Shown piece after piece: positions 1 to 64,000 of a DNA stretch of 64,000 nucleotides. The DNA is from Salinivenus lutea. GTDB lineage: Bacteria; Bacteroidota; Rhodothermia; Rhodothermales; Salinibacteraceae. A program made the translations under genes and the position numbers. The notes below the pieces were generated by a model. That model was not told where the DNA came from and ran no database searches. It saw only the letters and a program-made list of their open reading frames with translations. Location of the stretch: NCBI GenBank assembly GCA_002894685.1, contig NCRC01000005.1:62001-126000 (forward strand), written 5' to 3'. Position 1 is the stretch's first letter, and each line of letters opens with the position of its first letter.

Positions 1-1
1 G

Positions 2-130
2 GCGGACAAGTCCCTCTTCCTGCGGGCCACCTTCAACCGCACCGCGAGCGGCAACCTCAGCAGCCCGTACTGGAACGTGATCTCGGAGACGGACCTCCGC
101 GAGTTGACCGATCGACGGTGGCGAGAGTGA
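2..130 (+). CDS. C-terminal end of an unidentified protein (partial)
   Basis: The second reading frame is open from the window edge and ends at TGA 128-130, giving the last 42 residues of a protein that ends in DLRELTDRRWRE. The composition (charged, with an aromatic stretch SSPYWNVISETD) looks like real coding sequence, and the next gene follows on the same strand 50 bases later. I do not recognise the family from this fragment; the start lies outside the window. Confidence 0.55.
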   Translation, partial: ADKSLFLRATFNRTASGNLSSPYWNVISETDLRELTDRRWRE

Positions 131-180
131 GGGCCGGGGGACTGCGTTCGCCGTTTCCTGTTTCCGATGACCGACGACTC

Positions 181-564
181 ATGAGCAACGCGTACGACAC
201 GGAGCAGACGGTGGTGGTGGCGACCTATTCGTCCCGCCGCAACGCAGAAATAGCCCAAGATTACCTCATCGCGGCCGACATTCGGGCCTTCGTGTCGGCC
301 GACGACGCAGGGGGCATGCATCCCCAACTGCAGCGACCGCACGGCGTGAAGGTGATAACGATGGAGGAGGGGGCGGAGCAGGCCCACGAGGAGTTGGCGT
401 CGGCGGATCTTTTGCCCGAGACGACGGAGGCGACGCGCCCGGAGTCCGGGGAAGAGGCCTCCGAGGATGTGTCCCTGACCGTTTCGATGGAAGGCCTGGC
501 AGGCACGCTCGGGGCCGTCGCGGTGCTGCTCATCCTCCTGTGGTTCTTGTCACGCCTGCCGTGA
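181..564 (+). CDS. DUF2007-like protein with a C-terminal membrane anchor
   Basis: A 127-residue protein. Residues about 9-75 (VVVATYSSRRNAEIAQDYL, then IRAFVSADDAGG and GVKVITMEEGAEQAHEEL) match the DUF2007 fold, a small ferredoxin-like domain often annotated as a putative signal-transducing protein; its ligand is not known. An acidic linker (about 76-103) leads to one hydrophobic helix near 107-124 (LAGTLGAVAVLLILLWFL), so the domain is probably tethered to the inner membrane with a tail of only a few residues. The ATG at 181 was chosen because it starts directly before the conserved domain; the frame is open further upstream, but that part is low-complexity Arg/Gly and overlaps the preceding gene. 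Confidence 0.7.
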   Translation: MSNAYDTEQTVVVATYSSRRNAEIAQDYLIAADIRAFVSADDAGGMHPQLQRPHGVKVITMEEGAEQAHEELASADLLPETTEATRPESGEEASEDVSLTVSMEGLAGTLGAVAVLLILLWFLSRLP

Positions 565-573
565 GCGAGGGAC

Positions 574-615
574 AAAAAAACACCGCCACCCCCGAGAGCG
601 TCGGGCGTGGCGGTG
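574..615 (-). terminator. Rho-independent terminator read on the minus strand
   Basis: Arms CACCGCCAC (581-589) and GTGGCGGTG (607-615) pair perfectly, and CCCGA (591-595) pairs with TCGGG (601-605) inside them. On the minus strand the hairpin is followed by seven T (the A run at 574-580), which is the intrinsic terminator signature. It would stop transcription coming from pdxH or from a short transcript starting inside the gap, and it sits between convergent genes. Confidence 0.75.
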
Positions 616-859
616 CCACCACTCATCGCTTTACCAAAGGGAGAGGCGGTCGGGGGGTGCCCCGACCATAACCTCCATCCCACATTGACACAAACGACGG
701 CGGCCCCTGAATTATTATAACGGCACGCGGAGGGGCACTCGGGGCGCCCATTTCTGCGGCTGGAGCCGCGAACGCCCTGGCTCCTGTCGATCACGGCGCC
801 CCCGAACGGACCCGCTCTCGCTCGTCACGGCGCACTCTGAAAGCACTTGTTCCCGCTCG
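616..859. other. Gene-free gap with a second strong hairpin; possible small RNA
   Basis: I see no convincing protein gene here. An 8-bp hairpin GGTCGGGG (648-655) with CCCCGACC (660-667) lies just upstream, on the minus strand, of the terminator at 574-615. A TATAAT hexamer reads on the minus strand at 719-714. A short minus-strand transcript of roughly 120 bases ending at the terminator is therefore possible, but it could equally be the 3' untranslated region of pdxH. Confidence 0.3.
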
Positions 860-1507
860 TCACGGCGCAAGGCGCTCGAGGGTCCAGTCGTCCTGCTCGT
901 CGGCGCGGCGGTAGCGGAGGCGGTCGTGGAGGCGGTTGGGGCGGCCCTGCCAGAACTCAATCTGCGTGGGGCGCACCACGTAGCCGCCCCAATGCGGCGG
1001 ACGCGGGATCGGGTCGTCGTCCTCGTATTCGGCCTGCACCGACGCCAGATTCTCCTCCAGCTCCGCCCGGTCGTCGACAACCTGACTCTGCGGCGAGGCC
1101 CACGCCCCCAGCTGGCTCCCCCGCGGCCGGCTGTGGAAGTACTCGGTCGATTCGTCGCCGGGCAGGCGGTCCACGCGCCCCTCTATGCGCACCTGTCGCT
1201 CCAGGGGTGCCCACCAGAAGACGAGCGCCGCGTGCGGATTCTGGCTGAGCTCCGTGCCCTTCTGGCTCTCGTAGTTCGAGTAGAACTGAAAGCCCCGGGC
1301 GTCGAGGCCCTTGAGCAGCACGATGCGGGCGGACGGCGTGCCGTCGGCCCCCGCCGTGGCGAGCGTCATGGCGTTGGGCTCCTCGACGTCCGCGTCGAGC
1401 GCCTCGTCGAACCACGTGCGGAATTGGTCGAGGGGATCGTCGGCCACGTGGGCGTGGGTCAACTCGGCGCGGGCGTACTCCTGTCGCAGGTCGGCAAGAG
1501 AGGACAT
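860..1507 (-). CDS. pdxH: Pyridoxamine/pyridoxine 5'-phosphate oxidase
   Basis: A 215-residue FMN enzyme that oxidises PNP or PMP to pyridoxal 5'-phosphate, the last step of vitamin B6 synthesis and salvage, in the cytosol. The family pattern runs along its whole length: an N-terminal [10 protein letters not shown] helix, [24 protein letters not shown] for FMN binding, [52 protein letters not shown], and the C-terminal signature [19 protein letters not shown]. Its length is normal for the family. The start was set at [11 protein letters not shown] because the extra 17 residues available upstream are not conserved in kind. It converges with the DUF2007 gene and a terminator follows it. Confidence 0.95.
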
Positions 1508-1612
1508 GGGGGCAGAGATTGTGCTCAGAAGCGAACAGGACAGCAACGGTCCGGTCAAAAGCGTCGTTTCGGGGCGGCGCGGTCCGTTACGAGTCGGAAA
1601 CGCATTGGGGAA

Positions 1613-2359
1613 TCACCGCCAGATCTCCATGCGCAGGCCGCGTGCGTTCCGGGGGGCATCGGCGTCGACGGGGGGACAGCGCTCGGCCGTGCCCTGATAG
1701 AGGCGGCGGGCGGACCAGCACGCTGCGTGGGCGTCCAGTACGTCGTCGATGCCCACCGCGCCGTCCGCGTGCGCATCGCCCCCCTCCGCGAGGTCCGAAA
1801 ACCCGTGCCGGGATAGCAGGTCGAGACGCCCCTCTTGGCCGGCGGGGGCGTGCTTGCTCTCCGCCAGGGGGGTGTCGTCGTTCATGGCGTAGAACGACAG
1901 CTCAGGATGGACTTCCCGAATCCACGCCTGCCGATCGGGGGTGAGGTGGCGCGCCACGGCTCGCAGTCGGGGCAACAGGTAGTAGGTCTGCTTCGAAAGC
2001 CCAGGGGCCTCCGGGCCGCTGGCCCGGTTCCGGCGCTGCGCCTCGTCGTAGGTACCGGCCCCGAGGACCGGATGGGCCGGGGGCGAAAAGACGCTGGTGC
2101 CCCGTTTGTGGACCAGCAGCTGGCGCGCTGCGCGGTCGCATTGCCGCCCGCCCGGCGCGGCCCGGTCGGGCAGGCCCACAATCATGTCGAGGCCGAGCAC
2201 CGAGGGCGACTCGTCGAGCGCAAGCAGCGCGGACACGTCCGGCACGGTCCGGCGCCGGACCTCTTCCGTGGCCGTATGCCAGAGCACGACCACCCAGCCC
2301 TCGGGGTACGCATCGGCCCCGGCAACCCAGGGCGACGAATGGGGAACAGACAGGGACAT
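1613..2359 (-). CDS. DUF429 family protein
   Basis: A 248-residue protein. Features seen: an N-terminal WVAGADAYPEGWVVVLW strand, LGLDMIVGLPDRAAPGGRQCDRAARQLL, and a central PEAPGLSKQTYYLLPRL, followed by IREVHPELSFYAMN. This order (a D-x-P-x-G-W start, a D-x-P-x-G-L acidic strand, then R-x-C-D-x-x-A-R and HPE) is characteristic of DUF429, a predicted RNase H-like fold family of unknown function. The start MSLSVPHSS at 2359 precedes the first strand directly; the frame extends 37 codons further upstream but with low-complexity residues. It lies about 105 bases upstream of pdxH on the same strand. Confidence 0.75.
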   Translation of the reverse strand: MSLSVPHSSPWVAGADAYPEGWVVVLWHTATEEVRRRTVPDVSALLALDESPSVLGLDMIVGLPDRAAPGGRQCDRAARQLLVHKRGTSVFSPPAHPVLGAGTYDEAQRRNRASGPEAPGLSKQTYYLLPRLRAVARHLTPDRQAWIREVHPELSFYAMNDDTPLAESKHAPAGQEGRLDLLSRHGFSDLAEGGDAHADGAVGIDDVLDAHAACWSARRLYQGTAERCPPVDADAPRNARGLRMEIWR

Positions 2360-2577
2360 TAGGGAAAATACGTGGCGGAAAAAAGAAGGTCGGGCGGTGC
2401 CTGGCGCACCGCTGCGTGGGCGAGAATGTAGGGCCCCGACGCGTCCGAGGGCGAAGGTATTCTGCACCAAAGGTGAACCCGGACGGACGGGTTCGTTGGT
2501 ATTACAGTAGATCCCCGAGACGATGCGTCCGCATTTTCTGATTCGGGACCATTCACCTCCATTTTCTTTCCCTCTCC

Positions 2578-3384
2578 ATGTCGTCTCTTCTTCCCGTTTC
2601 GGTCCGTCCGGCCCAGGTCCTCCGCGTGCTGCTGGGGGCCGTGGCCGTGCTGCTTGTGCTCAGTGTGACCGGTCAGTTTTCCCGGTTTGTGTTAGACCAC
2701 GGGCGGCTGCTCGGGTTCGTGGAGGAGTTCAACGTGGACCTGGAGAACAACATTCCTACGTACTTTTCGGGGTTGCTTCTCATGGCGGCGGCCCTGCTGG
2801 CGGGATTCGTTGCTTGGACGCGACGGCGCCTGGGGCGTCCGTTTGGGCGATATTGGGCGGGGCTGGCCGTGGGGCTGGCCTACATTTCGGTCGACGAAGT
2901 GGCGGAGCTCCACGAGCGGGCCATTTCGCCGCTCCGCGCCGCCCTGGGCGCCGATGGGCTTTTGTACTACGCCTGGGTGGTGCCGGCCGCGGCCATTCTG
3001 CTTGTGCTGGCCGTCGTGTACGCGCGGTTCTTCTGGCACCTTCCCCGGCGGTGGAAGGGGTGGTTTGCCGCGGCCGCAGGCGCATACATCGGGGGCGCGC
3101 TGGGCGTTGAGATGCTCGGGGGGCTCTACGCCTCGCAGTATGGGGTAGAGACATTCTCGTATGCGCTCATTACGACGGTGGAGGAGGGCCTCGAGATGGT
3201 TGGGGTTGTCCTCTTCCTGTACGCGGGGCTGATGTACCTGCGGGCCGAGGGGCTTCAGTTCCATGTACGCCTGACCGGCGGACGGGACCGGCCGGCGGTG
3301 GAGAGCAACGGGGCGGGAGAGGTCGACGCCCGGACGGAGGCCGCCGACGAGCACAGCCGCGCGGCGGCCCCGTCTCCGTCTTAA
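2578..3384 (+). CDS. Multi-pass membrane protein of unknown function
   Basis: A 268-residue protein with about six hydrophobic segments: near residues 15-35, 60-80, 90-103, 135-158, 165-185 and 195-220. A short acidic signature YISVDEVAELHE follows the third segment and VEEGLEMVGV lies at the start of the last one; acidic residues within or beside membrane helices may matter for function. The C-terminal 45 residues are hydrophilic and Asp/Glu/Ala-rich, and probably cytoplasmic. I do not recognise the family. It stands alone between a minus-strand gene and proline dehydrogenase. Confidence 0.7.
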   Translation: MSSLLPVSVRPAQVLRVLLGAVAVLLVLSVTGQFSRFVLDHGRLLGFVEEFNVDLENNIPTYFSGLLLMAAALLAGFVAWTRRRLGRPFGRYWAGLAVGLAYISVDEVAELHERAISPLRAALGADGLLYYAWVVPAAAILLVLAVVYARFFWHLPRRWKGWFAAAAGAYIGGALGVEMLGGLYASQYGVETFSYALITTVEEGLEMVGVVLFLYAGLMYLRAEGLQFHVRLTGGRDRPAVESNGAGEVDARTEAADEHSRAAAPSPS

Positions 3385-3573
3385 AACCGCGCGCCAGGTC
3401 CCCTGCCCCCCTTGAACGCAGAGCGCCCTCCCGCGAAGAAGGGGGCGTGATCTCGGGAGTGCGACGGCGGCAGTGGTTCGTTGCTTCGTGGGCGCCGGTG
3501 GGGCTCAACTTTTTAGGGTGTGGCATGTTGGTGTGAGCAGCACGGTTTCTCCGCGTTAGCGTCTCCCGTCCAC

Positions 3574-4431
3574 ATGACCCTGCCGTTCTTTCTCGCCAGC
3601 CGGTTTGTCGCCGGCGAGCACCTCGACGACACCCTTCCCATCGTCGACGACCTCAACGCCGCGGGCCTCCACGTGGCCCTCGACAAGCTGGGCGAGCACG
3701 TCCACGACCGGGAGGTGGCCGCGGTGGCCCGCGATACGTACATCGACCTGATCAAAACGCTCGCGGGGCGCACCGAGCATCAGCGCAATCGCATCTCCAT
3801 CAAGCTGTCGATGATGGGGCAACTCATCGACGAGGACGAGTGCCGCGACCACCTGCGGGACGTGTTGGAGGCAGCCGCCCGGCACGACATGTTCGTGCGG
3901 CTGGACATGGAGGGGAGCGACCTCACGCAGTCCACGCTCGACCTGTTTGAGGACGTGTACCCCGACTTTCAGGGGTACGTAGGGCCGGTGCTGCAGGCGA
4001 TGCTGAAGCGCACCGACCGCGACATCGACCGGATGTGCGAGCTGGGCGTGAGCGTGCGGCTCTGCAAGGGGGCCTACGCCGAGTCCGAGGCCATCGCCTA
4101 CCAGGACATGGACCAGATTCGCGAGCGGTACATCGACTACACCGAACGGCTGCTGGAGCACACCAATTATTCCGGCATCGCCACCCACGACGACCAGCTC
4201 ATCCACGCGACGAAGACGTACGCCGACCGGCACGACATCTCGCCGGACGACTATGAGTTCCAGATGCTCTACGGGCTGCGACGCGAAACGCAGAAGCAGA
4301 TGGCCCGCGACGGGTACAACATGATGGTGTACGTCCCCTACGGCACCGAGTGGTTTCCGTACTTCTCGCGACGGCTACGAGAGAAGAAGGAAAACGTGTG
4401 GTTCGTGCTCAAGAACCTCTTCCGATCGTAG
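3574..4431 (+). CDS. Proline dehydrogenase (monofunctional, FAD-dependent)
   Basis: A 285-residue protein that oxidises L-proline to pyrroline-5-carboxylate with FAD, passing electrons to the quinone pool. It has the TIM-barrel motifs of bacterial single-domain PRODH: RFVAGEHLDDTL, HVALDKLGEHV, RISIKLSMMGQ, FVRLDMEGSD, LCKGAYAES, IATHDDQLI, FQMLYGLRRETQKQMA, VYVPYGTEWFPYFSRRLREK. The C-terminal YFxRRxxE substrate-binding signature is complete. ATG 3574 is used; GTG 3520 in the same frame would add 18 residues, and a TAG at 3514-3516 blocks anything longer. Even so, the N-terminal helical arm seen in the Deinococcus enzyme is shorter here. No P5C dehydrogenase lies beside it. Confidence 0.9.
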   Translation: MTLPFFLASRFVAGEHLDDTLPIVDDLNAAGLHVALDKLGEHVHDREVAAVARDTYIDLIKTLAGRTEHQRNRISIKLSMMGQLIDEDECRDHLRDVLEAAARHDMFVRLDMEGSDLTQSTLDLFEDVYPDFQGYVGPVLQAMLKRTDRDIDRMCELGVSVRLCKGAYAESEAIAYQDMDQIRERYIDYTERLLEHTNYSGIATHDDQLIHATKTYADRHDISPDDYEFQMLYGLRRETQKQMARDGYNMMVYVPYGTEWFPYFSRRLREKKENVWFVLKNLFRS

Positions 4432-4473
4432 CACTTCGGGGTCGGTTGCAGTATCACGTTCGCCCCCTACGTT

Positions 4474-5628
4474 CTACTTGATGTCGTACCGATTCAGCAT
4501 GCGGTACATGGTGGAGCGCCCGATGCCGAGTACGACGGCAGCCTGATCGACATTGCCGTCGCAGAGCTCGTAGGCTCGTTTGGCCGCTTCCTTCTTCATC
4601 TCCTCGATGGTCGGAATGCGTTCCGTCTTGTCTGACAGACCGGTTGGCTGCTCCGTGACGGGCGTCATCGGGTCGTCGGGCGGGACGGGGGCGTCGTCCG
4701 GGGTCGAGGAGGGGGACGACGAGTCGGTTGGGGGAGAGGGGGACGCCGACGAGGACGGGAGGAGGAGATGCTGCTCCTCGATCGTTGACGAGGAGGCGGC
4801 ATTCGCGGCGCGCTCGATTACATTCTGAAGCTGGCGCACGTTGCCGGGCCAGTCGTGCGATTGGAGGGCGTCCTGGGCTCCCTCCGAAAGAGACAGTTGC
4901 TCCGCCGCTCGGTCGCGCTCGGCCCGCTGGCGAAGGACGTGGCGCGCCAACCGTAGCACGTCGTCGCCCCGCTCTCGAAGCGGGGGCACAGAAATTGGGA
5001 ACTGGGCAAGCTTGTGGTAGAGGTCCTCCTTGAACGACGAACGCGAGAGGTCGGCCGAGGCGATGCTGACGAGGCGTACGCCAAACGCCTCCGAGCAGCT
5101 CCCCCCCAGGTGCTTAAACGGGAGCGTCTCGAGAATGTGGTCGAGACGCGCCTGAGCATCCGCGTCGAGCGCATCGACGTGATCGAACACCACGGTCCCG
5201 CCCGAGGCAATCTCGAACACGCCGCCGCCGTCGAACGCCTCGTCCGCCGCCGGGGGGCCCAGGAGCAGGGGCTTCAGGTCCTCCGCCGTCGTCAGTTCGC
5301 AGTTGACCACGATGAGCCAGTTCTCTTTCCGGGCTGACCGGGCGTGGAGGGTGCGTGCGATGAGGTTTTTGCCGGTCCCACTCTCGCCCTCGATGAGCAC
5401 GTTGAGGTCGTGTTGGGTGGCGGCGTCCACCAGGTGGCGCACCGTGCACAGCCCGTCGCTCTCCCCGACGAGCGGGTCGGTGTCGAGGAGGGGAATGGGG
5501 CTGTATACCGCATCCTGGTGCGGCCCGCCATACCGGCGTCGAGTGGGGGAGCCGTTGGGCTCGTCGACGTCGAGCGAGGAGAGAAGGTTGGACACTTCGG
5601 ATCTTGAGAAGCGGGGGGACTCGGACAT
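4474..5628 (-). CDS. Sigma-54-type AAA+ transcription regulator lacking the GAFTGA loop
   Basis: A 384-residue protein. Order of parts: short N-terminal region (1-55) without receiver, PAS or GAF domain; AAA+ domain about 56-290 with Walker A GESGTGKN, Walker-B-like region GGTVVFDHVD (the usual DE is DH), and PPLRERGDD plus HDWPGNVRQLQNVIERA; a low-complexity Ser/Pro linker of about 70 residues; and a C-terminal Fis-type helix-turn-helix (DQAAVVLGIGRSTMYRMLNR). The GAFTGA loop that touches sigma-54 is absent: the stretch reads LLLGPPAADEAFDGGGVFEIA. It therefore probably acts independently of sigma-54, as TyrR does. It is divergent from the curli genes across a 540-base gap, so it is a candidate curli regulator (inference). 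ATG 5628 was preferred to an in-frame TTG at 5646. Confidence 0.85.
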   Translation of the reverse strand: MSESPRFSRSEVSNLLSSLDVDEPNGSPTRRRYGGPHQDAVYSPIPLLDTDPLVGESDGLCTVRHLVDAATQHDLNVLIEGESGTGKNLIARTLHARSARKENWLIVVNCELTTAEDLKPLLLGPPAADEAFDGGGVFEIASGGTVVFDHVDALDADAQARLDHILETLPFKHLGGSCSEAFGVRLVSIASADLSRSSFKEDLYHKLAQFPISVPPLRERGDDVLRLARHVLRQRAERDRAAEQLSLSEGAQDALQSHDWPGNVRQLQNVIERAANAASSSTIEEQHLLLPSSSASPSPPTDSSSPSSTPDDAPVPPDDPMTPVTEQPTGLSDKTERIPTIEEMKKEAAKRAYELCDGNVDQAAVVLGIGRSTMYRMLNRYDIK

Positions 5629-6168
5629 AGAAAGTGCGTCGGTCAAGGCAATAGAGAGGAAGGGAATTGCTCGACTCGAGAAGAAGGAAGGAGTCGGGAA
5701 CTGAATCTGCTGAGGTTGCAGAAGAAAAGAGAAGGGCGCAAAAGGTCAACCTCATGTGTGTCTCATTTTGGGTTCCAGATTGGTGCCGTCGGTCGCTTTC
5801 GATTGCTGCTCGGCACAAAGTCGGTGGTCTACGGCAGAAGAGCCACCCTATTTCTACACGACGATTGTGGGACTTTGGATGACACGGTCGGGGGCGTTCG
5901 GAGTGAATTGTGACGGCCGAGGGGGGCGAGCACAGTCGATGGGTCGCGTGCCGCGCCCCGCTCGTGGGGAGGGGCGCCAGCCCCAAGCTCAGTGTCGGGC
6001 CGGAGGAGAGGGCGGGGTTTCAGTCTGGGATCCAGATCGGATTCAAAAACGAGTTGACCCTCTGAGAACGAACGCCTACTTCTCACACTGCACTGTTCAT
6101 GAGCGGGCTCTTTGCCTCGTGCTGGGGGCGCCTGCTCCTCGTTGGTTCTGAAAAGAGAGGGGGCAAGC
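5629..6168. promoter_or_regulatory. Divergent intergenic region upstream of csgE
   Basis: 540 bases lie between the AAA+ regulator (minus) and csgE (plus). ORFs in it do not look coding. I searched for a -24/-12 (TGGCAC-N5-TTGC) sigma-54 promoter and found no good match; the closest stretch, around CTCGGCACAAAGTCGG near 5809, lacks the downstream TTGC. The stretch is less GC-rich than its surroundings between about 5690 and 5880, as expected of a promoter region. Specific boxes cannot be assigned by eye. Confidence 0.4.
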
Positions 6169-6798
6169 ATGGGATCGCGTCTCGTTGTGTTTGGTCTGGT
6201 GTGGGTCCTGGGGCTCGGGGGCAGCGTGACCGCCTCCCCGATGGGGGAGAGTGTGCAAGAGGGGGAGGGGCCGGGCGACGAGACCAGGGCGGCGTCCGAC
6301 ACGGTGTTCGTCGCCCGGATGCCGGCGATTGAGATTGTTGCGGAGCGGGGTGCGTCGGGGCCGTCCGCAGAGACGCGTGTGGCGTCCGCCGCCTCGTCGC
6401 AGAAAACCGGCACGGCGGCCCGCACACGTCCGACGGAAGCTCGCCAACGGGGAGGAGCATCGCAGCCCGATGGGTCCCCCGACCGGGCATCTGCACGCGG
6501 CGTGGGGGTGGGCGGCTTCGTGATGAACGAGACGTTCTCGGTGGTGGGGGATGACTTCTACACCGCATTTTACGGCGCCTGGTCGGAGCCGGAGGAGGTC
6601 GGCCTCTACACGGTGGCCGTGCAGGAGGAGCCGTCGCCGCAGTTTGGGGCCCGGCTGGCCGTGCACGTGGACGACACCACAATTTTCCGGACCTTCCTGC
6701 GCCCCAACAACCGGAAGATTCAGGATGCGGCCCAGCGCGCGGCCCAACGTGCCCATATCTATTTGAAGAAGTACCACGAACCCCGCGAGGTCTACTAA
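6169..6798 (+). CDS. csgE: Curli assembly factor CsgE
   Basis: A 209-residue secreted protein. CsgE is the periplasmic cap that binds the CsgG pore and gates curlin export. A signal peptide covers about residues 1-23 (SRLVVFGLVWVLGLGGSVTA). A long low-complexity region (about 25-115, Arg/Ala/Ser/Thr-rich) precedes the CsgE domain at about 116-209: GGFVMNETFSVVGDDFYTAFYGAW, a VAVQEEPSPQFGARLAVHVDD strand and a C-terminal DAAQRAAQRAHIYLKK helix. It is longer than E. coli CsgE because of the linker. ATG 6169 was chosen for its preceding GAGAGGGGG ribosome-binding sequence and signal peptide. csgF starts two bases after its stop codon. Confidence 0.85.
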   Translation: MGSRLVVFGLVWVLGLGGSVTASPMGESVQEGEGPGDETRAASDTVFVARMPAIEIVAERGASGPSAETRVASAASSQKTGTAARTRPTEARQRGGASQPDGSPDRASARGVGVGGFVMNETFSVVGDDFYTAFYGAWSEPEEVGLYTVAVQEEPSPQFGARLAVHVDDTTIFRTFLRPNNRKIQDAAQRAAQRAHIYLKKYHEPREVY

Positions 6799-6800
6799 CA

Positions 6801-7292
6801 ATGTCTGCTGCTATGCCCGGTGACCGACCCGAACATTCGTCCGACGCCCGCGGCTGGCGGTCCAGCCTCCGGGGGCTTGTGCTTCTGGTGGGGGCGGCGC
6901 TCCTGGTGATCGGGCTGGGGGCGCGCCCGGCGGCGGGGCAGGACCTCGTCTACCAGCCGACGAACCCGGCCTTCGGGGGCTCGTCAGTCAACTACAGCTG
7001 GCTGCTCAAGTCGGCCAATAATCAGAACCCGTACAGCGGGGGCGGCGGGTTCAGTTCATTCCGCAACGACCCGCTCCAGAACTTCGAGCAGCAGTTGCAG
7101 CGTCAGGTGCTCGACCAGATCTCCCGACAGATTATTCAGGATCGCTTTGGTGAAATCGACCTGACGGAGGAGGGCACCTTCGACTTTGAGCGGTTTCAGG
7201 TGGACGTGACGCCCGGGCCGAGCGGAATCAACATCCGCGTCTTCAACAAGCAGACCGGCGAGAGCACGACCATCGACATCCCACGGTTCTGA
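6801..7292 (+). CDS. csgF: Curli assembly factor CsgF
   Basis: A 163-residue secreted protein. A signal peptide ends near residue 47 (GLGARPAAGQ); its N-terminal leader (first 22 residues) is unusually long and hydrophilic. The mature protein begins DLVYQPTNPAFGGSS, matching the NPxFGG segment through which CsgF inserts into the CsgG channel and forms a second constriction (established for E. coli). The remainder, LQRQVLDQISRQIIQDRFG and the strands FERFQVDVTPGPSGINIRVF, fits the CsgF neck and head. The stop of csgE and this ATG are almost adjacent, so the two are translated from one message; csgG follows after 58 bases. Confidence 0.95.
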   Translation: MSAAMPGDRPEHSSDARGWRSSLRGLVLLVGAALLVIGLGARPAAGQDLVYQPTNPAFGGSSVNYSWLLKSANNQNPYSGGGGFSSFRNDPLQNFEQQLQRQVLDQISRQIIQDRFGEIDLTEEGTFDFERFQVDVTPGPSGINIRVFNKQTGESTTIDIPRF

Positions 7293-7350
7293 CGACGGTC
7301 GGCTGGAGTTCCTCTCGACGGATGCTGCCTTCCCCAATTCCTGCCTGTCG

Positions 7351-8736
7351 ATGATCGCACGACGCCTCTTCCCCCTCAGTCTCCTGCTGCTGGTCGGCGC
7401 GACGGTTCTCCTTGTCGGCTGCGCCGCCCCGAAGCACGCCTTCGAGACGAAGGACGCCCACCCCGGGCTGCAGAGCACGGCCCACGACGAAATGACCGAG
7501 CTGCCGGCGCCGCGGGACAAGGTGGTGGCGGCCGTTTATCAGTTCCGGGATCAGACGGGCCAGTACAAGGCCAAGGAGCGGGGCTCTAGCTTTTCCCGGG
7601 CCGTCACGCAGGGCGGGACGTCCATCCTCATGAGGTCTCTGAAGGACTCGGGGTGGTTTCGGCCCATCGAGCGCAAGGGGCTGTCGAACCTCGTGAAGGA
7701 GCGAGACATCATCCGGTCCATTCGCCAGCAGTACGATCGGGAAAACGCCCAGCAGCTCTCCCCCTTGCTCTACGCCGGCATTCTTCTGGAGGGTGGCATC
7801 ATTGGCTACGACACGAACGTGATTACGGGCGGGGGCGGCTTTCGGCTCGCGGCGATCGGCGGGTCGGGGCAGTACCGGCAGGACCAGGTGACGGTGTACC
7901 TGCGCGCCGTGTCGACCCAGACGGGCGAGGTGCTGAAGACGGTGCACACGACGAAGACCATCCTCTCGCAGGAACTGGACGGCGGGGCCTTCCGCTACGT
8001 GGACGCCGACCTGCTCCTGGAAACGGAGGCGGGCATTTCGTACAACGAGCCGACCACCCTGGCCGTGACGGAGGCGATCGAAACCTCGGTGCGCGACCTG
8101 GTGGTGGAGGGCATCCGCGACGGTCTCTTTACGCCGCGCGACTCGTCGGCGGCCCGGGCGGCCATTGCGGACTACGAGCAGCGCAGGGAGCGCGCGTCCC
8201 GTCGCGACTACTTCGACCGCCTGCTGCAACCGGACAACCGGCCGGGCCTGGGACTGCAGGTGAGCGGCGGTGGGATTCTGTACCAGGGTGACTACACGAA
8301 CCCGCAGGCCCGCCCGTCGGGGTCGGTGGGCCTGCAGTACATGATGACGCCGCGCTGGGGCGTGGGCCTTGAGGGCGACCTGGGGCGCCTGAGTGCGGCC
8401 GACGGTCGGTTCAATGAGATGACGCTCTCGACGAACGCGCAGCTCAGCTACTACTTCGTGCCGCGGGCCAAGTTTACGCCGTTCCTGCGCGTGACGGCCG
8501 GGGTGCGCAGTCAGTACCCCTATACCTACCGCTTCGGGAACGACACCTTTCTGCAGGGCGGCGTGAGCCTCGGGGGCGAGGTCATGATCAGCGAGAAACT
8601 GGGCTTTCAGATGTCGGCCGGGGCGCAGTACGCCGCCAGCGACGACCTCGACGGGCAGCGCGTGGGCACGTACCACGACAGCATCTGGCAGGCCGACGTT
8701 GGCCTCACCTACTACGGCCTGGGCTCTCTCTTCTGA
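7351..8736 (+). CDS. csgG: Curli secretion channel CsgG with an extra C-terminal beta-rich domain
   Basis: A 461-residue outer-membrane lipoprotein. The lipobox LLVGC places the acylated cysteine at residue 24. Residues about 25-280 are CsgG: LPAPRDKVVAAVYQFRDQTGQYK, SILMRSLKDSGWFRPIER, LLYAGILLEGGIIGYDTN, VTVYLRAVSTQTGEVLKTV and VRDLVVEGIRDGLF; the nonameric pore built by this family exports unfolded curlin. E. coli CsgG ends there. Here about 170 residues follow, with alternating strands ending in aromatic residues (GLGLQVSGGGILYQG, GLQYMMTPRWGVGLEGDLG, AQLSYYFVPRAKFTPFLRV, ADVGLTYYGLGSLF), which looks like an eight-stranded OmpA-type barrel or outer-membrane beta-barrel domain. It is transcribed with csgE and csgF. 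Confidence 0.93.
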   Translation: MIARRLFPLSLLLLVGATVLLVGCAAPKHAFETKDAHPGLQSTAHDEMTELPAPRDKVVAAVYQFRDQTGQYKAKERGSSFSRAVTQGGTSILMRSLKDSGWFRPIERKGLSNLVKERDIIRSIRQQYDRENAQQLSPLLYAGILLEGGIIGYDTNVITGGGGFRLAAIGGSGQYRQDQVTVYLRAVSTQTGEVLKTVHTTKTILSQELDGGAFRYVDADLLLETEAGISYNEPTTLAVTEAIETSVRDLVVEGIRDGLFTPRDSSAARAAIADYEQRRERASRRDYFDRLLQPDNRPGLGLQVSGGGILYQGDYTNPQARPSGSVGLQYMMTPRWGVGLEGDLGRLSAADGRFNEMTLSTNAQLSYYFVPRAKFTPFLRVTAGVRSQYPYTYRFGNDTFLQGGVSLGGEVMISEKLGFQMSAGAQYAASDDLDGQRVGTYHDSIWQADVGLTYYGLGSLF

Positions 8737-9195
8737 CTCTTCTACGTCTGCGAGGGCGCGGTGGGGTGGGAGTTTCCCGGCGTTCAGAAATGAGACTCAA
8801 ATTCGGTTCAGGGATGGTTTGAGGGCAGTCGTCCGATCCGGCATTATAGAACTCCACGTTCTTCTTGACGAACTACAAGGCGGACCGCAGCCTGCGGATG
8901 AGGGACCGCCCGAGGAAAGGGCAGTCGCTTCTCCGGAGCCTGTCGTCCGCTTCGGTGACCGCGCGTCACCGGCGGCCGACGGCGCCAAAAAAACGACGCT
9001 CGCGGGATCCTGCTCCCGGCGACGGGAGCGGCCCAGACCCACGAGCGCCGCGGCACCTCCACACGCTGTGGTGAAGGCGCTGTCCTTCACAAGCGCATGG
9101 GTGCTGCGGTGTTCCGGCCCCCGGCTCACCGACGAGCCCGGGCCGGATTCTTCTCACGCAGTTTCGTTCTCTCGAACGCAACCCCACGCAAACCC
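8737..9195 (+). promoter_or_regulatory. Leader region between csgG and the first curlin gene
   Basis: 459 bases without a convincing gene. Open frames cross it but have the skewed Arg/Pro composition of unread high-GC sequence. It should contain the promoter of the curlin gene, since curlin must be made in large excess over the export machinery. A strong hairpin at 9114-9146 is described separately. Confidence 0.4.
9114..9146 (+). terminator. Terminator-like hairpin before the curlin gene
   Basis: CCGGCCC (9114-9120) pairs with GGGCCGG (9140-9146), with an inner GCTC/GAGC pairing, and is followed by the T-rich ATTCTTCTC. It lies 50 bases before the curlin start codon. It may end csgEFG transcription or act as an attenuator in the curlin leader; the sequence does not tell which. 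Confidence 0.4.
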
Positions 9196-10131
9196 ATGAG
9201 ACAGCTTCTCAAGATCACGACAACATTCGCGTTTGCCCTTCTCCTTACGGTGGGCATGGCCTTTGGTCAAAACAACGCCACCGTTAACCAGGACGGAAAC
9301 GGTAACGACGCAACCCTTGATCAAGTCCATGAGGGTCCTGAAGGGATAAATGAAGCCTTCATTGACCAGGATGGGAATAACAATGAAGTCCGCGAGTACG
9401 GGCAACTCGGATCGGGAAACCTCTTAGATATCGTTCAGGATGGCAATGGAAACGTCGTAGAGCCATATCCTGAACAGGGGGAGTCTGATGCTCCGAGTTA
9501 CCTTGGGGAAACGGACATTGATCAGGTTGGCAACAACAACACCGTCTGGGATGCTGACCAGGAGGGGTATAGTAACTACAGCCGAGTCCTTCAAGACGGT
9601 AACAAAAACTTTGCCGACATTGAGGCGCAGGTAAACCCTGATGGCGGTGAGGGGACCGGAAACGCAGTTTGGATTACGCAAACCTCTAATAGAAACCTGA
9701 TCGGAACGAAGGATGGTAACACGGGATTCTTCCAGTACGGTCAGGGAAATGAGGCGACCCTTACCCAGAATGGCACCAAAAATAAGATCGGGACTAAGGC
9801 GGTCTCGAACGCCCCGAATGCGCCTGCCCTTGACGAATCCGGTGTGTCGGGGGGGCCGGCAAGTGAGCAGGGATTCGTTCAGATTGGTTCCGACAACGTT
9901 GCGACTGCAACTCAGATGGGATCCGGCAACGTGGTTGAGTACGGTCTTCAGGAAGGAAGTGGAAATATCCTGAATGCCACGCAGTCGGGTGACAGTCACA
10001 CGGCTCGATTCTCCCAGGTGGGGAACATGAATGAACTCACTCTTGACCAGTCGGGTGTCGGGCATGATGCCAGTATCTTCCAGACCGGAAATAACAACAT
10101 GGCGAACGTGATGCAGTCCGGTGGGAGTTAA
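9196..10131 (+). CDS. Major curlin-repeat protein (CsgA/CsgB-like)
   Basis: A 311-residue secreted amyloid subunit. The signal peptide is MRQLLKITTTFAFALLLTVG to about residue 24, ending MAFGQ. The mature chain has about 14 curlin-type repeats of the form Q-x-G-x-x-N-x-x-x-x-x-Q, for example VNQDGNGNDATLDQ, FIDQDGNNNEV, DIDQVGNNNTV, ATATQMGSGNVVEYG and SIFQTGNNNMANVMQSG. It is about twice the length of E. coli CsgA. The DNA is visibly less GC-rich than its neighbours (two 60-base lines counted by hand give 50% and 55%, against 62% in csgG), partly because Asn, Gln and Asp codons dominate. It probably forms the bulk of the fibre; nucleator versus major subunit cannot be decided by eye. Confidence 0.92.
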   Translation: MRQLLKITTTFAFALLLTVGMAFGQNNATVNQDGNGNDATLDQVHEGPEGINEAFIDQDGNNNEVREYGQLGSGNLLDIVQDGNGNVVEPYPEQGESDAPSYLGETDIDQVGNNNTVWDADQEGYSNYSRVLQDGNKNFADIEAQVNPDGGEGTGNAVWITQTSNRNLIGTKDGNTGFFQYGQGNEATLTQNGTKNKIGTKAVSNAPNAPALDESGVSGGPASEQGFVQIGSDNVATATQMGSGNVVEYGLQEGSGNILNATQSGDSHTARFSQVGNMNELTLDQSGVGHDASIFQTGNNNMANVMQSGGS

Positions 10132-10166
10132 CAACAGGCATATTTCTTCAGGTTTAGCTACCTGTC

Positions 10167-10194
10167 GCACCGGGGGCATCGCGTCCCCCGGTGC
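10167..10194 (+). terminator. Perfect 10-bp hairpin after the curlin gene
   Basis: GCACCGGGGG (10167-10176) and CCCCCGGTGC (10185-10194) are exact inverted arms around an 8-base loop. It lies 36 bases after the curlin stop and 6 bases before the tRNA-Asn gene. There is no T run, so it may be a weak terminator, an mRNA 3'-end stabiliser, or a signal that separates the curlin message from the tRNA. Confidence 0.5.
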
Positions 10195-10199
10195 AACCC

Positions 10200-10271
10200 T
10201 GTGGGGTAATTCAACGGGAGAATGCCTGGCTGTTAACCAGGTCGTTGGCGGTTCGAGTCCGCCCCCCACAG
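10200..10271 (+). tRNA. trnN: tRNA-Asn (GTT anticodon)
   Basis: A complete 72-base cloverleaf. Acceptor TGTGGGG pairs with CCCCACA; D stem ATTC/GAAT with loop AACGGGA; anticodon stem CCTGG/CCAGG with loop CTGTTAA, giving anticodon GTT; five-base variable loop TCGTT; T stem GGCGG/CCGCC with loop TTCGAGT. The discriminator base is G, as expected for Asn. The 3' CCA is not encoded. It lies between two curlin genes whose products are unusually rich in asparagine. Confidence 0.97.
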
Positions 10272-10336
10272 CCTCTATTTTTGCTGTTGTGTATGAGCGC
10301 AATGCCCTGCAGCGATCACCATTGCCCACAAGTGTG

Positions 10337-11104
10337 ATGATCAGAAAATCTCTGCGGATGATGCTTTCGGTTAGGCCCGGTTCATTGCTGGGAGCACTTG
10401 TCGCTCTGGGCCTGGCAGGTCTGCTGGGGCTTGGGATTGTCCCGGCGCACGCCCAGGTGCAGATTGAGCAGGTGGAGAATGCGGCCTCGAAGATTCAGGG
10501 GGCCACGGAGGGGCAGGTGATCGTGAAGTTGCAGGAGGAGGCCGGGGAGGTGACGCGCGACGACGTGCTCGGCCTCACGGGGGCGTCGCCCCTGCCCGGC
10601 AACGGCGGCCCGGGGGCACGTGCCGTCGTTGAGCAGGAGGGAGAGGACAACGAGGCAACCGTTACGCAGGAGGGCGAGGGGCACGAGGCGTCGGTTGCCC
10701 AGCTCGGCACCCGAAACGACGTGTCCGTGACCCAGGGGCCCGTAAGCGGCTACGGCGGCACCATCCCCGCCAGCATTGCGGGGGGAGGCTCCACTGGATC
10801 GAACAATCTAGCGGTCGCGGTGCAGAGTGGAAGCGACAACGCGACCACCATCCAGCAGTACGGCAGCGAAAACACCGCCGGGATCCGGCTCGACGGGAGC
10901 GACAACGCGATGGAGCTGCTGCAGGTGGGGCAGGGCAACGAGTACCTGCTCGACCACACCGGAAGCGGCCTCGACCTGACGGGCAGCAAGCGCATTGAGC
11001 AGTTCGGCAACAACAATCTGCTTCGGCAGCAGGGCGCCGGAACGCCCATCAGCGTGCAGATGAAAGGAGAGGGCATCCGGATGGAGATTACCCATACGCC
11101 CTAG
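10337..11104 (+). CDS. Second curlin-repeat protein, possible nucleator (CsgB-like)
   Basis: A 255-residue secreted protein. The signal peptide spans about residues 1-38 (SLLGALVALGLAGLLGLGIV then PAHAQ). Mature repeats include AVVEQEGEDNEATVTQEG, HEASVAQLGTRNDVSVTQ, NLAVAVQSGSDNATTIQQYG, IEQFGNNNLLRQQ and a charged end SVQMKGEGIRMEI. Repeats are fewer and less regular than in the first curlin and the chain opens with a helical, non-repeat region (VENAASKIQGATEGQVIVKLQEE). This, with a basic C-terminal repeat, resembles a minor or nucleating curlin. The start is ATG 10337; the frame is open back through the tRNA gene, which cannot be coding. GC content is higher than in the first curlin. Confidence 0.85.
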   Translation: MIRKSLRMMLSVRPGSLLGALVALGLAGLLGLGIVPAHAQVQIEQVENAASKIQGATEGQVIVKLQEEAGEVTRDDVLGLTGASPLPGNGGPGARAVVEQEGEDNEATVTQEGEGHEASVAQLGTRNDVSVTQGPVSGYGGTIPASIAGGGSTGSNNLAVAVQSGSDNATTIQQYGSENTAGIRLDGSDNAMELLQVGQGNEYLLDHTGSGLDLTGSKRIEQFGNNNLLRQQGAGTPISVQMKGEGIRMEITHTP

Positions 11105-11149
11105 CGGCCGCCCCGCCGATGCGCGTCGATCCAATCGTCGGATGGTCCC

Positions 11150-11317
11150 ATGCGCCGCGTGCTGCCGTTCGGGACGGGCAACCAGATCCGCGCTCAGCAA
11201 CGCAGGATGATGAACAGGGTAAACTTCCGACAGGTCGGGATCGATCGCACGGCACGAGTGCGACGGGACGACATCGGCAACAGGGCGCGGGTCACGCAGC
11301 GGAGCCCCGGCGTGTAG
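11150..11317 (+). CDS. Small Arg-rich curlin-repeat ORF without signal peptide
   Basis: A 55-codon ORF, MRRVLPFGTGNQIRAQQ onward, ending RARVTQRSPGV. From residue 11 the curlin spacing Q-x4-N-x5-Q is kept for three consecutive repeats: N11-x5-Q17-x4-N22-x5-Q28-x4-R33-x5-R39-x4-N44-x5-Q50, with Arg replacing N and Q in the middle one. The ending RVTQR is what I recall as the C-terminus of the E. coli nucleator CsgB. There is no signal peptide, so it could not be exported alone. It lies in the same frame as the second curlin, 45 bases after that gene's TAG, so it may be a remnant of a longer curlin, a readthrough extension, or a small separate gene. Confidence 0.5.
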   Translation: MRRVLPFGTGNQIRAQQRRMMNRVNFRQVGIDRTARVRRDDIGNRARVTQRSPGV

Positions 11318-11344
11318 TTTGTTTCACTTCAGCCCAGCGCGATT

Positions 11345-11764
11345 ATGCAGCTCGGAATCGCCACATTCGGATGGGTCGGTGGCCTCCTGGCCCTGTGCCT
11401 GGCCGGCGGCGGGGGCGCGTCGGGGGGCGAGGCGTCGCCTGCGCGAGCCGCCGCGGCGGACAGCAGCGGGGCGCACATCGGGCTGGAGCGGGAGGGGGAC
11501 CAGCTCCGGGTGCAGGGCCTCTTCGTTGGGGCCGAGGCGGCGTCGGATACGCTGTCCTACGCGTTGACGGTGCGCCGCAGCGGAGCATTCGGCACCACCC
11601 AAACGGCACAGTCCGGCGATTTTGTGCCCACCCCGTCCCGCACCGACACGCTCTCGACCGTGCGGGTAAATGTGCAGTCCGGCGATCGGCTTCGCCTTCG
11701 CCTGATGATCCGGGCGGACGGGGTCCTGATCGACACGGCTCGTATCGACCATTCCATTTCCTAG
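11345..11764 (+). CDS. CsgH-like secreted curli accessory protein
   Basis: A 139-residue protein. A hydrophobic N-terminus (LGIATFGWVGGLLALCLAGG) serves as signal peptide or anchor. The mature part is one beta-sandwich-like domain: LSYALTVRRSGAFGTTQTAQ, then SGDFVP, DTLSTVRVNVQSGDRLRLRL and DGVLIDTARI. The pattern Y-x-L-x-V-x-R-x-G-x-x-G-T-x-x-T-x-Q-S-G-x-F, then L-S-x-V-x-V-N-V-x-x-G-D, is that of CsgH, a periplasmic curli protein described in alphaproteobacteria that limits premature amyloid formation. Position directly after the curlin genes supports this. Overall confidence in the family call is moderate. Confidence 0.7.
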   Translation: MQLGIATFGWVGGLLALCLAGGGGASGGEASPARAAAADSSGAHIGLEREGDQLRVQGLFVGAEAASDTLSYALTVRRSGAFGTTQTAQSGDFVPTPSRTDTLSTVRVNVQSGDRLRLRLMIRADGVLIDTARIDHSIS

Positions 11765-11773
11765 CCCGGTGCC

Positions 11774-12220
11774 ATGTCTCCTTCCGACCCCGACCGCGAG
11801 ATCCAAACGGATGCGTCCCGCCTGCAGCGAGACGGGGGGCGTCCCGCGGAGGAGGCGGGGGGCGACGAGGAGGCGACGCTGGAGATGCCGTACGACGAGG
11901 CCGCCGAGGCGGACGGGACGGGCGCGCAGCTGGTCGTCGAGCAGAAGCTGGCTCTGGTCCGCGCACGGGCCCTGTTTGTCAACGAGGACGGGTGGCGGGG
12001 ACCGCTCCTTTACACGTTTGCGGCGCGCCGCCGGGGCGTTTCCGGGACGGCCGAGATAAGCCGGTCGGGCACCGTATCGCTCGCCACCGGGGAGAGTACG
12101 GTGCTTACCACCCTGCCCATTAGCGTGGAGGCCGGGGATCGGCTGGCCCTGCAGGTGGTCGTGTTTGCGGACACGACGCCGATCAGTGAGGCCCGTGCAC
12201 GCCACCACGTGCCGCCCTGA
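11774..12220 (+). CDS. Second CsgH-like protein, apparently without a signal peptide
   Basis: A 148-residue protein. The C-terminal half is a divergent copy of the upstream CsgH-like domain: GPLLYTFAARRRGVSGTAEI, SRSGTVSLATGESTVL, and LPISVEAGDRLALQVVV. The first 50 residues are acidic and hydrophilic (SPSDPDREIQTDASRLQRDG), with no hydrophobic stretch, so secretion by Sec is not evident. It starts 10 bases after the previous stop codon, so both are co-transcribed. It may act in the cytoplasm on newly made curlin, be exported another way, or start elsewhere; I saw no alternative start that would give a signal peptide. Confidence 0.6.
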   Translation: MSPSDPDREIQTDASRLQRDGGRPAEEAGGDEEATLEMPYDEAAEADGTGAQLVVEQKLALVRARALFVNEDGWRGPLLYTFAARRRGVSGTAEISRSGTVSLATGESTVLTTLPISVEAGDRLALQVVVFADTTPISEARARHHVPP

Positions 12221-12421
12221 GGCGGGCTCCGTCGGGGCCTGCGCCGCGGGGCAGAAGCGGAGGGCCCATCCGCAAAAATCCCCACCGCGATGCTGATGAG
12301 GACCCGCTCACGGACTCGTGAACGGCGGCCGACCCCATGAGCGCCGCGGGGGCGCCTGTCCCCGAAGGGACCGGCGAGTGTTCGCTTATAGTTTGATCTT
12401 CCGAATCACGCGATTTCAGGC

Positions 12422-13099
12422 ATGTCCATCCAGTGCACTCGGGGGCCGTGGGCTTCCACCTCCCTGCTTTTGTCCCTGCTCGTCGCCCTCGCCGTCGTGG
12501 GGTGCGACGAGGAAACGGTCGGCCCGGAGACGCGAGGCAGCATTGAGGGACAGGTCCAGGACGCGTCTACGAGCGAGCCCGTTGCCGGGGCCGGCATCAC
12601 AACCAGTCCGCCCACGGAGTCCGTCCTGTCGGGCAACGACGGCACCTTTGCCCTCGACGACGTGAGTACCGGCAACTACACCGTCGAGGTCAGCAAAACG
12701 GGCTACAAGAGCCGCAACGTGACCGTCAAGGTGCGGGAGAACCGGACGGCCAGCGCCACGATCCTCCTTGAGCGCGGCGACGACTTCGGCACGCAGACCG
12801 ACTCGTTGACCGCCGAGGTGACGAACTGGTACAACGACCGCGTCAACCGCGACAGCACCGGGGCCGACAGCATTTTTGCCGACGTGGAATATAGCGTCCG
12901 AAACGTGGGCGACGTGCCGGTGCGGCGCTACGAGGTGTACTTCGAGATCACCACGTCGGACGGCACGTTCTCGTTCGAAGCCGAAGGCGACAGCCTAGAG
13001 GCGACTCAGCGGGACATCGGGGGGTTCCGAAAGTACATCACGAACGACGCCCAGGCCGTCGAGATTACGGACCTCTACTACGAGACGAGCGAGAGCTGA
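12422..13099 (+). CDS. Lipoprotein with a carboxypeptidase-regulatory-like domain
   Basis: A 225-residue lipoprotein. The signal peptide ends in the lipobox LAVVGC, with the acylated Cys at residue 28. Residues about 38-118 form a CarboxypepD_reg-like beta-sandwich (GSIEGQVQDASTSEPVAGAG, NDGTFALDDVSTGNYTVEVS, GYKSRNVTVKV). The rest (about 125-225) is a second beta-rich region, SIFADVEYSVRNVGDVPVRR then YEVYFEI, that resembles domains describing extracellular attachment rather than catalysis. No catalytic residues are visible. It lies 200 bases downstream of the CsgH-like pair; whether it belongs to the curli locus is not shown. Confidence 0.75.
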   Translation: MSIQCTRGPWASTSLLLSLLVALAVVGCDEETVGPETRGSIEGQVQDASTSEPVAGAGITTSPPTESVLSGNDGTFALDDVSTGNYTVEVSKTGYKSRNVTVKVRENRTASATILLERGDDFGTQTDSLTAEVTNWYNDRVNRDSTGADSIFADVEYSVRNVGDVPVRRYEVYFEITTSDGTFSFEAEGDSLEATQRDIGGFRKYITNDAQAVEITDLYYETSES

Positions 13100-13175
13100 C
13101 CGGTCATTCGGGTGCGCCGGCCGGCGGAGGTGGGGGCGGAGTTGATATCCCCTACCGAGAATCGGGGGCCACGTG

Positions 13176-13199
13176 CTCGTTCCGATCAGACGGAACGAG
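13176..13199. terminator. Hairpin between convergent genes
   Basis: CTCGTTCCG (13176-13184) and CGGAACGAG (13191-13199) are perfect 9-bp arms around a 6-base loop. It lies between the ends of the lipoprotein gene (plus) and the CHY protein gene (minus), where a bidirectional terminator is expected. No T run follows on either strand. Confidence 0.45.
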
Positions 13200-13289
13200 T
13201 CGTCGCGAGGTGCACCGCGCGACGGTTCCTCCCCAAATGCCCCGAAGCAGTGCACAGGTAAACTTGGCAGTGGGGACTAGGGGCCGTCG

Positions 13290-13673
13290 TTACCCGTCGA
13301 TCTCGAAGTAGCGCGTGTGGTGGGCCGCGCAGTTGGGATTGAAGGCGGCCCCACAGTGGACGCAAGAGGGGCCGGTGTTGAGGTAGGTTGCGGCCGTCGT
13401 GGTTGCGCCGCACCGTCCGCACAGCACGGCAGGGGTGTCGAAGCGGGCGCGGGGCCAGCGTACGAGGTCGTGGGGGGCGGTTGCCTGATGGCACTGGTAA
13501 CACGGGGCGTACACGTCGCAGCACGGCAGCCGAATCGCGATGATGTCGCGCGGCCCGTCGTAGTGGGCACACCGGGTGGCCGGGTCGACGGCCACGCCGC
13601 GCAGGGGGACGTCGAATCGGGGGTCGAGGCGCGGGGCGTGGGTCGTGCGTCGCTCCGAGGGGGAGGGCGGCAT
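13290..13673 (-). CDS. CHY zinc-finger protein
   Basis: A 127-residue protein made almost wholly of a CHY-type zinc finger: DPATRCAHYDGPRDIIAIR, then LPCCDVYAPCYQCHQATAPH, VLCGRCGATTTAATYL, SCVHCGAAFNPNCAAHHTRY. The cysteine and histidine ligands for three zinc ions are all present. Yeast Hot13 belongs to this family; the bacterial single-domain members have no proven role, though metal handling or redox functions are suggested for the family. It is monocistronic, and the upstream gene is divergent. Confidence 0.85.
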   Translation of the reverse strand: MPPSPSERRTTHAPRLDPRFDVPLRGVAVDPATRCAHYDGPRDIIAIRLPCCDVYAPCYQCHQATAPHDLVRWPRARFDTPAVLCGRCGATTTAATYLNTGPSCVHCGAAFNPNCAAHHTRYFEIDG

Positions 13674-13879
13674 AGGAACGGGCGCGGGGCGAGACAGACA
13701 GCCGGGAAGCAGAATACTACGGCGCCTGTGCCGCGGTTCGGGACGGGGGAGACGCTTCCGTTCTGCGTCCAGGGGCGCTGGGCGGTGCGGCCGTGCGCAA
13801 ACTGGAAACTAAGGGGGCAAACCCGTTAGTTAATGTGTACACAATTCTGTTACACGACCCGGCTTTTCCCGACATCTCT

Positions 13880-14509
13880 ATGAGCGGATCTTCGACGGGC
13901 TCACAGTCGTCCGTGTCCAATTCTGTTCCCCTCGGGTTCGGGGACGTAACGGCGACGGCGGGCGATCATGTGGCGCACTTCTTTCGGGGAGACGACCAGC
14001 GGTTTGCGGTCCTGGGCCCGTACGTCGAGACGGGCCTCCGGCGGGGCGATCGGTGCGTGGTGATTGCCCAGCCGGCGAGGGGCGAGGCCCTTTGCGAGTG
14101 GCTGGACGGGCAGGGCGTGGATGCCGCGGCGGCACGCGCAGAGGGGCGGTTGTTGCTGGAGGCGGGCCGGGACACGGAGGCCGACATGAAACGGTTGGCC
14201 GAGCGGCTGGACACACAGGCCCGCGCCGACGACACCTCCCTCGTCCGCTGGGCGGGCGACGGAGAGTGGGTGCTGGATCGCGACCTCACGGTGTGCGAGA
14301 TGCTGCGGTGGGAAGCCCTCTACGACCGCCACGCCCCCGACTGGCGCCTGCTGGCCCTCTGCCAGTTCAACCTTTCGGTGTTCGACAGCGACGTGATGAT
14401 GGATGCTCTCCGAACCCATCCGTACTGTGTGATGGGGGACGTTGTGGTGCCCAACCCATTCCACGAGTCGCCCGAGTCTGTCCGACGCGACCTCGCCGAG
14501 TGCTCCTGA
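13880..14509 (+). CDS. MEDS-domain sensory protein
   Basis: A 209-residue cytoplasmic protein matching the MEDS (methanogen/methylotroph DcmR sensory) domain: [20 protein letters not shown] with the conserved His, then [30 protein letters not shown], and [20 protein letters not shown] followed by [23 protein letters not shown] domains bind small organic or hydrocarbon-derived ligands and commonly accompany PAS/GAF sensor kinases. Here it lies 40 bases before a PAS/GAF sigma-54 activator, so the two probably form one sensory unit (inference). A GTGTACAC palindrome with a further TACAC at 13835-13855 lies 25-45 bases before the ATG and may be a promoter or operator. Confidence 0.8.
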
Positions 14510-14549
14510 GTTGCGAGGGCCCGGCGTCCGACCGATGCCTCCTTTAGCC

Positions 14550-17500
14550 ATGGATCTTTCGCACTACACCTCGGACCTGGACCCCTCGGCGCTCCTCGGG
14601 TTTGGGTCCGCTCTTACGCTCCTCGATGACCCGGCCGAGGTGGGGCGCCTGCTCACGGGCGCCCTCCGCTCGATGGAGTTGGCGGACCTGCAGGCGGTGG
14701 TGCTCGACCTCGACGGCGCCTCCCCGGAGGTCGTGGGGAGCCTCGGGGCGACGCCGCTGCCCGACCCTGTGGTCGACGAGCTTCGGGCCCTGCGGGCCGA
14801 GGGGCCGCCCGACGAGGGCGGCGTGGGGCGCCCGGCGCAGCAACGGATGGAGGTGCAGGAGGCCGACCACCCGGCCCTGGCCGAGGTGGGAATGCATCAC
14901 CTTCGGGTGGTCCGGCTCGGGACCATCGACAAGACGTTCGGCCTCCTGGTGGCGGGACGCGAGGGCGCGCAGGGACACACGCCCCTGCAGGTGTCCACCC
15001 TCCAGATGCTCTCAGCGCAGGTGGCGCTGGCACTGCACCGCATCCAGCTCGACCGGGCGCGTGCCGCCCAGGAAGAGGCGCTGCGTGAGAGCGAGGCCCG
15101 CTACCGGGCCCTCTACGAGAATGCCCCGGTGGCGTACGTGTCCGTCACCCCGGAGGGCACCGTGCGCATGGCCAACGAGCGGGCGGCGGCCCTGCTGGGG
15201 GCCTCAACGGAGGCGCTGGAGGGACGATCGATGCCGGGGTTCTGCCGGGGAGAGGGGGGTGCCGACGCGGCCGCCCAGCGACTGGAGACCCACCTGCAGG
15301 CCGGTCGTCCCCTCCACGACGAGGAGGTCGTACTCTGCCGCGCCGACGGGGAGTCGGTGTGGGTGAGCCTCACGATGCGCCCGTTGCCCCGGGAGGACGA
15401 GGCGGCGGATCGGCTCGTGATGATGATCGACATCACGGAACGGAAAGAGGCTGAGGCCGCCCTCCGCGAGGCCCGCGACGCGCTTGAGGAGCGAGTGGAG
15501 GCGCGCACCGCCGAACTCGAACGCACCAACGCCCACCTGGAGCGGCAGACCGAGCGCCTGGCGGCCCTCCGGGAGATCGACCGTGCCATCCTGGCCGCCG
15601 AGTCGCCCCCCGAAATCGCGTCGGTGGCCGCCGCCCGGGCCCGAGACCTCGTGTCGTGCGAGCGAGTGAGTGTGGCGCTCTTCGAGTACGAACACGATCA
15701 GGTGCGCGTCCTCAGCGCACAGCAGGACCGGACGGTGCTGGAGCCCGGCGAGGTGTTTCCCCTGGCGGCGTTCCCGATTACCGACCGCCTCCGGGCCGGG
15801 AAGGTGGAGTTTCTGACCGACTACGAGGAGGTGCCCGACACGGTGATTACGGAGCGGCTGCAGACGGCCGGCCTCCGCTCGTCGCTGGTCGTGCCGATGA
15901 CCGTGGACGGAGACCTGATCGGCACCCTCAACCTGGGCGCCCTCGATGCCGACGCGTTCACCGACGCCGAGCGGCGCGTGGCCACCGACCTGGCCGATCA
16001 CCTGTCGATCGCCATCCGGCAGGCGCGCCTGTTGGAGGCCGTGCAGCAGCAGCGCGAGCAGCTGGAGGTGCGGGTGCAGGAACGCACGGCGGAGCTACGA
16101 GAGGCCAACGCCACACTCAAAGAAGAAGTGTCGGAGCGCAAGCGGGCCGAACGGGCCCTGCGCAAGAGCCGCGAGCGCCTCACCCGCATCATCGACTCGG
16201 CGATCGACGCCATCATCAGCGTGCAGCCCTCGCTGGAGATCACCCTCTTCAATGCCGCCGCCGAGTCCATCTTTCGGTGCCGGGCCGACGAGGCGGAGGG
16301 CCAATCCCTCGATGCGTTTCTTACCGACCCGTTCGAGGCCCTCGTGCGGCGCCACATCGAGCGGCACCAGCGGGGAGAGGTGGAGGAGGGCGAAGGGGCC
16401 CCGCGGGAGGGCGGACGGTACCTGGCCGCCCCGGAGGGCCTGGAGGCCCGGCGCGCCGACGGGGAGGTCTTTTCCGTGGAGGCGACGCTCTGTCCCGTGC
16501 AGCTGCCCGGGGCGGATCAGTACCTCCTCATCCTCCGCGACATCGACGAGCTGAAGCAAGTGGAGGCGGAGCTTGAGCAGCTCGAATCGGAGCGCTCCTA
16601 CCTGCAGAGCGAGCTGCGGAGCGAGCACAACTTCGACGAGATCGTGGGCACCTCGCCGCCGATGCAGGAGGTCTTCTCCGCCATCGAGCAGGTGGCCGAC
16701 ACCGACACCACCGTCCTCATCACTGGCGAGACGGGGACCGGCAAGGAGCTGGTGGCCCGCGCCCTCCACGACCGCAGCGCCCGGGCCGATCAGGTCTTCG
16801 TAAAGGTCAACTGTGCGGCCCTGCCGGGCGACCTGATTGAGAGCGAGCTCTTTGGGCACGAGAAGGGCGCCTTTACCGGGGCCACCGAGCGGCGCGAGGG
16901 CCGGTTCGAACTCGCGGACGGCGGCACCCTGCTTCTCGACGAAATCGGAGAGCTCCCGCCGGAGACCCAGGCGAAGCTCCTCCGGGTCCTTCAGCATCAG
17001 GAGTTTGAGCGTGTCGGGGGGAGCGAGACGATTGAGGTGGACACCCGCATCCTGGCCGCCACGAACCGGGATCTGGAGGCGGCGGTGGAGAACGGCGCGT
17101 TCCGGTCCGACCTCTACTACCGGCTCAACATCTTTCCCATCGAGCTGCCGCCGCTCCGGGACCGCACGGGCGACATTCCCCTGCTGGCGGAGCACTTCCG
17201 CGAACTGTTTGCCCAGCGCACGGGCAAGGACGTGCAGGGCATTCGGCCCGGGGCCCTGGCTGTGCTCGAGGGGTACGACTGGCCCGGCAATGTGCGCGAA
17301 CTGGCGAACATCATCGAGCGGGCCGTCATTCTGGCGTCGGATACCCACATCCGGGCGGAGCATCTTTCCATCTCGGCCGAGGAGGGGACGACGTCGTCTT
17401 CGTTCGACACGCTGGAGGAGGTGCAGCGCCGCCACATTGAGCGGGCCCTGGAGCGGACCGACGGGGTCGTGGGGGGCGAGGAGGGGGCGGCCCAGCTCCT

Positions 17501-17585
17501 CGATATCAAGCGCACGACCCTGCTCTCCCGCATGGACCGCCTCGGCATTGACCCGGGGGCGTTTCGGGGCACGGGCGGCCCCTGA
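14550..17585 (+). CDS. PAS/GAF-containing sigma-54-dependent transcription activator
   Basis: A 1011-residue cytoplasmic regulator. Order: GAF-like N-terminus (about 1-175); PAS (about 180-300); coiled coil; GAF (about 337-493); coiled coil; PAS (about 540-673); AAA+ (about 693-930); and a C-terminal Fis-type DNA-binding helix-turn-helix (about 970-1005). The AAA+ domain is intact: Walker [22 protein letters not shown] for sigma-54 contact, Walker [14 protein letters not shown], and [16 protein letters not shown]. The architecture is FhlA/NorR-like but with a doubled sensory part. There is no receiver or kinase domain, so it senses directly. ATG 14550 was chosen; ATG 14535 would add five residues. 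It pairs with the upstream MEDS gene. Confidence 0.9.
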
Positions 17586-17601
17586 AGTCGCCCACGGCCC
17601 C

Positions 17602-18219
17602 CTACCCGGTCCGATCGCCGGCCGGCATCCGGTCCTCCAGCACGTCGGCCATCTGCTTGCGGGCCCGGTGGAGCCGGACGCGCACGTTCACCCGGCTCAG
17701 GCCCAACTGCTCCGCCGTCTCTCGCGTCGACAACTCCTCCAGGTCCCGCAGTTTCACGATCTCCCGGTAGGAGGGCGAGAGCTCGTCGAGGGCGTCGTGG
17801 ACCAGGGCCTTCCGCTCGTCGGCCATCGTCTGGTCGGCCGGATTGGGGATGGGTGGCGCGTCGGACGCGGCAAACGGGTCCCCGGCCTGCTCGGCCATGC
17901 GCGTGAGGGCCTCCTGGTCAACGAACTGGTGGCGCTGGGACGAGCGGTAGTGCGCCAGCGCCACGTTTTTGGCGACACTGTAGAGCCACGTCGACAGGCG
18001 GGCGTCGCCGCGGAAGTCCGGCAGGCTCCGCAGCACCTGGAAGAAGGTTTCCTGGAGCAGGTCCTCGGCCCGCTCGGCGGTGTCGGTGTAGCGCCGCAGG
18101 ACGGAGCGAAGGTAGTCGCGGTGGTCGTAGATGTGCTCCCGGATGGCATCGGGGTGGCGGTTGCGGAGGCGGCGCAGCTCTTCGTCGGACAGGGCGCCGG
18201 GGGGCGAGGGACTGGACAT
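17602..18219 (-). CDS. ECF-type RNA polymerase sigma factor
   Basis: A 205-residue sigma-70-family factor. Region 2 runs through about residues 25-95: DYLRSVLRRYTDTAERAEDL then LQETFFQVLRSLPDF, then DARLSTWLYSVAKNVALAHYR. Region 4 covers about 140-195: LVHDALDELSPSYREIVKLR, then ETAEQLGLSRVNVRVRLHRARK. No anti-sigma gene adjoins; the divergent neighbour at 18562 encodes a secreted protein. A perfect 18-bp palindrome lies in the shared gap. ATG 18219 starts a normal-length ECF factor; in-frame codons upstream are not sigma-like. Confidence 0.9.
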   Translation of the reverse strand: MSSPSPPGALSDEELRRLRNRHPDAIREHIYDHRDYLRSVLRRYTDTAERAEDLLQETFFQVLRSLPDFRGDARLSTWLYSVAKNVALAHYRSSQRHQFVDQEALTRMAEQAGDPFAASDAPPIPNPADQTMADERKALVHDALDELSPSYREIVKLRDLEELSTRETAEQLGLSRVNVRVRLHRARKQMADVLEDRMPAGDRTG

Positions 18220-18561
18220 GGCAGAAAAAGAGGGTGGTGAGACGAGCGCGACAATGGCAACGCGTCCAGTACACGACGAAAAACCGTTCCACGGTACACG
18301 GCGTCGCGAATACGTTTCTGTAATCCCGTGTGCGAGAAAGAGAAAGCGAGGAATCACATCGTTAGGGGTGGCGCGCTGAACTGTCGATATATCGACAGCG
18401 CGTCGAAATCTCGTCACGGACGAGTCGCGCCGGCGGGGAGCGGCACGGCGTCGCGATTGTCTGTAACGGAATCGTGTCGGTGGCGCCCAAAGAGCACAGC
18501 CAGTCGGGGCCGAGAGGGGTCCCGCACCGTCGCCCTTCACTCACACGACCTGCACAGACCC
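18220..18561. promoter_or_regulatory. Divergent promoter region with an 18-bp palindrome at 18381-18398
   Basis: 342 bases separate the ECF sigma factor (minus) and a secreted protein (plus). The centre holds CTGTCGATATATCGACAG (18381-18398), a perfect palindrome. It is flanked by CGCGCTG (18372-18378), which is the inverted copy of CAGCGCG (18396-18402), so two alternative overlapping dyads exist. This is what a dimeric repressor operator looks like. The regulator is unknown, and nothing else in the gap can be assigned. Confidence 0.5.
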
Positions 18562-19587
18562 ATGATGACTATATCTCTTCCACATTTCTTTTCGTCGTCA
18601 CGTCCATTCGGCCAGCGTCTCCTGCGGAGGGGGGCTTTCGTGCTGGCGGCCCTGGCACTGGTTCTGATGGTGTGGGCCCCGCCCGCCCAGGCCCAGGAAA
18701 AGATGAGCGAGAAGGAGAAACAGATGCTCGCCCAGCTGCAGGAGATGAATCAGGCCGACGGCTACCTGGAGGCACACCGGGACGTACAGCAGCCGATGGA
18801 ATTGCTGGGCGGTCCCCTCTCCTTCACCATCCGGCAGACCAGCGGTGGCGTCTTCGTGTCGCTCCCGGACAACCGGACGCTCGACCCTGACGTGTTCGGG
18901 ACGCCGGACCAGCCGCTCGCCTTTACGGGGACGCCGGGCATCACGGGGGTGCCGGTGCCGATGCGCGGCGTGAGCGATGGGCAGTTTACCCAGTTCGAGC
19001 GGATGTCGCCGTTTGGGGACAAGAACACGACGATGGCGAACGGCAATCTGATGCTGCAGGCCACCGACCGCACGGCCACCGACGCGGCCACGACCGAGGA
19101 CGAGGTGATGCTGAAGGCCTCGTGGGAGGACCAGGACGGCAACACGTACGCGATCCGCTGCTGTGAAATGCTGGTCTCGGCCGGGCCCGAATTTCCGACG
19201 TTCGGGGGCGTCGTCACGAACCACATTCTCCACGGGTTTACCGGGATCGGGACGCCGCTAATGCCGACGGAATACACCTACGCCGCCTTCTGGGGCATGG
19301 GGGCGGTGCTCAAGAACGGCGAGGTGGTCGACAAGCCGCGCATCGTTCACGGCATGCTTACCGAGTACGTGCGCGGCGAGAATTACAAGCTGGTGAGCGA
19401 CAGCGAGGTGACGCCCACGCGTCGTCACTTCCACCTGATGGTGGCGCCGTTCATGCCGGTAAAGGGGGAGCACAAGTTCCAGCCCAAGGACGTAGCGACG
19501 GGGTTTGAGTTGCCCAACGGCATGGAGCTTCCCTTCTGGCACGTGATGTTTGAGAATCTGGAGATTGAAAGCCAGCGGGGAGAGTGA
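18562..19587 (+). CDS. Secreted protein of unknown function
   Basis: A 341-residue protein. A clear signal peptide ends near residue 44 (FVLAALALVLMVWAPPAQAQ). The mature part starts with a short charged helix (EKMSEKEKQMLAQLQEMNQA) and continues as a beta-rich chain, with a CC pair in YAIRCCEMLVSAG and several His residues (THILHGFTG-like stretch, RRHFHLMVAPF, PFWHVMFENLEI). I do not recognise the family. A cupredoxin gene follows 144 bases later on the same strand, so a redox or metal-related extracytoplasmic role is possible but unproven. Confidence 0.75.
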   Translation: MMTISLPHFFSSSRPFGQRLLRRGAFVLAALALVLMVWAPPAQAQEKMSEKEKQMLAQLQEMNQADGYLEAHRDVQQPMELLGGPLSFTIRQTSGGVFVSLPDNRTLDPDVFGTPDQPLAFTGTPGITGVPVPMRGVSDGQFTQFERMSPFGDKNTTMANGNLMLQATDRTATDAATTEDEVMLKASWEDQDGNTYAIRCCEMLVSAGPEFPTFGGVVTNHILHGFTGIGTPLMPTEYTYAAFWGMGAVLKNGEVVDKPRIVHGMLTEYVRGENYKLVSDSEVTPTRRHFHLMVAPFMPVKGEHKFQPKDVATGFELPNGMELPFWHVMFENLEIESQRGE

Positions 19588-19731
19588 CGTCTCTCCTCCG
19601 GAATGGACGCGGGGAGGCCCTCCGGCCCCATCGACGGCGGCAAGCGGGAGCGACGCCGGGTGTGGGGACCGGAGGCGACCGCGTCCGCACGCGAATGCCT
19701 CTTCTTTCACGAAGCAATCGACCCCATGCCC

Positions 19732-20157
19732 ATGTCCCTAGTGTCTACGCATACCCTCGCCCGCACTCGGTGGCTGCTCGGCCTCGCGGCCGTCCTCCTG
19801 TTTCTGGTTGGGCACGCCCCCGAGGCACAGGCCCAGTCGTCGAGCCCCGCGGCCACCGTCGACATGACCAACACCCTGTCGTTCGCCCCGGACACGGTGC
19901 GGGTGCAGGCGGGAGAGACCGTCCGCTGGACGAACGGGTCCGTGATCGTCCATACGGTGACGGCGGACCCCGAGGAGGCCACGACCGACGAGAGCGTGCG
20001 GCTGCCGGAGGGCGCGACGCCCTTCGACTCCGGCACGCTCGACCCGGAGGAGCGCTTCGAGCATACCTTCGAGGTGCCGGGCACGTACCGCTACTTCTGC
20101 ATCCCGCACGAAGGGGCAAAGATGTACGGAACGGTCATCGTGACACCGGCCGAGTAG
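19732..20157 (+). CDS. Secreted cupredoxin (plastocyanin/amicyanin type)
   Basis: A 141-residue blue copper protein. A signal peptide ends at about residue 35 (LLGLAAVLLFLVGHAPEAQA). The mature domain has the type 1 copper ligands in the usual order: His74 in VIVHTVT, Cys123 and His126 in YRYFCIPHEGAKM, and Met131. The sequences LSFAPDTVRVQAGETVRWTN and GTYRYFC are standard for plastocyanin-like electron carriers of the periplasm. ATG 19726 is an alternative start two codons upstream. It converges with the TauE permease gene. Confidence 0.88.
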   Translation: MSLVSTHTLARTRWLLGLAAVLLFLVGHAPEAQAQSSSPAATVDMTNTLSFAPDTVRVQAGETVRWTNGSVIVHTVTADPEEATTDESVRLPEGATPFDSGTLDPEERFEHTFEVPGTYRYFCIPHEGAKMYGTVIVTPAE

Positions 20158-20181
20158 CCCGCCTCCCCCGGCGTCGGCGGG
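20158..20181. terminator. GC hairpin filling the gap between convergent genes
   Basis: CCCGCC (20158-20163) and GGCGGG (20176-20181) are inverted arms that take up the whole 24-base gap between the cupredoxin stop and the permease stop. A bidirectional terminator is the likely role, though no T run is present. Confidence 0.4.
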
Positions 20182-21036
20182 TCAGTGGAGGCCCGCCTCT
20201 ACGAGCAGCAGGCCGGCTGTGAGGGTGAACAGGAGGCCGAGCCCAACCTCCATGACCCGGTCCGGGACGCGCTTGGCGACCTCCGGGCCCAGCTGGGCGC
20301 CCAGGACCACGCCGGGCACGGTAAAGAGCAACAGATTTCCCAGGGTGGTGAGGCCCGTGAGCCCGCCCTGGGCCACCTGGTAGACGTGGCCCAGGGAGGC
20401 GATGAGGGCCGTGATGGCGACGACGAAGACGCTGGTGGCGACCGACACGCTGCTGGGCACCCGGCACCGCTGCAGCAGGAAGTAGCCATTGAGCTCGCCG
20501 AGGCCGGAGGACACCATGCCCAGGAAGAGGCCGCCGATCCCCGAGATGAGGCGCCCTTCGGTGGTGTTGCACACCGTGTAGCAAATCTCCTCGTCCTCCG
20601 CCGTCACCAGGCAAGTCTCAGCCGTGTCGGTGGACTCGTGGGCCAGGTCGTCGAGGTGCGCCTCCGTCTCCTCGTCCGGCGCCCGCAGGAAGCTAATGGC
20701 GACGGCAAAGAGGCCCATGCCGAGCACCACCTTCAGGATGTCGGCCGATACGTAGTGCGCCACCACGACCCCCGCGATGGCCGCGGGCACGGTGGCGGAG
20801 AGCAGCATGCCCCCGACGCGGTAGTCGATGAGCTTGCGGCGCACGTAGGCCGCCACCCCGCTTCCGAAGCCGAACACCTCCACGACCAACCCGGCCCCCA
20901 CCGCCAGTTCGGGCGGTAGGCCGAGGGCCAGAATAAACAGTGGAGAGAAAAACGTGGCTCCGCCCACGCCGGAGGCCATCGCAATGGTGGCGATGAGGAT
21001 GCCGGCGGGCAACATGTACCAAAACTCAAGACTCAT
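20182..21036 (-). CDS. TauE/SafE (TSUP) family permease
   Basis: A 284-residue inner-membrane protein with about eight hydrophobic segments in two halves. The half-repeats start with ILIATIAMASGVGGATFFSP and LISGIGGLFLGMVSSGLGEL, matching the G-x-G-G-G-x-x-x-x-P pattern of the TSUP family, which moves sulfite, sulfonates or other organosulfur anions. The two halves are joined by an acidic cytosolic loop (about 120-155) carrying three cysteines (CLVTAEDEEICYTVC). The substrate is not predictable here; no sulfur-metabolism gene adjoins. Confidence 0.85.
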   Translation of the reverse strand: MSLEFWYMLPAGILIATIAMASGVGGATFFSPLFILALGLPPELAVGAGLVVEVFGFGSGVAAYVRRKLIDYRVGGMLLSATVPAAIAGVVVAHYVSADILKVVLGMGLFAVAISFLRAPDEETEAHLDDLAHESTDTAETCLVTAEDEEICYTVCNTTEGRLISGIGGLFLGMVSSGLGELNGYFLLQRCRVPSSVSVATSVFVVAITALIASLGHVYQVAQGGLTGLTTLGNLLLFTVPGVVLGAQLGPEVAKRVPDRVMEVGLGLLFTLTAGLLLVEAGLH

Positions 21037-21083
21037 GGCAAGCGACTGGTGAGCGATCAGAAGGGCGAGGGGGGAAGAGATCC

Positions 21084-21473
21084 CTACGACGCGTCGTCCT
21101 CCACAGCCGTCCCGTCGGCCTGTGTCTTCTGTCGCACCGTCTGCACGGTCGAGTACGCGCTGTATCCTAGGAGGCCGACGACGAGGGCGTAGACCCAGAG
21201 CGGCAGGTTTTCACCGGCGATGAACAGGTAGATGTACGCCGACAGGACACACAGCGCGGTGGCGATTACCGGCAGAAAGGGCGAGCGGCCGCGACGGAGG
21301 TTTCGCACGAGCCACGCCACCGACAGCCAAAAGAACGGAATGGCTCCGACCGAGATGCTGCCAAAGATGATGGGGTCGACCCCGTACTGCGCCCCAAGAC
21401 TGAAGAACCAATCTTGGAACGCGGTCCAGAGTCCGGCGACAAGCATACCTGCGAGGGGGAGGGTCACGAGCAT
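21084..21473 (-). CDS. Small membrane protein of unknown function
   Basis: A 129-residue protein with about four hydrophobic helices: VTLPLAGMLVAGLWTAF, IIFGSISVGAIPFFWLSVAW, FLPVIATALCVLSAYIYLFI and LPLWVYALVVGLLGYSAYS. The tail is charged. I do not recognise a family. ATG 21473 was chosen because it directly precedes the first helix; the frame is open upstream across the divergent protease promoter but only with low-complexity residues. The permease gene lies 47 bases downstream on the same strand. Confidence 0.6.
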   Translation of the reverse strand: MLVTLPLAGMLVAGLWTAFQDWFFSLGAQYGVDPIIFGSISVGAIPFFWLSVAWLVRNLRRGRSPFLPVIATALCVLSAYIYLFIAGENLPLWVYALVVGLLGYSAYSTVQTVRQKTQADGTAVEDDAS

Positions 21474-21675
21474 CGGGCGGCTGGTTGGAGGCACTGCCGC
21501 TCTAGGTGGGACCTGGGAGGGGGGCGTTACAGGGGCGACCCTGCACGACGCGTCCTCGCCGGGGGCGCGCCCCCTTCGGGATCGGGGCCGCAGGGAGACA
21601 GCCGTCGTCGTAACGTCCGCCGGGGACGCGGGACCGAGGGACGCGCCACGCTTCGGTATCGCCTTCTCCGCTCCG

Positions 21676-23088
21676 ATGAGATTCGTCCTGTTCCTGCTTC
21701 TTGTGCTTTCGGCGGCCCTTCCGGTCCACGGGCAGACCGCGCCCGCCGAGTCCCGGTCGACCGAGTCCATTGCGGGGCTGAGTGCAGAGGCCCAGGCGCT
21801 GGCGCGGCAGGTGCGCGAGGCCGTCGTACAGGTGAAGGTGCGGCGGGTGCAGGGCGTTCAGAGTACAGGGGAGGGCCCGGCCCGAGTGGACAAGGTGTCG
21901 GGGAGCGGGTCGGGCTTCTTCGTCGACTCGGAGGGGTACATTGTGACCAATGCGCACGTCGTTTCGGACGCCTCCGAGGTGTGGGTGCAACGCGCCGCGC
22001 CGCCGTCCCCACCGCCGGGCGAAGAGTCCATCCTGCGTCCCCGCGGCTCGCTCCTGGAGGCGGAGGTGGTGGGGGTCGATCCCGAAACCGACGTCGCCGT
22101 GCTTGCCGTGTCGGGAACGGGCTACCCGACCCTCCCCTTCGGCAACTCCGATCGGCTGCGGCGGGGGGAGATGGTTTTTGCGTTCGGCAGCCCCATGGGG
22201 CTGGAGAACTCCATGACGATGGGGATCGTCAGCGCCACGGCACGACAGATGCGCCCGGACGACCCGATGATCTACGTGCAGACCGACGCCTCCATCAACC
22301 CCGGAAGCAGTGGCGGCCCCCTGGTCAATCGGGCCGGGGAGGTGGTGGGGCTCAACACGTTCAACGTCTCAGCGTCCGGCGAGAGTGCGGGGCTCGGGTT
22401 CGCCGGTCCCAGCAACATCGTAGAGGCGGTATACCGGCAGATTCGGACGCACGGATACGTGCGGCGAGGCGTCATTGGCGTGAACGCGCAGACGATCACC
22501 CCGGAACTGGCCCAGGCATTCGATCTCAGCCAAGGGTACCGGGTCCTCCTGGCCGACGTGTACCCTGGCAGTCCCGCGGAGCGGGCGGGCCTCCGCCCCG
22601 GCGACATTGTGACCCATCTGAACGGTGAGCGGATGCACAACGGACGCGAGCTTGATGTCAATCTCTATCCGAAGGTCGACACGGTCGTGACGCTGGGCGT
22701 TGTGCGTGCGGATTCGACCTTCGAGAAGCGGGTGCGCGTGGTCCAGCGGCAGGAGTCCGCAACGCGCTTCGCCGAGATGGCCGATCCCGAGGAGCACCTC
22801 GTGGGGCGGCTCGGCATTCTGGGGCTGCCGCTCACAGACGAGGTGGCCCAGCACGTCACGAATCAGCGGCTGCCGTCCGGCGTGGTTGTGGCGGCGAGCA
22901 ACCGCCCGCCCGCTCCCTGGGGCGATGGGTTGCGCCCGGGCGACGTCCTCTACACCATCGACGGCCGGCGGGTGAGGAGCCCCGACGGTCTCCGCTCCCT
23001 GCTCGATGCGAAGGCGTCAGGGGGGCGTGTCCGTGCCCACGTCCTCCGCGACGGCACCATGCACTACCTCGTGCTGCCGGTACGGTAA
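21676..23088 (+). CDS. HtrA/DegP-type periplasmic serine protease
   Basis: A 470-residue protein. A signal peptide covers residues 1-19 (RFVLFLLLVLSAALPVHG). The chymotrypsin-fold domain (about 45-270) has the catalytic triad His94 in TNAHVV, Asp139 in ETDVAVL and Ser212 in NPGSSGGPLVN. Two PDZ domains follow: about 285-365 (GVIGVNAQTITPELAQAF, ADVYPGSPAERAGLRPGDIV) and about 390-465 (LGILGLPLTDEVAQHV, WGDGLRPGDVLYTIDG). It is a quality-control protease for misfolded envelope proteins; in this neighbourhood it could also degrade stray amyloid subunits, but that is speculation. It is divergent from the small membrane protein gene. Confidence 0.93.
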   Translation: MRFVLFLLLVLSAALPVHGQTAPAESRSTESIAGLSAEAQALARQVREAVVQVKVRRVQGVQSTGEGPARVDKVSGSGSGFFVDSEGYIVTNAHVVSDASEVWVQRAAPPSPPPGEESILRPRGSLLEAEVVGVDPETDVAVLAVSGTGYPTLPFGNSDRLRRGEMVFAFGSPMGLENSMTMGIVSATARQMRPDDPMIYVQTDASINPGSSGGPLVNRAGEVVGLNTFNVSASGESAGLGFAGPSNIVEAVYRQIRTHGYVRRGVIGVNAQTITPELAQAFDLSQGYRVLLADVYPGSPAERAGLRPGDIVTHLNGERMHNGRELDVNLYPKVDTVVTLGVVRADSTFEKRVRVVQRQESATRFAEMADPEEHLVGRLGILGLPLTDEVAQHVTNQRLPSGVVVAASNRPPAPWGDGLRPGDVLYTIDGRRVRSPDGLRSLLDAKASGGRVRAHVLRDGTMHYLVLPVR

Positions 23089-23110
23089 GGGGTCCCGGCA
23101 CGCGATGCCA

Positions 23111-23138
23111 ATCTCGCAGCGGGCCGCAGCGGCGAGAT
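23111..23138. terminator. Hairpin between convergent htrA-like and mlaD-like genes
   Basis: ATCTCGC (23111-23117) pairs with GCGAGAT (23132-23138), and GCGG/CCGC pair inside. It lies 22 bases after the protease stop codon. It is a plausible terminator, with no T run. Confidence 0.4.
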
Positions 23139-23255
23139 CGCCCTGCCGCCGGCATTCCCTCTCAACATCAGAGGGAGGTCCGTCCCCCGAACAGGAGGTC
23201 CTTCGACTCGCGCTGCTCGCTCAGGACGACCAGCGGCTGGCGCGGCAATAGGCGT

Positions 23256-24206
23256 TTAGAAAATCTCGACCGTTGGGTCGAGGTAGTGCCCGGGGCGGCG
23301 CTGGAAGTCCGCGAGGATGCTGTCGACGCGGACGGAGATGGAGTTGAGCCGCCGGTAGAGGCCGGGGTCGTTCAGGAGCTGCCCGGCGGTGCCCTCGCCC
23401 CGTCGCAGGCCGGACAGAATGGCCTCCAGGTCCTGGGCGCTCTGTTCGAGGGACCGGGCCGCCCGGCGCGTGTGGTGGATGGTCTGCGCCAGCGTGTCGC
23501 GGTTGGTGTCGGTGACGTGTTCGAGGTCGTCGGTGAGGCGGTCCATCGACGCGGAGGACTCCTCTATGTGCCCCAGCACCCGACGCAGCCGGGCCTGCTC
23601 GCCCTGCACGAACGACTCGACCCCGGCGGAGGCCGACCGAAGGTTGGTGAGCAGCGACTGCACTTCGGGCTCCGACTTGCCCAGGACCTTCTGCGCCTCC
23701 GAAAACGTCCCGGTCGCCTCCGCAAGTGTGCTATCCACCCGTTGCGCAATCGGCACGGCCCGCTTGCGGAGCTCGTCCAGCGTGCCGCCCGCGGCGGTGG
23801 GGATGCGGGCGCCGGGGGACAGGGGCTCCCCGCCGGGCGTGCGCTGGAGGGAGACGCTCACGTCGTCGAGCGCCGCGAGGCCCCGGATCGACGCCGTGGC
23901 TCCCTCGGTGAGTTGCACGTCGTCCTGGATGCGGAGCCGGGCGCGCACCCCGCCCGTCTTGTGGAGGGATACGTCCTCGACGCTGCCCACCGGGAGCCCG
24001 TTCACGGTCACCGGGGTGCCTTCGGCGATGCCGTTGGCATCTTCGAATTGGGCAATCAGGGCGTACGTGTTTCCCAACAGGGGCACGCCCTGCAGAAATC
24101 GAACGCCCAGGAAGAGCAGGGCGATGGCCCCCACGGCGAGGACCCCGGTGCGGAATTCGTTCCAGAAGCGCTGTTGCTCTTTGTCGTCGGTGCGGGCGGT
24201 GCTCAT
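23256..24206 (-). CDS. mlaD: MCE-family lipid transport protein (MlaD-like)
   Basis: A 316-residue protein anchored in the inner membrane by one N-terminal helix (RTGVLAVGAIALLFLGVRFL). The MCE domain follows at about 36-120: YALIAQFEDANGIAEGTPVT then VNGLPVGSVEDVSL and LAALDDVSVSL. The C-terminal part is a long helix-rich region (about 140-300), longer than E. coli MlaD, resembling the tubular coiled-coil extensions of mycobacterial and PqiB-type MCE proteins that bridge the periplasm. With MlaF and MlaE it forms an ABC system moving phospholipids between membranes. Order in the operon is E, F, D; no MlaB or MlaC lies in this window. Confidence 0.9.
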   Translation of the reverse strand: MSTARTDDKEQQRFWNEFRTGVLAVGAIALLFLGVRFLQGVPLLGNTYALIAQFEDANGIAEGTPVTVNGLPVGSVEDVSLHKTGGVRARLRIQDDVQLTEGATASIRGLAALDDVSVSLQRTPGGEPLSPGARIPTAAGGTLDELRKRAVPIAQRVDSTLAEATGTFSEAQKVLGKSEPEVQSLLTNLRSASAGVESFVQGEQARLRRVLGHIEESSASMDRLTDDLEHVTDTNRDTLAQTIHHTRRAARSLEQSAQDLEAILSGLRRGEGTAGQLLNDPGLYRRLNSISVRVDSILADFQRRPGHYLDPTVEIF

Positions 24207-24256
24207 GGCGGAGGGAGGGAAAAGCGCGGGGACGAGCGAAGCGAGGGGGGGCGGGG

Positions 24257-24991
24257 CTACAGCTGGTAGGCATTGGCCTCCAGAAATTCGCAGAGGACCG
24301 GGTCGGAGCAGCGCCGCAGCTCCTCGACGGAGCCCACGAACCGCATCGTCCCGTCGTGGAGGAATCCGACCTTGTCGGCGATGGACAGGACCGAGTGCAT
24401 GTCGTGGGTCACCATGATGCCCACCCGGCAGAGCGTCTCCGAGAGCCGCTGGATAAGGTCGTCGATGACGCTGGAGGTGCGCGGGTCGAGGCCGCTGCTG
24501 GGTTCGTCGTAGAACAGGTACTTGGGTTCGCGGACGATGGCGCGGGCCAGGGAGGCACGCTTCACCTGCCCGCCCGAGAGGGAGGCCGGCATCTGGTCGG
24601 CCGCGTCCGCGATCTCGACGCGCTCCAGCTCCGTCATGACCCGCTCCTCGATCTCGGCGTCCGACTGATCGTCGAGCAGGCGGAGCGGGAGGGCCACGTT
24701 GTCGTAGACCGTCATCGAGTCGAACAGGGCGCCGCCCTGAAAGAGCATTCCGAAGCGCCGCCGCACCGCCTCCAGCTCGTCGTCGGACAGGCCCGCAAGG
24801 TTGGCGTCCCCGACCCGCACCGTCCCCCGGTCCGGCCGCAGCAGCCCCACGAGGTGGCGGAGCAGAACGCTCTTGCCGGAGCCCGAGTGGCCGATGATGG
24901 CGAACAGGTCGCAGTCTTCGATGGCAAGGTCGACGCCGGTGAGCACCTGCGTCTCCCCGAACGACTTGTGAACGTTTTCGACCTCGATCAT
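24257..24991 (-). CDS. mlaF: ABC transporter ATPase of the MCE system (MlaF-like)
   Basis: A 244-residue cytoplasmic ATPase. Walker A is GHSGSGKS, the signature is LSGGQVKRASLARAI, Walker B is YLFYDEPSSGLDP, and the switch histidine lies in IMVTHDMHS. The segment RFGMLFQGGALFDSMTVYDN is typical of the MlaF/Ttg2A subfamily. It powers the MlaE permease and sits 50 bases upstream of mlaD and 51 bases downstream of mlaE on the minus strand. Confidence 0.95.
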   Translation of the reverse strand: MIEVENVHKSFGETQVLTGVDLAIEDCDLFAIIGHSGSGKSVLLRHLVGLLRPDRGTVRVGDANLAGLSDDELEAVRRRFGMLFQGGALFDSMTVYDNVALPLRLLDDQSDAEIEERVMTELERVEIADAADQMPASLSGGQVKRASLARAIVREPKYLFYDEPSSGLDPRTSSVIDDLIQRLSETLCRVGIMVTHDMHSVLSIADKVGFLHDGTMRFVGSVEELRRCSDPVLCEFLEANAYQL

Positions 24992-25042
24992 GGGGACGGT
25001 GAGTGGCGAGACGGACGCGACAGGAAGGCGTTCGGCGGTTGC

Positions 25043-25810
25043 TCAGAGCATGAGGAGGGCGAGGAGGTAGTCGGCCACCAGCACGAACACGCAGGCCCCC
25101 ACCGCGGCCCGCGTGGCGCTCCGGCCCACGCCCCGCGCCCCGCCGTCGGCGTGGAAGCCGACGTAGCACGGGATGGCCGTAATCAGAAACCCGAAGACGG
25201 TGGCCTTCACCAGGCCGTAGACCGCCATGAAGCCCGTAAAGAACGACCGGGCGCCCGCGAGGAACTGGGCCGTCGTCACGTCGCCGGACGCGGCGGCAAT
25301 CCCGAGGCCGGCGGCGCTGCCCACCGTGCTGGCCACGACGTAGAGCAGGGGAAAGGTGAGGGTGCCCGCCAGCACGCGCGGCAGCACCAGATAGCCGGCC
25401 GCGCTCACGCCCATCACGTCGAGCGCCTCGATTTGTCCGCCGATGCGCATGGACCCGAGCTCCGCGGCGATGCGGGCGCTGACGCGCCCCGCCAGGATGA
25501 AGGCCGTGATGAGCGCCCCAAACTCCAGGATGACGGAGGGCACCACGATGGCCCCAATCGTGCTTTCGGGGATGAGGGGGGAGCGCATCTGGTAGATGGT
25601 CTGCTCGGTGGTGACGCCGCCGGTGAACGCCGCCGCCACCGCCACGATGGGCAGCGACTCGACCCCGATCTGCCGCATCTGCCGGGCGAGGTTTTGTCGG
25701 TAGGTCGCCACGTCGTAGACCGGGGCCCGGACGGCCTCGGCCATCAGCAGGAGGAACGCCCCGATGTGCCGGAAGAGGGCGACACTGTTCGTTCGAAGGG
25801 TGTGCAGCAT
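25043..25810 (-). CDS. mlaE: Permease of the MCE lipid transporter (MlaE-like)
   Basis: A 255-residue inner-membrane protein of the MlaE family. An N-terminal amphipathic helix (LFRHIGAFLLLMAEAVRAPV) precedes five or so membrane helices. Family motifs: QMRQIGVESLPIVAVAAAFT with GGVTTEQ, GRVSARIAAELGSMRIGGQI then EALDVMGVSAAGYLVLPRVLA, and ATVFGFLITAIPCYVGFHAD. It is the first mla gene on the minus strand; a DUF4279 gene starts 41 bases upstream of its start codon and may be co-transcribed. Confidence 0.93.
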   Translation of the reverse strand: MLHTLRTNSVALFRHIGAFLLLMAEAVRAPVYDVATYRQNLARQMRQIGVESLPIVAVAAAFTGGVTTEQTIYQMRSPLIPESTIGAIVVPSVILEFGALITAFILAGRVSARIAAELGSMRIGGQIEALDVMGVSAAGYLVLPRVLAGTLTFPLLYVVASTVGSAAGLGIAAASGDVTTAQFLAGARSFFTGFMAVYGLVKATVFGFLITAIPCYVGFHADGGARGVGRSATRAAVGACVFVLVADYLLALLML

Positions 25811-25851
25811 AATCGGCCTCGCAGCGCGGGAAAGAGCCGATGCGGAGTCGT

Positions 25852-26274
25852 CTACTCGAACACGACCGAGACCTCCAGGGGAATGGCCAGGGCCTGCACG
25901 ATTTCCAGGGCGTCGGGCTGCACCTCGAAGCCGCACTCGGCACAGTCGCTTCGGTAGCCGCAGAACAGGTCGACATCGACTCCCTCTTCCGCGGCCAGGT
26001 CCCGAAAGTATGCCTGATGCGGCTGTACCCGCTCCCACAGCCAGTCCAGGTGGGTGCTCAGCGCCGCCCCGCGTGGGAGGGGCGACTCCAGCGCCCACAG
26101 GTCCTTGGGCCACGGGCGGCCCAGGAGGCCCGGAGCGCCGTGCTCGTGCTGGTGCGTCGGCGTCAGGCCCGTCACCTCTGCGATCTCGTCGTGCCGGTCG
26201 GCCGCGCACATGACGCGAAGTGTGGCCGAAAAGCCAAAGCGGACCTGTTCTTTTTCTTGGGATGCGTCGGGCAT
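25852..26274 (-). CDS. DUF4279-like protein
   Basis: A 140-residue protein. It opens with strands FGFSATLRVM and continues with DEIAEVTGLTPTHQHEHG, ALESPLPRGAALSTHLDWLW, GVDVDLFCGYRSDCAECGFE and ends IVQALAIPLEVSVVF. A Gly-L-T-P-T motif near the N-terminus, WxLxS in the middle and a C-terminal GF-x-L-x-x-x-x-L-x-x-L-x-I-P-L fit DUF4279, a family of unknown function. Start ATG 26274 was chosen over 27 further in-frame codons. It precedes the mla genes on the same strand, but a functional link is only suggested by position. Confidence 0.7.
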   Translation of the reverse strand: MPDASQEKEQVRFGFSATLRVMCAADRHDEIAEVTGLTPTHQHEHGAPGLLGRPWPKDLWALESPLPRGAALSTHLDWLWERVQPHQAYFRDLAAEEGVDVDLFCGYRSDCAECGFEVQPDALEIVQALAIPLEVSVVFE

Positions 26275-26508
26275 GGGTGCGGCGGTCGGGGGTCTCTCAA
26301 AAGCGTTCACAGACGGCAGGGCGGGGGAGCGCACCTGATCCCCCTCTCGGTCCACGATAGGGAGAAGGCGTTACAGTGGAGCCGGGAAGAGGCGCCCGCA
26401 GAGGGGGCCTATCGGGGAGGTGTAACGGGGGGGCAGGAGTGTAAACGAAGTCACGTGTTAATGGCTCTTGAAAGGAGAGAGCCCTTTTCTAAAACCAGTC
26501 TTGCCTCC

Positions 26509-27534
26509 ATGCGAGTGCGTCTCCAAATCGTTCTGGTCGGACTGCTGGTGGGGCTCGTCGGGGACGTCGGGACGAGCCATGCCCAGCCGAAAAACATCTC
26601 CCTAGAAGGCGTCTCCATTACGGTCGAGGACCTGGACCGCGCCGTCCCGTTCTACCGCGACGCGCTCTCGTTCGCACCCGTGGACACCACGACGTGGACG
26701 GGCCCGAGCGTGGGCCGTCTCGTCGGCGTCTTCGGGGCGCGGATGCAGGTCGTGGCGATGCGCTTGGGGCAGGAGACGATCCGGCTGATGGAGTTTCGCT
26801 CGCCGCAGGGCCGCCCCATTCCGCCCGACGCGCACAGCAATGACCTCTGGTTTCAACACATCGCCATCGTGGTGCGCGACATGGACCGGGCGTACGAACG
26901 AGTTCGGGACCACGGCGTGACCCACATTTCGCCGCGCCCACAGACGCTTCCAGAGTCGATTCCCGCGGCGGCCGGCATCTCGGCCTTCTACTTCCGGGAT
27001 CCGACCGGCAACGCCCTGGAGCTCATCCACTACCCGCCGGACAAGGGGCGGGATCGGTGGCGTCGGGAGACGGAGGCGCTCTTTCTGGGCATCGACCACA
27101 CGGCGATTGCCACGGCGGACACCGGGGAGAGCCTCGCGTTCTACCGCGATCAGCTCGGGTTTGCGGTCCCCGGCGGCAGCGTGAATGTCGGCCCCGAGCA
27201 GGAGCGGCTCACGGGCGTCTTTGGGGCGCGGGTGAAGATCACGGCGCTGCGGCCGCCGGGCGGGGGCATCGGCGTTGAGCTGCTCGATTACCAGGCTCCG
27301 AGCACCGGGCGCCCCATGCCCGCCGACACGAAGGTCAACGACCTGTGGCACTGGCACGTCCGCGCCCGCACCTCATCGCTCGACGCCACGACGCAGCGGC
27401 TGCTCGACGCCGGGCGCTCGTTCGTCTCCCCGGGCGTCGTGGAGAGCGCACCGCCCGGCGCCGACGCCGGAGCGATGGTGCGCGACCCCAGCGGTCACGC
27501 CCTTCTCCTGGTGTCTCCACACGGTCGACGGTAA
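26509..27534 (+). CDS. Exported protein with two VOC (glyoxalase-like) domains
   Basis: A 341-residue protein. A signal peptide ends near residue 24 (LVGLLVGLVGDVGTSHAQ). Two vicinal-oxygen-chelate domains follow: about 28-180 (LEGVSITVEDLDRAVPFYRD, WFQHIAIVVRDMDRAYERV, FYFRDPTGNALELIHYPP) and about 190-335 (FLGIDHTAIATADTGESLAF, LWHWHVRARTSSLDATTQRL, GAMVRDPSGHALLLVSP). His and Glu positions that bind metal are present in part (QHIAIVV, ALELIHY; DHTAIAT). The reaction is unknown; export of a VOC protein is uncommon. The MFS gene follows after 27 bases. Confidence 0.83.
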   Translation: MRVRLQIVLVGLLVGLVGDVGTSHAQPKNISLEGVSITVEDLDRAVPFYRDALSFAPVDTTTWTGPSVGRLVGVFGARMQVVAMRLGQETIRLMEFRSPQGRPIPPDAHSNDLWFQHIAIVVRDMDRAYERVRDHGVTHISPRPQTLPESIPAAAGISAFYFRDPTGNALELIHYPPDKGRDRWRRETEALFLGIDHTAIATADTGESLAFYRDQLGFAVPGGSVNVGPEQERLTGVFGARVKITALRPPGGGIGVELLDYQAPSTGRPMPADTKVNDLWHWHVRARTSSLDATTQRLLDAGRSFVSPGVVESAPPGADAGAMVRDPSGHALLLVSPHGRR

Positions 27535-27561
27535 GCGGTCCAATTGTCAACGCAAACGCTG

Positions 27562-28797
27562 ATGTCCACCCAATCCACAGCGACGACTGCCACGACGCCG
27601 GCATCCTGGCTGGCCATCGGGGCGCTCTACCTGTCGGCCCTGTTGCAGGGGCTGGCGATGGTGAGCTTCCCGGCCAGCAGTGCCGTCCTCACGGGGCCGC
27701 TCGGCCTGACGAGCGCACAGTACGGCGCCATCTTTCTGCCGCAGGTGGCCCTCGCGATTGCCGGGTCCGTCGGCGGGGGCACGCTGGCGCAGCGGTGGGG
27801 CCTCAAGCCGCTCCTGCTGCTCGCCCTGGCGGCCAACGCCGCCTCGCAGCTCCTGCTCGCAGGGGCGCAGTGGACCGGGCCCACGGGGGCGTTCCTGGCA
27901 GTGATGGTGGGGACGGCGAGCCTGGGTCTGGCGTTCGGGGTGGGCGGCGCGCCGCTCAACAGCTATCCGCCGCTCTTCTTTCCCGACACGTCGGACACGG
28001 CGGTCGTGGCGCTGCACTCACTGCTGGGGGCGGGCCTGGCGATCGGGCCGGTCCTCGTGGCCCCATTCATTGCGCGGGACGCCTGGACGGGCTTTCCGCT
28101 GCTGCTCGCCGCCCTCTGCGGCGCGGCGTTTCTCGCGGTGGCGGCGCTGCCGTTTCCCACGGACGAGGACGACGCGGACGGGGCCGACACGCCGCGGCCC
28201 GTGCGCTCGGGGCTGTTCTGGGCATTCGTCGTGGCGGCGGTCGCCTACGCCTTCGCCGAGGGCACCTTCAGCAACTGGGCGGTGATGTACCTCCACGAGG
28301 CGCGGGGCGTCCCGGAGGCCACGGCCGGTCTCTCGCTCTCGGTCTTCTGGGCGGCGCTGGTCGCGGGGCGCCTCCTGACCTCGGCGCTCGTGCTCCGCAT
28401 CTCGTCGCAATCCGTACTCCTGGTCCTGCCGGTCCTCATGGGGGCCGCGTTCCTGCTCCTGCCGCTGGCGGAGGGGGCGGCGCTGGGCATCGGCCTGTTT
28501 GCGGTGGCGGGCCTCGGCTGCTCGTCGTTCTTTCCGCTCCTGGTCACCCTCATCGGCAAGGCCTACCCGGAGCACGTGGCCTGGTCGTCCTCCATGATGA
28601 TCGCGTCCCTGATGCTGGGCGTGGGCGCGGGGTCCTTCCTCTTTGGGCCGCTCCGGAGCACCTTCTCGTTCGAGACCATCTACCAGTTCTCCACGCTCTA
28701 CCCGGTCATTGCGCTCATCGCCGCCGTCGTCGTGGTGCGCAGCGAGCCCTGCCGGCAGACCCTCCACGCGCTGTGGTCGGGGTCTCGATGCCAATAA
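27562..28797 (+). CDS. MFS transporter
   Basis: A 411-residue inner-membrane carrier with 12 predicted helices and a short hydrophilic loop between helices 6 and 7 (TDEDDADGADTPRPVRSG). The loop between helices 2 and 3 carries GGGTLAQRWGLKPLLL, a version of the MFS motif A. It resembles fucose or sugar-type MFS proteins in layout (LFWAFVVAAVAYAFAEGTFS, a second-half helix 7 signature), but the substrate cannot be read from sequence. ATG 27562 was preferred to TTG 27544. It stands at the head of the carbohydrate region, so a sugar substrate is plausible. Confidence 0.85.
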   Translation: MSTQSTATTATTPASWLAIGALYLSALLQGLAMVSFPASSAVLTGPLGLTSAQYGAIFLPQVALAIAGSVGGGTLAQRWGLKPLLLLALAANAASQLLLAGAQWTGPTGAFLAVMVGTASLGLAFGVGGAPLNSYPPLFFPDTSDTAVVALHSLLGAGLAIGPVLVAPFIARDAWTGFPLLLAALCGAAFLAVAALPFPTDEDDADGADTPRPVRSGLFWAFVVAAVAYAFAEGTFSNWAVMYLHEARGVPEATAGLSLSVFWAALVAGRLLTSALVLRISSQSVLLVLPVLMGAAFLLLPLAEGAALGIGLFAVAGLGCSSFFPLLVTLIGKAYPEHVAWSSSMMIASLMLGVGAGSFLFGPLRSTFSFETIYQFSTLYPVIALIAAVVVVRSEPCRQTLHALWSGSRCQ

Positions 28798-28800
28798 TTC

Positions 28801-28860
28801 GCGTTGAACGTTGGGGCGTTGAACGTTGATGCGTTTGACGTTGAACGTTTTGGCGCTTGA
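28801..28860 (+). repeat. GTTGAACGTT arm after the MFS stop codon
   Basis: Sixty bases starting 4 bases after the MFS stop carry imperfect copies of a 10-16 base unit: GCGTTGAACGTTGGG, GCGTTGAACGTTGAT, GCGTTTGACGTTGAACGTTT. This is a left arm (stop-codon side) of a repeat family that recurs in seven more gaps of this window. No right arm is seen before the next start codon here. Confidence 0.85.
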
Positions 28861-28905
28861 GTCACCTCCAAAGTGCGCAATAAAATAATCTTACTGATAC
28901 GTCGG

Positions 28906-30477
28906 ATGAATAGTCACAAAACGCACGACATCGTCATCATCGGAAGCGGAGCGGGCGGGGCAACACTGGCTTACGCCCTGGCCGACTCGGGCAAAGATAT
29001 TTTGATCCTGGAGCGGGGGGAACGGCTCCCGCAGGAGCACGAAAACTGGGACCCGGAGGCCCTCTTCAAGGAGGGGCGCTACGGCACCGACGAGACATGG
29101 CGGGACAAAGACGGCGAGTCCTTTTCGCCGAGCACCTACTACCGGGTGGGCGGCAACACGAAGGTGTACGGCGCCGCCCTCATGCGGATGCGGGAGGCGG
29201 ACTTCGGCGAGGTCGAGCACCACGACGGCGTCTCGCCCGCCTGGCCGATCGGCTACGACCGCCTGGCGCCCTACTACCGGCAGGCCGAGGCGCTCTACCA
29301 CGTCCACGGAGAGGCCGGGACCGACCCTACCGGGCCGCCGCGCGAGGCGGACTTTCCGTACCCGCCGGTGCCGCACGACGACCGTGTGGAGCGCCTGGCG
29401 CGCGACCTGGAGCGCCTGGGCCGGCAGCCCTTTCCGCTCCCCATGGGCGTGCGCCTGAACGAAGAGGAAGACGAAGACGGCCCCTTCCTCCTGCGCGAAC
29501 TCTACAAGGCGATGGGGCACGAGGCGTTCGACGGCTACCCGGACCTCACGGGCATGAAGGCCGACGCCGAGACGATCTGCCTCACGCCCGCCCTCCAGCA
29601 CGACAACGTGACGCTCCGCACCGGCGCCTACGCCGAGCGGATTGAGACCGACGCCTCCGGCCACGAGGCGACCGCAGTCGTCGTGCGAACGGACGGCGGG
29701 ACCGAGCGCGTCGAGGGCGACGTCATCGTCTCCTCGTGCGGCGCCATCAACTCGGCCGCGCTCCTGCTCCGATCGGCCGGCGACCGGCACTCGAACGGGC
29801 TCGCCAACCGCTCCGACCAGGTGGGCCGCAACTACATGGCCCACAACAACGCGGCGATGCTCGCGCTCTCGAAGGAGAAAAACCCCACGCGCTTTCAGAA
29901 GACGCTCGGCCTGAACGACTTCTACTTCTCGGGCGACGAGGTGGACTACCCGCTGGGCCACATCCAGATGCTCGGCAAGTCGAACGCGGTGCAGCTCAGC
30001 ACCGAGGCGCCGAGCTTCACGCCGAACATGGCCCTCGACACGATGGCCGATCACGCGCTCGACTTCTGGCTCACGACCGAGGACCTCCCCGATCCGAGCA
30101 ACCGGGTGCGCGTGGAGGACGGCGAGATTCAGCTTCACTACACGGCCAACAACACCGAGCCCCACGAGCGCCTGAAGGGCAAGCTCAAAGAGATGCTCGG
30201 CGACATCGGCTGCCAAGATCGGCTCATCCCCTGCTCCTTCTACCTCGGCAAGGACATTCCCCTGGCCGGGGTGGCGCACCAGGTGGGCACCTGCCGGATG
30301 GGGACCGACCCGGACGCGTCGGTGCTCGACGTGCACTGCAAGGCCCACGACCTCGACAACCTCTACGTGGTGGACGGCAGCTTCTTCCCCAGCAACTCGG
30401 GCGTCAACCCGGCCCTCACCATCATGGCCAACGCCCTCCGCGTCGGCGACCACCTGCGCGACCGACTGCACGCATAG
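28906..30477 (+). CDS. GMC-family FAD-dependent oxidoreductase
   Basis: A 523-residue flavoprotein. The FAD-binding Rossmann motif IIGSGAGGATLAYALADSG lies at residues about 9-27, followed by ILILERGERLP. The segments YRVGGNTKVYGAALMRMR and GVSPAWPIGYDRLAPYYRQA, and the C-terminal HQVGTCRMGTDP and VVDGSFFPSNSGVNPALTIM are GMC/choline-dehydrogenase-like signatures. The family oxidises alcohols or sugars. The following SDR gene and the sugar genes suggest a sugar or polyol substrate, without proof. ATG 28906 was chosen; the upstream GTG 28873 would add 11 residues of non-conserved type. Confidence 0.88.
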   Translation: MNSHKTHDIVIIGSGAGGATLAYALADSGKDILILERGERLPQEHENWDPEALFKEGRYGTDETWRDKDGESFSPSTYYRVGGNTKVYGAALMRMREADFGEVEHHDGVSPAWPIGYDRLAPYYRQAEALYHVHGEAGTDPTGPPREADFPYPPVPHDDRVERLARDLERLGRQPFPLPMGVRLNEEEDEDGPFLLRELYKAMGHEAFDGYPDLTGMKADAETICLTPALQHDNVTLRTGAYAERIETDASGHEATAVVVRTDGGTERVEGDVIVSSCGAINSAALLLRSAGDRHSNGLANRSDQVGRNYMAHNNAAMLALSKEKNPTRFQKTLGLNDFYFSGDEVDYPLGHIQMLGKSNAVQLSTEAPSFTPNMALDTMADHALDFWLTTEDLPDPSNRVRVEDGEIQLHYTANNTEPHERLKGKLKEMLGDIGCQDRLIPCSFYLGKDIPLAGVAHQVGTCRMGTDPDASVLDVHCKAHDLDNLYVVDGSFFPSNSGVNPALTIMANALRVGDHLRDRLHA

Positions 30478-30585
30478 CGTTGAACGTTGGAACGTTGCAC
30501 GTTGAACGTTCCACCGCTCAACGCTCAACCCAAAACGCTCAACCCAAAACGCTCAACCCACAACACTCAACCCAAAACGCAACTC
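30478..30585 (+). repeat. Inverted arms filling the gap between the GMC and SDR genes
   Basis: The left arm, directly after the stop codon (30478-30512), reads CGTTGAACGTTGG and so on, and contains a perfect hairpin GGAACGTT (30489-30496) with AACGTTCC (30505-30512). The right arm (30513-30585) is a G-poor run of CAACGCTCAACCC / AAAACGCTCAACCC copies up to the start codon of the SDR gene. The right arm is the same unit in the opposite orientation. There is no Shine-Dalgarno sequence before the ATG. Confidence 0.9.
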
Positions 30586-31455
30586 ATGGAATCCGTAACC
30601 GACCAAGACCCCATCTCCCCCGCCTCGGAAGCCAACTTCCTTGGCCTCCAGGGCAAGAACGTGCTCGTCACCGGCGGCTCCTCCGGCATCGGGCAGGCCA
30701 TCGCCGTGCGCTTCGGCGAAGAAGGCGCGAACGTCGGCATCAACTACCTGAGCGTGCTGGAGGACGCCCGCGAGACCGAAGACATGGTGGAGGCGGTGCA
30801 GCAGTGCCAGGTGCAGGTGGAGGACTGTGGCGTCGAGACGCACCTCGTGCAGGCCGACGTGTCGAATGGCAATGACGTGGAGCGCATGATCCAGTCGACC
30901 ATCGACGCACTGGGCGGGATCGACGTGCTCGTCAACAACGCCGGCATCCAGATCTCCAGCCCCACCCACGAGACCGAGGTCGACGCGTTCGACAAGGTGA
31001 TCGAGGTCAACCTGCGGGGCGCGTTCCTGTGCGCCCGGGAGGCAATCCGGCACTGGCGGGCCGAGAACAAGCCCGGCTGCATCATCAACGTGTCGAGCGT
31101 GCACCAGGAGATTCCGAAGCCCAAGTACATCGGCTACTCGTGCAGCAAGGGCGGGATGCAGAACCTGACGCGCACCCTCGCGCTGGAGTACGCCGACGAG
31201 GGCATCCGCGTGAACGCCATCGCTCCCGGCGCCACAGTGACGCCCATTAACGACGCCTGGGTGGAGGACCCGGAGAAGAAGCAGCAGGTCGAAGAGCACA
31301 TTCCCATGGGCCGGGCCGGCGACGCCGACGAGATGGCGGCCGTGGCAGCCTTCCTGAGCTCGAAAGAGGCGGGCTACATCACCGGCCAGACGATCTACAT
31401 CGACGGCGGCCTCACGCTCTACCCCGATTTCCGAGAGGCGTGGTCGTCCGAATAG
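30586..31455 (+). CDS. Short-chain dehydrogenase/reductase (glucose 1-dehydrogenase-like)
   Basis: A 289-residue classical SDR. NAD(P) binding: [20 protein letters not shown]; then [12 protein letters not shown]; active site Ser in IINVSSVHQ and Tyr-x-x-x-Lys as YSCSK; and a C-terminal [19 protein letters not shown]. The latter with the H-Q-E-I-P motif is like Bacillus glucose 1-dehydrogenases, so oxidation of glucose or a similar sugar is the best guess. An insertion (about 55-75, [20 protein letters not shown]) is slightly longer than usual. Position between the GMC oxidoreductase and GH15 supports a sugar role. Confidence 0.88.
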
Positions 31456-31540
31456 CGTTGAAGGTTGGGGCGTTCAACGTGAAACGTTCCAACGCACAAC
31501 GCACAACCCGCAACCCACAACCCACAACGCGCAACGATCC
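31456..31540 (+). repeat. Inverted arms between the SDR and GH15 genes
   Basis: The left arm CGTTGAAGGTTGGGGCGTTC begins directly after the stop codon and folds with CGTTGAA (31456-31462) against TTCAACG (31473-31479). The right arm (about 31488-31540) is CAACGCACAACGCACAACCC with CAACCCACAACCCACAACGC, up to the GH15 start. Same family as the gaps at 28801, 30478 and 33407. Confidence 0.88.
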
Positions 31541-33406
31541 ATGAGCGCTGCTTCGACCCCCCAACCCGAGAGCGGATATCGCCCGATTGAGGACTACGGC
31601 CTCATCGGCGACATGCACACCGTGGCGCTCGTCGGCAAAGACGGGTCGATCGACTGGTGCTGCCTGCCGCGGTTTGATGCCCCGAGCGTCTTTGCCCGGA
31701 TTCTCGACGCCGAAAAGGGCGGGCACTTCCAGATCGCGCTGCGCGGGGACGACGTGACGACCAAGCAGTTCTACTGGCCCGAGACGAACGTGCTGGTGAC
31801 TCGCTTCCTCTCGGACGACGGCGTGGGGGAGGTGCGCGATTTCATGCCGGTGGCCGGGCGCGCCTCCGAGACCGATCGGCGGCAGATCATCCGCATGGTG
31901 CGGGCCGTGCGCGGGACCGTGACGTTCCGGGTGACGTGCCGCCCGGCCTTCGACTACGCCCGGGCCGACCACGAGACGGTCCGCACGGAGCGGGGCGTGT
32001 GCTTTCACGGCGATGAACAGGCCCTGAGCCTGGCGACCGAGATCGACCTGGCGCGAGACGACGACGGCGTGGCGGCGGACGTGACGCTGCGGGAAGGGGA
32101 GAGCACGACGCTCCTCCTGCGCGACATCGAGCCCGGCGAGGACTGCGCGCCGACCCTGAGCCCGGAGGCGGCCGAGCGTGCCTTCCGCGACACGGTGCAG
32201 TTCTGGCGCGACTGGCTTGGCCAGTGCACCTACACCGGCCGCTGGCGCGAAGAGGTCCACCGCTCGGCCCTGGCGCTCAAGCTGCTCACCTACGAGCCGA
32301 CGGGCGCCATCGTGGCGGCGCCCACCTGCAGCCTGCCGGAAGACATCGGCGGGGTGCGCAACTGGGACTACCGCTACACCTGGATCCGCGACGCCGCCTT
32401 CACGCTGTACGCCTTCCTCCGCATCGGCTTTACCGAGGAGGCGCGCGACTTCATCGGCTTCCTCACCACCCTGTGCCAGCTGGACGCGGCGGGCGAAGGG
32501 CCGCTCCAGATCATGTACGGAATCGACGGCGAGACCGAGCTCACCGAGCAGGCCCTGGGGCACCTGGAAGGCTATCGCGGGTCGTCGCCGGTCCGCATCG
32601 GGAACGGGGCGTACGACCAGCTCCAGCTCGACATCTACGGCGAGCTGATCGACGCGATCTATCTGCACGACACGTACGGCGTGCCGATCTCCTACGAGAC
32701 GTGGCAGTCGGTGCGCCACTTCGTCAACTGGGTCTGCGACCACTGGCGCGAAACCGACGAGGGCGTGTGGGAGGTGCGCGGCGGGCAGCAGCAGTTCGTC
32801 TACTCGAAGCTCATGTGCTGGGTCGCCGTCGACCGTGCCCTTCGCCTCTCGCGCAAGCGGTCCCTCCCGGCGCCGGAGGCCGCGTGGCAGCAGTGCCGCG
32901 ACGCGATCTACGAGGCCATCATGGAGAAGGGCTGGAACGCCGACCGACAGGCCTTCACGCAGCAGTTCGGGGGCGGCACCCTCGACGCCTCCAACCTCAT
33001 CATGCCGCTCGTGCACTTCATCTCGCCGGGCGATGAGCGGCTCCTGCAGACGCTCGACGCGACGCTGGAGTCGCCCGACCAGGGCGGACTCGTCTCCAAC
33101 GGACTCGTGTACCGCTACAACGTGGAGGAGACCGACGAGGGCCTGGAGGGGGAGGAGGGCACGTTCAACATCTGCACGTTCTGGCTGGTGGAGGCCCTCA
33201 CGCGGGCCGGCGCCGTAGAGCCGAAGCGGCTGGAGGACGCGCGCCTCATCTTTGAGCAGATGCTCGGCTACTCGAATCACCTGGGCCTCTACGCGGAGGA
33301 GACCGGCACCCACGGCGAGGCGCTGGGCAACTTCCCGCAGGCGTTCACGCACTTGTCTCTCATCAGCGCCGCCTACAACCTCGACCGCACGCTGGATGAA
33401 CCGTAG
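31541..33406 (+). CDS. GH15-family glucoamylase/trehalase-like hydrolase
   Basis: A 621-residue cytosolic glycoside hydrolase. The N-terminal beta-sandwich (about 1-230) begins [20 protein letters not shown] and [20 protein letters not shown], the bacterial GH15 hallmark. The (alpha/alpha)6 barrel follows with [40 protein letters not shown] and the region of the catalytic base [20 protein letters not shown]. The family releases glucose from alpha-1,4-glucans or splits trehalose; the two activities are not separable by eye. There is no signal peptide. It lies next to two further alpha-glucan enzymes, which favours intracellular glycogen or trehalose use. Confidence 0.92.
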
Positions 33407-33440
33407 CGTTGCACGTTGCACGTTGAAACGTTCGCACGTC
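33407..33440 (+). repeat. GTTGCACGTT left arm after the GH15 stop codon
   Basis: CGTTGCACGTTGCACGTTGA and on to CGCACG follow the stop codon at once. It is a left arm of the intergenic family; the rest of the gap to 33508 (ending CCCCATTCCCCAAATCGCACC) is CA/C-rich but without clear repeat units. Confidence 0.8.
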
Positions 33441-33508
33441 TAGGGTCCCACCTCGTCGGGGCGCCCTACAGTTCACGAACTCGATTCCCCCATTCCCCAA
33501 ATCGCACC

Positions 33509-36151
33509 ATGACCGCTGAACACGACCGACTTGATGCCTCCGAAGCCCGCCGCGCCGACTGGAAGAAGTGGGGGCCGTACCTGGCCGAACGCGCCTGGGG
33601 CACCGTCCGCGAGGACTACAGCGCCACCGGCGAGGCCTGGGAGCATTTTCCGCACGACCACGCCCGCAGCCGCGCCTACCGCTGGAACGAGGACGGCCTG
33701 GCCGGTTTCTGCGACCGCGACCAGACCGTCTGCCTCGGCCTCGGCCTCTGGAACGAGCAGGACCCCATCCTCAAGGAGCGCCTCTTCGGCCTCACGGGCA
33801 CGCAGGGCAACCACGGCGAGGACGTGAAGGAGTATTACTACTACCTCAATTCCACGCCGACCCATTCGTATGCCCGGATGCTCTACAAGTACCCGCAGGT
33901 GGCGTACCCGTACGCCGACCTCGTGCACGAGAGCGAGCGGCGGGGCAAGCACGACCCGGAGTACGAGCTGGTCGATGCGATCGGCGACGCCCTGAAGGCG
34001 GGCCGCTACTTCGACGTGTTCGTGGAGTACGCGAAGGCGGACGAAGAAGACCTTCTCTGCCGCATTACGGCCCACAATCGCGGCTCGGACGCCGCGCCGC
34101 TCCACCTGCTGCCCCAGATCTGGTACCGGAACCGGTGGTCGTGGACGGAGGAGGCCACGCGGCCCGTGATGGAGGCGGTGGGGGACCGCGAGATTCGGCT
34201 CCAGCAGGAGGACCTTGGCGAGCGATGGTGGTACGCGGATGCGCCCGACGGCACTGAGGTGGATCTGCTCTTTACCCACAACGAGACGAACCGGCAGCGC
34301 CTCTACGGGGCGGCCAACCCGAGCCCGTACGTCAAGGACGGCATCCACGACCACGTGGTGGACGGCGCGCCCGACGCCGTGCATCCCGAGCAGCGGGGCA
34401 CGAAGGCCGCCGCGCACGTCCGCACCGAGGTGCCCGCCGGCGAGGCCCGGACCGTCGAGATCCGCTTCACCCCCGAGCGCAAGCAGCGCCCCTTCGTGCA
34501 CTGCGGCCGGATGATCGACGACCGGCGCGAGGAGGCAGATGCCTTTTACGACGACGTGCAGCGCGACGACCTGTCCGAGGACGAGACGCGCATCCAGCGA
34601 CAGGCCTTCGCCGGGCTCATGTGGACGAAGCAGTTCTACCACTACGACGTGGACCGCTGGCTGGAGGGCGACCCCGCCCAGCCCGATCCGCCGTCAGGCC
34701 GCTGGCGCAACCGCGGGTGGGAGCACCTCAACAATAAGGACGTGGTCTCGATGCCGGACGCGTGGGAATACCCCTGGTACGCGGCGTGGGACCTCGCCTT
34801 CCACATGATCCCGGTCGCACTCATCGACACGGAATGGGCCAAGCGGCAGATGGTCCTCCTTACCCGCGAGTGGTACATGCACCCCAGCGGCCAAATGCCG
34901 GCCTATGAGTGGGCCTTCGACGACGTGAACCCCCCGGTCCACGCCTGGGCCGCCTGGCGCGTCTACCAGATCGACCGCAAGCAGCAAGGGGAGGGCGACA
35001 CCGAGTTCCTGGAGAAGGTCTTCCACAAGATGCTGCTCAACTTCACCTGGTGGGTCAACCGCAAGGACCGCGACGGCGACAACGTCTTCCAGGGCGGTTT
35101 CCTGGGGCTCGACAACATCGGCGTCTTCGACCGCAGCCAGGAGCTGCCCACGGGCGGCCACCTGGAGCAGGCCGACGGGACGGCGTGGATGGGCATGTTC
35201 TGTCTCAACATGCTGGCGATGGCCCTGGAGCTGGCCAAGACGAAGCCGGCCTACGAGGACGTGGCCACGAAATTCTTCGAGCACTTCGTCTACATCGCCG
35301 ACTCGATCAACTCCAAGTGCGGAGACACCGGTCTGTGGGACGAAGACGATGGGTTCTACTACGACACGATCCACTGCCCCAGCGGCGACATGATTCCGCT
35401 CGAAATCCGCTCGTTCGTGGGGCTCATCCCGCTCTTCGCCGTCGAGACGCTGGACAAGGACCAGCTGGCGGAGCTGCCCGACTTTCGGCGGCGCATGAAC
35501 TGGTTCATTGAGAACCGCCCCGAACTCATGGAGCACCTCACGCTCGACTCTGGGGGCGAGGACAAGCCGCGCATGCTGCTGTCACTGGTCGACGAGGACC
35601 GGCTCCGGCAGATCCTCGACCGCATGCTGGACCCCGACCAGTTTCTGTCGGACTACGGCCTGCGCTCCCTCTCGAAGGAGCACGAAGAGCACCCCTTCAC
35701 CTTCCACGCCGACGGGCAGCAGTTTTCCGTGCAGTACGAGCCAGCGGAGTCGCGGAGCGGCCTGTTCGGCGGCAACTCGAATTGGAGGGGCCCGGTGTGG
35801 TTTCCGGTGAACTACCTCATGATCGAGTCGCTGCAGAAGTTCGATTACTACTACGGGGACGACCTGACCGTGGAGATGCCGGAGGCCGACGAGCCGGAGC
35901 CGCTGTGGGACGTGGCCGGGCATCTGTCCCGCCGCCTTGCCCGCCTCTTCCAAAAAGACGAGGACGGCGAGCGCCCGGTCTTTGGCGGCGAGGCGCTGTT
36001 TCAGGAGGACCCGCATTGGCAGGACTACCCGCTCTTCTACGAGTACTTCCACGGCGACAACGGGGCGGGCATCGGCGCGAGCCACCAGACCGGCTGGACG
36101 GCCCTCGTCGCCAAGCTGCTCCAACAGAGCGGCGGGGCGTCTGGAGAATAG
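33509..36151 (+). CDS. GH63-like glucosidase (MGH1-type)
   Basis: An 880-residue cytosolic protein. It begins [20 protein letters not shown] and then [18 protein letters not shown], the start seen in MGH1/GH63-type glucosidases of bacteria. Further signatures: [58 protein letters not shown] with the probable catalytic acid (FDDVNPP), [20 protein letters not shown], and [22 protein letters not shown]63 members act on alpha-glucosidic links in mannosylglycerate-like solutes, glucosylglycerate or oligosaccharides. In a halophile a role in turning over a glucosylated compatible solute is possible (inference). ATG 33509 precedes the first conserved block. Confidence 0.88.
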
Positions 36152-36478
36152 CAGATGGAGGATGAAACATGGAGGGTGCCAAGATTGGACGTGATGACCA
36201 TTGGAGGGATGGAGCGGTCGTTGTGTTCACCCTCACCCTGTCCCTCTCCCGTCGAGGGAGAGGGCACGCGGCATCGAGACGCCTCCTTTTTTCGGACGCG
36301 AAAAAGCGCGCCGAAATGTACTCTTTCTCCCAAGTCAGCACGAAGATGCACGACAGAACGTCCTCTCTCCCCCGGCGGGAGAGCGTTAGAGAGAGGGGGA
36401 TGCGACCCACTTTTGTGTAATTTATGACACAACGCAACGACGATGTCGCAGGTCCACGGAATAGCCAAACAAGATCAC
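36152..36478 (+). repeat. Gap with hairpin-rich CCCTCTCCC repeats
   Basis: 327 bases with no gene. Part 1 (36154-36214) repeats ATGGAGG-type units. Part 2 reads CACCCTCACCCTGTCCCTCT (36228-36247), with a perfect hairpin CCCTCTCCC (36242-36250)/GGGAGAGGG (36256-36264). Part 3 (36360-36402) has CTCTCCC and GGGAGAG around CCGGC, followed by AGAGAGAGGGGG. I recall the combination CCCTCACCC, CCCTCTCCC, GGGAGAGGG as a dispersed repeat in many unrelated bacteria. It could act as terminator for the upstream gene or be a mobile repeat copy. Confidence 0.7.
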
Positions 36479-37252
36479 ATGTCCGATGATACGTACGATG
36501 TCCCCGCGCTCACGACCGACCAGATGCGGGAGGTCGACCGCCTCATGGTGGAGGCCTACGGCATCGAGCTACTACAGATGATGGAGCATGCGGGGCGCCA
36601 CCTCGCCCATCTCGCCCGGCGTCGACTCCTGGAGGGAGACCCGCGGGGGACCTCCGTGGTTGTGTTGGCGGGCACGGGAGGAAACGGTGGGGGCGGACTG
36701 GTGGCGGCCCGGCGGCTGCACGGATGGGGCGCGTCGGTGCGCGTTGTGACGACGAAGGCTCCGGCGGCCTACGAGGGCGTGCCGGCCCACCAGCTCCGCA
36801 TCCTGCAGAACATGGACGTACCGGTCACGCCCGCAACGAACGATCCGGCGCTCCCGGAGGCCGACCTGCTGCTCGATGCCCTCATCGGCTACAGCCTCTC
36901 CGGGGATCCGCGGGGCGCGGCGGCCCGCCTCATCCAGGCCGCCAACGACCACCCGGCGCCAGTGCTGAGCCTCGATGTGCCCTCGGGCGTCGACGCCACG
37001 ACCGGCACCGTCCACACGCCCGCCGTCCGGGCCGATGCGACGATGACCCTGGCGCTGCCGAAGGAGGGGCTCGGGGCCGACCCCGCCGCTGAGGCCGTCG
37101 GGGCGCTGTTTCTGGCCGACATTGGCGTTCCGCCGTCGCTCTACGCGGAGCCCACGCTCGGCCTCAACGTCGGCCCCCTCTTTGCCCACACAGATCTTCT
37201 CTCTCTGACTCCCATCGACGATGATCGATTTCGCGCGCGACCGGTGCAGTGA
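36479..37252 (+). CDS. nnrE: NAD(P)H-hydrate epimerase-like protein (YjeF N-terminal domain only)
   Basis: A 257-residue protein of the YjeF_N fold: ALTTDQMREVDRLMVEAYGI, LLQMMEHAGRHLAHLARRRL, VVVLAGTGGNGGGGLVAARR, then ADLLLDALIGYSLSGDPRGA, VLSLDVPSGVDATTGTVHTP and ADATMTLALPKEGLG. The family interconverts the R and S forms of NAD(P)HX. Here the usual GNNGGDG motif reads GGNGGGG, so the Asp is missing and activity may differ. The C-terminal ADP-dependent dehydratase domain is absent. Its last 32 bases overlap the debranching enzyme gene. ATG 36479 was chosen; ATG 36443 is also in frame and adds 12 residues. Confidence 0.8.
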   Translation: MSDDTYDVPALTTDQMREVDRLMVEAYGIELLQMMEHAGRHLAHLARRRLLEGDPRGTSVVVLAGTGGNGGGGLVAARRLHGWGASVRVVTTKAPAAYEGVPAHQLRILQNMDVPVTPATNDPALPEADLLLDALIGYSLSGDPRGAAARLIQAANDHPAPVLSLDVPSGVDATTGTVHTPAVRADATMTLALPKEGLGADPAAEAVGALFLADIGVPPSLYAEPTLGLNVGPLFAHTDLLSLTPIDDDRFRARPVQ

Positions 37253-39203
37253 CCTCTCCATTTCTCAGTCCCGCGAGTGGCTCGTCACAAACGGCATCGG
37301 CGGGTACGCGTCCGGCACCGTGGGCGGGCCCCGCACCCGTGCCTACCACGGCCTCCTCGCCGCCGCTCTCGACCCGCCCCTCGGCCGCACGCTGCTCGTC
37401 TCGCACGTCGACGAAACCATCGACTACGACGGGCGGGCGTACGACCTGGCCACCCACCGCTGGGGCGACGGCACCGTGGCGCCCCGCGGCGTCGTGCACC
37501 TGGACCGCTTTTGCCTGGAGGGCACCGTGCCGGTGTGGACCTACACGCTCGGCGACGCCCTTCTGGAAAAGCGGGTGTGGATGGAAGAGGGGGCGAACAC
37601 GACGTACGTGCAGTACCGCCTGCCGCGGGCCCGAGCCCCGGTCACGCTTCGCGCGAAAGCATTCGTCACCCATCGCGACCACCACGCGCCGACCCGGGCC
37701 GGAGACTGGCAGATGGACGGGTCGGCGACGGACGGGGGGCTCCGGGTGGACGCCTACGACGACGCGGCCCCCATTTTTCTGCGCAGCGCCGACGCCGGCC
37801 TCACGTCCACCCACACGTGGTACCGCGACTATGCGCTGCCCGCCGAGTCGGACCGCGGCCTGCCGGACCGCGAGGACCTGCTCCACGCCGCCACGGCCGA
37901 GGCGACGCTCGCCCCCGAAGAATCGCTCACGCTTACATTCAGCACCCAAGCTGAAGCGTCGCTCGATGGTCCCTCGGCGCTTGCCCGTCGACAAGAACGC
38001 GATGACCGGCTGGTGACGCAGGCGGACCTGGGCGACGCGTCTGAGGACATCCAGCACCTCGCCCGCGCCGCCGACCAGTTCGTCGTCGACCGGGCCACGG
38101 CGGACGCGCCCGACGGCAAATCCATCATCGCCGGCTACCCGTGGTTCGGCGACTGGGGGCGCGACACGATGATTGCCCTGCCGGGCCTCACGCTCACGAC
38201 GGGGCGGCCCGACGTGGCCAAGAAGATCCTGCGCACCTACGCCCGCCACGTGGACCGGGGCATGATCCCGAATCGCTTCCCCGACCAGGGCGACACGCCC
38301 GAGTACAACACCGTCGACGCCACGCTCTGGTACGTCGAAGCGATCCGGGCAACCGTCGACGCGACCGGCGACACGGCGCTGCTGCGCGATCTCTTTCCGG
38401 TGTTACAAGACATCGTCGAGTGGCACGAGAAGGGCACGCGGTACGACATCCAGGTCGATCCCGACGACGGGCTCCTGCGGGCGGGCACGCCGGGCGTGCA
38501 GCTCACCTGGATGGACGCGAAGGTGGGCGACTGGGTCGTGACGCCCCGCATCGGCAAGCCGGTGGAGGTCAATGCGCTCTGGTACAACGCCCTGCGGAGC
38601 CTGGAATCCTTTGCGGAGACGCTGGGGGAGCCCGTCGATCCGTTCGCCGAGCGGGCCGATCAGGTGGAGTCCCACTTCGACCGCTTCTGGGACGCCGGGC
38701 GGGAGCACCTCCGCGATGTGATCGACGGGCCGGACGGCGACGATCCGAGCCTGCGCCCGAACCAGCTTTTTGCCGTCTCGCTTCCGCACAGCCCCCTGTC
38801 GCGAAAAGAGCAGCGAGCCGTCGTCGAGACCTGCGCCGCCCACCTCTACACGCCCCACGGCCTCCGCAGCCTCGCGCCCACCCATCCGGACTACGTGGGC
38901 ACATACCAGGGCGATCGCGAGCACCGCGACGGCGCGTACCACCAGGGCACCGTCTGGAGCTGGCTGATCGGCCCGTTCGTGAGGGCCCACCTGCGGGTGC
39001 ACGACGATCCCGAAACGGCGCGCTCCTACCTCGCCCCGCTGCACCGACATCTTGCCGGGCACGGGGTGGGCAGCATCAGCGAAATCTTTGACGGCGACGC
39101 CCCCTTTACGCCGCGCGGCACCCCGGCCCAGGCGTGGGGCGTGGCACAGCTGCTGGAGGCGTGGGCGGCCGTGCAGGACGCCGCGGGTCGCCCCGCCTCG
39201 TGA
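37221..39203 (+). CDS. Glycogen debranching enzyme (amylo-alpha-1,6-glucosidase type)
   Basis: A 660-residue cytosolic protein. The N-terminal GDE domain (about 1-260) starts SREWLVTNGIGGYASGTVGG then PRTRAYHGLLAAALDPPLGR. The C-terminal (alpha/alpha)6 glucosidase domain has IIAGYPWFGDWGRDTMIALP, the signature of the archaeal/bacterial GDE_C (GH133) group, GMIPNRFPDQGDTPEYNTVD, LTWMDAKVGDWVVTPRIGKP, and AYHQGTVWSWLIGPFVRAHL followed by SISEIFDGD. The family hydrolyses the alpha-1,6 branch stubs of glycogen. With GH15 and GH63 it makes an alpha-glucan degradation set, and transketolase follows. Confidence 0.93.
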   Translation: MIDFARDRCSDLSISQSREWLVTNGIGGYASGTVGGPRTRAYHGLLAAALDPPLGRTLLVSHVDETIDYDGRAYDLATHRWGDGTVAPRGVVHLDRFCLEGTVPVWTYTLGDALLEKRVWMEEGANTTYVQYRLPRARAPVTLRAKAFVTHRDHHAPTRAGDWQMDGSATDGGLRVDAYDDAAPIFLRSADAGLTSTHTWYRDYALPAESDRGLPDREDLLHAATAEATLAPEESLTLTFSTQAEASLDGPSALARRQERDDRLVTQADLGDASEDIQHLARAADQFVVDRATADAPDGKSIIAGYPWFGDWGRDTMIALPGLTLTTGRPDVAKKILRTYARHVDRGMIPNRFPDQGDTPEYNTVDATLWYVEAIRATVDATGDTALLRDLFPVLQDIVEWHEKGTRYDIQVDPDDGLLRAGTPGVQLTWMDAKVGDWVVTPRIGKPVEVNALWYNALRSLESFAETLGEPVDPFAERADQVESHFDRFWDAGREHLRDVIDGPDGDDPSLRPNQLFAVSLPHSPLSRKEQRAVVETCAAHLYTPHGLRSLAPTHPDYVGTYQGDREHRDGAYHQGTVWSWLIGPFVRAHLRVHDDPETARSYLAPLHRHLAGHGVGSISEIFDGDAPFTPRGTPAQAWGVAQLLEAWAAVQDAAGRPAS

Positions 39204-39357
39204 GGCGTCCCGTGGCGGGCGGCGACGCTGTAACGGACACCCCTCCTGCACGACAGAATCGCCGAGCGTGGACCTGGAGGCGTCTGCCCTCAGGGCGCCC
39301 GGAGACGCCGGCCGTTCACCTCGAGCATTCCCTCCCGACACATCCCCCCGCTGAGTC

Positions 39358-41370
39358 ATGCCCTCTTCTTCGCTCGACGAGACCTGCGTCAACACAATTC
39401 GCTTCCTGGCCGCCGACGCCGTGGAGGAGGCCGGCAGCGGCCACCCCGGCATGCCGCTCGGCGCCGCGCCCATGGCGTACGTGCTCTGGGATCGCTTCCT
39501 GAAGCACAACCCGGAGAATCCGGACTGGCCGAACCGCGACCGCTTCGTGCTGTCGGCGGGCCACGGGTCGGCCCTGCTGTATGCGCTGCTGCACCTCTAC
39601 GGCTACGACCTGCCGCTGACGGAGCTCAAGAATTTCCGCCAGCTGCACAGCAAGACGCCCGGCCACCCCGAGTACGGCCACACGCCCGGCGTGGAGACGA
39701 CGACCGGCCCCCTCGGGCAGGGCTTCGCCAACGGCGTGGGGATGGCCCTCGCCGAGCGCTACCTGTCCGGGACGTTCAACACCGAGGAGCACACCCTCCT
39801 CGACCACTACACCTACGGCATCGTCAGCGACGGCGACCTGATGGAGGGGATCTCGGCGGAGGCGGGCGCCCTGGCCGGCCACCTCGGCCTCGGCAAGCTG
39901 ATCTACCTCTACGACCAGAACTGCATCTCGATCGAGGGGGAGACCGACCTCGCCTTCACCGAGCGCGTGGCCTCCCGCTTCGACGCGCAGGGCTGGCACG
40001 TGCAGCACGTGGAGAACGGGACCGACCTCGACGACATCGAGGCGGCCATCGCGTCGGCTCAGGAGGTCACGGAGCGGCCCTCCCTCATCTGCGTCCGCAC
40101 CCACATCGGGTACGGGAGCCCACAGCAGGACACGGCCGACGTGCACGGCTCGCCGCTCGGGGACGACGACCTGGCGGCCACGAAGGAGCACTTCGGCTGG
40201 CCCACGGAGCCGCGCTTCCACGTGCCCGAGGAGGTCTACACGCACTGCCGGCGCACCCTGCGGACCGGGGCCGAGCAGGAAACTGCCTGGGAGCGCACCG
40301 TGGAGGCGTACCGCGAGGCGCACCCGGAGGCGTGCCGCCTCTTTCTGGGGGCGATGGAGGGAGACGTGCCGGAGTACGAGGCCGATCAGACGCCCGTCTT
40401 CCATCCAGCGGACGGCCCGATGGCCACGCGTAACGCCTCGGGCGAGACGCTGCAGGCACTGGCCGACAACATCTGCACGCTCGTCGGCGGCTCGGCCGAC
40501 CTGGCGCCCTCCAACAAAACGCACCTGGAGGGATACGGCACCTTCCAGGCCGACAAGACCGGTCGAAACCTCCACTTCGGCGTCCGTGAGCACGCGATGG
40601 GCGCCATCACGAACGGCCTGGCCCTGCACGGCGGTCTCCTGCCGTTCGACGCCACCTTCTTCACTTTTTCCGACTACATGCGCCCGGCCCTGCGGCTGGC
40701 GGCATTGATGGGCCTTCGCCGCGTGACGGTCTTTACGCACGACTCGGTTGCGCTCGGGGAGGACGGGCCGACCCATCAGCCGGTGGAGCACCTCATGGCC
40801 ATGCGTGCGATCCCGGGCTACACGGTCCTCCGGCCCGCCGACGCCAACGAGACGGCCGCGGCGTGGCGCTTTGCTGTGCAGCACGACGGGCCGGTGGGCC
40901 TCGTCCTCTCTCGTCAGACGCTCCCCATCCTCGCCCCCGATCGGGTTCCGCACGACGCCGTTGAGCGCGGGGCCTACGTCCTGGAAGACCCCGCCCGCAC
41001 GCCGGACGTGACCCTCCTGGCCACCGGATCGGAAGTGCACCTCGCCCGGGACGCCGCCGCGGCCCTCGCCGACGACGACGTGGCCGCCCGTCTCGTGTCG
41101 ATGCCGTCGATGGAGCGGTTCGAGGCACAGCCCGAGGAGTACCGCCGGGCGGTCCTTCTGGCCGAGGTCCCAACGGTAGCCGTGGAGGCCGGCATCACCC
41201 GCGGCTGGCATCATCTTGTTGGGGACGACGGGGCCGTCGTTGGGCTCGACCGCTTCGGCCTCTCCGGCCCCGGGGAGGCGGTCTACGAAGAACTCGGCTT
41301 CACCGTCGACCGCGTCGTCGGCACTGTCCACGAGGTACTGAAAGACGCGGCCTCCCCGGCGGTCTCGTGA
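39358..41370 (+). CDS. tkt: Transketolase
   Basis: A 670-residue thiamine diphosphate enzyme that moves two-carbon units in the non-oxidative pentose phosphate pathway. Motifs: [20 protein letters not shown] with the catalytic His, [40 protein letters not shown] for ThDP and metal, [40 protein letters not shown] and [18 protein letters not shown]. Length and domain order (PP, Pyr, C-terminal) are normal. It leads a run of pentose phosphate genes: tkt, tal-pgi, a HAD gene, gnd, zwf, pgl. Confidence 0.97.
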
Positions 41371-41403
41371 GGCTGCGTCCTGTATTTGGCACCTCGGCCC
41401 ACA

Positions 41404-41452
41404 TCGCCCAACCTGCAACGCGAAACGTTCCAACGCCCAACCCAACATCCCC
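41404..41452 (+). repeat. CAACGC right arm before the tal-pgi start codon
   Basis: CGCCCAACCTGCAACGC followed by GAAACGTTCCAACGCCCAAC and CCAACATCCCC runs into the start codon. It has the orientation and composition of the other right arms (CA-rich, few G). No left arm follows the tkt stop. No Shine-Dalgarno sequence is seen before the ATG. Confidence 0.75.
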
Positions 41453-44251
41453 ATGCCCGAAACCCAAACTGCCCAATCGCCCACCCTTGCCGCCCGCAAC
41501 GAGGGCCAGTCCCTCTGGCTCGACTACATCCGCCGCAGCCTCATGGACAGTGGGCAGCTCCAGCGCCTTGTCGACGAGGACGCCCTGCGCGGCCTCACCT
41601 CCAACCCCGCCATCTTCCAGAAGGCCATCGGCGGAAGTGACGAGTACGACGACGCCATCGCGGCCTTCCTGAACGAAGACCCCACGATGGAGCCCGGCGA
41701 GATCTACGAACGGCTGGCGGTGGAGGACATCCGCCGCGCCGCCGACATTCTGCGCCCCGTGTACGACGAGACGGGGTACGACGGCGTCGTGAGCCTGGAG
41801 GTGTCCCCGCACCTTGCCCACGACACCGAGGGCACCCTCGAAGAGGCGCGCCGCCTGTGGGACGCCGTGGACCGGCCCAACCTTATGATCAAGGTGCCGG
41901 CCACCGACGAAGGGATCCCCGCCATCGAGCAACTGCTGAGCGAGGGGATCAATGTCAACGTGACCCTCATGTTTTCGCTCGACCACTACGAAAAGGTCGC
42001 CCAGGCCTACCTCGACGGCCTCCGCCGGGCCGACGACCCGAGCGGCATTGTCTCGGTGGCCTCCTTCTTCGTGAGCCGCGTGGCACGGGAGGTCGACACC
42101 CGGCTGGAGGAGCGCGGGCTCACCGACGAGGTGGACGTCGACGGCAGCGACGTGGCCATCGCCAACGCCAAGAGGGCCTACCAGCGCTTCCTGGAGATCT
42201 TCCACGGTGACGAATTCACTGATCTCCGCGAGCAGGGCGCCTTCGTGCAGCGGCCCCTCTGGGCGTCCACCAGCACCAAGGACCCCAGCCGCTCGGACGT
42301 GCTCTACGTCGACTCGCTCATTGGGCGGGAGACGGTGAACACCATTCCGCCCGGCACGCTCGATGCCTTCCGCGACCACGGCACGGTCAGCGGCCAAACG
42401 GCGACCGACGACCTCGACCGCGCTGACGCGGTGCTGCGCCGTCTTGCGGAGGTCGGCATCGACCTCGACGACGTGACCGAGACGCTGCAAGAACGGGGCG
42501 TGGAGAAGTTTTCGAATCCGTTCGACGACCTGATGGCGACGCTGGAGCAGAAGCGCAACGAGATTCGGGACGAGCGCCCCGATCCCGTGTCGTTTCGCCT
42601 GAACGGGTACGAGGAGCGCGTGGTGGAACGGCTGCAGACCTGGAAGACGGACGATTTTGCGTGCCGACTGTGGCGCCACGACCCCACCCTCTGGGCCGAC
42701 GAGGACACGCCGGAAATCACGAACCGCCTCGGCTGGCTCGATCTGCCCGAGGCCATGCAGGACCAGGCCGAGGAGATTACGGCCTTCGCCGACTCGGTCA
42801 AAGACGCGTTCGACGACGTGGTGGTGCTCGGCATGGGCGGCTCCAGCCTCGCGCCGGACGGGTTCAGCACGGTGTTCGACGCGGCGGACGGCTACCCGGA
42901 CCTCACCGTGCTCGACAGCACGCACCCCGATGCCGTCACGGCCCTCGCCGACGACCTGGACCTGGCGCGCACCCTCTTCGTCGTGGCCAGCAAGTCGGGC
43001 ACCACCACCGAGACGCTCTCCTTCTTCCGCTACTTCTGGGACCGGGTCTCGGACGTCACCGACACGCCGGGCGACCACTTCGTGGCGAACACCGACCCGG
43101 GCTCGAACCTGGAGGAGCTGGGGCAGGAACGGAACTTCCGCGCCGTCTTCCTCGCCCCGTCCGACGTGGGCGGGCGCTACTCGGCGCTCACGCCCTTTGG
43201 CCTCGTCCCCGCGGCCCTCATGGGCATTGACATTGCGCAACTGCTCGACCGGGCGTGGGCCGCGGAGGCGGGCTCCGACTTCTGCGTGGAGGCGCCGAAC
43301 AACGCGGGCCTGGCGCTGGGCGCCGCCCTCGGGGAGCTGGCCACGGCGGGGCGCAGCCCGGAGACTACTTCCTCCCTGCGGTCGGGGCGCGACAAGGTCA
43401 CCTTCGTCACTTCTCCCACACTGGACGCATTCCCCGCGTGGCAGGAGCAGCTCATCGCCGAGAGCACCGGCAAGGACGACACCGGCATCGTGCCCGTCGC
43501 CGACGAGCCGCTGGCCGGGCCCGAGGCCTACGGCGACGATCGCGTCTTCGTCTACTTCTACCTCGACGGCGAACAGGATCGCGACACCGTCGACACGCTC
43601 GAGGCCCTCGAGGACGCTGGCCACCCCGTCATCAGTATCCGGCTCGACGACCGCTACGACCTCGCCCGGGAGATGTACCGCTGGGAGATGGGCGTCGCTT
43701 CCGCTGGAGCAATCCTTGGCATCCATCCCTTCAACCAGCCGAACGTGGAGGCCGCCAAGCGCCTTGCCAGGGAGGCCATGCGGGCCGAGGACGGGGCCGG
43801 GGGCGAGACGCGCACCATCGCCGCCGACGACGAGGCCGTCCTGGAGCAGGAGCTGGCCGACTGGCTCGACGCGGCCGACGACACGAGCTACCTCGGCGTG
43901 CAGGCCTACCTCGCCCCGACCGACGAGACGACGGCGGCACTACACGACCTCGTCTCGGCCCTTCGCGACCGGACCGGCCTGGCCACCACGCTCGGCTACG
44001 GGCCCCGCTTTCTGCACTCCACCGGTCAGCTGCACAAGGGCGGCCCGCCCAACGGCCTCTTCCTGCAGCTTGTGGACACCCCGCGCGACGACGTGCCCGT
44101 GCCGGAAACCGACTTCACCTTCAAGGAGCTCATCGCCGCCCAGGCCACCGGCGACTACCAGGCTCTCCAGGACGCCGACCGCACGGTGCTTCGGGTGCGG
44201 GTGGAGGCCGACTCCCTCGGCGATCTCGTTGAGACAATCCGGGCGCGGTAG
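41453..44251 (+). CDS. tal-pgi: Bifunctional transaldolase / glucose-6-phosphate isomerase
   Basis: A 932-residue fusion. Transaldolase (about 15-370): GLTSNPAIFQKAIGGSDEYD, then VVSLEVSPHLAHDTEGTLEE, NLMIKVPATDEGIPAIEQLL with Schiff-base Lys147, INVNVTLMFSLDHYEKV, and RPLWASTSTKDPSRSDVLYV. Phosphoglucose isomerase-like part (about 390-930): DVVVLGMGGSSLAPDGFSTV, LFVVASKSGTTTETLSFFRY, RYSALTPFGLVPAALMGIDI, and HPFNQPNVEAAK. The fusion joins the end of the non-oxidative pentose pathway to regeneration of G6P, which allows pentose phosphate cycling. The same fusion is known in several actinobacteria, cyanobacteria and Bacteroidota-related genomes. Confidence 0.95.
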   Translation: MPETQTAQSPTLAARNEGQSLWLDYIRRSLMDSGQLQRLVDEDALRGLTSNPAIFQKAIGGSDEYDDAIAAFLNEDPTMEPGEIYERLAVEDIRRAADILRPVYDETGYDGVVSLEVSPHLAHDTEGTLEEARRLWDAVDRPNLMIKVPATDEGIPAIEQLLSEGINVNVTLMFSLDHYEKVAQAYLDGLRRADDPSGIVSVASFFVSRVAREVDTRLEERGLTDEVDVDGSDVAIANAKRAYQRFLEIFHGDEFTDLREQGAFVQRPLWASTSTKDPSRSDVLYVDSLIGRETVNTIPPGTLDAFRDHGTVSGQTATDDLDRADAVLRRLAEVGIDLDDVTETLQERGVEKFSNPFDDLMATLEQKRNEIRDERPDPVSFRLNGYEERVVERLQTWKTDDFACRLWRHDPTLWADEDTPEITNRLGWLDLPEAMQDQAEEITAFADSVKDAFDDVVVLGMGGSSLAPDGFSTVFDAADGYPDLTVLDSTHPDAVTALADDLDLARTLFVVASKSGTTTETLSFFRYFWDRVSDVTDTPGDHFVANTDPGSNLEELGQERNFRAVFLAPSDVGGRYSALTPFGLVPAALMGIDIAQLLDRAWAAEAGSDFCVEAPNNAGLALGAALGELATAGRSPETTSSLRSGRDKVTFVTSPTLDAFPAWQEQLIAESTGKDDTGIVPVADEPLAGPEAYGDDRVFVYFYLDGEQDRDTVDTLEALEDAGHPVISIRLDDRYDLAREMYRWEMGVASAGAILGIHPFNQPNVEAAKRLAREAMRAEDGAGGETRTIAADDEAVLEQELADWLDAADDTSYLGVQAYLAPTDETTAALHDLVSALRDRTGLATTLGYGPRFLHSTGQLHKGGPPNGLFLQLVDTPRDDVPVPETDFTFKELIAAQATGDYQALQDADRTVLRVRVEADSLGDLVETIRAR

Positions 44252-44440
44252 GCTTTTTCTGTGGTGCGTATTGCGTAGTGCGTGGTATGTAACGGGGCAA
44301 GTTGCCGATCTCGCATCACGAAATACCCAACACGAAATACGCAACACGAAATACGGAATACGCCATACGCAACACGCAGCTCCTCTCGAAGCAGACGTGC
44401 TCACTTTCAATCCCCACGACCACCGAAGTCGCCACCCACA
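44252..44440 (+). repeat. Inverted ATACGCA arms between tal-pgi and the HAD gene
   Basis: The left arm (44262-44290) reads GTGGTGCGTATTGCGTAGTG and CGTGGTATGTAACG. The right arm (about 44314-44380) reads CATCACGAAATACCCAACAC, GAAATACGCAACACGAAATA, CGGAATACGCCATACGCAAC and so on. The reverse complement of the left arm (CATACCACGCACTACGCAAT) is the right-arm unit. It is a second sequence type with the same layout as the GTTG/CAAC gaps, and it recurs before zwf at 46575. Confidence 0.88.
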
Positions 44441-45184
44441 ATGCCCAAAATCAACGCCTTCGTCTTCGACCTCGACGGCACGCTCGTGCAGACCGAGCGG
44501 CTGAAGGCCCGGTCCTACGCGAAGGCCGCCGTGGAGCTCTGCCCGGAGGACGTGACGGAGGACGAGGTCCTCGAGGCCTACAAAGACGTGGTGGGGGAGT
44601 CGCGCCAGACGGTGGCCACCACGCTCATGGAGCGCTTCGACCTGGAAGCCGCCTCCGCCGAGCGCATGACAGAGGTGGACGTGGACGCCCCCTGGCAGGC
44701 CTTCGTGCAGGTGCGGCTCGACTACTACGAGGCCCTCGTCCAGGACCCCGAGGTGCTCCGCGAGAACCGGTGGCCCCACACGCTCTCGCTCCTGGATCGC
44801 GCACGAGAACACCGGTGCGCCGTGGCCCTGGCCACCACCTCGCGCCGAAGGCAGGCGTGCCACGTGCTCAACGTCCTCGGCCTCGACGACACGTTCGATT
44901 TCGTGGCGACGGCCGACGACGTGGCCCGCACCAAGCCCCATCCCGAAATCTACCGGATGTGCGCCGTTGAGCTGGGCGTGGCGCCCGAGCACATCCTCGC
45001 CATCGAGGACTCGCCGACCGGCACGGAGGCGGCCGTGGCCGCGGGCCTGCACTGTATCGCCTTCGGGACGCCGTTTACAGAGAAGCGGCTTCGGGAGGAA
45101 GCGCCCCTCGAGGACCGCTGGATTGTGTCGGCCCCGAACGACCTCCTCGACACCGTCGACACCCTTCTCGCCGAAACTGCGTAA
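44441..45184 (+). CDS. HAD-family hydrolase (beta-phosphoglucomutase-like)
   Basis: A 247-residue cytosolic protein. HAD motif I is FVFDLDGTLVQTE (nucleophile Asp and general acid Asp), motif II is the Thr in ALATTSRRRQ, motif III is the Lys in ARTKPHPEIYRMCAVELGV and motif IV is ILAIEDSPTGTEAAVAAGL. A four-helix cap lies between motifs I and II. This is the subfamily of beta-phosphoglucomutases and sugar-phosphate phosphatases. Placed between tal-pgi and gnd it probably acts on a sugar phosphate. ATG 44441 directly precedes motif I. Confidence 0.9.
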   Translation: MPKINAFVFDLDGTLVQTERLKARSYAKAAVELCPEDVTEDEVLEAYKDVVGESRQTVATTLMERFDLEAASAERMTEVDVDAPWQAFVQVRLDYYEALVQDPEVLRENRWPHTLSLLDRAREHRCAVALATTSRRRQACHVLNVLGLDDTFDFVATADDVARTKPHPEIYRMCAVELGVAPEHILAIEDSPTGTEAAVAAGLHCIAFGTPFTEKRLREEAPLEDRWIVSAPNDLLDTVDTLLAETA

Positions 45185-45310
45185 TCAGACCGGATGTTGC
45201 GCTCACCGAGCGTCTCAACGCTCAACGTGCGCTGACCGCACGACCCCGGCAGACCGCAAGCACCTTTCCTTCCCGACCGCTCAACTCTTTCCCAAACGAC
45301 CGTACGACCC
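45185..45310 (+). repeat. Gap before gnd with CAACGCTCAAC units
   Basis: CGTCTCAACGCTCAACGTGC (about 45210-45230) has two copies of the right-arm unit, and CCGCTCAACTC follows near 45278. The rest is CA/C-rich up to the ATG. It is a weaker, more diverged member of the intergenic family. Confidence 0.55.
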
Positions 45311-46222
45311 ATGCGCATTGGAATGATTGGACTCGGCAAAATGGGCGCGAATATGTCGCGCCGCCTCCTGAACGACGGCCACGAGGTCGTCGGCTTCGAC
45401 CTCGACGAAGACGCCGTCGCGGAGCTTGAGGGCGACGGCGCGGACGGGGCCACGACCCTCGACGCCCTCGTCGACCGGCTCGACCCGCCCCGCGTGTTGT
45501 GGATGATGGTGCCGGCGGGCGACGCCGTCGACGCCACGATCGACGATCTGCTTCCGCACCTCGACGCGGGCGACATCCTCGTCGACGGCGGCAACTCGAA
45601 CTACAAGGACACCCTCCGCCGCGCCGACCGCGCGGACGAGCACGGCCTGCACTACGTCGACGTGGGCACCTCCGGCGGCGTGTGGGGGCTGGAGGAAGGT
45701 TACAGCATGATGGTGGGCGGCCCGGACGCGGCCGTCGACCACCTGCGCCCCGCCCTCGAAACCCTCGCCCCCGGCCCGGACAAAGGATGGGGCCACATGG
45801 GCGCCGTCGGCTCCGGCCACTTCGTCAAGATGGTGCACAACGGCATCGAGTACGGCGTCATGCAGGCCTACGCCGAGGGGTTCGACATCATGCACGCGAA
45901 GGAAGAGTTCGACCTCGACCTCCAGCAGGTGGCCGAGACGTGGCGCTTCGGGAGCGTGGTGCGCTCGTGGCTCCTCGACCTCACGGCCCGTGCGCTGGCG
46001 GACGATCAGGAGCTGCCCGACATCGCGCCGTGGGTCGACGATTCCGGCGAGGGACGCTGGACCGTGAAAGAGGCGATTGACCTCGACGTGCCGGCGCCCG
46101 TCATCACCGACGCCCTCATCTCGCGGCTTGACTCTCGGGTCGAGGACTCCTACACGCACAAGCTCCTGGCCGCCATGCGCAACCAGTTCGGGGGCCACGC
46201 GGTGAAGGACGCTGAAGAATAG
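45311..46222 (+). CDS. gnd: 6-phosphogluconate dehydrogenase, decarboxylating (short type)
   Basis: A 303-residue enzyme that oxidises 6-phosphogluconate to ribulose 5-phosphate and CO2. NAD(P)-binding: MIGLGKMGANMSRRLLNDGH, with FDLDEDA after the second strand (an acidic residue that favours NAD over NADP in this family). Further: DILVDGGNSNYKDTLRRADR, DVGTSGGVWGLEEGYSMMVG, and GSGHFVKMVHNGIEYGVMQA with the catalytic Lys. At about 300 residues it belongs to the short GndA/YqeC class rather than the 470-residue class. zwf and pgl follow, so the complete oxidative branch is present, in reverse order of reaction. Confidence 0.95.
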   Translation: MRIGMIGLGKMGANMSRRLLNDGHEVVGFDLDEDAVAELEGDGADGATTLDALVDRLDPPRVLWMMVPAGDAVDATIDDLLPHLDAGDILVDGGNSNYKDTLRRADRADEHGLHYVDVGTSGGVWGLEEGYSMMVGGPDAAVDHLRPALETLAPGPDKGWGHMGAVGSGHFVKMVHNGIEYGVMQAYAEGFDIMHAKEEFDLDLQQVAETWRFGSVVRSWLLDLTARALADDQELPDIAPWVDDSGEGRWTVKEAIDLDVPAPVITDALISRLDSRVEDSYTHKLLAAMRNQFGGHAVKDAEE

Positions 46223-46574
46223 GAGTGTAGGCCGGAAAAGGGGGGAGGGCTACGTCAACTGTGACTGTGCAGGGAAGAGCGATCTCAACATCCAATCCCC
46301 GGCATGTCATCCTGAGCGACGGCGAACGATCTCTTCGAAGACGCCAGTCCCCTTCGACGAGGCTCCTCGGGGGGGCAGAGCGACCTGCCGTAGGATTTTG
46401 AGGTCGCGCGGGCAGGCCAAAAATGAGGGCCGACAGACCAGTAGGGGGGAGAACGGGAAGCGAGGCCACACTTTCCTCCTGTAACTCTTTTGTCGCCTCC
46501 GCCACGCCCTCAGCGTCCACACTCTCGGAGCGTTCGAGTCCGCACCATCCAGGGACCTCGGCTCTTATCCCCCT
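46223..46574 (+). repeat. Gene-free gap with a dispersed GTCATCCTGAGCGA-type element
   Basis: The stretch from about 46303 reads ATGTCATCCTGAGCGACGGC then GAACGATCTCTTCGAAGACG, and near 46350 CCCTTCGACGAGGCTCCTCG. I recall closely similar strings (TGTCATCCTGAGCGAAGCGA then AGGATCTCTTC) as a dispersed intergenic repeat in several bacterial phyla. No protein gene is supported. The element is interrupted and looks diverged. The gap ends at the ATACGCA run before zwf. Confidence 0.6.
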
Positions 46575-46657
46575 CCCAATGGTTCCTGCAATACGAAATA
46601 CGCAATACGAACTACGCAATACGCAATACGAACTACGCACCACGAACTACGCAGCCC
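46575..46657 (+). repeat. ATACGCA right arm before zwf
   Basis: About eight short units, such as ACGAAATACGCAATACGAAC, TACGCAATACGCAATACGAA and CTACGCACCACGAACTACGC, fill 46590-46654 and end three to six bases before the zwf ATG. The units match the right arm at 44314. No left arm is visible after gnd. There is no ribosome-binding motif, and the leader has few G. Confidence 0.88.
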
Positions 46658-48145
46658 ATGTCCGAGATTGACCCGCACCTGTTCGTCATCTTCGGGGCCA
46701 CGGGGGATCTCACGAAGCGAAAGCTGATCCCGGCCCTCTTCCACCTGATGGAGGACGCGGACGTGGCCCGGCGCTGCGTCGTGCTGGGCGCGGCCCGGTC
46801 CGACTGGTCCGACGAGCGGTTTCGGGAATCGGCCCGGGAGGCGCTCCTCGACAACGGGTATTCCGAAGAGGCCGTGGCCAAATGGTGCACCCGCAACCTC
46901 TTCTACCAGTGCCTCGGGGAGGGCGGGGACGACTACGAGGCGCTGCGCCGCCGCGTCGATCAGCTGGAGCGCCACCTCGACCTGCCCGGCAACCGCGCCT
47001 TTTACCTTTCGCTCCCGCCGCCCGTCTACGGCCCGGCCATCGACGGGCTCGGCGACGTGGGATTGAACGAGAGCCCGGGCTGGACGCGGGTCGTGGTGGA
47101 GAAGCCGTTTGGGAACGACCTGGCCTCGGCCCAGGCCCTCAACGAGCGGGTGCACCGTCACTTCGATGAGGACCAGGTCTACCGCATCGATCACTACCTC
47201 GGCAAGGAGACGGTGCAGAACCTGATGGCCTTCCGGTTCGGCAACGCGATCTTCGAGTCGATCTGGAATCGGGAGCACATCGAGCGGGTCGAGATCACCG
47301 TTTCGGAGGACCTGGGCGTCGGGGGGCGCGGGGGGTACTACGACCAGTCCGGCCACGTGCGCGACATGGTGCAAAATCATCTCACGCAGCTGCTGACGCT
47401 GGTGGCCATGGAGCCGCCCGCCAGCATGGACGCCAACGCAATCCGGCAGGAGAAGGTGAAGGTGCTCACGTCCGTGCAGCAACCCAATCCCGAGACCGAC
47501 GTGGTCTTCGGGCAGTACGGGGCCGGAACCGTCGATGGCGAGCCGGTGCCCGGCTACCGCGACGAGCCGGACGTGCCGGGCGACTCCGACACCGAGACCT
47601 TTGCCGCGCTGCGCCTCAACGTGGCCAACTGGCGGTGGCAGGGCGTGCCCTTCTACCTGCGGACCGGCAAGCGCCTTCCCACCAAGCTCACCCAGATCGC
47701 CGTTCGTTTTCAGGGGGCGCCCGTGTCGCTCTTTCAGTCCGACGGCCAGCCCTGCATCCCGCAGGACGCCGATTGCGAGGCCCGCTCCAACGAACTGCTC
47801 ATCACCCTGCAGCCGAATGAGGGGTTCGACCTGCGCTTCGAGGTGAAGGCGCCGGGGGAAAACGAAAACGGCACGATGGAGCTGGAGACGCAGCAGCTCA
47901 GCTTTTCGTACGCGGACGCCTTCGGCCCCGTGCCCGACGCCTACGAGACGCTTCTTCGCGACATCATTGTGGGCGATCCCACCCTCTTTGTGCGGGCCGA
48001 TGAGGTGGAGGCGTCGTGGCAGCTCTACGCGCCGCTCCTCGACACTGACAAAGCGGTACATCCGTACGAGGCCGGCACTTGGGGGCCCGAGGCGGTCGAC
48101 CGGCTGCTGGAGTCCTGGACCTCAGGGGGACGGTCGGACCCCTGA
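46658..48145 (+). CDS. zwf: Glucose-6-phosphate dehydrogenase
   Basis: A 495-residue enzyme, first step of the oxidative pentose phosphate pathway, oxidising G6P with NAD(P). N-terminal coenzyme motif VIFGATGDLTKRKLIPALFH; VVVEKPFGNDLASAQALNER; the substrate-binding signature VYRIDHYLGKETVQNLMAFR with the catalytic His region; WNREHIERVEITVSEDLGVG; and PFYLRTGKRLPTKLTQIAVR. Length is normal. ATG 46658 starts 8 residues before the Rossmann strand; the frame upstream runs through the repeat region and is not coding. pgl follows 41 bases later. Confidence 0.97.
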   Translation: MSEIDPHLFVIFGATGDLTKRKLIPALFHLMEDADVARRCVVLGAARSDWSDERFRESAREALLDNGYSEEAVAKWCTRNLFYQCLGEGGDDYEALRRRVDQLERHLDLPGNRAFYLSLPPPVYGPAIDGLGDVGLNESPGWTRVVVEKPFGNDLASAQALNERVHRHFDEDQVYRIDHYLGKETVQNLMAFRFGNAIFESIWNREHIERVEITVSEDLGVGGRGGYYDQSGHVRDMVQNHLTQLLTLVAMEPPASMDANAIRQEKVKVLTSVQQPNPETDVVFGQYGAGTVDGEPVPGYRDEPDVPGDSDTETFAALRLNVANWRWQGVPFYLRTGKRLPTKLTQIAVRFQGAPVSLFQSDGQPCIPQDADCEARSNELLITLQPNEGFDLRFEVKAPGENENGTMELETQQLSFSYADAFGPVPDAYETLLRDIIVGDPTLFVRADEVEASWQLYAPLLDTDKAVHPYEAGTWGPEAVDRLLESWTSGGRSDP

Positions 48146-48186
48146 GCGTCTCCCCGGGTCTCGTCCGCGCCCCCGTCCAATGATCG

Positions 48187-48951
48187 ATGACGACTCTGCG
48201 CCCAATGACACCCCCCTCCGACGTTACGACCACCGTCCACCGGCACGCGGACCTGGAGGCGTTGAGCCGCGCCGCCGCCCGGGCCCTCGTGGCCGACATC
48301 GAGTCGGTTCTGGAGTCCCAGGACCGCTACGCGCTCGCCCTCGCGGGCGGCAGCACGCCCCGACGACTGTACGAACTGCTGGCAGCCGGGACCGAAGGGG
48401 CCCTCCCCTGGCCGCGCATCCATCTCTTTTGGGGGGACGAGCGGTACGTGCCGCCCACCCACCCGGATAGCAACACCCGGCGTGCCCGGCAGGTCCTGAT
48501 CGACGAGATTCCGATTCCGGCCGACAACGTGCATCCCATCCCGACGCAGGGAGACGCCCCGAAGGCCGACGCCGCGGCGTACGAGGACACCCTCCGGCGG
48601 TTCTTTTCGGACGGCCCCCCGACCTTCGACACCGTGCTCCTCGGGCTGGGCAGCGACGGGCACACTGCGTCCCTCTTTCCAGAGACGTCCGTCCTCGCCG
48701 ACGACGAGCGCTGGGTTCGGGTTGTGACGGCCCCGCCCCGCCACGACGTGTCGACGCGAATTAGCTGCACACTGCCCGTGCTCAACGGAGCGCGTCGGGC
48801 GATTTTTCTCGCCGCGGGGCCGCGCAAGCGGGCGGCCGTGTACAGGGTCCTCAACGAACGGGACAAGTCGCTTCCGGCGACCCATGTGCAGCCCCGGTCC
48901 CAACTCGACTGGTACCTCGATCGTGCGTGTTGGCCGCCCAAGCACGACTGA
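48187..48951 (+). CDS. pgl: 6-phosphogluconolactonase
   Basis: A 254-residue hydrolase that opens 6-phosphogluconolactone, linking zwf and gnd. Family motifs: RYALALAGGSTPRRLYELLA, IHLFWGDERYVPPTHPDSNT, FDTVLLGLGSDGHTASLFPE and ISCTLPVLNGARRAIFLAAG. It is the DevB/SOL type. ATG 48205 in the same frame is an alternative that removes six residues. Confidence 0.95.
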   Translation: MTTLRPMTPPSDVTTTVHRHADLEALSRAAARALVADIESVLESQDRYALALAGGSTPRRLYELLAAGTEGALPWPRIHLFWGDERYVPPTHPDSNTRRARQVLIDEIPIPADNVHPIPTQGDAPKADAAAYEDTLRRFFSDGPPTFDTVLLGLGSDGHTASLFPETSVLADDERWVRVVTAPPRHDVSTRISCTLPVLNGARRAIFLAAGPRKRAAVYRVLNERDKSLPATHVQPRSQLDWYLDRACWPPKHD

Positions 48952-49163
48952 TCCCAACGGCGCGGGAGCGGGCGATCTTGTGGTGTCGCCTCCGCTGTCG
49001 CCCCCCTGTCCAATCTACCTGTTCTTCCGGCACCGAATGGCGGGAGGGGCCCCTCATCGGCCCCGGCTGTCTGACTAGCGAGGGCAGGTCTTCGTGGAGA
49101 GGGCAGAGGAGAACGTCCCGACGGAGGAGAGGGATACACGCGATTCCCCCGGGTTTGTGAATA
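48952..49163. other. Gap between pgl and the mercury/thiol cluster
   Basis: 212 bases of GC-rich sequence without a supported gene or clear repeat. It separates the carbohydrate region from the MerR-linked group; a terminator is expected, but I found no strong hairpin with a T run. Confidence 0.3.
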
Positions 49164-49216
49164 TTGCGGGCGACGCGGAACGCTGTACCATACTACAGCC
49201 CGTGGTAGGTCCTACC
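49164..49216 (+). promoter_or_regulatory. Candidate MerR-controlled promoter and dyads
   Basis: TTGCGG (49164-49169) and CATACT (49189-49194) are spaced by 19 bases, the stretched spacing typical of MerR-activated promoters. GCTGTA (49182-49187) and TACAGC (49194-49199) form a dyad over the -10 region, and GGTAGG/CCTACC around a central T (49204-49216) is a second perfect dyad. In known mer operators the dyad lies inside the spacer, which is not the case here, so the assignment is tentative. It precedes the first gene of the cluster by 33 bases. Confidence 0.35.
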
Positions 49217-49249
49217 TGCAACATTTCTTCCCAAAACGAGGCACCTGCT

Positions 49250-49516
49250 ATGTCTAAATCCCGAACCGTTGAGGTCTTCACGGCGAACTGCCCGCTCTGC
49301 AGCGACGTGGTCGACACGGTGCGCGACATGGCCTGCGACTCGTGCAAGGTGCGTGTCGTGAGTCTACAGGACGAGTCCGGCGTGCAGCGGGCCCGCGAGG
49401 TGGGCGTTCAGTCCGTTCCGGCCGTCGCCATCAATGGAACGCTGGCGTCGTGCTGTCAGGGCCGGGGCGTGCCTCGGGAGGCCCTCCGGGAGGCGGGGGT
49501 CGGCGTGCCGATCTAG
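49250..49516 (+). CDS. Small thioredoxin/glutaredoxin-like protein (CPLC)
   Basis: An 88-residue protein with a thioredoxin-like pattern: TVEVFTANCPLCSDVVDTVR with Cys14 and Cys17, then VRVVSLQDE, and the cis-Pro region VGVQSVPAVAINGTL. Additional cysteines in DMACDSCKV and LASCCQGRG raise the total to six, which suggests thiol-metal chemistry. It is the first gene of the group; merR follows 58 bases later. It could deliver electrons or bind Hg(II); the sequence does not decide. Confidence 0.75.
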   Translation: MSKSRTVEVFTANCPLCSDVVDTVRDMACDSCKVRVVSLQDESGVQRAREVGVQSVPAVAINGTLASCCQGRGVPREALREAGVGVPI

Positions 49517-49574
49517 AACCAACGATTCCACTGCTCGCGCCCCCCTTCGCGAGACACACGTCCAATAGCAGCGG

Positions 49575-50030
49575 ATGCCCATGGATGACATGACCCGGAG
49601 TGAGATCGCCGAGCGCGTCGGTGTCAACCCCGAAACCCTCCGCTACTACGAGCGCAGAGAGCTCATTCCGACGCCTCCACGATCGGACGGCGGCTTTCGG
49701 CTCTACGACGAGCGCTACGTCGACCGTCTCCGCTTCATCCGGCGGGCCAAGGAGCTTGGGTTCACGCTTGCGGAGATTCAAGGTCTTCTGGAGCTGCGTG
49801 TTGACGACGAGGCGACCTGCCGGGATGTGCGGGCTCAGGCTGAGGAGAAGATCGGGGAGGTGGAGGCAAAGATCGAAGACCTGAAGCGGATTCGAGACGC
49901 CCTGACGACACTGGCCGAGGCCTGCCGAGATCGGGTCGGCCCGACGAGCGAGTGCCCGATCCTTGAGGCACTGGAGGACGAGTCGGGATCAGGCGACGTC
50001 TCCGCGCCCCCACTGCTTTCGGGGGAGTAG
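49575..50030 (+). CDS. merR: MerR-type mercury-responsive regulator
   Basis: A 151-residue regulator. The winged helix-turn-helix lies at about 7-75 (SEIAERVGVNPETLRYYERR, PRSDGGFRLYDERYVDRLRF). A long dimerisation helix follows (EEKIGEVEAKIEDLKRIRDA). The three mercury-ligand cysteines of classical MerR are present: Cys82 (EATCRDV), Cys117 (AEACRDR) and Cys127 (TSECPIL), with one extra residue between the last two compared with Tn501. It should repress or activate the cluster by twisting a long-spacer promoter. Start codons 49581 and 49590 are alternatives. Confidence 0.88.
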   Translation: MPMDDMTRSEIAERVGVNPETLRYYERRELIPTPPRSDGGFRLYDERYVDRLRFIRRAKELGFTLAEIQGLLELRVDDEATCRDVRAQAEEKIGEVEAKIEDLKRIRDALTTLAEACRDRVGPTSECPILEALEDESGSGDVSAPPLLSGE

Positions 50031-50095
50031 TCGAGGGGAACTGGGCCCTCGATGCGCTTCCTCTTTTAAAAAACGAACCGTTCACCGTGATTGCC

Positions 50096-50749
50096 ATGAG
50101 CACGCAGAGATCTTCGAAGTCCGGAACGAACTGGAGCCTGGGCGCGGCGATCGGTGCGGCGGTGGCGGCCTCGGCCTGCTGCACGATTCCCCTCGCGCTC
50201 GTAAGTCTCGGCGTCGGCGGGGCGTGGATCGGCAGCCTGACGGCGCTGGCCCCATATCGCTGGATCTTCGTAACGCTCGCCATCGGGACCCTCGCCTACG
50301 CGGGATACAATGAGTGGCACCTCAGCCGGCGGCCCGACTGTGACTGCGAGACCATCTTTTCCTCAACGACCCGCCGCTCGCTGCTGGGCGTGGGGGGATT
50401 GGCCGTGCTGGCCCTCGTCGTGAGCCCGTGGCTGTTCGGCCTCTCGCCCGGCAGCGCGACACAGACAGCTCAGTCCGCCGGGGCAGGCGCGCAGGACGGA
50501 TCGGGCGCGGCGGCCACGCCCGCGTCGTTTCAGCAAGTCGTCCTGAGCGTCGACGGGATGACGTGCGTGGCGTGCCCCAAGACCGTGACAGCGGCGCTTG
50601 AGGGCGTCGATGGTGTCTACGGCGCCGAGGCGACCTTTGCGCCTCCCGAGGCTGTAATCCGCTTCGATCCGGAGACGGTCTCGGTCGAGGACCTTACGAG
50701 CGCCACCGAAGGAGCCGGCTTTCCCTCTCGCCTAAAATCGTCCCCATAG
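50096..50749 (+). CDS. Mercuric transport fusion MerT-MerP
   Basis: A 217-residue inner-membrane protein. MerT part (about 1-115): first helix with the Cys pair AVAASACCTIPLALVSLGVG, then GAWIGSLTALAPYRWIFVTL, a cytosolic pair in RRPDCDCETIF, and a third helix. A linker rich in Gly/Ala follows, then a MerP-like heavy-metal-associated domain (about 148-215) with DGMTCVACPKTVTAALEGVD. The fusion is the form I recall from Bacteroidota mer operons. It brings Hg(II) to a cytosolic reductase. The next gene starts four bases after the stop codon. Confidence 0.9.
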   Translation: MSTQRSSKSGTNWSLGAAIGAAVAASACCTIPLALVSLGVGGAWIGSLTALAPYRWIFVTLAIGTLAYAGYNEWHLSRRPDCDCETIFSSTTRRSLLGVGGLAVLALVVSPWLFGLSPGSATQTAQSAGAGAQDGSGAAATPASFQQVVLSVDGMTCVACPKTVTAALEGVDGVYGAEATFAPPEAVIRFDPETVSVEDLTSATEGAGFPSRLKSSP

Positions 50750-50752
50750 CCG

Positions 50753-50971
50753 ATGCCCACCGTCCAGCTCACATCGACGATCACGTGTCCCCACTGCGAG
50801 ACGCAGACAACGGCGGAAATGCCGACGGAGAGGTGCCAGTTCTTTTGGGACTGCCCATCGTGCGGGGCGGTGGTTCGGGCGAAGCCCGGCGACTGCTGCG
50901 TCTTCTGTTCGTACGGAAGCACGCCCTGCCCGCCGGTGCAGAGGGAGGGAGGCCCGGCGTGTTGTTCGTGA
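50753..50971 (+). CDS. Small Cys-rich protein (GDCCVFCSYGS family)
   Basis: A 72-residue protein with 11 cysteines: two zinc-finger-like pairs (TITCPHCETQT, WDCPSCGAVV) and a block GDCCVFCSYGSTPCPPVQ. I recall proteins with this GDCCVFCSYG string beside merT genes in mercury operons, where their role is not established. The tail also ends in a Cys pair (GPACCS). It is almost certainly co-transcribed with MerTP, four bases apart. Confidence 0.8.
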   Translation: MPTVQLTSTITCPHCETQTTAEMPTERCQFFWDCPSCGAVVRAKPGDCCVFCSYGSTPCPPVQREGGPACCS

Positions 50972-51010
50972 AGCGTGATGGCGGCGGAGGCGTGCTGGGA
51001 GGCGCTCGGG

Positions 51011-52111
51011 TCAATGCGGCCCACGGCGGGGCGGCGGGGCCTCAAACTCGTACGTGTCCGTCTCAATCATCCGGAGAATCTGGCCGATGCTCGGCCGGTC
51101 CCCCCAGTACGTCCCAAAATGGGCCAGCCGGACGATGCCCTCGGGGTCGATGATGATAGTGGCGGGCCGGTTGACGTACTCGGAGTGCACCGCGTACTGC
51201 CACGGATCGATGCCGTACCGGGCGCCGATGGTCGCGGCCCGATCGATCAGGTGCGGCCACCAGATGCCGTCGGGATAGAGGTCATGGGGATGCTCCGACG
51301 GCAGATTCTCGGCAAACCAGTAGTCCGGTCGAAATTCTTGGCCGACCATGAGTCGGGAGCGGTAGCGGTCGTGGCACTCCAGGGTGGCGACCGCCACGTC
51401 CAGGTCGCGGAAGCGCTCCTGGCGCTTGATGAGGCTGTAAAACTCCTTATGGCACACCGGGCACCAGTCGGCAAAGACCCAGATTAGCACGACGGTCTTC
51501 TCGCCAAGGACGCTGGATAGGGCCCATTCGTCTCCGCCTGTGTCCGCAAGCGTGAACGGAGGGGCCGAATCGCCTTCCTGCACCCGCCCGAAGGACGATT
51601 CCTCGAGGGCGGCGAACTGCTCCGCCACGGCCGGCTCGACGGGCGCATTCTTCTGAATGCGATCGAGGGCGACCGCGCACTGGTGCCGCACATCGGCGTG
51701 GTCGTCCGTCTCCAGCGGGACGGCGACCGTGTCGGGCGGGGCCCCGATCTGTCCGAGCGCAATCGCCGCCTGGGAGCGGACCACCGGATCGGGGTCGTCC
51801 CGGAGGCGACGACTCAGTGCCTCGACGGCCGCTTCCGCCCGAAGGACGCCGAGCGCCATTGCGGCTATCTGCCGGACGTGTTTGTTCTCGTGGTCCAGCA
51901 CTTCGCGGACGGCGGCGGGCGCCTCCATGCCGAGTCGCACGAGGTCGCGCACCGCGAGGGTGCGCACACGCCCGTCCTCACTCCGGAGGTCAGAGACGCC
52001 GTCGGTCTCCGTCTCGGGGTCGACGGTAAATCCGTTGTCGACGGGGGCGAATGCGTGGCGCGCGACTCGCTCGGCAATTGCCTGGGCAGACGGGGCGGAA
52101 TCTGTGTTCAT
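51011..52111 (-). CDS. HEAT-repeat / redoxin (CPVC) fusion protein
   Basis: A 366-residue protein without signal peptide. Residues about 45-155 carry HEAT-type helical repeats (RTLAVRDLVRLGMEAPAAVR, KHVRQIAAMALGVLRAEAAV, PVVRSQAAIALGQIG, ADVRHQCAVALDRI). Residues about 175-355 are an AhpC/TSA-like redoxin domain: SAPPFTLADTGGDEWALSSV, LIWVFADWCPVCHKEFYSLI with Cys217 and Cys220, and INRPATIIIDPEGIVRLAHF-like strand (VNRPATIIIDPEG). The combination is unusual. It converges with the MerTP group, so it may be linked to thiol stress or mercury, but that is inference. Confidence 0.85.
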   Translation of the reverse strand: MNTDSAPSAQAIAERVARHAFAPVDNGFTVDPETETDGVSDLRSEDGRVRTLAVRDLVRLGMEAPAAVREVLDHENKHVRQIAAMALGVLRAEAAVEALSRRLRDDPDPVVRSQAAIALGQIGAPPDTVAVPLETDDHADVRHQCAVALDRIQKNAPVEPAVAEQFAALEESSFGRVQEGDSAPPFTLADTGGDEWALSSVLGEKTVVLIWVFADWCPVCHKEFYSLIKRQERFRDLDVAVATLECHDRYRSRLMVGQEFRPDYWFAENLPSEHPHDLYPDGIWWPHLIDRAATIGARYGIDPWQYAVHSEYVNRPATIIIDPEGIVRLAHFGTYWGDRPSIGQILRMIETDTYEFEAPPPRRGPH

Positions 52112-52205
52112 ACGGCTCCTGTGGTGTCGGTGGAGGGGAAATCGGGGCGTCCGTATGGTTCACCCGCGGCCCGTTCCGTCTGTTCTGTGCCGGTGCGACG
52201 AGGGA

Positions 52206-52225
52206 GGGGTCCGGAAGGGGACCCC
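52206..52225 (-). terminator. Hairpin downstream of doxX-like gene
   Basis: GGGGTCC (52206-52212) and GGACCCC (52219-52225) form a 7-bp hairpin with a 6-base loop, between the doxX-like stop (52334, minus strand) and the start of the HEAT-redoxin gene (52111, minus strand). It may separate the two transcripts. There is no T run. Confidence 0.35.
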
Positions 52226-52333
52226 GTCCAAGGGCAAAGCGCAGGAAGGCAGAGGGGCCGCACAGAACGCATTGGACTGGGGGCGTTCGCCAGTCCCCAG
52301 TCGGACGGTGCGACTGCGCTCCGGAGCATTCAT

Positions 52334-52744
52334 CTACTCCCGGGCGGTCCCGCTGGAGTTGCCCACGACGAGGAAGTAGAGGGCAATCATCAGCAGGGTG
52401 AACTGAAATTCCATGCCTCTTCCCATGTTGCCTGATCCCATGTTGACGGAGTTCCACCCGTGCTGAAGGTGGACCATGAAGATGGCCCCCAGCATGATGG
52501 GGACAATGAGGAGCCCGCCCAGGCGGGTCATCCAATCCCAGCCGGCGCCGCCAAGCAGCACGAACAGGCCGCCGATGGTCTCAAGCGCGGCCAGGAGGCC
52601 GACCATAAAGACGGGCATTCCCATCATCTCGGCCATGCCGCCGAGGACGGGGAACTTGGTGAGGCCGTGGTAGAGAAACACACTTCCCAGGGCCAGGCGC
52701 AAAAACCAGTGGCCGTACGGAGACAACGCTCGAAGTTGATTCAT
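52334..52744 (-). CDS. DoxX-family membrane protein
   Basis: A 136-residue protein with four membrane helices. The family start is seen: YGHWFLRLALGSVFLYHGLT then KFPVLGGMAEMMGMPVFMVG, LAALETIGGLFVLLGGAGWD and RLGGLLIVPIMLGAIFMVHL. DoxX-like proteins are linked to thiosulfate:quinone oxidoreductase and to thiol and redox stress (in mycobacteria they partner with SodA and SseA). ATG 52744 was chosen because the first helix starts soon after. It is divergent from the MerA-like gene. Confidence 0.85.
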   Translation of the reverse strand: MNQLRALSPYGHWFLRLALGSVFLYHGLTKFPVLGGMAEMMGMPVFMVGLLAALETIGGLFVLLGGAGWDWMTRLGGLLIVPIMLGAIFMVHLQHGWNSVNMGSGNMGRGMEFQFTLLMIALYFLVVGNSSGTARE

Positions 52745-52992
52745 GGACGTATTCCGGGTTGAGTGAAGAAAAGCACTGAAGGCAGTCCGGCGTAACGATA
52801 TTCTCACGTCATTTTGTCGCCCCTCTTTGTACCACTGCCTCTACATTCGTTACTTCCCCCTTCCGCCGGCTCCACGACGGTCGTTCGGGGGCACCACTCG
52901 CGCTCCGTAACGATGTCGCCTCCGAGGCACGAAAAGAGGGAAGAAGTCCGGGACATTCTCACAGCGCTCCATCACGTCCAATTCTGCAACGC

Positions 52993-54384
52993 ATGTCTGA
53001 TTCCTCCTCGTACGATGTGATTGTGCTCGGGGCCGGCCAGGGCGGGGGCCCGCTCGCCGGCACGGCCGCCACCCACGGACACCGCACCGCCCTTGTGGAA
53101 GCCACACATGTGGGCGGCACCTGCGTGAACGAAGGCTGCACCCCCACCAAAACCATGATCGCCAGCGCCCGCGTGGCGCACCTCGCCCGTCGCGCCGCGG
53201 ACTACGGCGTGGAGGTGGGGGACATCTCTGTGGATATGGAGACGGTGCGTCGGCGCAAGCGCGACATCGTGGAGTCCTTCCGATCGGGCAGCCGCAGCAG
53301 CGTTGAGGAGACCGACGGCCTCGACTTGATTGAGGGCACGGGCCACTTCGTGGACGAGCACACGGTCGAAGTGGGCCTCAACGACGGCGGCACCCGCACC
53401 CTCACGGCGGACCGTATCGTGATCGATACCGGGGCGCGTCCGCTCGTCCCGCCCATCGACGGCCTCGGCGAGGTGGACTTCCTCACGTCCACCTCCATTA
53501 TGGAGCTGGGCGCGGTGCCCGAGCATCTGTTGATTCTGGGCGGGGGCTACATCGGCCTGGAGTTCGGGCAGATGTTTCGGCGCTTCGGGGCCGAGGTGAC
53601 GATCGTCGACCGGGGCGAGCACATCCTCGGGCGCGAGGACGCCGACGTCGCCGAGGCCCTGCAGGACATCCTGCGCGAGGACGGCCTCCGCATCCTCAAC
53701 GAGACGAGCATGACGGCCGTGGAGGCGAGCGACGGAACCATCACAGCCCACCTGGAGGGCGAGGACGCCCCGGCCCGGATAGACGGGGACGAGCTGCTGG
53801 TGGCCGTGGGCCGCCGCCCCAACACCGACGATCTGGGCCTCGACACTGCCGGGGTGGACACCGACGGCCGCGGCCACGTGCAGGTCAACAACCGCCTCGA
53901 AACGTCCGCCGACGGCGTCTACGCAATCGGCGACGTGACCGGCGGTCCGGCCTTCACGCACGTCTCCTACGACGACTACCGCGTGCTGCGGGACAACTGG
54001 CTGCACGGGGCCGACCGCACGACCGACGAGCGGCTCGTGGCCTACACCCTCTTCACGGACCCGCAGCTTGGCCGCGTGGGCCTCACCGAGACGCAGGCCC
54101 GCGATCAGGGGCGCGACATCGAGGTGGCGCAGATGCCGATGAGCCACGTGGCCCGGGCCCTGGAAGTCGACGAGACGCGTGGCCTGATGAAGGCCGTCGT
54201 CGACGCCGACACGAAGCAGCTCCTCGGCGCGGCCGTGCTGGGGGTCGAGGGCGGCGAGGTGATGTCCGTCCTCCAGACGGCCATGATGGGCGAGGTCCCC
54301 GTCACCCGCCTGAAAGAGGCCCCGTACGCCCACCCCACACTTGCGGAGTCGCTCAACAACCTGTTTGCCGGCATTGAGTCGTAG
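52993..54384 (+). CDS. MerA-like FAD-dependent disulfide oxidoreductase
   Basis: A 463-residue flavoprotein of the lipoamide dehydrogenase/mercuric reductase fold. FAD motif YDVIVLGAGQGGGPLAGTAA; redox-active cysteines in GGTCVNEGCTPTKTM; NAD(P)H motif LLILGGGYIGLEFGQMFRRF; the second FAD motif VYAIGDVTGGPAFTHVSYDD; and the C-terminal His-Glu pair APYAHPTLAESL. It has no N-terminal HMA domain and lacks the C-terminal Cys-Cys pair required by true MerA (it ends NNLFAGIES). So it may reduce another disulfide or metal, although its place beside merR and MerTP suggests a mercury or thiol role. Confidence 0.88.
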   Translation: MSDSSSYDVIVLGAGQGGGPLAGTAATHGHRTALVEATHVGGTCVNEGCTPTKTMIASARVAHLARRAADYGVEVGDISVDMETVRRRKRDIVESFRSGSRSSVEETDGLDLIEGTGHFVDEHTVEVGLNDGGTRTLTADRIVIDTGARPLVPPIDGLGEVDFLTSTSIMELGAVPEHLLILGGGYIGLEFGQMFRRFGAEVTIVDRGEHILGREDADVAEALQDILREDGLRILNETSMTAVEASDGTITAHLEGEDAPARIDGDELLVAVGRRPNTDDLGLDTAGVDTDGRGHVQVNNRLETSADGVYAIGDVTGGPAFTHVSYDDYRVLRDNWLHGADRTTDERLVAYTLFTDPQLGRVGLTETQARDQGRDIEVAQMPMSHVARALEVDETRGLMKAVVDADTKQLLGAAVLGVEGGEVMSVLQTAMMGEVPVTRLKEAPYAHPTLAESLNNLFAGIES

Positions 54385-54446
54385 GGAGTGCGCCTCAGGC
54401 CCAAGTGTTTCTTAGTCGATTCCCTTCCCTTCCGTGCCCACTCGCC

Positions 54447-54662
54447 ATGAAGTTACCGCCGCCCTGTGACGAGGACCGTGGCCTGCTGGCCACCCGCACC
54501 GTGCCGGACGACGACACGCCGCGGGCGCTGCGCCACTACGAACGGGCCATCGAGGCGCTCGCGAACGCCACGTACGACGGGCTGTCGTCGCCCGAGCGGC
54601 GCCGATTGCTTGTGAACCTGTGCCGCGAAAAGCAGCGCCTCCACGAACAACGGCCGCAGTAG
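54447..54662 (+). CDS. Hypothetical 71-residue protein
   Basis: A 71-residue hydrophilic protein: MKLPPPCDEDRGLLATRTVP followed by two amphipathic helices (ALRHYERAIEALANATY and SPERRRLLVNLCREKQRLHE). There are two cysteines and no signal or membrane segment. I do not recognise a family. Acidic/basic balance and codon use fit the genome, and it lies in the gap between two solid genes on the same strand. Either a real small helical protein or a fortuitous ORF. Confidence 0.5.
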   Translation: MKLPPPCDEDRGLLATRTVPDDDTPRALRHYERAIEALANATYDGLSSPERRRLLVNLCREKQRLHEQRPQ

Positions 54663-54698
54663 GCGGTCGTCCTTTCCCTTCCAATCCCTGGTTCGATC

Positions 54699-55658
54699 AT
54701 GACTTTCGTTCTGCGTACCGCAACGTCAATTGGATCTGGTTGGTGGGGAGGGCTTGTCCCCCTTGTGGGGGCCCTGCTGCTGGTCGGGTGCGGGGGCGGA
54801 GCGTCCGACACCAACGCCGACGCCGCCGCGGCCCCGAACGTTGTGCCGGACAGCGTTGTGCAGCAGCGTGTGGCGGCGGCTCGCGAGCGCCTGACCCAGA
54901 ACGACGGCGGACGGCGCGTGCTGCGGGCCATCGAGGCGCACGGCGGCCTGGCGGCCTGGTACCGGGCGCCGACCAGCTCCTACGTCTGGGAATACGCCAA
55001 TCAGGGGGCGGACCTCCACTTTGCGTCGTTCATGGTGGTGGACAACCACACGCGCCGGGCCTACCACGACCTGCTGCGAACCGGGACGTACGAGGCCCCC
55101 CGGCCCGTGGACGCTGAGTTTGCGTGGACCGGCGATCGGGCCTGGATCGCGCCGCCCGACGTTGAGCAGCCGAACCCGCGCTTCTGGGCCCTCTCGGGCT
55201 TCTACTTCCAGCAGATCCCGTTCGTCTTTGCCGATCCGGGCGTCAACTACGACGCAGTGCCCGACGAACCGATCGACGGCACGCCGCACGACATGGTGCG
55301 CATCACCTTCGGCGACGACGTGGGCGACGCCCCGGACGATTCCTACACGCTCTATCTCGACAAGGAGACCGGCCGGGTCGATGCCATCCGCTACACCGTA
55401 ACCTTCGGGCGCGACGTGGGGCCGGAGGCTGACCTGTCGGAGACCTTTTTCGACTACCAGGACTACGTGACGGTCGATAGCCTCACGGTCCCGACGCGGT
55501 TCGAGGGGTACGCGTATTCGGACGAGGAGGGCATCGGCGAGACGCGCACGAACTGGGCGGAGGCCGACAGCATTTCGTACCGCCGCTCGTTCGACGAGTC
55601 GCGCCTGACGCCGCCCGACACGGCCCGGTTTGTGCCGCTGCCGGGCGAGGAGAACTGA
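54699..55658 (+). CDS. DUF6503-like lipoprotein
   Basis: A 319-residue lipoprotein. The signal sequence ends in the lipobox ALLLVGC, with the acylated Cys at residue 31. The mature part has an N-terminal helical segment with RRVLRAIEAHGGLAAWYRAP, then long beta strands SSYVWEYANQGADLHFASF, DAEFAWTGDRAWIAP, SGFYFQQIPFVFADPGVNYD, YTLYLDKETGRVDAIRYTVT and VPTRFEGYAYSD. The A-h-G-G-x-x-x-W start and the LolA-like strand order match DUF6503, lipoproteins of unknown role. It is monocistronic and converges with msrA. Confidence 0.8.
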   Translation: MTFVLRTATSIGSGWWGGLVPLVGALLLVGCGGGASDTNADAAAAPNVVPDSVVQQRVAAARERLTQNDGGRRVLRAIEAHGGLAAWYRAPTSSYVWEYANQGADLHFASFMVVDNHTRRAYHDLLRTGTYEAPRPVDAEFAWTGDRAWIAPPDVEQPNPRFWALSGFYFQQIPFVFADPGVNYDAVPDEPIDGTPHDMVRITFGDDVGDAPDDSYTLYLDKETGRVDAIRYTVTFGRDVGPEADLSETFFDYQDYVTVDSLTVPTRFEGYAYSDEEGIGETRTNWAEADSISYRRSFDESRLTPPDTARFVPLPGEEN

Positions 55659-55685
55659 CGCCGTCCCGGCGGGCAACGGCCGGGC

Positions 55686-56354
55686 TCATTCGTAGCGTTG
55701 CTCCGCGACGGTGCGCAGCCGGTCGAGCACCGCGGCGGGGAGGCCCAGTCGCGACTGGTCCTCCGTGAGGCGCGTCGGGTCCCGGTGGCCAGCCGCGTAG
55801 CCGTTCGCGAGGGCCGCGGCGGCCGAGTCGGTACACGCGTCGGGGTAGAGGGCCTCGAAGGGGGCCATCAAGGTCGAGTCGTGCCGGAGCGTGTGCTTCT
55901 GGTGATAGGGCTCGGCCCGGTAGAACGACGCCCCCTCGATAATCTCGGTGGTTAAGGCCCCGTCGTGCCGATCGGCCACGGCCTCTCGCGTGCTTCGGGC
56001 CCGTTCGGCCTGCGCGTCGGTGTAGGGGAAGAGGGCGGGCTGGTACTGGCGCTTGAAGGGGGCGCGGGTGGGGGCGTGAGCCGTCCAGAAGAGACGGAGG
56101 AGGTCGTCGTAGGAGATCCGGTCGGGGTCAAACGCGACCCGCACCGTCTCAATGTGGTCGCCGATGGCCTTGTAGGTGGGCGCGTCCGTGGTGCCGCCCG
56201 CGTAGCCCACGCAGGTCCGCACGACCCCGTCGAGCGCGCCGAAGAGGGCATCCGGCCCCCAGAAGCACCCCATCCCGAAGGCGGCGTGGGGCAGGTCGGT
56301 TGGGGCCGCCCGGTCCATGGGCGGAATGGCGAGGTCGGCGGTTGGGTCGGGCAT
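55686..56354 (-). CDS. msrA: Peptide methionine-(S)-S-oxide reductase
   Basis: A 222-residue repair enzyme for oxidised methionine. The catalytic motif is HAAFGMGCFWGPDALFGALD with Cys30, followed by VRTCVGYAGGTTDAPTYKAI, HIETVRVAFDPDRISYDDLL then RLFWTAHAPT, and FYRAEPYHQKHTLRHD. These are the full MsrA core, with a longer C-terminal tail (about 45 residues) that lacks an obvious resolving Cys pair other than DACTDS. msrB lies just upstream on the same strand. Confidence 0.95.
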   Translation of the reverse strand: MPDPTADLAIPPMDRAAPTDLPHAAFGMGCFWGPDALFGALDGVVRTCVGYAGGTTDAPTYKAIGDHIETVRVAFDPDRISYDDLLRLFWTAHAPTRAPFKRQYQPALFPYTDAQAERARSTREAVADRHDGALTTEIIEGASFYRAEPYHQKHTLRHDSTLMAPFEALYPDACTDSAAAALANGYAAGHRDPTRLTEDQSRLGLPAAVLDRLRTVAEQRYE

Positions 56355-56392
56355 GGAGGGCGGATGGAGCAGGAAGGGGGCGCGAGGGGCGA

Positions 56393-56818
56393 CTACGTGT
56401 CCGAGACGTCCGCCTCCGCGTCGAAGTCGAGGGCGGCAGAGTTGATGCAGTAGCGCTTGCCGGTGGGGGCGGGCCCGTCCTCGAACAGGTGTCCCAGGTG
56501 CGCTCCGCACTCCGCGCAGACGACCTCCGTGCGTCGCATGCCGTGGCTGTGGTCGGCGCGGAGCTCCACGTGGCCTTGGTCCACCACGTCGTAGAAGCTG
56601 GGCCAGCCGGAGCCGGACTCGAATTTGGTGTCGGAGTCGAACAGCTCGGCCCCGCAGACGACGCACGCGTAGGTGCCGTCGGCCTTGTGGTCCCAGTACC
56701 GCCCGGTAAAGGCCCGCTCGGTCCCGGCCTCCTGGGTGACGTGGTATTCCTCGTCGCTCAGGCGCTTCTTCAGTTCGTCGTCGGAGGGACGGGTGGTCTT
56801 TGGAGCGTCGGAAGGCAT
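56393..56818 (-). CDS. msrB: Peptide methionine-(R)-S-oxide reductase
   Basis: A 141-residue MsrB. Zinc ligands lie in CVVC (52, 55) and CAEC (101, 104). The catalytic Cys124 lies in [13 protein letters not shown]. Conserved segments: [32 protein letters not shown] and [20 protein letters not shown]. Paired with msrA, 38 bases downstream, it repairs both stereoisomers. Upstream lies the terminator of the AhpD-like gene. Confidence 0.95.
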
Positions 56819-56947
56819 GGCGGGAGTGGGGCGTGAATCAGACAGCAACGGGCATATACGGACGCAGACGGCCCGGCGTCGTTTCTGCGCGGCACAGATG
56901 TTACGGGCGCGGTGCGGTTGGGGACAAAAAAGATGTCCACAAAAAGA

Positions 56948-56981
56948 GAACGCCGGTGCCCGCAACGGGACACCGGCGTTC
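56948..56981 (-). terminator. Strong intrinsic terminator of the AhpD-like gene
   Basis: GAACGCCGGTG (56948-56958) and CACCGGCGTTC (56971-56981) pair over 11 bp, and CCCG/CGGG continue the stem inside. On the minus strand the hairpin is followed by TCTCTTTTT and, after a small GGACA/TGTCC hairpin, by TTTTTT. It is the clearest terminator in the window and ends the TetR/AhpD-like transcript before msrB. Confidence 0.8.
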
Positions 56982-57025
56982 GTGCTGGTGGGGGTCCGCA
57001 CGTACTGCCGACCCATCCTTGAAGG

Positions 57026-57553
57026 TTACTGCTGAAACACGTCGTCGACCTCGGTGCCAGCGATGTGGTTCACGTAGTTGCTGATGGTCTTGAGGCCAAC
57101 CAGCGTGATGATCTCGTAGAGCTCGGGGCGCTCCAGGCCGAGGTCAGAAAACTCCGACTCGTCGACATTGGAGAGCCAGCCGCGCTTGCCGAGGATGCGC
57201 CGGGTGGCGCGCACGAGACTCTTCAGGCGACGGTCGGAGGGGAGGCCACCCTCATTGATTGTGGCAATCACGTCGGGGTCGAGGCCCGCCTGCTGGCCGG
57301 CGGCCGCGTGGGCCTTTGTGCAGTAGTGGCAGTCGTTGTAGCTGGAGACCGCGAGGATGACCGCCTGCTGCTCGGCGGGGGAGAGTGTGCCGTTTTCTTC
57401 TATGAGGCCGTTGCCGGTCAGGTAGGCGTCGGCCGCGGCGGGGTTTTCCCCGGCGAGCTCCTTCACGAGGTTGGGCACAAAGCCGAAGGCCTGCTCGGAC
57501 TTCTCGTGCACCTGCTGCTCGTAGTCGGTCTGGTTGGCGGTGGTCGTAGCCAT
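57026..57553 (-). CDS. AhpD-like carboxymuconolactone-decarboxylase-family protein
   Basis: A 175-residue all-helical protein. The redox motif is SSYNDCHYCTKAHAAAGQQA (Cys-x-x-Cys with nearby His), the peroxidase-linked active site of AhpD/CMD proteins. Other parts: FGFVPNLVKELAGENPAAAD and an YEIITLVGLKTISNYVNHIA tail, typical of the YciW/uncharacterised-peroxidase-related branch. It probably works in thiol-based detoxification of peroxides. A TetR operator-like site lies between it and the upstream tetR gene, so it is probably a TetR target. Confidence 0.88.
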   Translation of the reverse strand: MATTTANQTDYEQQVHEKSEQAFGFVPNLVKELAGENPAAADAYLTGNGLIEENGTLSPAEQQAVILAVSSYNDCHYCTKAHAAAGQQAGLDPDVIATINEGGLPSDRRLKSLVRATRRILGKRGWLSNVDESEFSDLGLERPELYEIITLVGLKTISNYVNHIAGTEVDDVFQQ

Positions 57554-57636
57554 AGGAGGAGAAAAGTGGGTGGTTCGAGTGAGTGCGAAGCGGAGCGGGC
57601 GGCCTCGGCGCCTCCGATGCCGCCGCCTTGTTTTCT

Positions 57637-57654
57637 ACTTATCAGTAGGTAAGT
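57637..57654 (-). promoter_or_regulatory. TetR operator-like site 1, upstream of the AhpD-like gene
   Basis: ACTTATCAGTAGGTAAGT is a dyad with arms ACTTA and TAAGT. It shares ACTTATCA-N4-GTAAG with the site at 58313-58330, read on the opposite strand. It lies 84 bases before the AhpD-like start codon, where an operator would control that gene. Confidence 0.6.
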
Positions 57655-57710
57655 CACGGAATGCGTTACATCAGGTTCCGGCTCCTGTTGTGATTGGGGA
57701 GCCGACCGCG

Positions 57711-58301
57711 TTACGAAGCGATTATATTGATGAGCCGATGGAGGGTGGTGCGGTAGGCCGCGGGGTCGCGGGCGGGAAGGGTCAGCATGGCGCCTTCGAT
57801 GGTGGCGAGGAGCAGTTGGGCCACCTGACGAGGCGAGTCGTAGCCCTCAAGGCCCGCGCCGCCGTCGTGCTCCTCCGCGATAATCTGGGTGAGCCAGTCC
57901 ACCTGATCCGCGAAAAAGGCGCGCACCTCGGCCCGTACGCCGTCCGGCAGCGTCGATGCGTCGGACGACAGGATCCCGCAGAGACACACGCCGCCGGCCT
58001 CCAGCACGCCGGCGTACCCCTCCACGTACCGTTCCAGCCGCGCGCGAAGCGTGGACTCGTCTCTGTAGATGGCGGCCCGTTGCGCCTCGTTCTCCTCTCG
58101 GTAGCGCGTCACCAGCGCCTCGCCGAGGTCGGCCTTCGAGGGAAAGTGGTAGTGGATGGCGGTCGTGGTAAGGTCGAGCGCGTCGGCGAGGTCGCCGTAG
58201 CTGACGGCGTTGTAGCCGCAGCGCTGGATCCGTTCCTGGGCACAGTCGAGGATGCGTTCGGCGGTGTCGGACCGGTCGGTCGTCGCTGCGTCGGGGGGCA
58301 C
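57711..58301 (-). CDS. TetR-family transcription repressor
   Basis: A 196-residue regulator. The N-terminal helix-turn-helix (about 10-60) reads AERILDCAQERIQRCGYNAV, then YGDLADALDLTTTAIHYHFP and SKADLGEALVTRYREEN. The C-terminal ligand domain has two Cys in GGVCLCGILSSD (about residues 104-106 region), a C-x-C that could sense electrophiles or metals; this cannot be proven here. Matching operator sites lie upstream of its own gene and upstream of the AhpD-like gene downstream, so autoregulation and control of the partner are likely. Confidence 0.85.
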   Translation of the reverse strand: MPPDAATTDRSDTAERILDCAQERIQRCGYNAVSYGDLADALDLTTTAIHYHFPSKADLGEALVTRYREENEAQRAAIYRDESTLRARLERYVEGYAGVLEAGGVCLCGILSSDASTLPDGVRAEVRAFFADQVDWLTQIIAEEHDGGAGLEGYDSPRQVAQLLLATIEGAMLTLPARDPAAYRTTLHRLINIIAS

Positions 58302-58312
58302 GGGGACGTCTC

Positions 58313-58330
58313 CTTACTGATTGATAAGTG
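58313..58330 (-). promoter_or_regulatory. TetR operator-like site 2, upstream of tetR
   Basis: CTTACTGATTGATAAGTG; its reverse complement is CACTTATCAATCAGTAAG, which matches site 1 over ACTTATCA and GTAAG with four variable bases between. It lies 11 bases before the tetR start codon, as expected of an autoregulated repressor. Confidence 0.6.
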
Positions 58331-58420
58331 GGCGGGTGCCCTCAATTATCAAGAGGGAATCAGGTTCCGTCCACGCGCCCCGTGGAAGCAGTGCCGGGCC
58401 CGTAGTCGCGGCGCTCGGCG

Positions 58421-59179
58421 CTACCGATGCTCCGGGTTGGGGTGGTCGAAGCGGCAGCCGGCCTCCCACTCGGATCGCTGGTTGCCGTGGGCGGGCACGC
58501 CGCCGGCCTCGTGCAGCTGGTGGGCCGTGTGCATCAGGTTCCACGTCATGAACGTGGTGTTGCGCTGCGTGAAGTCGTTGTCGAACCCGACGCGCGAGCC
58601 GTCCTCACGCTCGTCGCCGTAGCTGGGGCCGGGCCCGGCCTCGCCGATCCAGCCGGCGTCGGCCTGGGGCGGAATCGTGTAGCCGAGGTGCTGCAGCGCG
58701 TAGAGAATGCCCATTGAGCAGTGCTTGATGCCGTCCTCGTTGCCGGTGATGAGGCAGCCGCCGGCGCGGCCGTAGTAGGCGTACTGCCCCTTGTCGTTGA
58801 GGTCCGAGGAGTTGGCGTAGAGCCGCTCGATCACCTGCTGGCAGACGGACGATTTTTCGCCGAGCCAGATGGGGGAGCCGAGGACCAGGATGTTGGCGTC
58901 GAGGACCTTCTGGTACAGCTCGGGCCAGTCGTCGGCGTCGAAGCCGTGCTCGGTCATGTCGCCGTAGACGCCGGGCGCGAGGTCAAGGTCGACGGGCCGT
59001 ACGATCTCGACGTCGACGTCGTTCTCCTCCATGATGGTGGCGGAGACGTCGATCAGGTCGCGGGTGTGGGAGGGCTGCGGCGACGGTTTGAGCGTGCAGT
59101 TGAGGAAGAGCGCACTCAGGTCGCTGTAGTCGTACGGGTTTTCGTCGCAGAGTTGCTGTTGTTTTTCGGTCAGAGGCAT
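58421..59179 (-). CDS. NADPH-dependent FMN reductase/flavodoxin-like protein
   Basis: A 252-residue cytosolic flavoprotein. The flavodoxin-like fold is seen in LFLNCTLKPSPQPSHTRDLI (FMN phosphate loop), VEIVRPVDLDLAPGVYGDMT, NILVLGSPIWLGEKSSVCQQ (isoalloxazine-binding loop) and GGCLITGNEDGIKHCSMGIL. It reduces flavins or quinone-like compounds with NAD(P)H. The C-terminal part (TFMTWNLMHTAHQLHEAG) is also conserved in the NADPH-dependent FMN reductase group. Its start codon is preceded by CAACG-type units on the minus strand. A TetR site lies about 90 bases after its stop. Confidence 0.9.
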   Translation of the reverse strand: MPLTEKQQQLCDENPYDYSDLSALFLNCTLKPSPQPSHTRDLIDVSATIMEENDVDVEIVRPVDLDLAPGVYGDMTEHGFDADDWPELYQKVLDANILVLGSPIWLGEKSSVCQQVIERLYANSSDLNDKGQYAYYGRAGGCLITGNEDGIKHCSMGILYALQHLGYTIPPQADAGWIGEAGPGPSYGDEREDGSRVGFDNDFTQRNTTFMTWNLMHTAHQLHEAGGVPAHGNQRSEWEAGCRFDHPNPEHR

Positions 59180-59186
59180 GAGGGTT

Positions 59187-59235
59187 GAAGGGTAGGAGGT
59201 GGAACGTTGAAGGTGGAGCGTTGAAGGCTGAGGGG
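59187..59235 (-). repeat. CAACGTT units before the FMN reductase start codon
   Basis: Read on the minus strand, CCTTCAACGCTCCACC, CTTCAACGTTCCACC and CCCTTCAACCCTC run up to the ATG at 59179. It is a right arm of the same intergenic family found at 30-45 kb, here on the other strand and so again on the start-codon side of a gene. Confidence 0.75.
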
Positions 59236-59240
59236 GAGGG

Positions 59241-60113
59241 TTACGCGTCGAGGGATTCGGTGTGGAGGCGGGCGGCGGGGCCGGCGGAGAAGACCGAGCC
59301 GTTCGGCACCTCGGTCCAGTCCTCGTCCGTAATCCGCTCGGAGGCGAGGGCGACGGCGCGGTAGGACGCCCCCTCGGGCGGGTGGGCGTGCTTCGTGCCG
59401 CACACCGAGCAGACGGGCGCGTGGTCGCGCTCGCGGGCCCAGAGGGTGCGATTGAGGCGCGAGCCGCCGAGGGCCGTGCCGTCGGTCCACAGCAGGTTGA
59501 GGCCGAGGATGCCCTCGAGTTCGTCGTGGGACAGCGAGCGGAGATCGCCGTTCACTGGGGCCACCTCCGCCGCGGGGGCGGCCTCGCGGGTCCACTCCTG
59601 CAGGAGGCGGAGGGCCTGGCGCGTCACGTCGTACAGGGGGGCATCGGGCTGCTCGTCGCGCAGTTGCAGGAGGAGGGCGAAGATGTGCTCACTGTCGGTG
59701 GAGCCCTGCACGACGCCGCGGTGCGTATCGTCGAGGCGGTCGAGGAGGCGGGGCCGCACCTGGTCGAAGGCGGGCACGTGCCCGTTGTGGATGAGCAGGG
59801 CGTTGCGGTGCCGAAAGGGGTGCGTATTGGCGTGGTCGGGGTCGCCGACCGTGGCGCGGCGGACGTGGGCGAGCAGCGTGGTGCCTTTCGTTTCCAGGGC
59901 GTTCTCGCGGTAGTCAGTGCTTTCGTCGGCGGGCCTCACCTGTCGGAAGCAGGTGGTTGTGCCGTTCCGGACGTGCCCCAGGCCCCAGCCGTGGGGGTTC
60001 GATAGGCCGCGCTCGTCCTTCCGGCTCTGCTCGATGAGGGAGTTCTGGGCGTCGAGGAGCTCGCAGGCGGCGTGCGTGGGGTGGGTGGCCTGGAGGCCGT
60101 AGAGACGGCACAT
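59241..60113 (-). CDS. Class II glutamine amidotransferase (EgtC-like)
   Basis: A 290-residue protein starting Met-Cys: the N-terminal cysteine, exposed after removal of Met, is the Ntn nucleophile. Following strands: MCRLYGLQATHPTHAACELL, SNPHGWGLGHVRNGTTTCFR, TTLLAHVRRATVGDPDHANT, THPFRHRNALLIHNGHVPAF and GSTDSEHIFALLLQLRDE. These match the GATase class II family with the R-x-A-T-x-G oxyanion region, and the EgtC-like/YafJ branch. The amide acceptor is unknown. The gene starts next to a divergent Cys-rich gene. Confidence 0.88.
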   Translation of the reverse strand: MCRLYGLQATHPTHAACELLDAQNSLIEQSRKDERGLSNPHGWGLGHVRNGTTTCFRQVRPADESTDYRENALETKGTTLLAHVRRATVGDPDHANTHPFRHRNALLIHNGHVPAFDQVRPRLLDRLDDTHRGVVQGSTDSEHIFALLLQLRDEQPDAPLYDVTRQALRLLQEWTREAAPAAEVAPVNGDLRSLSHDELEGILGLNLLWTDGTALGGSRLNRTLWARERDHAPVCSVCGTKHAHPPEGASYRAVALASERITDEDWTEVPNGSVFSAGPAARLHTESLDA

Positions 60114-60331
60114 GGAGCGGGAGGAATTGAGGAAAGAGTCTGGCGCACAACGAATCCGAGCGTTCTGGGCGACGAACGCTCCGAGGGGCATTCGGTGAGG
60201 CCGTGTGGGGGGACGTTACGGGGGCGCGGGGGGAGACGGATGCGTCGTTCAACAAAGATTAATGGGAACCGATCATCCCGTGGGTAGGCACGACGTTAGA
60301 CAGTTCACGTTTTCATCTTTGCCCCTGCGCA

Positions 60332-60814
60332 ATGGCAACAACCTCCGTCCGCCATTCGACCGCCGTGTGGCACCAGGTCCTTGTCCTGGTCCTGGCCCTC
60401 GGTGTGGGGCTGCAGGGCCTGCCCGTCGAGTCCCTCCTGCACGCCGTTGGTTCGTCCTGCGTCTGTGCGGAGCAGGGCTACTGCCCCCGCAATCCGGACG
60501 GCGACTGTGCGTGCTCCCACCACGGCCACGACGGCCAGGATCCGGCGGGGCCCGCGTCCTCCCCGAGCGGCGAGACGGAGGGCAACGAGCAAACGGCCGC
60601 GGGGGACAGCGACCGGCTCGTCCTCCGCTCCTGCGACACGACGGGGCCGGACGCGCGCGCCGGGCTCGCGGCCACCAAGTGGTTCGTGCCCCGCACCGAA
60701 CGTGCGCTCCGGCCGCCTGTCGTCGAAAGGGAACGGTCGGCGACGGCCGAGGCCTGGGCCCCGCAGCGCATGGGGGACGACATCTTTCATCCGCCGTGGC
60801 CCCGATCGGCGTAA
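60332..60814 (+). CDS. Secreted Cys/His-rich protein, possibly metal-related
   Basis: A 160-residue protein. An N-terminal hydrophobic segment (WHQVLVLVLALGVGLQGLPV) serves as signal peptide. Directly after lies a metal-ligand-like block VGSSCVCAEQGYCPRNPDGD then CACSHHGHDGQD: five Cys and three His within 30 residues. The rest is Pro/Arg-rich with RTERALRPP and ends GDDIFHPPWPRSA. I do not recognise the family, but short secreted proteins of this type occur beside copper TonB receptors. It precedes the receptor gene by 100 bases, probably as one operon. Confidence 0.7.
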   Translation: MATTSVRHSTAVWHQVLVLVLALGVGLQGLPVESLLHAVGSSCVCAEQGYCPRNPDGDCACSHHGHDGQDPAGPASSPSGETEGNEQTAAGDSDRLVLRSCDTTGPDARAGLAATKWFVPRTERALRPPVVERERSATAEAWAPQRMGDDIFHPPWPRSA

Positions 60815-60913
60815 GCCCCGGCTGGTCCCGCCGGGCCTGTCTGCCCGATCGGTAGTTGACCTGCACGCTCCCTGGGGACCCGTGTAGGTCACCCCTACGA
60901 TGGAGGATGATCT

Positions 60914-63301
60914 ATGACTCAATTTGGAAAACGACTCGCGTCTCTCGCATCCCTTTTCGCGTTCGTTGTTCTCTTCGTTCCGCCCGTCGCGGCCCAGTCC
61001 ACCGGCACCCTCGCCGGCACCGTGACCGACGCCGAGACGGGCGACCCCCTGCCGGGCGTCAACGTCGTGCTGTCCGAGATCGACCGGGGGGCCGCCACCG
61101 GGCCCGACGGCCAGTTCACGCTGCGCGACGTGGCCGAGGGGACGTATGCCCTGGAGGCCCGCTTCGTGGGCTACACGACGGTTGCGCGCACCGTCGACGT
61201 GACCGCGGGCGGCACCACCCGGCTCCGCCTCCGCCTTGAGTCAAAGGCCGTGGACCTTGACGGCATCGAGGTGACGGCCCTGCGGCCCGGCACCCAGCCC
61301 ACCGGCGACCTGCAGAGCGAACAGATTCGGGAGGCCGAGGTGGCCGATCCCGGCGAACTCCTGCGCGGCCTGCCGGGCGTCGGCTCAACGCGGCGCGGTC
61401 CCATCGGGCTCGACCCCAACGTGCGCGGGCTGGCGGAGGCCGAGGTGGGCGTCTACGTAAACGGCATGCGCAGCTTCCCCGCCGGGCCCGCCCGCATAGA
61501 CTCGCCCATGAGCCACATCGACCCCAGCACCATCGCCAACGTCAACGTGGTGAAGGGGCCGTACGCGCTCACCTGGGGCCCCGGCAACATGAGTGCGGTG
61601 CGCGTGACGCAGCGCGGCGAGGACCCGCCCCGCACGCCCCTCACCGGGACGGTGCGCACCGGGTACGACGCAAACCTCGGGGCGGTAGAGACGACCGGCT
61701 TTGCGATGGGGCGGCAGGGCCGCTGGTTCTACAGTGCCAACGGCGCGTGGCGTCAGGGACACGATTACGAAACCGGTGCGGACGAAACTGTGCCCGGCGA
61801 CTTCGAGTCGGCCGACGGCCGGGGGCGCATCGGCGTCGAGCTGTCGGACCACTCCACCCTGTCGGTGAACGGCAGCTACCAGACGCAGGACAACCTCGAC
61901 TACCCGGGCCGGCTCCTGAATGCCTCGTTCTTCGAGACGGGGATGGGGCAGCTCAACTACTCGTTCACGCCGGAGGGGGACGTGCTCCAGTCCCTGGAGG
62001 TGCAGGCCAATGCCCAGCAGACCCTCCACGCGATGGACAACGAGGGCAAGCCGACGTACGAGGCCGGGGAGAATCGCCCGCCGCTCCGCATCGGCGTGCA
62101 GTCGGAAATCCAGAACTTCAGCGGCCGGGGGGCGGCGGACCTGGCGCTCGGTGAGGAATGGGACCTGACGGTCGGCGGCGATGTGGTCCACACCTTCCGC
62201 GACGCCACCCGCTCCCTCGAAGCCGTGATGCCCGACGGTTCTCGCATGGTCCCCGGCTTCTACAAGACGGCGGACGGTCGGGTGCGCAACCAGGCGTGGC
62301 CGGGCGTCACCCTCTCGCAGCAGGGCGCCTTCGTGCGGGTGCGCCGCCCGGTGGGCACCGCCCTCACCCTCACGGCCACCGGCCGGGTCGACGCCATGCA
62401 GTCGGACGCCAACACGCCCCTGCAGCCGTTCCTCGACAACACGGGCACGACCCGGGCGGACATGGACCGGCAGGACACGCGCCTCAGCGGGGCCCTCACG
62501 GCCGCCGTGCCCCTGGCGGATCGCTGGACGCTCTCCCTGGGCGTCGGGTCGGCGGCGCGGGCGCCCACGGCGCTGGAGCGCTATTCGCACCAGTTCCCGG
62601 CCAACAAGTCGCAGACGAGCGCCGAGTTCTTGGGCACGCCCACGCTGGCGCCGGAACGGAGCACGCAGGCGGACCTGTGGCTGGAGGGCACCGGCGAGCG
62701 GTGGTCGCTGAGCGTGAACGGGTTCGCCCGCCACCTCGACGACTACATCACCTTTGAGCCCACCGATGTTCAGAAGATTCTGCCACTGACCCCCGATCGG
62801 GTCATAGATGGAGACACAGTCTCCGTTTTCCAGTACACCAACGGCACGGCGAACTTCGTTGGGGGAGAGGTGAGGGCGGCAGTGTCCCCCGTGGAGCCCC
62901 TCACGCTCCGCGCCTCCGGAAGCGTGCTGTGGGGCCGCGACGAGACGCTCGATGAGCCCGCGTTCGGCGTGGCGCCGCCGTCGGCCACGCTCGGCGCGCG
63001 GTGGAGCCCCTCCGTGGGCCTTCGGCACGTCTCGGAGGTGTACGTGGACGGGGCGCTCGCCCTCACGGCCGAGCAGGACCGGGTGGCCGCCTTCCGGAGC
63101 GAGAGCCCGACCGACGGCTACACGACCGTCGACCTGCGGGTGGGCGCGCAGATCCTGCGGCGCGTGAACCTGAAGGCGGGCGTGCAGAATCTCTTCGACG
63201 TGACGTACGCCAACCACCTGAACGCGAAGAACCCGTTCAGCGGCGCGCGCATCCCGGAGCCGGGGCGCGTGATCTCCACGACGTTGAGCGTGCAGTTCTA
63301 G
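60914..63301 (+). CDS. TonB-dependent outer-membrane receptor (OprC/copper-type)
   Basis: A 795-residue outer-membrane receptor. Signal peptide 1-27 (SLFAFVVLFVPPVAAQ). A carboxypeptidase-regulatory-like domain follows (about 29-115, GTLAGTVTDAETGDPLPGVN), then the plug (about 125-225) with ELLRGLPGVGSTRRGPIGLD and NVRGLAEAEVGVYVNGMRSF, and the beta-barrel to the C-terminal Phe (STTLSVQF). The plug segment PAGPARIDSPMSHIDPSTIA is like copper receptors OprC and NosA as I recall them. Transport substrate is inferred, helped by the neighbouring Cys/His-rich and CPHC proteins. A short FEPTDVQKI insertion lies in the barrel. Confidence 0.88.
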   Translation: MTQFGKRLASLASLFAFVVLFVPPVAAQSTGTLAGTVTDAETGDPLPGVNVVLSEIDRGAATGPDGQFTLRDVAEGTYALEARFVGYTTVARTVDVTAGGTTRLRLRLESKAVDLDGIEVTALRPGTQPTGDLQSEQIREAEVADPGELLRGLPGVGSTRRGPIGLDPNVRGLAEAEVGVYVNGMRSFPAGPARIDSPMSHIDPSTIANVNVVKGPYALTWGPGNMSAVRVTQRGEDPPRTPLTGTVRTGYDANLGAVETTGFAMGRQGRWFYSANGAWRQGHDYETGADETVPGDFESADGRGRIGVELSDHSTLSVNGSYQTQDNLDYPGRLLNASFFETGMGQLNYSFTPEGDVLQSLEVQANAQQTLHAMDNEGKPTYEAGENRPPLRIGVQSEIQNFSGRGAADLALGEEWDLTVGGDVVHTFRDATRSLEAVMPDGSRMVPGFYKTADGRVRNQAWPGVTLSQQGAFVRVRRPVGTALTLTATGRVDAMQSDANTPLQPFLDNTGTTRADMDRQDTRLSGALTAAVPLADRWTLSLGVGSAARAPTALERYSHQFPANKSQTSAEFLGTPTLAPERSTQADLWLEGTGERWSLSVNGFARHLDDYITFEPTDVQKILPLTPDRVIDGDTVSVFQYTNGTANFVGGEVRAAVSPVEPLTLRASGSVLWGRDETLDEPAFGVAPPSATLGARWSPSVGLRHVSEVYVDGALALTAEQDRVAAFRSESPTDGYTTVDLRVGAQILRRVNLKAGVQNLFDVTYANHLNAKNPFSGARIPEPGRVISTTLSVQF

Positions 63302-63465
63302 CCGGCCCCCCGGCGTGCACCAACAGGGCGGGCCGTCCGGGAGGGGCCGAGCCCGGGAACCTCTCGGGCGGCCCCAAAATTGGAGCGGTGACGGTTCTGT
63401 CAACCAGAAGCCGTCGTCCGTCCGGTTCCGTCTTCGCCGTTCTGTCCATTTCTGCTCTGTTTCCC

Positions 63466-64000
63466 ATGCGATCAACCGTATCGTTTCTCGTCCGCGGGCT
63501 CTCTGTGCTCGTGGTCGCTGCCGGATTGTTTTCTGCCGGCTCGGCCGTGGCTCAATCGTGCGGCTTCAACGGCCAGCTGAACATGAATCCGGAGCAGCTG
63601 GCGAAGTCGGAGCCCGTGCAGGGCAACACGGAGGCCGACCTGCTCCTGGTCGAGTTCTTCGATCCCAACTGCCCGCACTGCCAGGACTTCAAGCCCGTGA
63701 TGGATCAGGTGATGGAGCAGTACGGGGATCGGGTGCGCTACTACAAGCAGCCGGTGCCGCTGTGGCAGTTCTCACGCCCGCAGATCCAGGCCATCCTGTT
63801 GTCCAAGCAACAGGGCAAGTACTACGACATGATTGACGCCCAACTCACGAGTCCCTACGCCGGGAAGGGCGGCATGACGACGGACCAGCTCGCGTCGCTG
63901 GCGGAGGAGATCGGCATTGACGGCGACTGGATGCGTGAGAAGCTGAACTCGGGGGACATGCAGGCCGCGGTGAATCGCCTGCCCTACGAGGCCCGCAAGG
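63466..64000 (+). CDS. DsbA/thioredoxin-fold thiol protein (partial, runs off the window)
   Basis: 178 codons are visible and the frame is open at the right edge. A signal peptide ends near residue 29 (FLVRGLSVLVVAAGLFSAGS then AVAQ). The thioredoxin fold follows: ADLLLVEFFDPNCPHCQDFK with CPHC, VMDQVMEQYGDRVRYYKQPV and WQFSRPQIQAILLSKQQGKY. CPHC is the DsbA type motif. It is exported and follows the copper-type receptor, so it may reduce or oxidise thiols of envelope copper proteins; the cut end prevents a full family call. Confidence 0.85.
   Translation, partial: MRSTVSFLVRGLSVLVVAAGLFSAGSAVAQSCGFNGQLNMNPEQLAKSEPVQGNTEADLLLVEFFDPNCPHCQDFKPVMDQVMEQYGDRVRYYKQPVPLWQFSRPQIQAILLSKQQGKYYDMIDAQLTSPYAGKGGMTTDQLASLAEEIGIDGDWMREKLNSGDMQAAVNRLPYEARK

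Follow-up and report, generated by a model that had tools for sequence, protein, structure and literature searches.

Curli operons vary in the number of csgA and csgB copies that they carry, and curlin pseudogenes have been discussed among them; reorganization of csg genes seldom leaves disrupted genes behind (PMC3521004). Repeat units are counted below by the curlin repeat definition of PMC10192328. In a 64,000-nucleotide stretch of DNA from Salinivenus lutea (the window), a 55-codon open reading frame (ORF) lies between csgB and csgH, and we conclude that it is very probably what is left of a third curlin gene formerly located at this place. It would be a case of such disruption within an operon that is otherwise intact. 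CsgB (NCBIfam NF007506) is the best named family both for this remnant and for a full-length gene of Salinivenus iranica, and N-x5-Q strands are common to them; the small ORF differs from CsgB, however, in lacking a leader and in having about two repeats where CsgB has five. The third curlin of S. iranica is strongly basic, and its apparent loss in the sister species would explain this puzzling small ORF.

Organization of the operon and of the small ORF

The protein-coding genes of the operon all lie on the forward strand. They are csgF (6801 to 7292; Pfam CsgF, E = 3e-37), csgG (7351 to 8736; Pfam CsgG, E = 9e-62), a csgA-like gene for a 311-aa curlin with nine matched repeat stretches (9196 to 10131; Pfam Curlin_rpt, E = 7.2e-31), and, after a tRNA-like gene (see below), a csgB-like gene for a 255-aa curlin with a signal peptide and a TAG end (10337 to 11104; Pfam Curlin_rpt, E = 8.6e-18), the small ORF (11150 to 11317), and two genes for csgH-like chaperones (11345 to 11764, NCBIfam CsgH, E = 9.5e-17, above the cutoff; 11774 to 12220, NCBIfam CsgH, E = 3.4e-9, 36.6 bits with a cutoff of 35). 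The small ORF has csg export genes as its neighbors. CsgG, of 461 residues, has a C-terminal region that resembles an outer membrane beta-barrel (Pfam OMP_b-brl, E = 4.2e-6, just below the cutoff). A predicted carboxypeptidase-regulatory-domain-like protein is encoded after csgH in the curli clusters of Salinibacter ruber plasmids (L061:7361-8035; L062:11129-11782), and a gene occupies the corresponding place in the window (12422 to 13099) and likewise in S. iranica.

The small ORF starts with an ATG at 11150, 45 bases past the csgB-like TAG (11102 to 11104) and in the frame of that gene, and ends at 11317 (MRRVLPFGTGNQIRAQQRRMMNRVNFRQVGIDRTARVRRDDIGNRARVTQRSPGV). A rereading of the sequence recovered these coordinates and the 15 open in-frame codons between TAG and ATG as they had first been described, together with every residue of the reported register (N11, Q17, N22, Q28, R33, R39, N44, and Q50). 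The length of the ORF is unremarkable, because 70 open codons are expected with P = 0.14 to 0.21 at the local composition; its periodicity is not a product of chance, being reached by 0 of 20,000 residue shuffles, in a test picked after the pattern had been seen. The original prediction also spoke of three curlin repeats of perfect spacing. Three of the four strands are indeed of the N-x5-Q form at the 11-residue period, but the units are 11-residue half-repeats of one strand each, the remaining strand is R-x5-R, and the whole amounts to about two full curlin repeats of 22 to 23 residues. In these four half-repeats (NQIRAQQ, NRVNFRQ, RTARVRR, which is degenerate, and NRARVTQ; 11171 to 11314, forward strand), one consensus Gln is replaced by Arg and the turn glycine two residues past the Gln position is present in one of four, versus four of four in S. 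iranica, leaving a single Q-x-G turn.

Two features of functional curlins are missing from the small ORF. A hydropathy scan found no Sec signal peptide for any choice of start, in agreement with the first description; the maximal 11-residue hydropathy is 0.06, versus 2.3 to 2.9 in the leaders of csgA, csgB, and the S. iranica third curlin. The Pfam curlin repeat model (PF07012, Curlin_rpt) gave no match to the last 48 residues of the window ORF up to an E value of 10, whereas it scores the orthologous 48 C-terminal residues of the S. iranica protein at 25.1 bits (cutoff, 20.7). The resemblance of the RVTQR end to CsgB, which had likewise been proposed, finds faint support in the NCBIfam CsgB model (E = 0.0034), with a score of 17.1 bits that is far below the equivalog cutoff of 165.

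A full-length third curlin in S. iranica and a probable remnant in the window

A comparison with relatives, proposed in the original prediction as a check, located a full third curlin gene of 247 codons between csgB and csgH of S. iranica CB7 (L031:5156-5899; accession no. NCRB01000003.1). The gene order csgF-csgG-csgA-csgB-X-csgH-csgH is common to the two species, with an X of 247 codons in S. iranica versus 55 in the window. The S. iranica product has a hydrophobic leader (MRCVLELTLLVLLLAGVGGVRAQ) and Pfam-recognized curlin repeats (E = 1e-9), and its similarity to NCBIfam CsgB is weak (E = 4.8e-12, under the equivalog cutoff). The small ORF shares with it the locus, the start region, the C-terminal repeats, the stop position, and strong basicity but differs from it in having neither a leader nor a Pfam match. 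The pI is 12.0 for the small ORF and 11.8 for the intact protein, and since the latter is equally basic, the Arg richness of the small ORF is not a sign of decay. A pI of 11.8 is unexpected in a protein secreted by an extreme halophile; the csgA and csgB products of the window are acidic (pI 4.1 and 4.7).

While blastn alone failed to align the third curlin between the species, protein and codon alignments succeeded. The last 48 codons of the window ORF align ungapped to the S. iranica C terminus (L031:5753-5896), with the same stop codon position and 40% amino acid identity. The HMMER match of the small ORF to the S. iranica protein has an E value of 2.6e-6, and the ungapped alignment score is 85 versus a shuffle mean of -34 (standard deviation, 15); this homology rules out a chance ORF. 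At the 5' end, 18 bases before the ATG and 15 coding bases align without gaps to the start region of the gene in S. iranica, with 21 of 33 bases identical (P = 0.001 for the local alignment). We rejected a placement in which the C-terminal homology extends upstream of the ATG to a breakpoint beside the csgB stop (P = 0.27, versus 0.001 for the 5' end alignment). Because the 5' and C-terminal alignments both hold, the window has the gene's two ends but lacks 192 codons (576 bases; 247 minus 55) found in S. iranica, most of the leader among them. The ATG and codons 1 to 5 (11150 to 11164, forward strand) encode MRRVL, the putative remnant of a signal peptide start that reads MRCVL in S. iranica; codon counts place the approximate junction at 11165 to 11170 of the same strand, and what follows corresponds to the last 48 to 50 codons or so.

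The original gene would have been as in S. iranica, encoding a Sec signal peptide and a long N-terminal region, followed by CsgB-like curlin repeats at the C terminus. A loss in the window lineage would then have removed 192 codons, from after codon 5 to about codon 198 and with them most of the signal peptide; being by chance a multiple of three, it would have fused the first five codons in frame to the last four half-repeats. In S. iranica, the motif TCCTG occurs at each of the two sites that would border the junction, and a deletion between such short repeats is plausible. Because the signal peptide is gone, export through Sec and CsgG would be closed to the product, which hence could not take part in curli, and the leftover repeats would have drifted to the state described above, with one Gln and three of the four turn glycines lost. 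We infer that the ancestral gene was the long form and that the product of the remnant is without function; a loss in the window is preferred over a gain in S. iranica by parsimony, because the searched genomes include only one intact relative. No full third curlin besides that of S. iranica was found in 27 genomes of the family, nor was an intact copy found elsewhere in the genome of the window, and a scan of genome contigs returned only S. iranica and one uncultured relative. A decayed third curlin had been one of three options in the original prediction, and it is the one supported by the intact syntenic gene: the small ORF is very probably a product of ordinary gene decay, neither a new amyloid peptide nor a readthrough mechanism.

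The two copies of the third curlin differ at 18, 19, and 32 first, second, and third codon positions, respectively, with a dN of about 0.5 and a saturated dS. Such an excess at third positions is typical of DNA whose protein product was conserved over a long time. It shows that the repeats, whose frame is still open, were under selection for much of their history, which counts against the remnant reading. Repeat consensus residues are lost in the window only, with branch-specific rates inseparable because dS is saturated and the comparison has no outgroup. Nucleotide identity between the window and S. iranica is 88 to 98% for csgF, csgG, and csgB (88% for csgB), 66 to 74% for the csgH pair, 52% for the third curlin (over the aligned codons), and 51% for csgA. 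Divergence within this one operon is thus uneven, as if csgA, the third curlin, and csgH had been swapped or were evolving fast. Given 52% identity for the third curlin versus 88% for csgB, the window copy may come from a diverged allele that has never been seen in full.

Alternative readings of the small ORF

A living small gene would encode an Arg-rich curlin peptide, cytosolic or otherwise exported, that nucleates or inhibits curlin assembly. Its open frame, its preserved period, and a codon position bias typical of a coding history are as expected of such a gene, but it lacks the signal peptide, the Pfam repeat match, and most of the turn glycines, it has about two repeats versus at least four in a survey of CsgA (PMC10192328), and the 55-codon form occurs in one genome only. 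The separate small amyloid-like peptide suggested at the outset thus gains no positive support, and we consider it highly improbable. A related reading, in which the in-frame stump is still translated and its leaderless, Arg-rich, two-repeat peptide remains intracellular and acts as a template or a block for curlin folding, is in our judgment very unlikely.

A similarly slim chance attaches to the short form being the older one or deriving from a divergent allele in which the middle part of the S. iranica gene was never present. The divergence of the third curlin, which like that of csgA is far above that of csgB, is consistent with this reading, as is the arrangement of the other curli loci checked with csgH after csgB, including that of the S. 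ruber plasmid pSR84, where the two genes are adjacent and no curlin was found between them. Nevertheless, the S. iranica gene is recognizable in the window at both its ends, with the signal peptide start among the matching parts, and it is hard to see why a curlin without a leader should arise.

Programmed readthrough of the csgB TAG, the third option of the original prediction, would add a 70-residue tail with extra repeats. The window ORF does lie in the csgB frame behind a TAG and 15 open codons, but in-frame placement has a chance of 1 in 3, and the 15 linking codons carry no repeat. In S. iranica, moreover, neither a conserved frame nor a leaky stop was found: csgB stops with TAA, the third curlin follows after a spacer of 46 bases, versus 45 in the window, and so lies in another frame (offset, 1), the frame past the csgB stop encodes no curlin repeats, and the third curlin has its own start and leader. 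These findings speak against the option, which we regard as extremely unlikely. Hardly more credible is a deletion confined to this assembly: the genome is a draft of 76 contigs, but the C-terminal part has also lost consensus residues and copies no other locus of the genome.

A tRNA-like element between csgA and csgB

The element that separates csgA from csgB in the window (10200 to 10273, preceded by a hairpin at 10167 to 10194) is called tRNA-Asn(GTT) by ARAGORN and looks more interesting than the small ORF; another tRNA-Asn(GTT) is present elsewhere in the genome. Homologues lie at L031:4211-4284 (S. iranica), at 6641 to 6715 and 11134 to 11206 of the reverse complement of L046, at L061:5737-5809, and at the end of the reverse complement of L053. 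The element thus occurs at the csgA-csgB junction of S. iranica, twice in the genome labeled G010, after csgA at a contig end in the genome labeled G005, and in the csgA-csgB gap of pSR84; a second S. ruber plasmid has a matching copy. No match to a strict pattern of the element turned up in the remaining 392 genomes of a sample taken across the phylum, and the curli-free genomes of the genus lack it. It was seen only at curli loci of Salinibacter and Salinivenus. No tRNA at curli loci is mentioned by Dueholm et al. (PMC3521004), and a literature search combining tRNA with curli, csgB, and RNase P returned nothing on such an element.

The acceptor stem, the T arm, and the D-loop sequence are nearly constant among the copies, most of which have a strong hairpin ahead of them, and the anticodon region varies. 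The anticodon is GTT in the window and in one G010 copy, the S. iranica and G005 copies lack U33 in the loop, and no ordinary anticodon loop is present in that of pSR84 or in the second one of G010. On the likeliest reading, the element travels with curli operons. It is perhaps a processing signal that separates the csgA and csgB messages, or it may be a tRNA that serves the Asn-rich curlins. G010 has another stretch of curlin repeats, with an in-frame TAG (about 11339 to 11449 of the reverse complement of L046; G010:C1:2156552-2156662), that lies between its second csgB and the tRNA-like element and is probably a second, independent curlin remnant.
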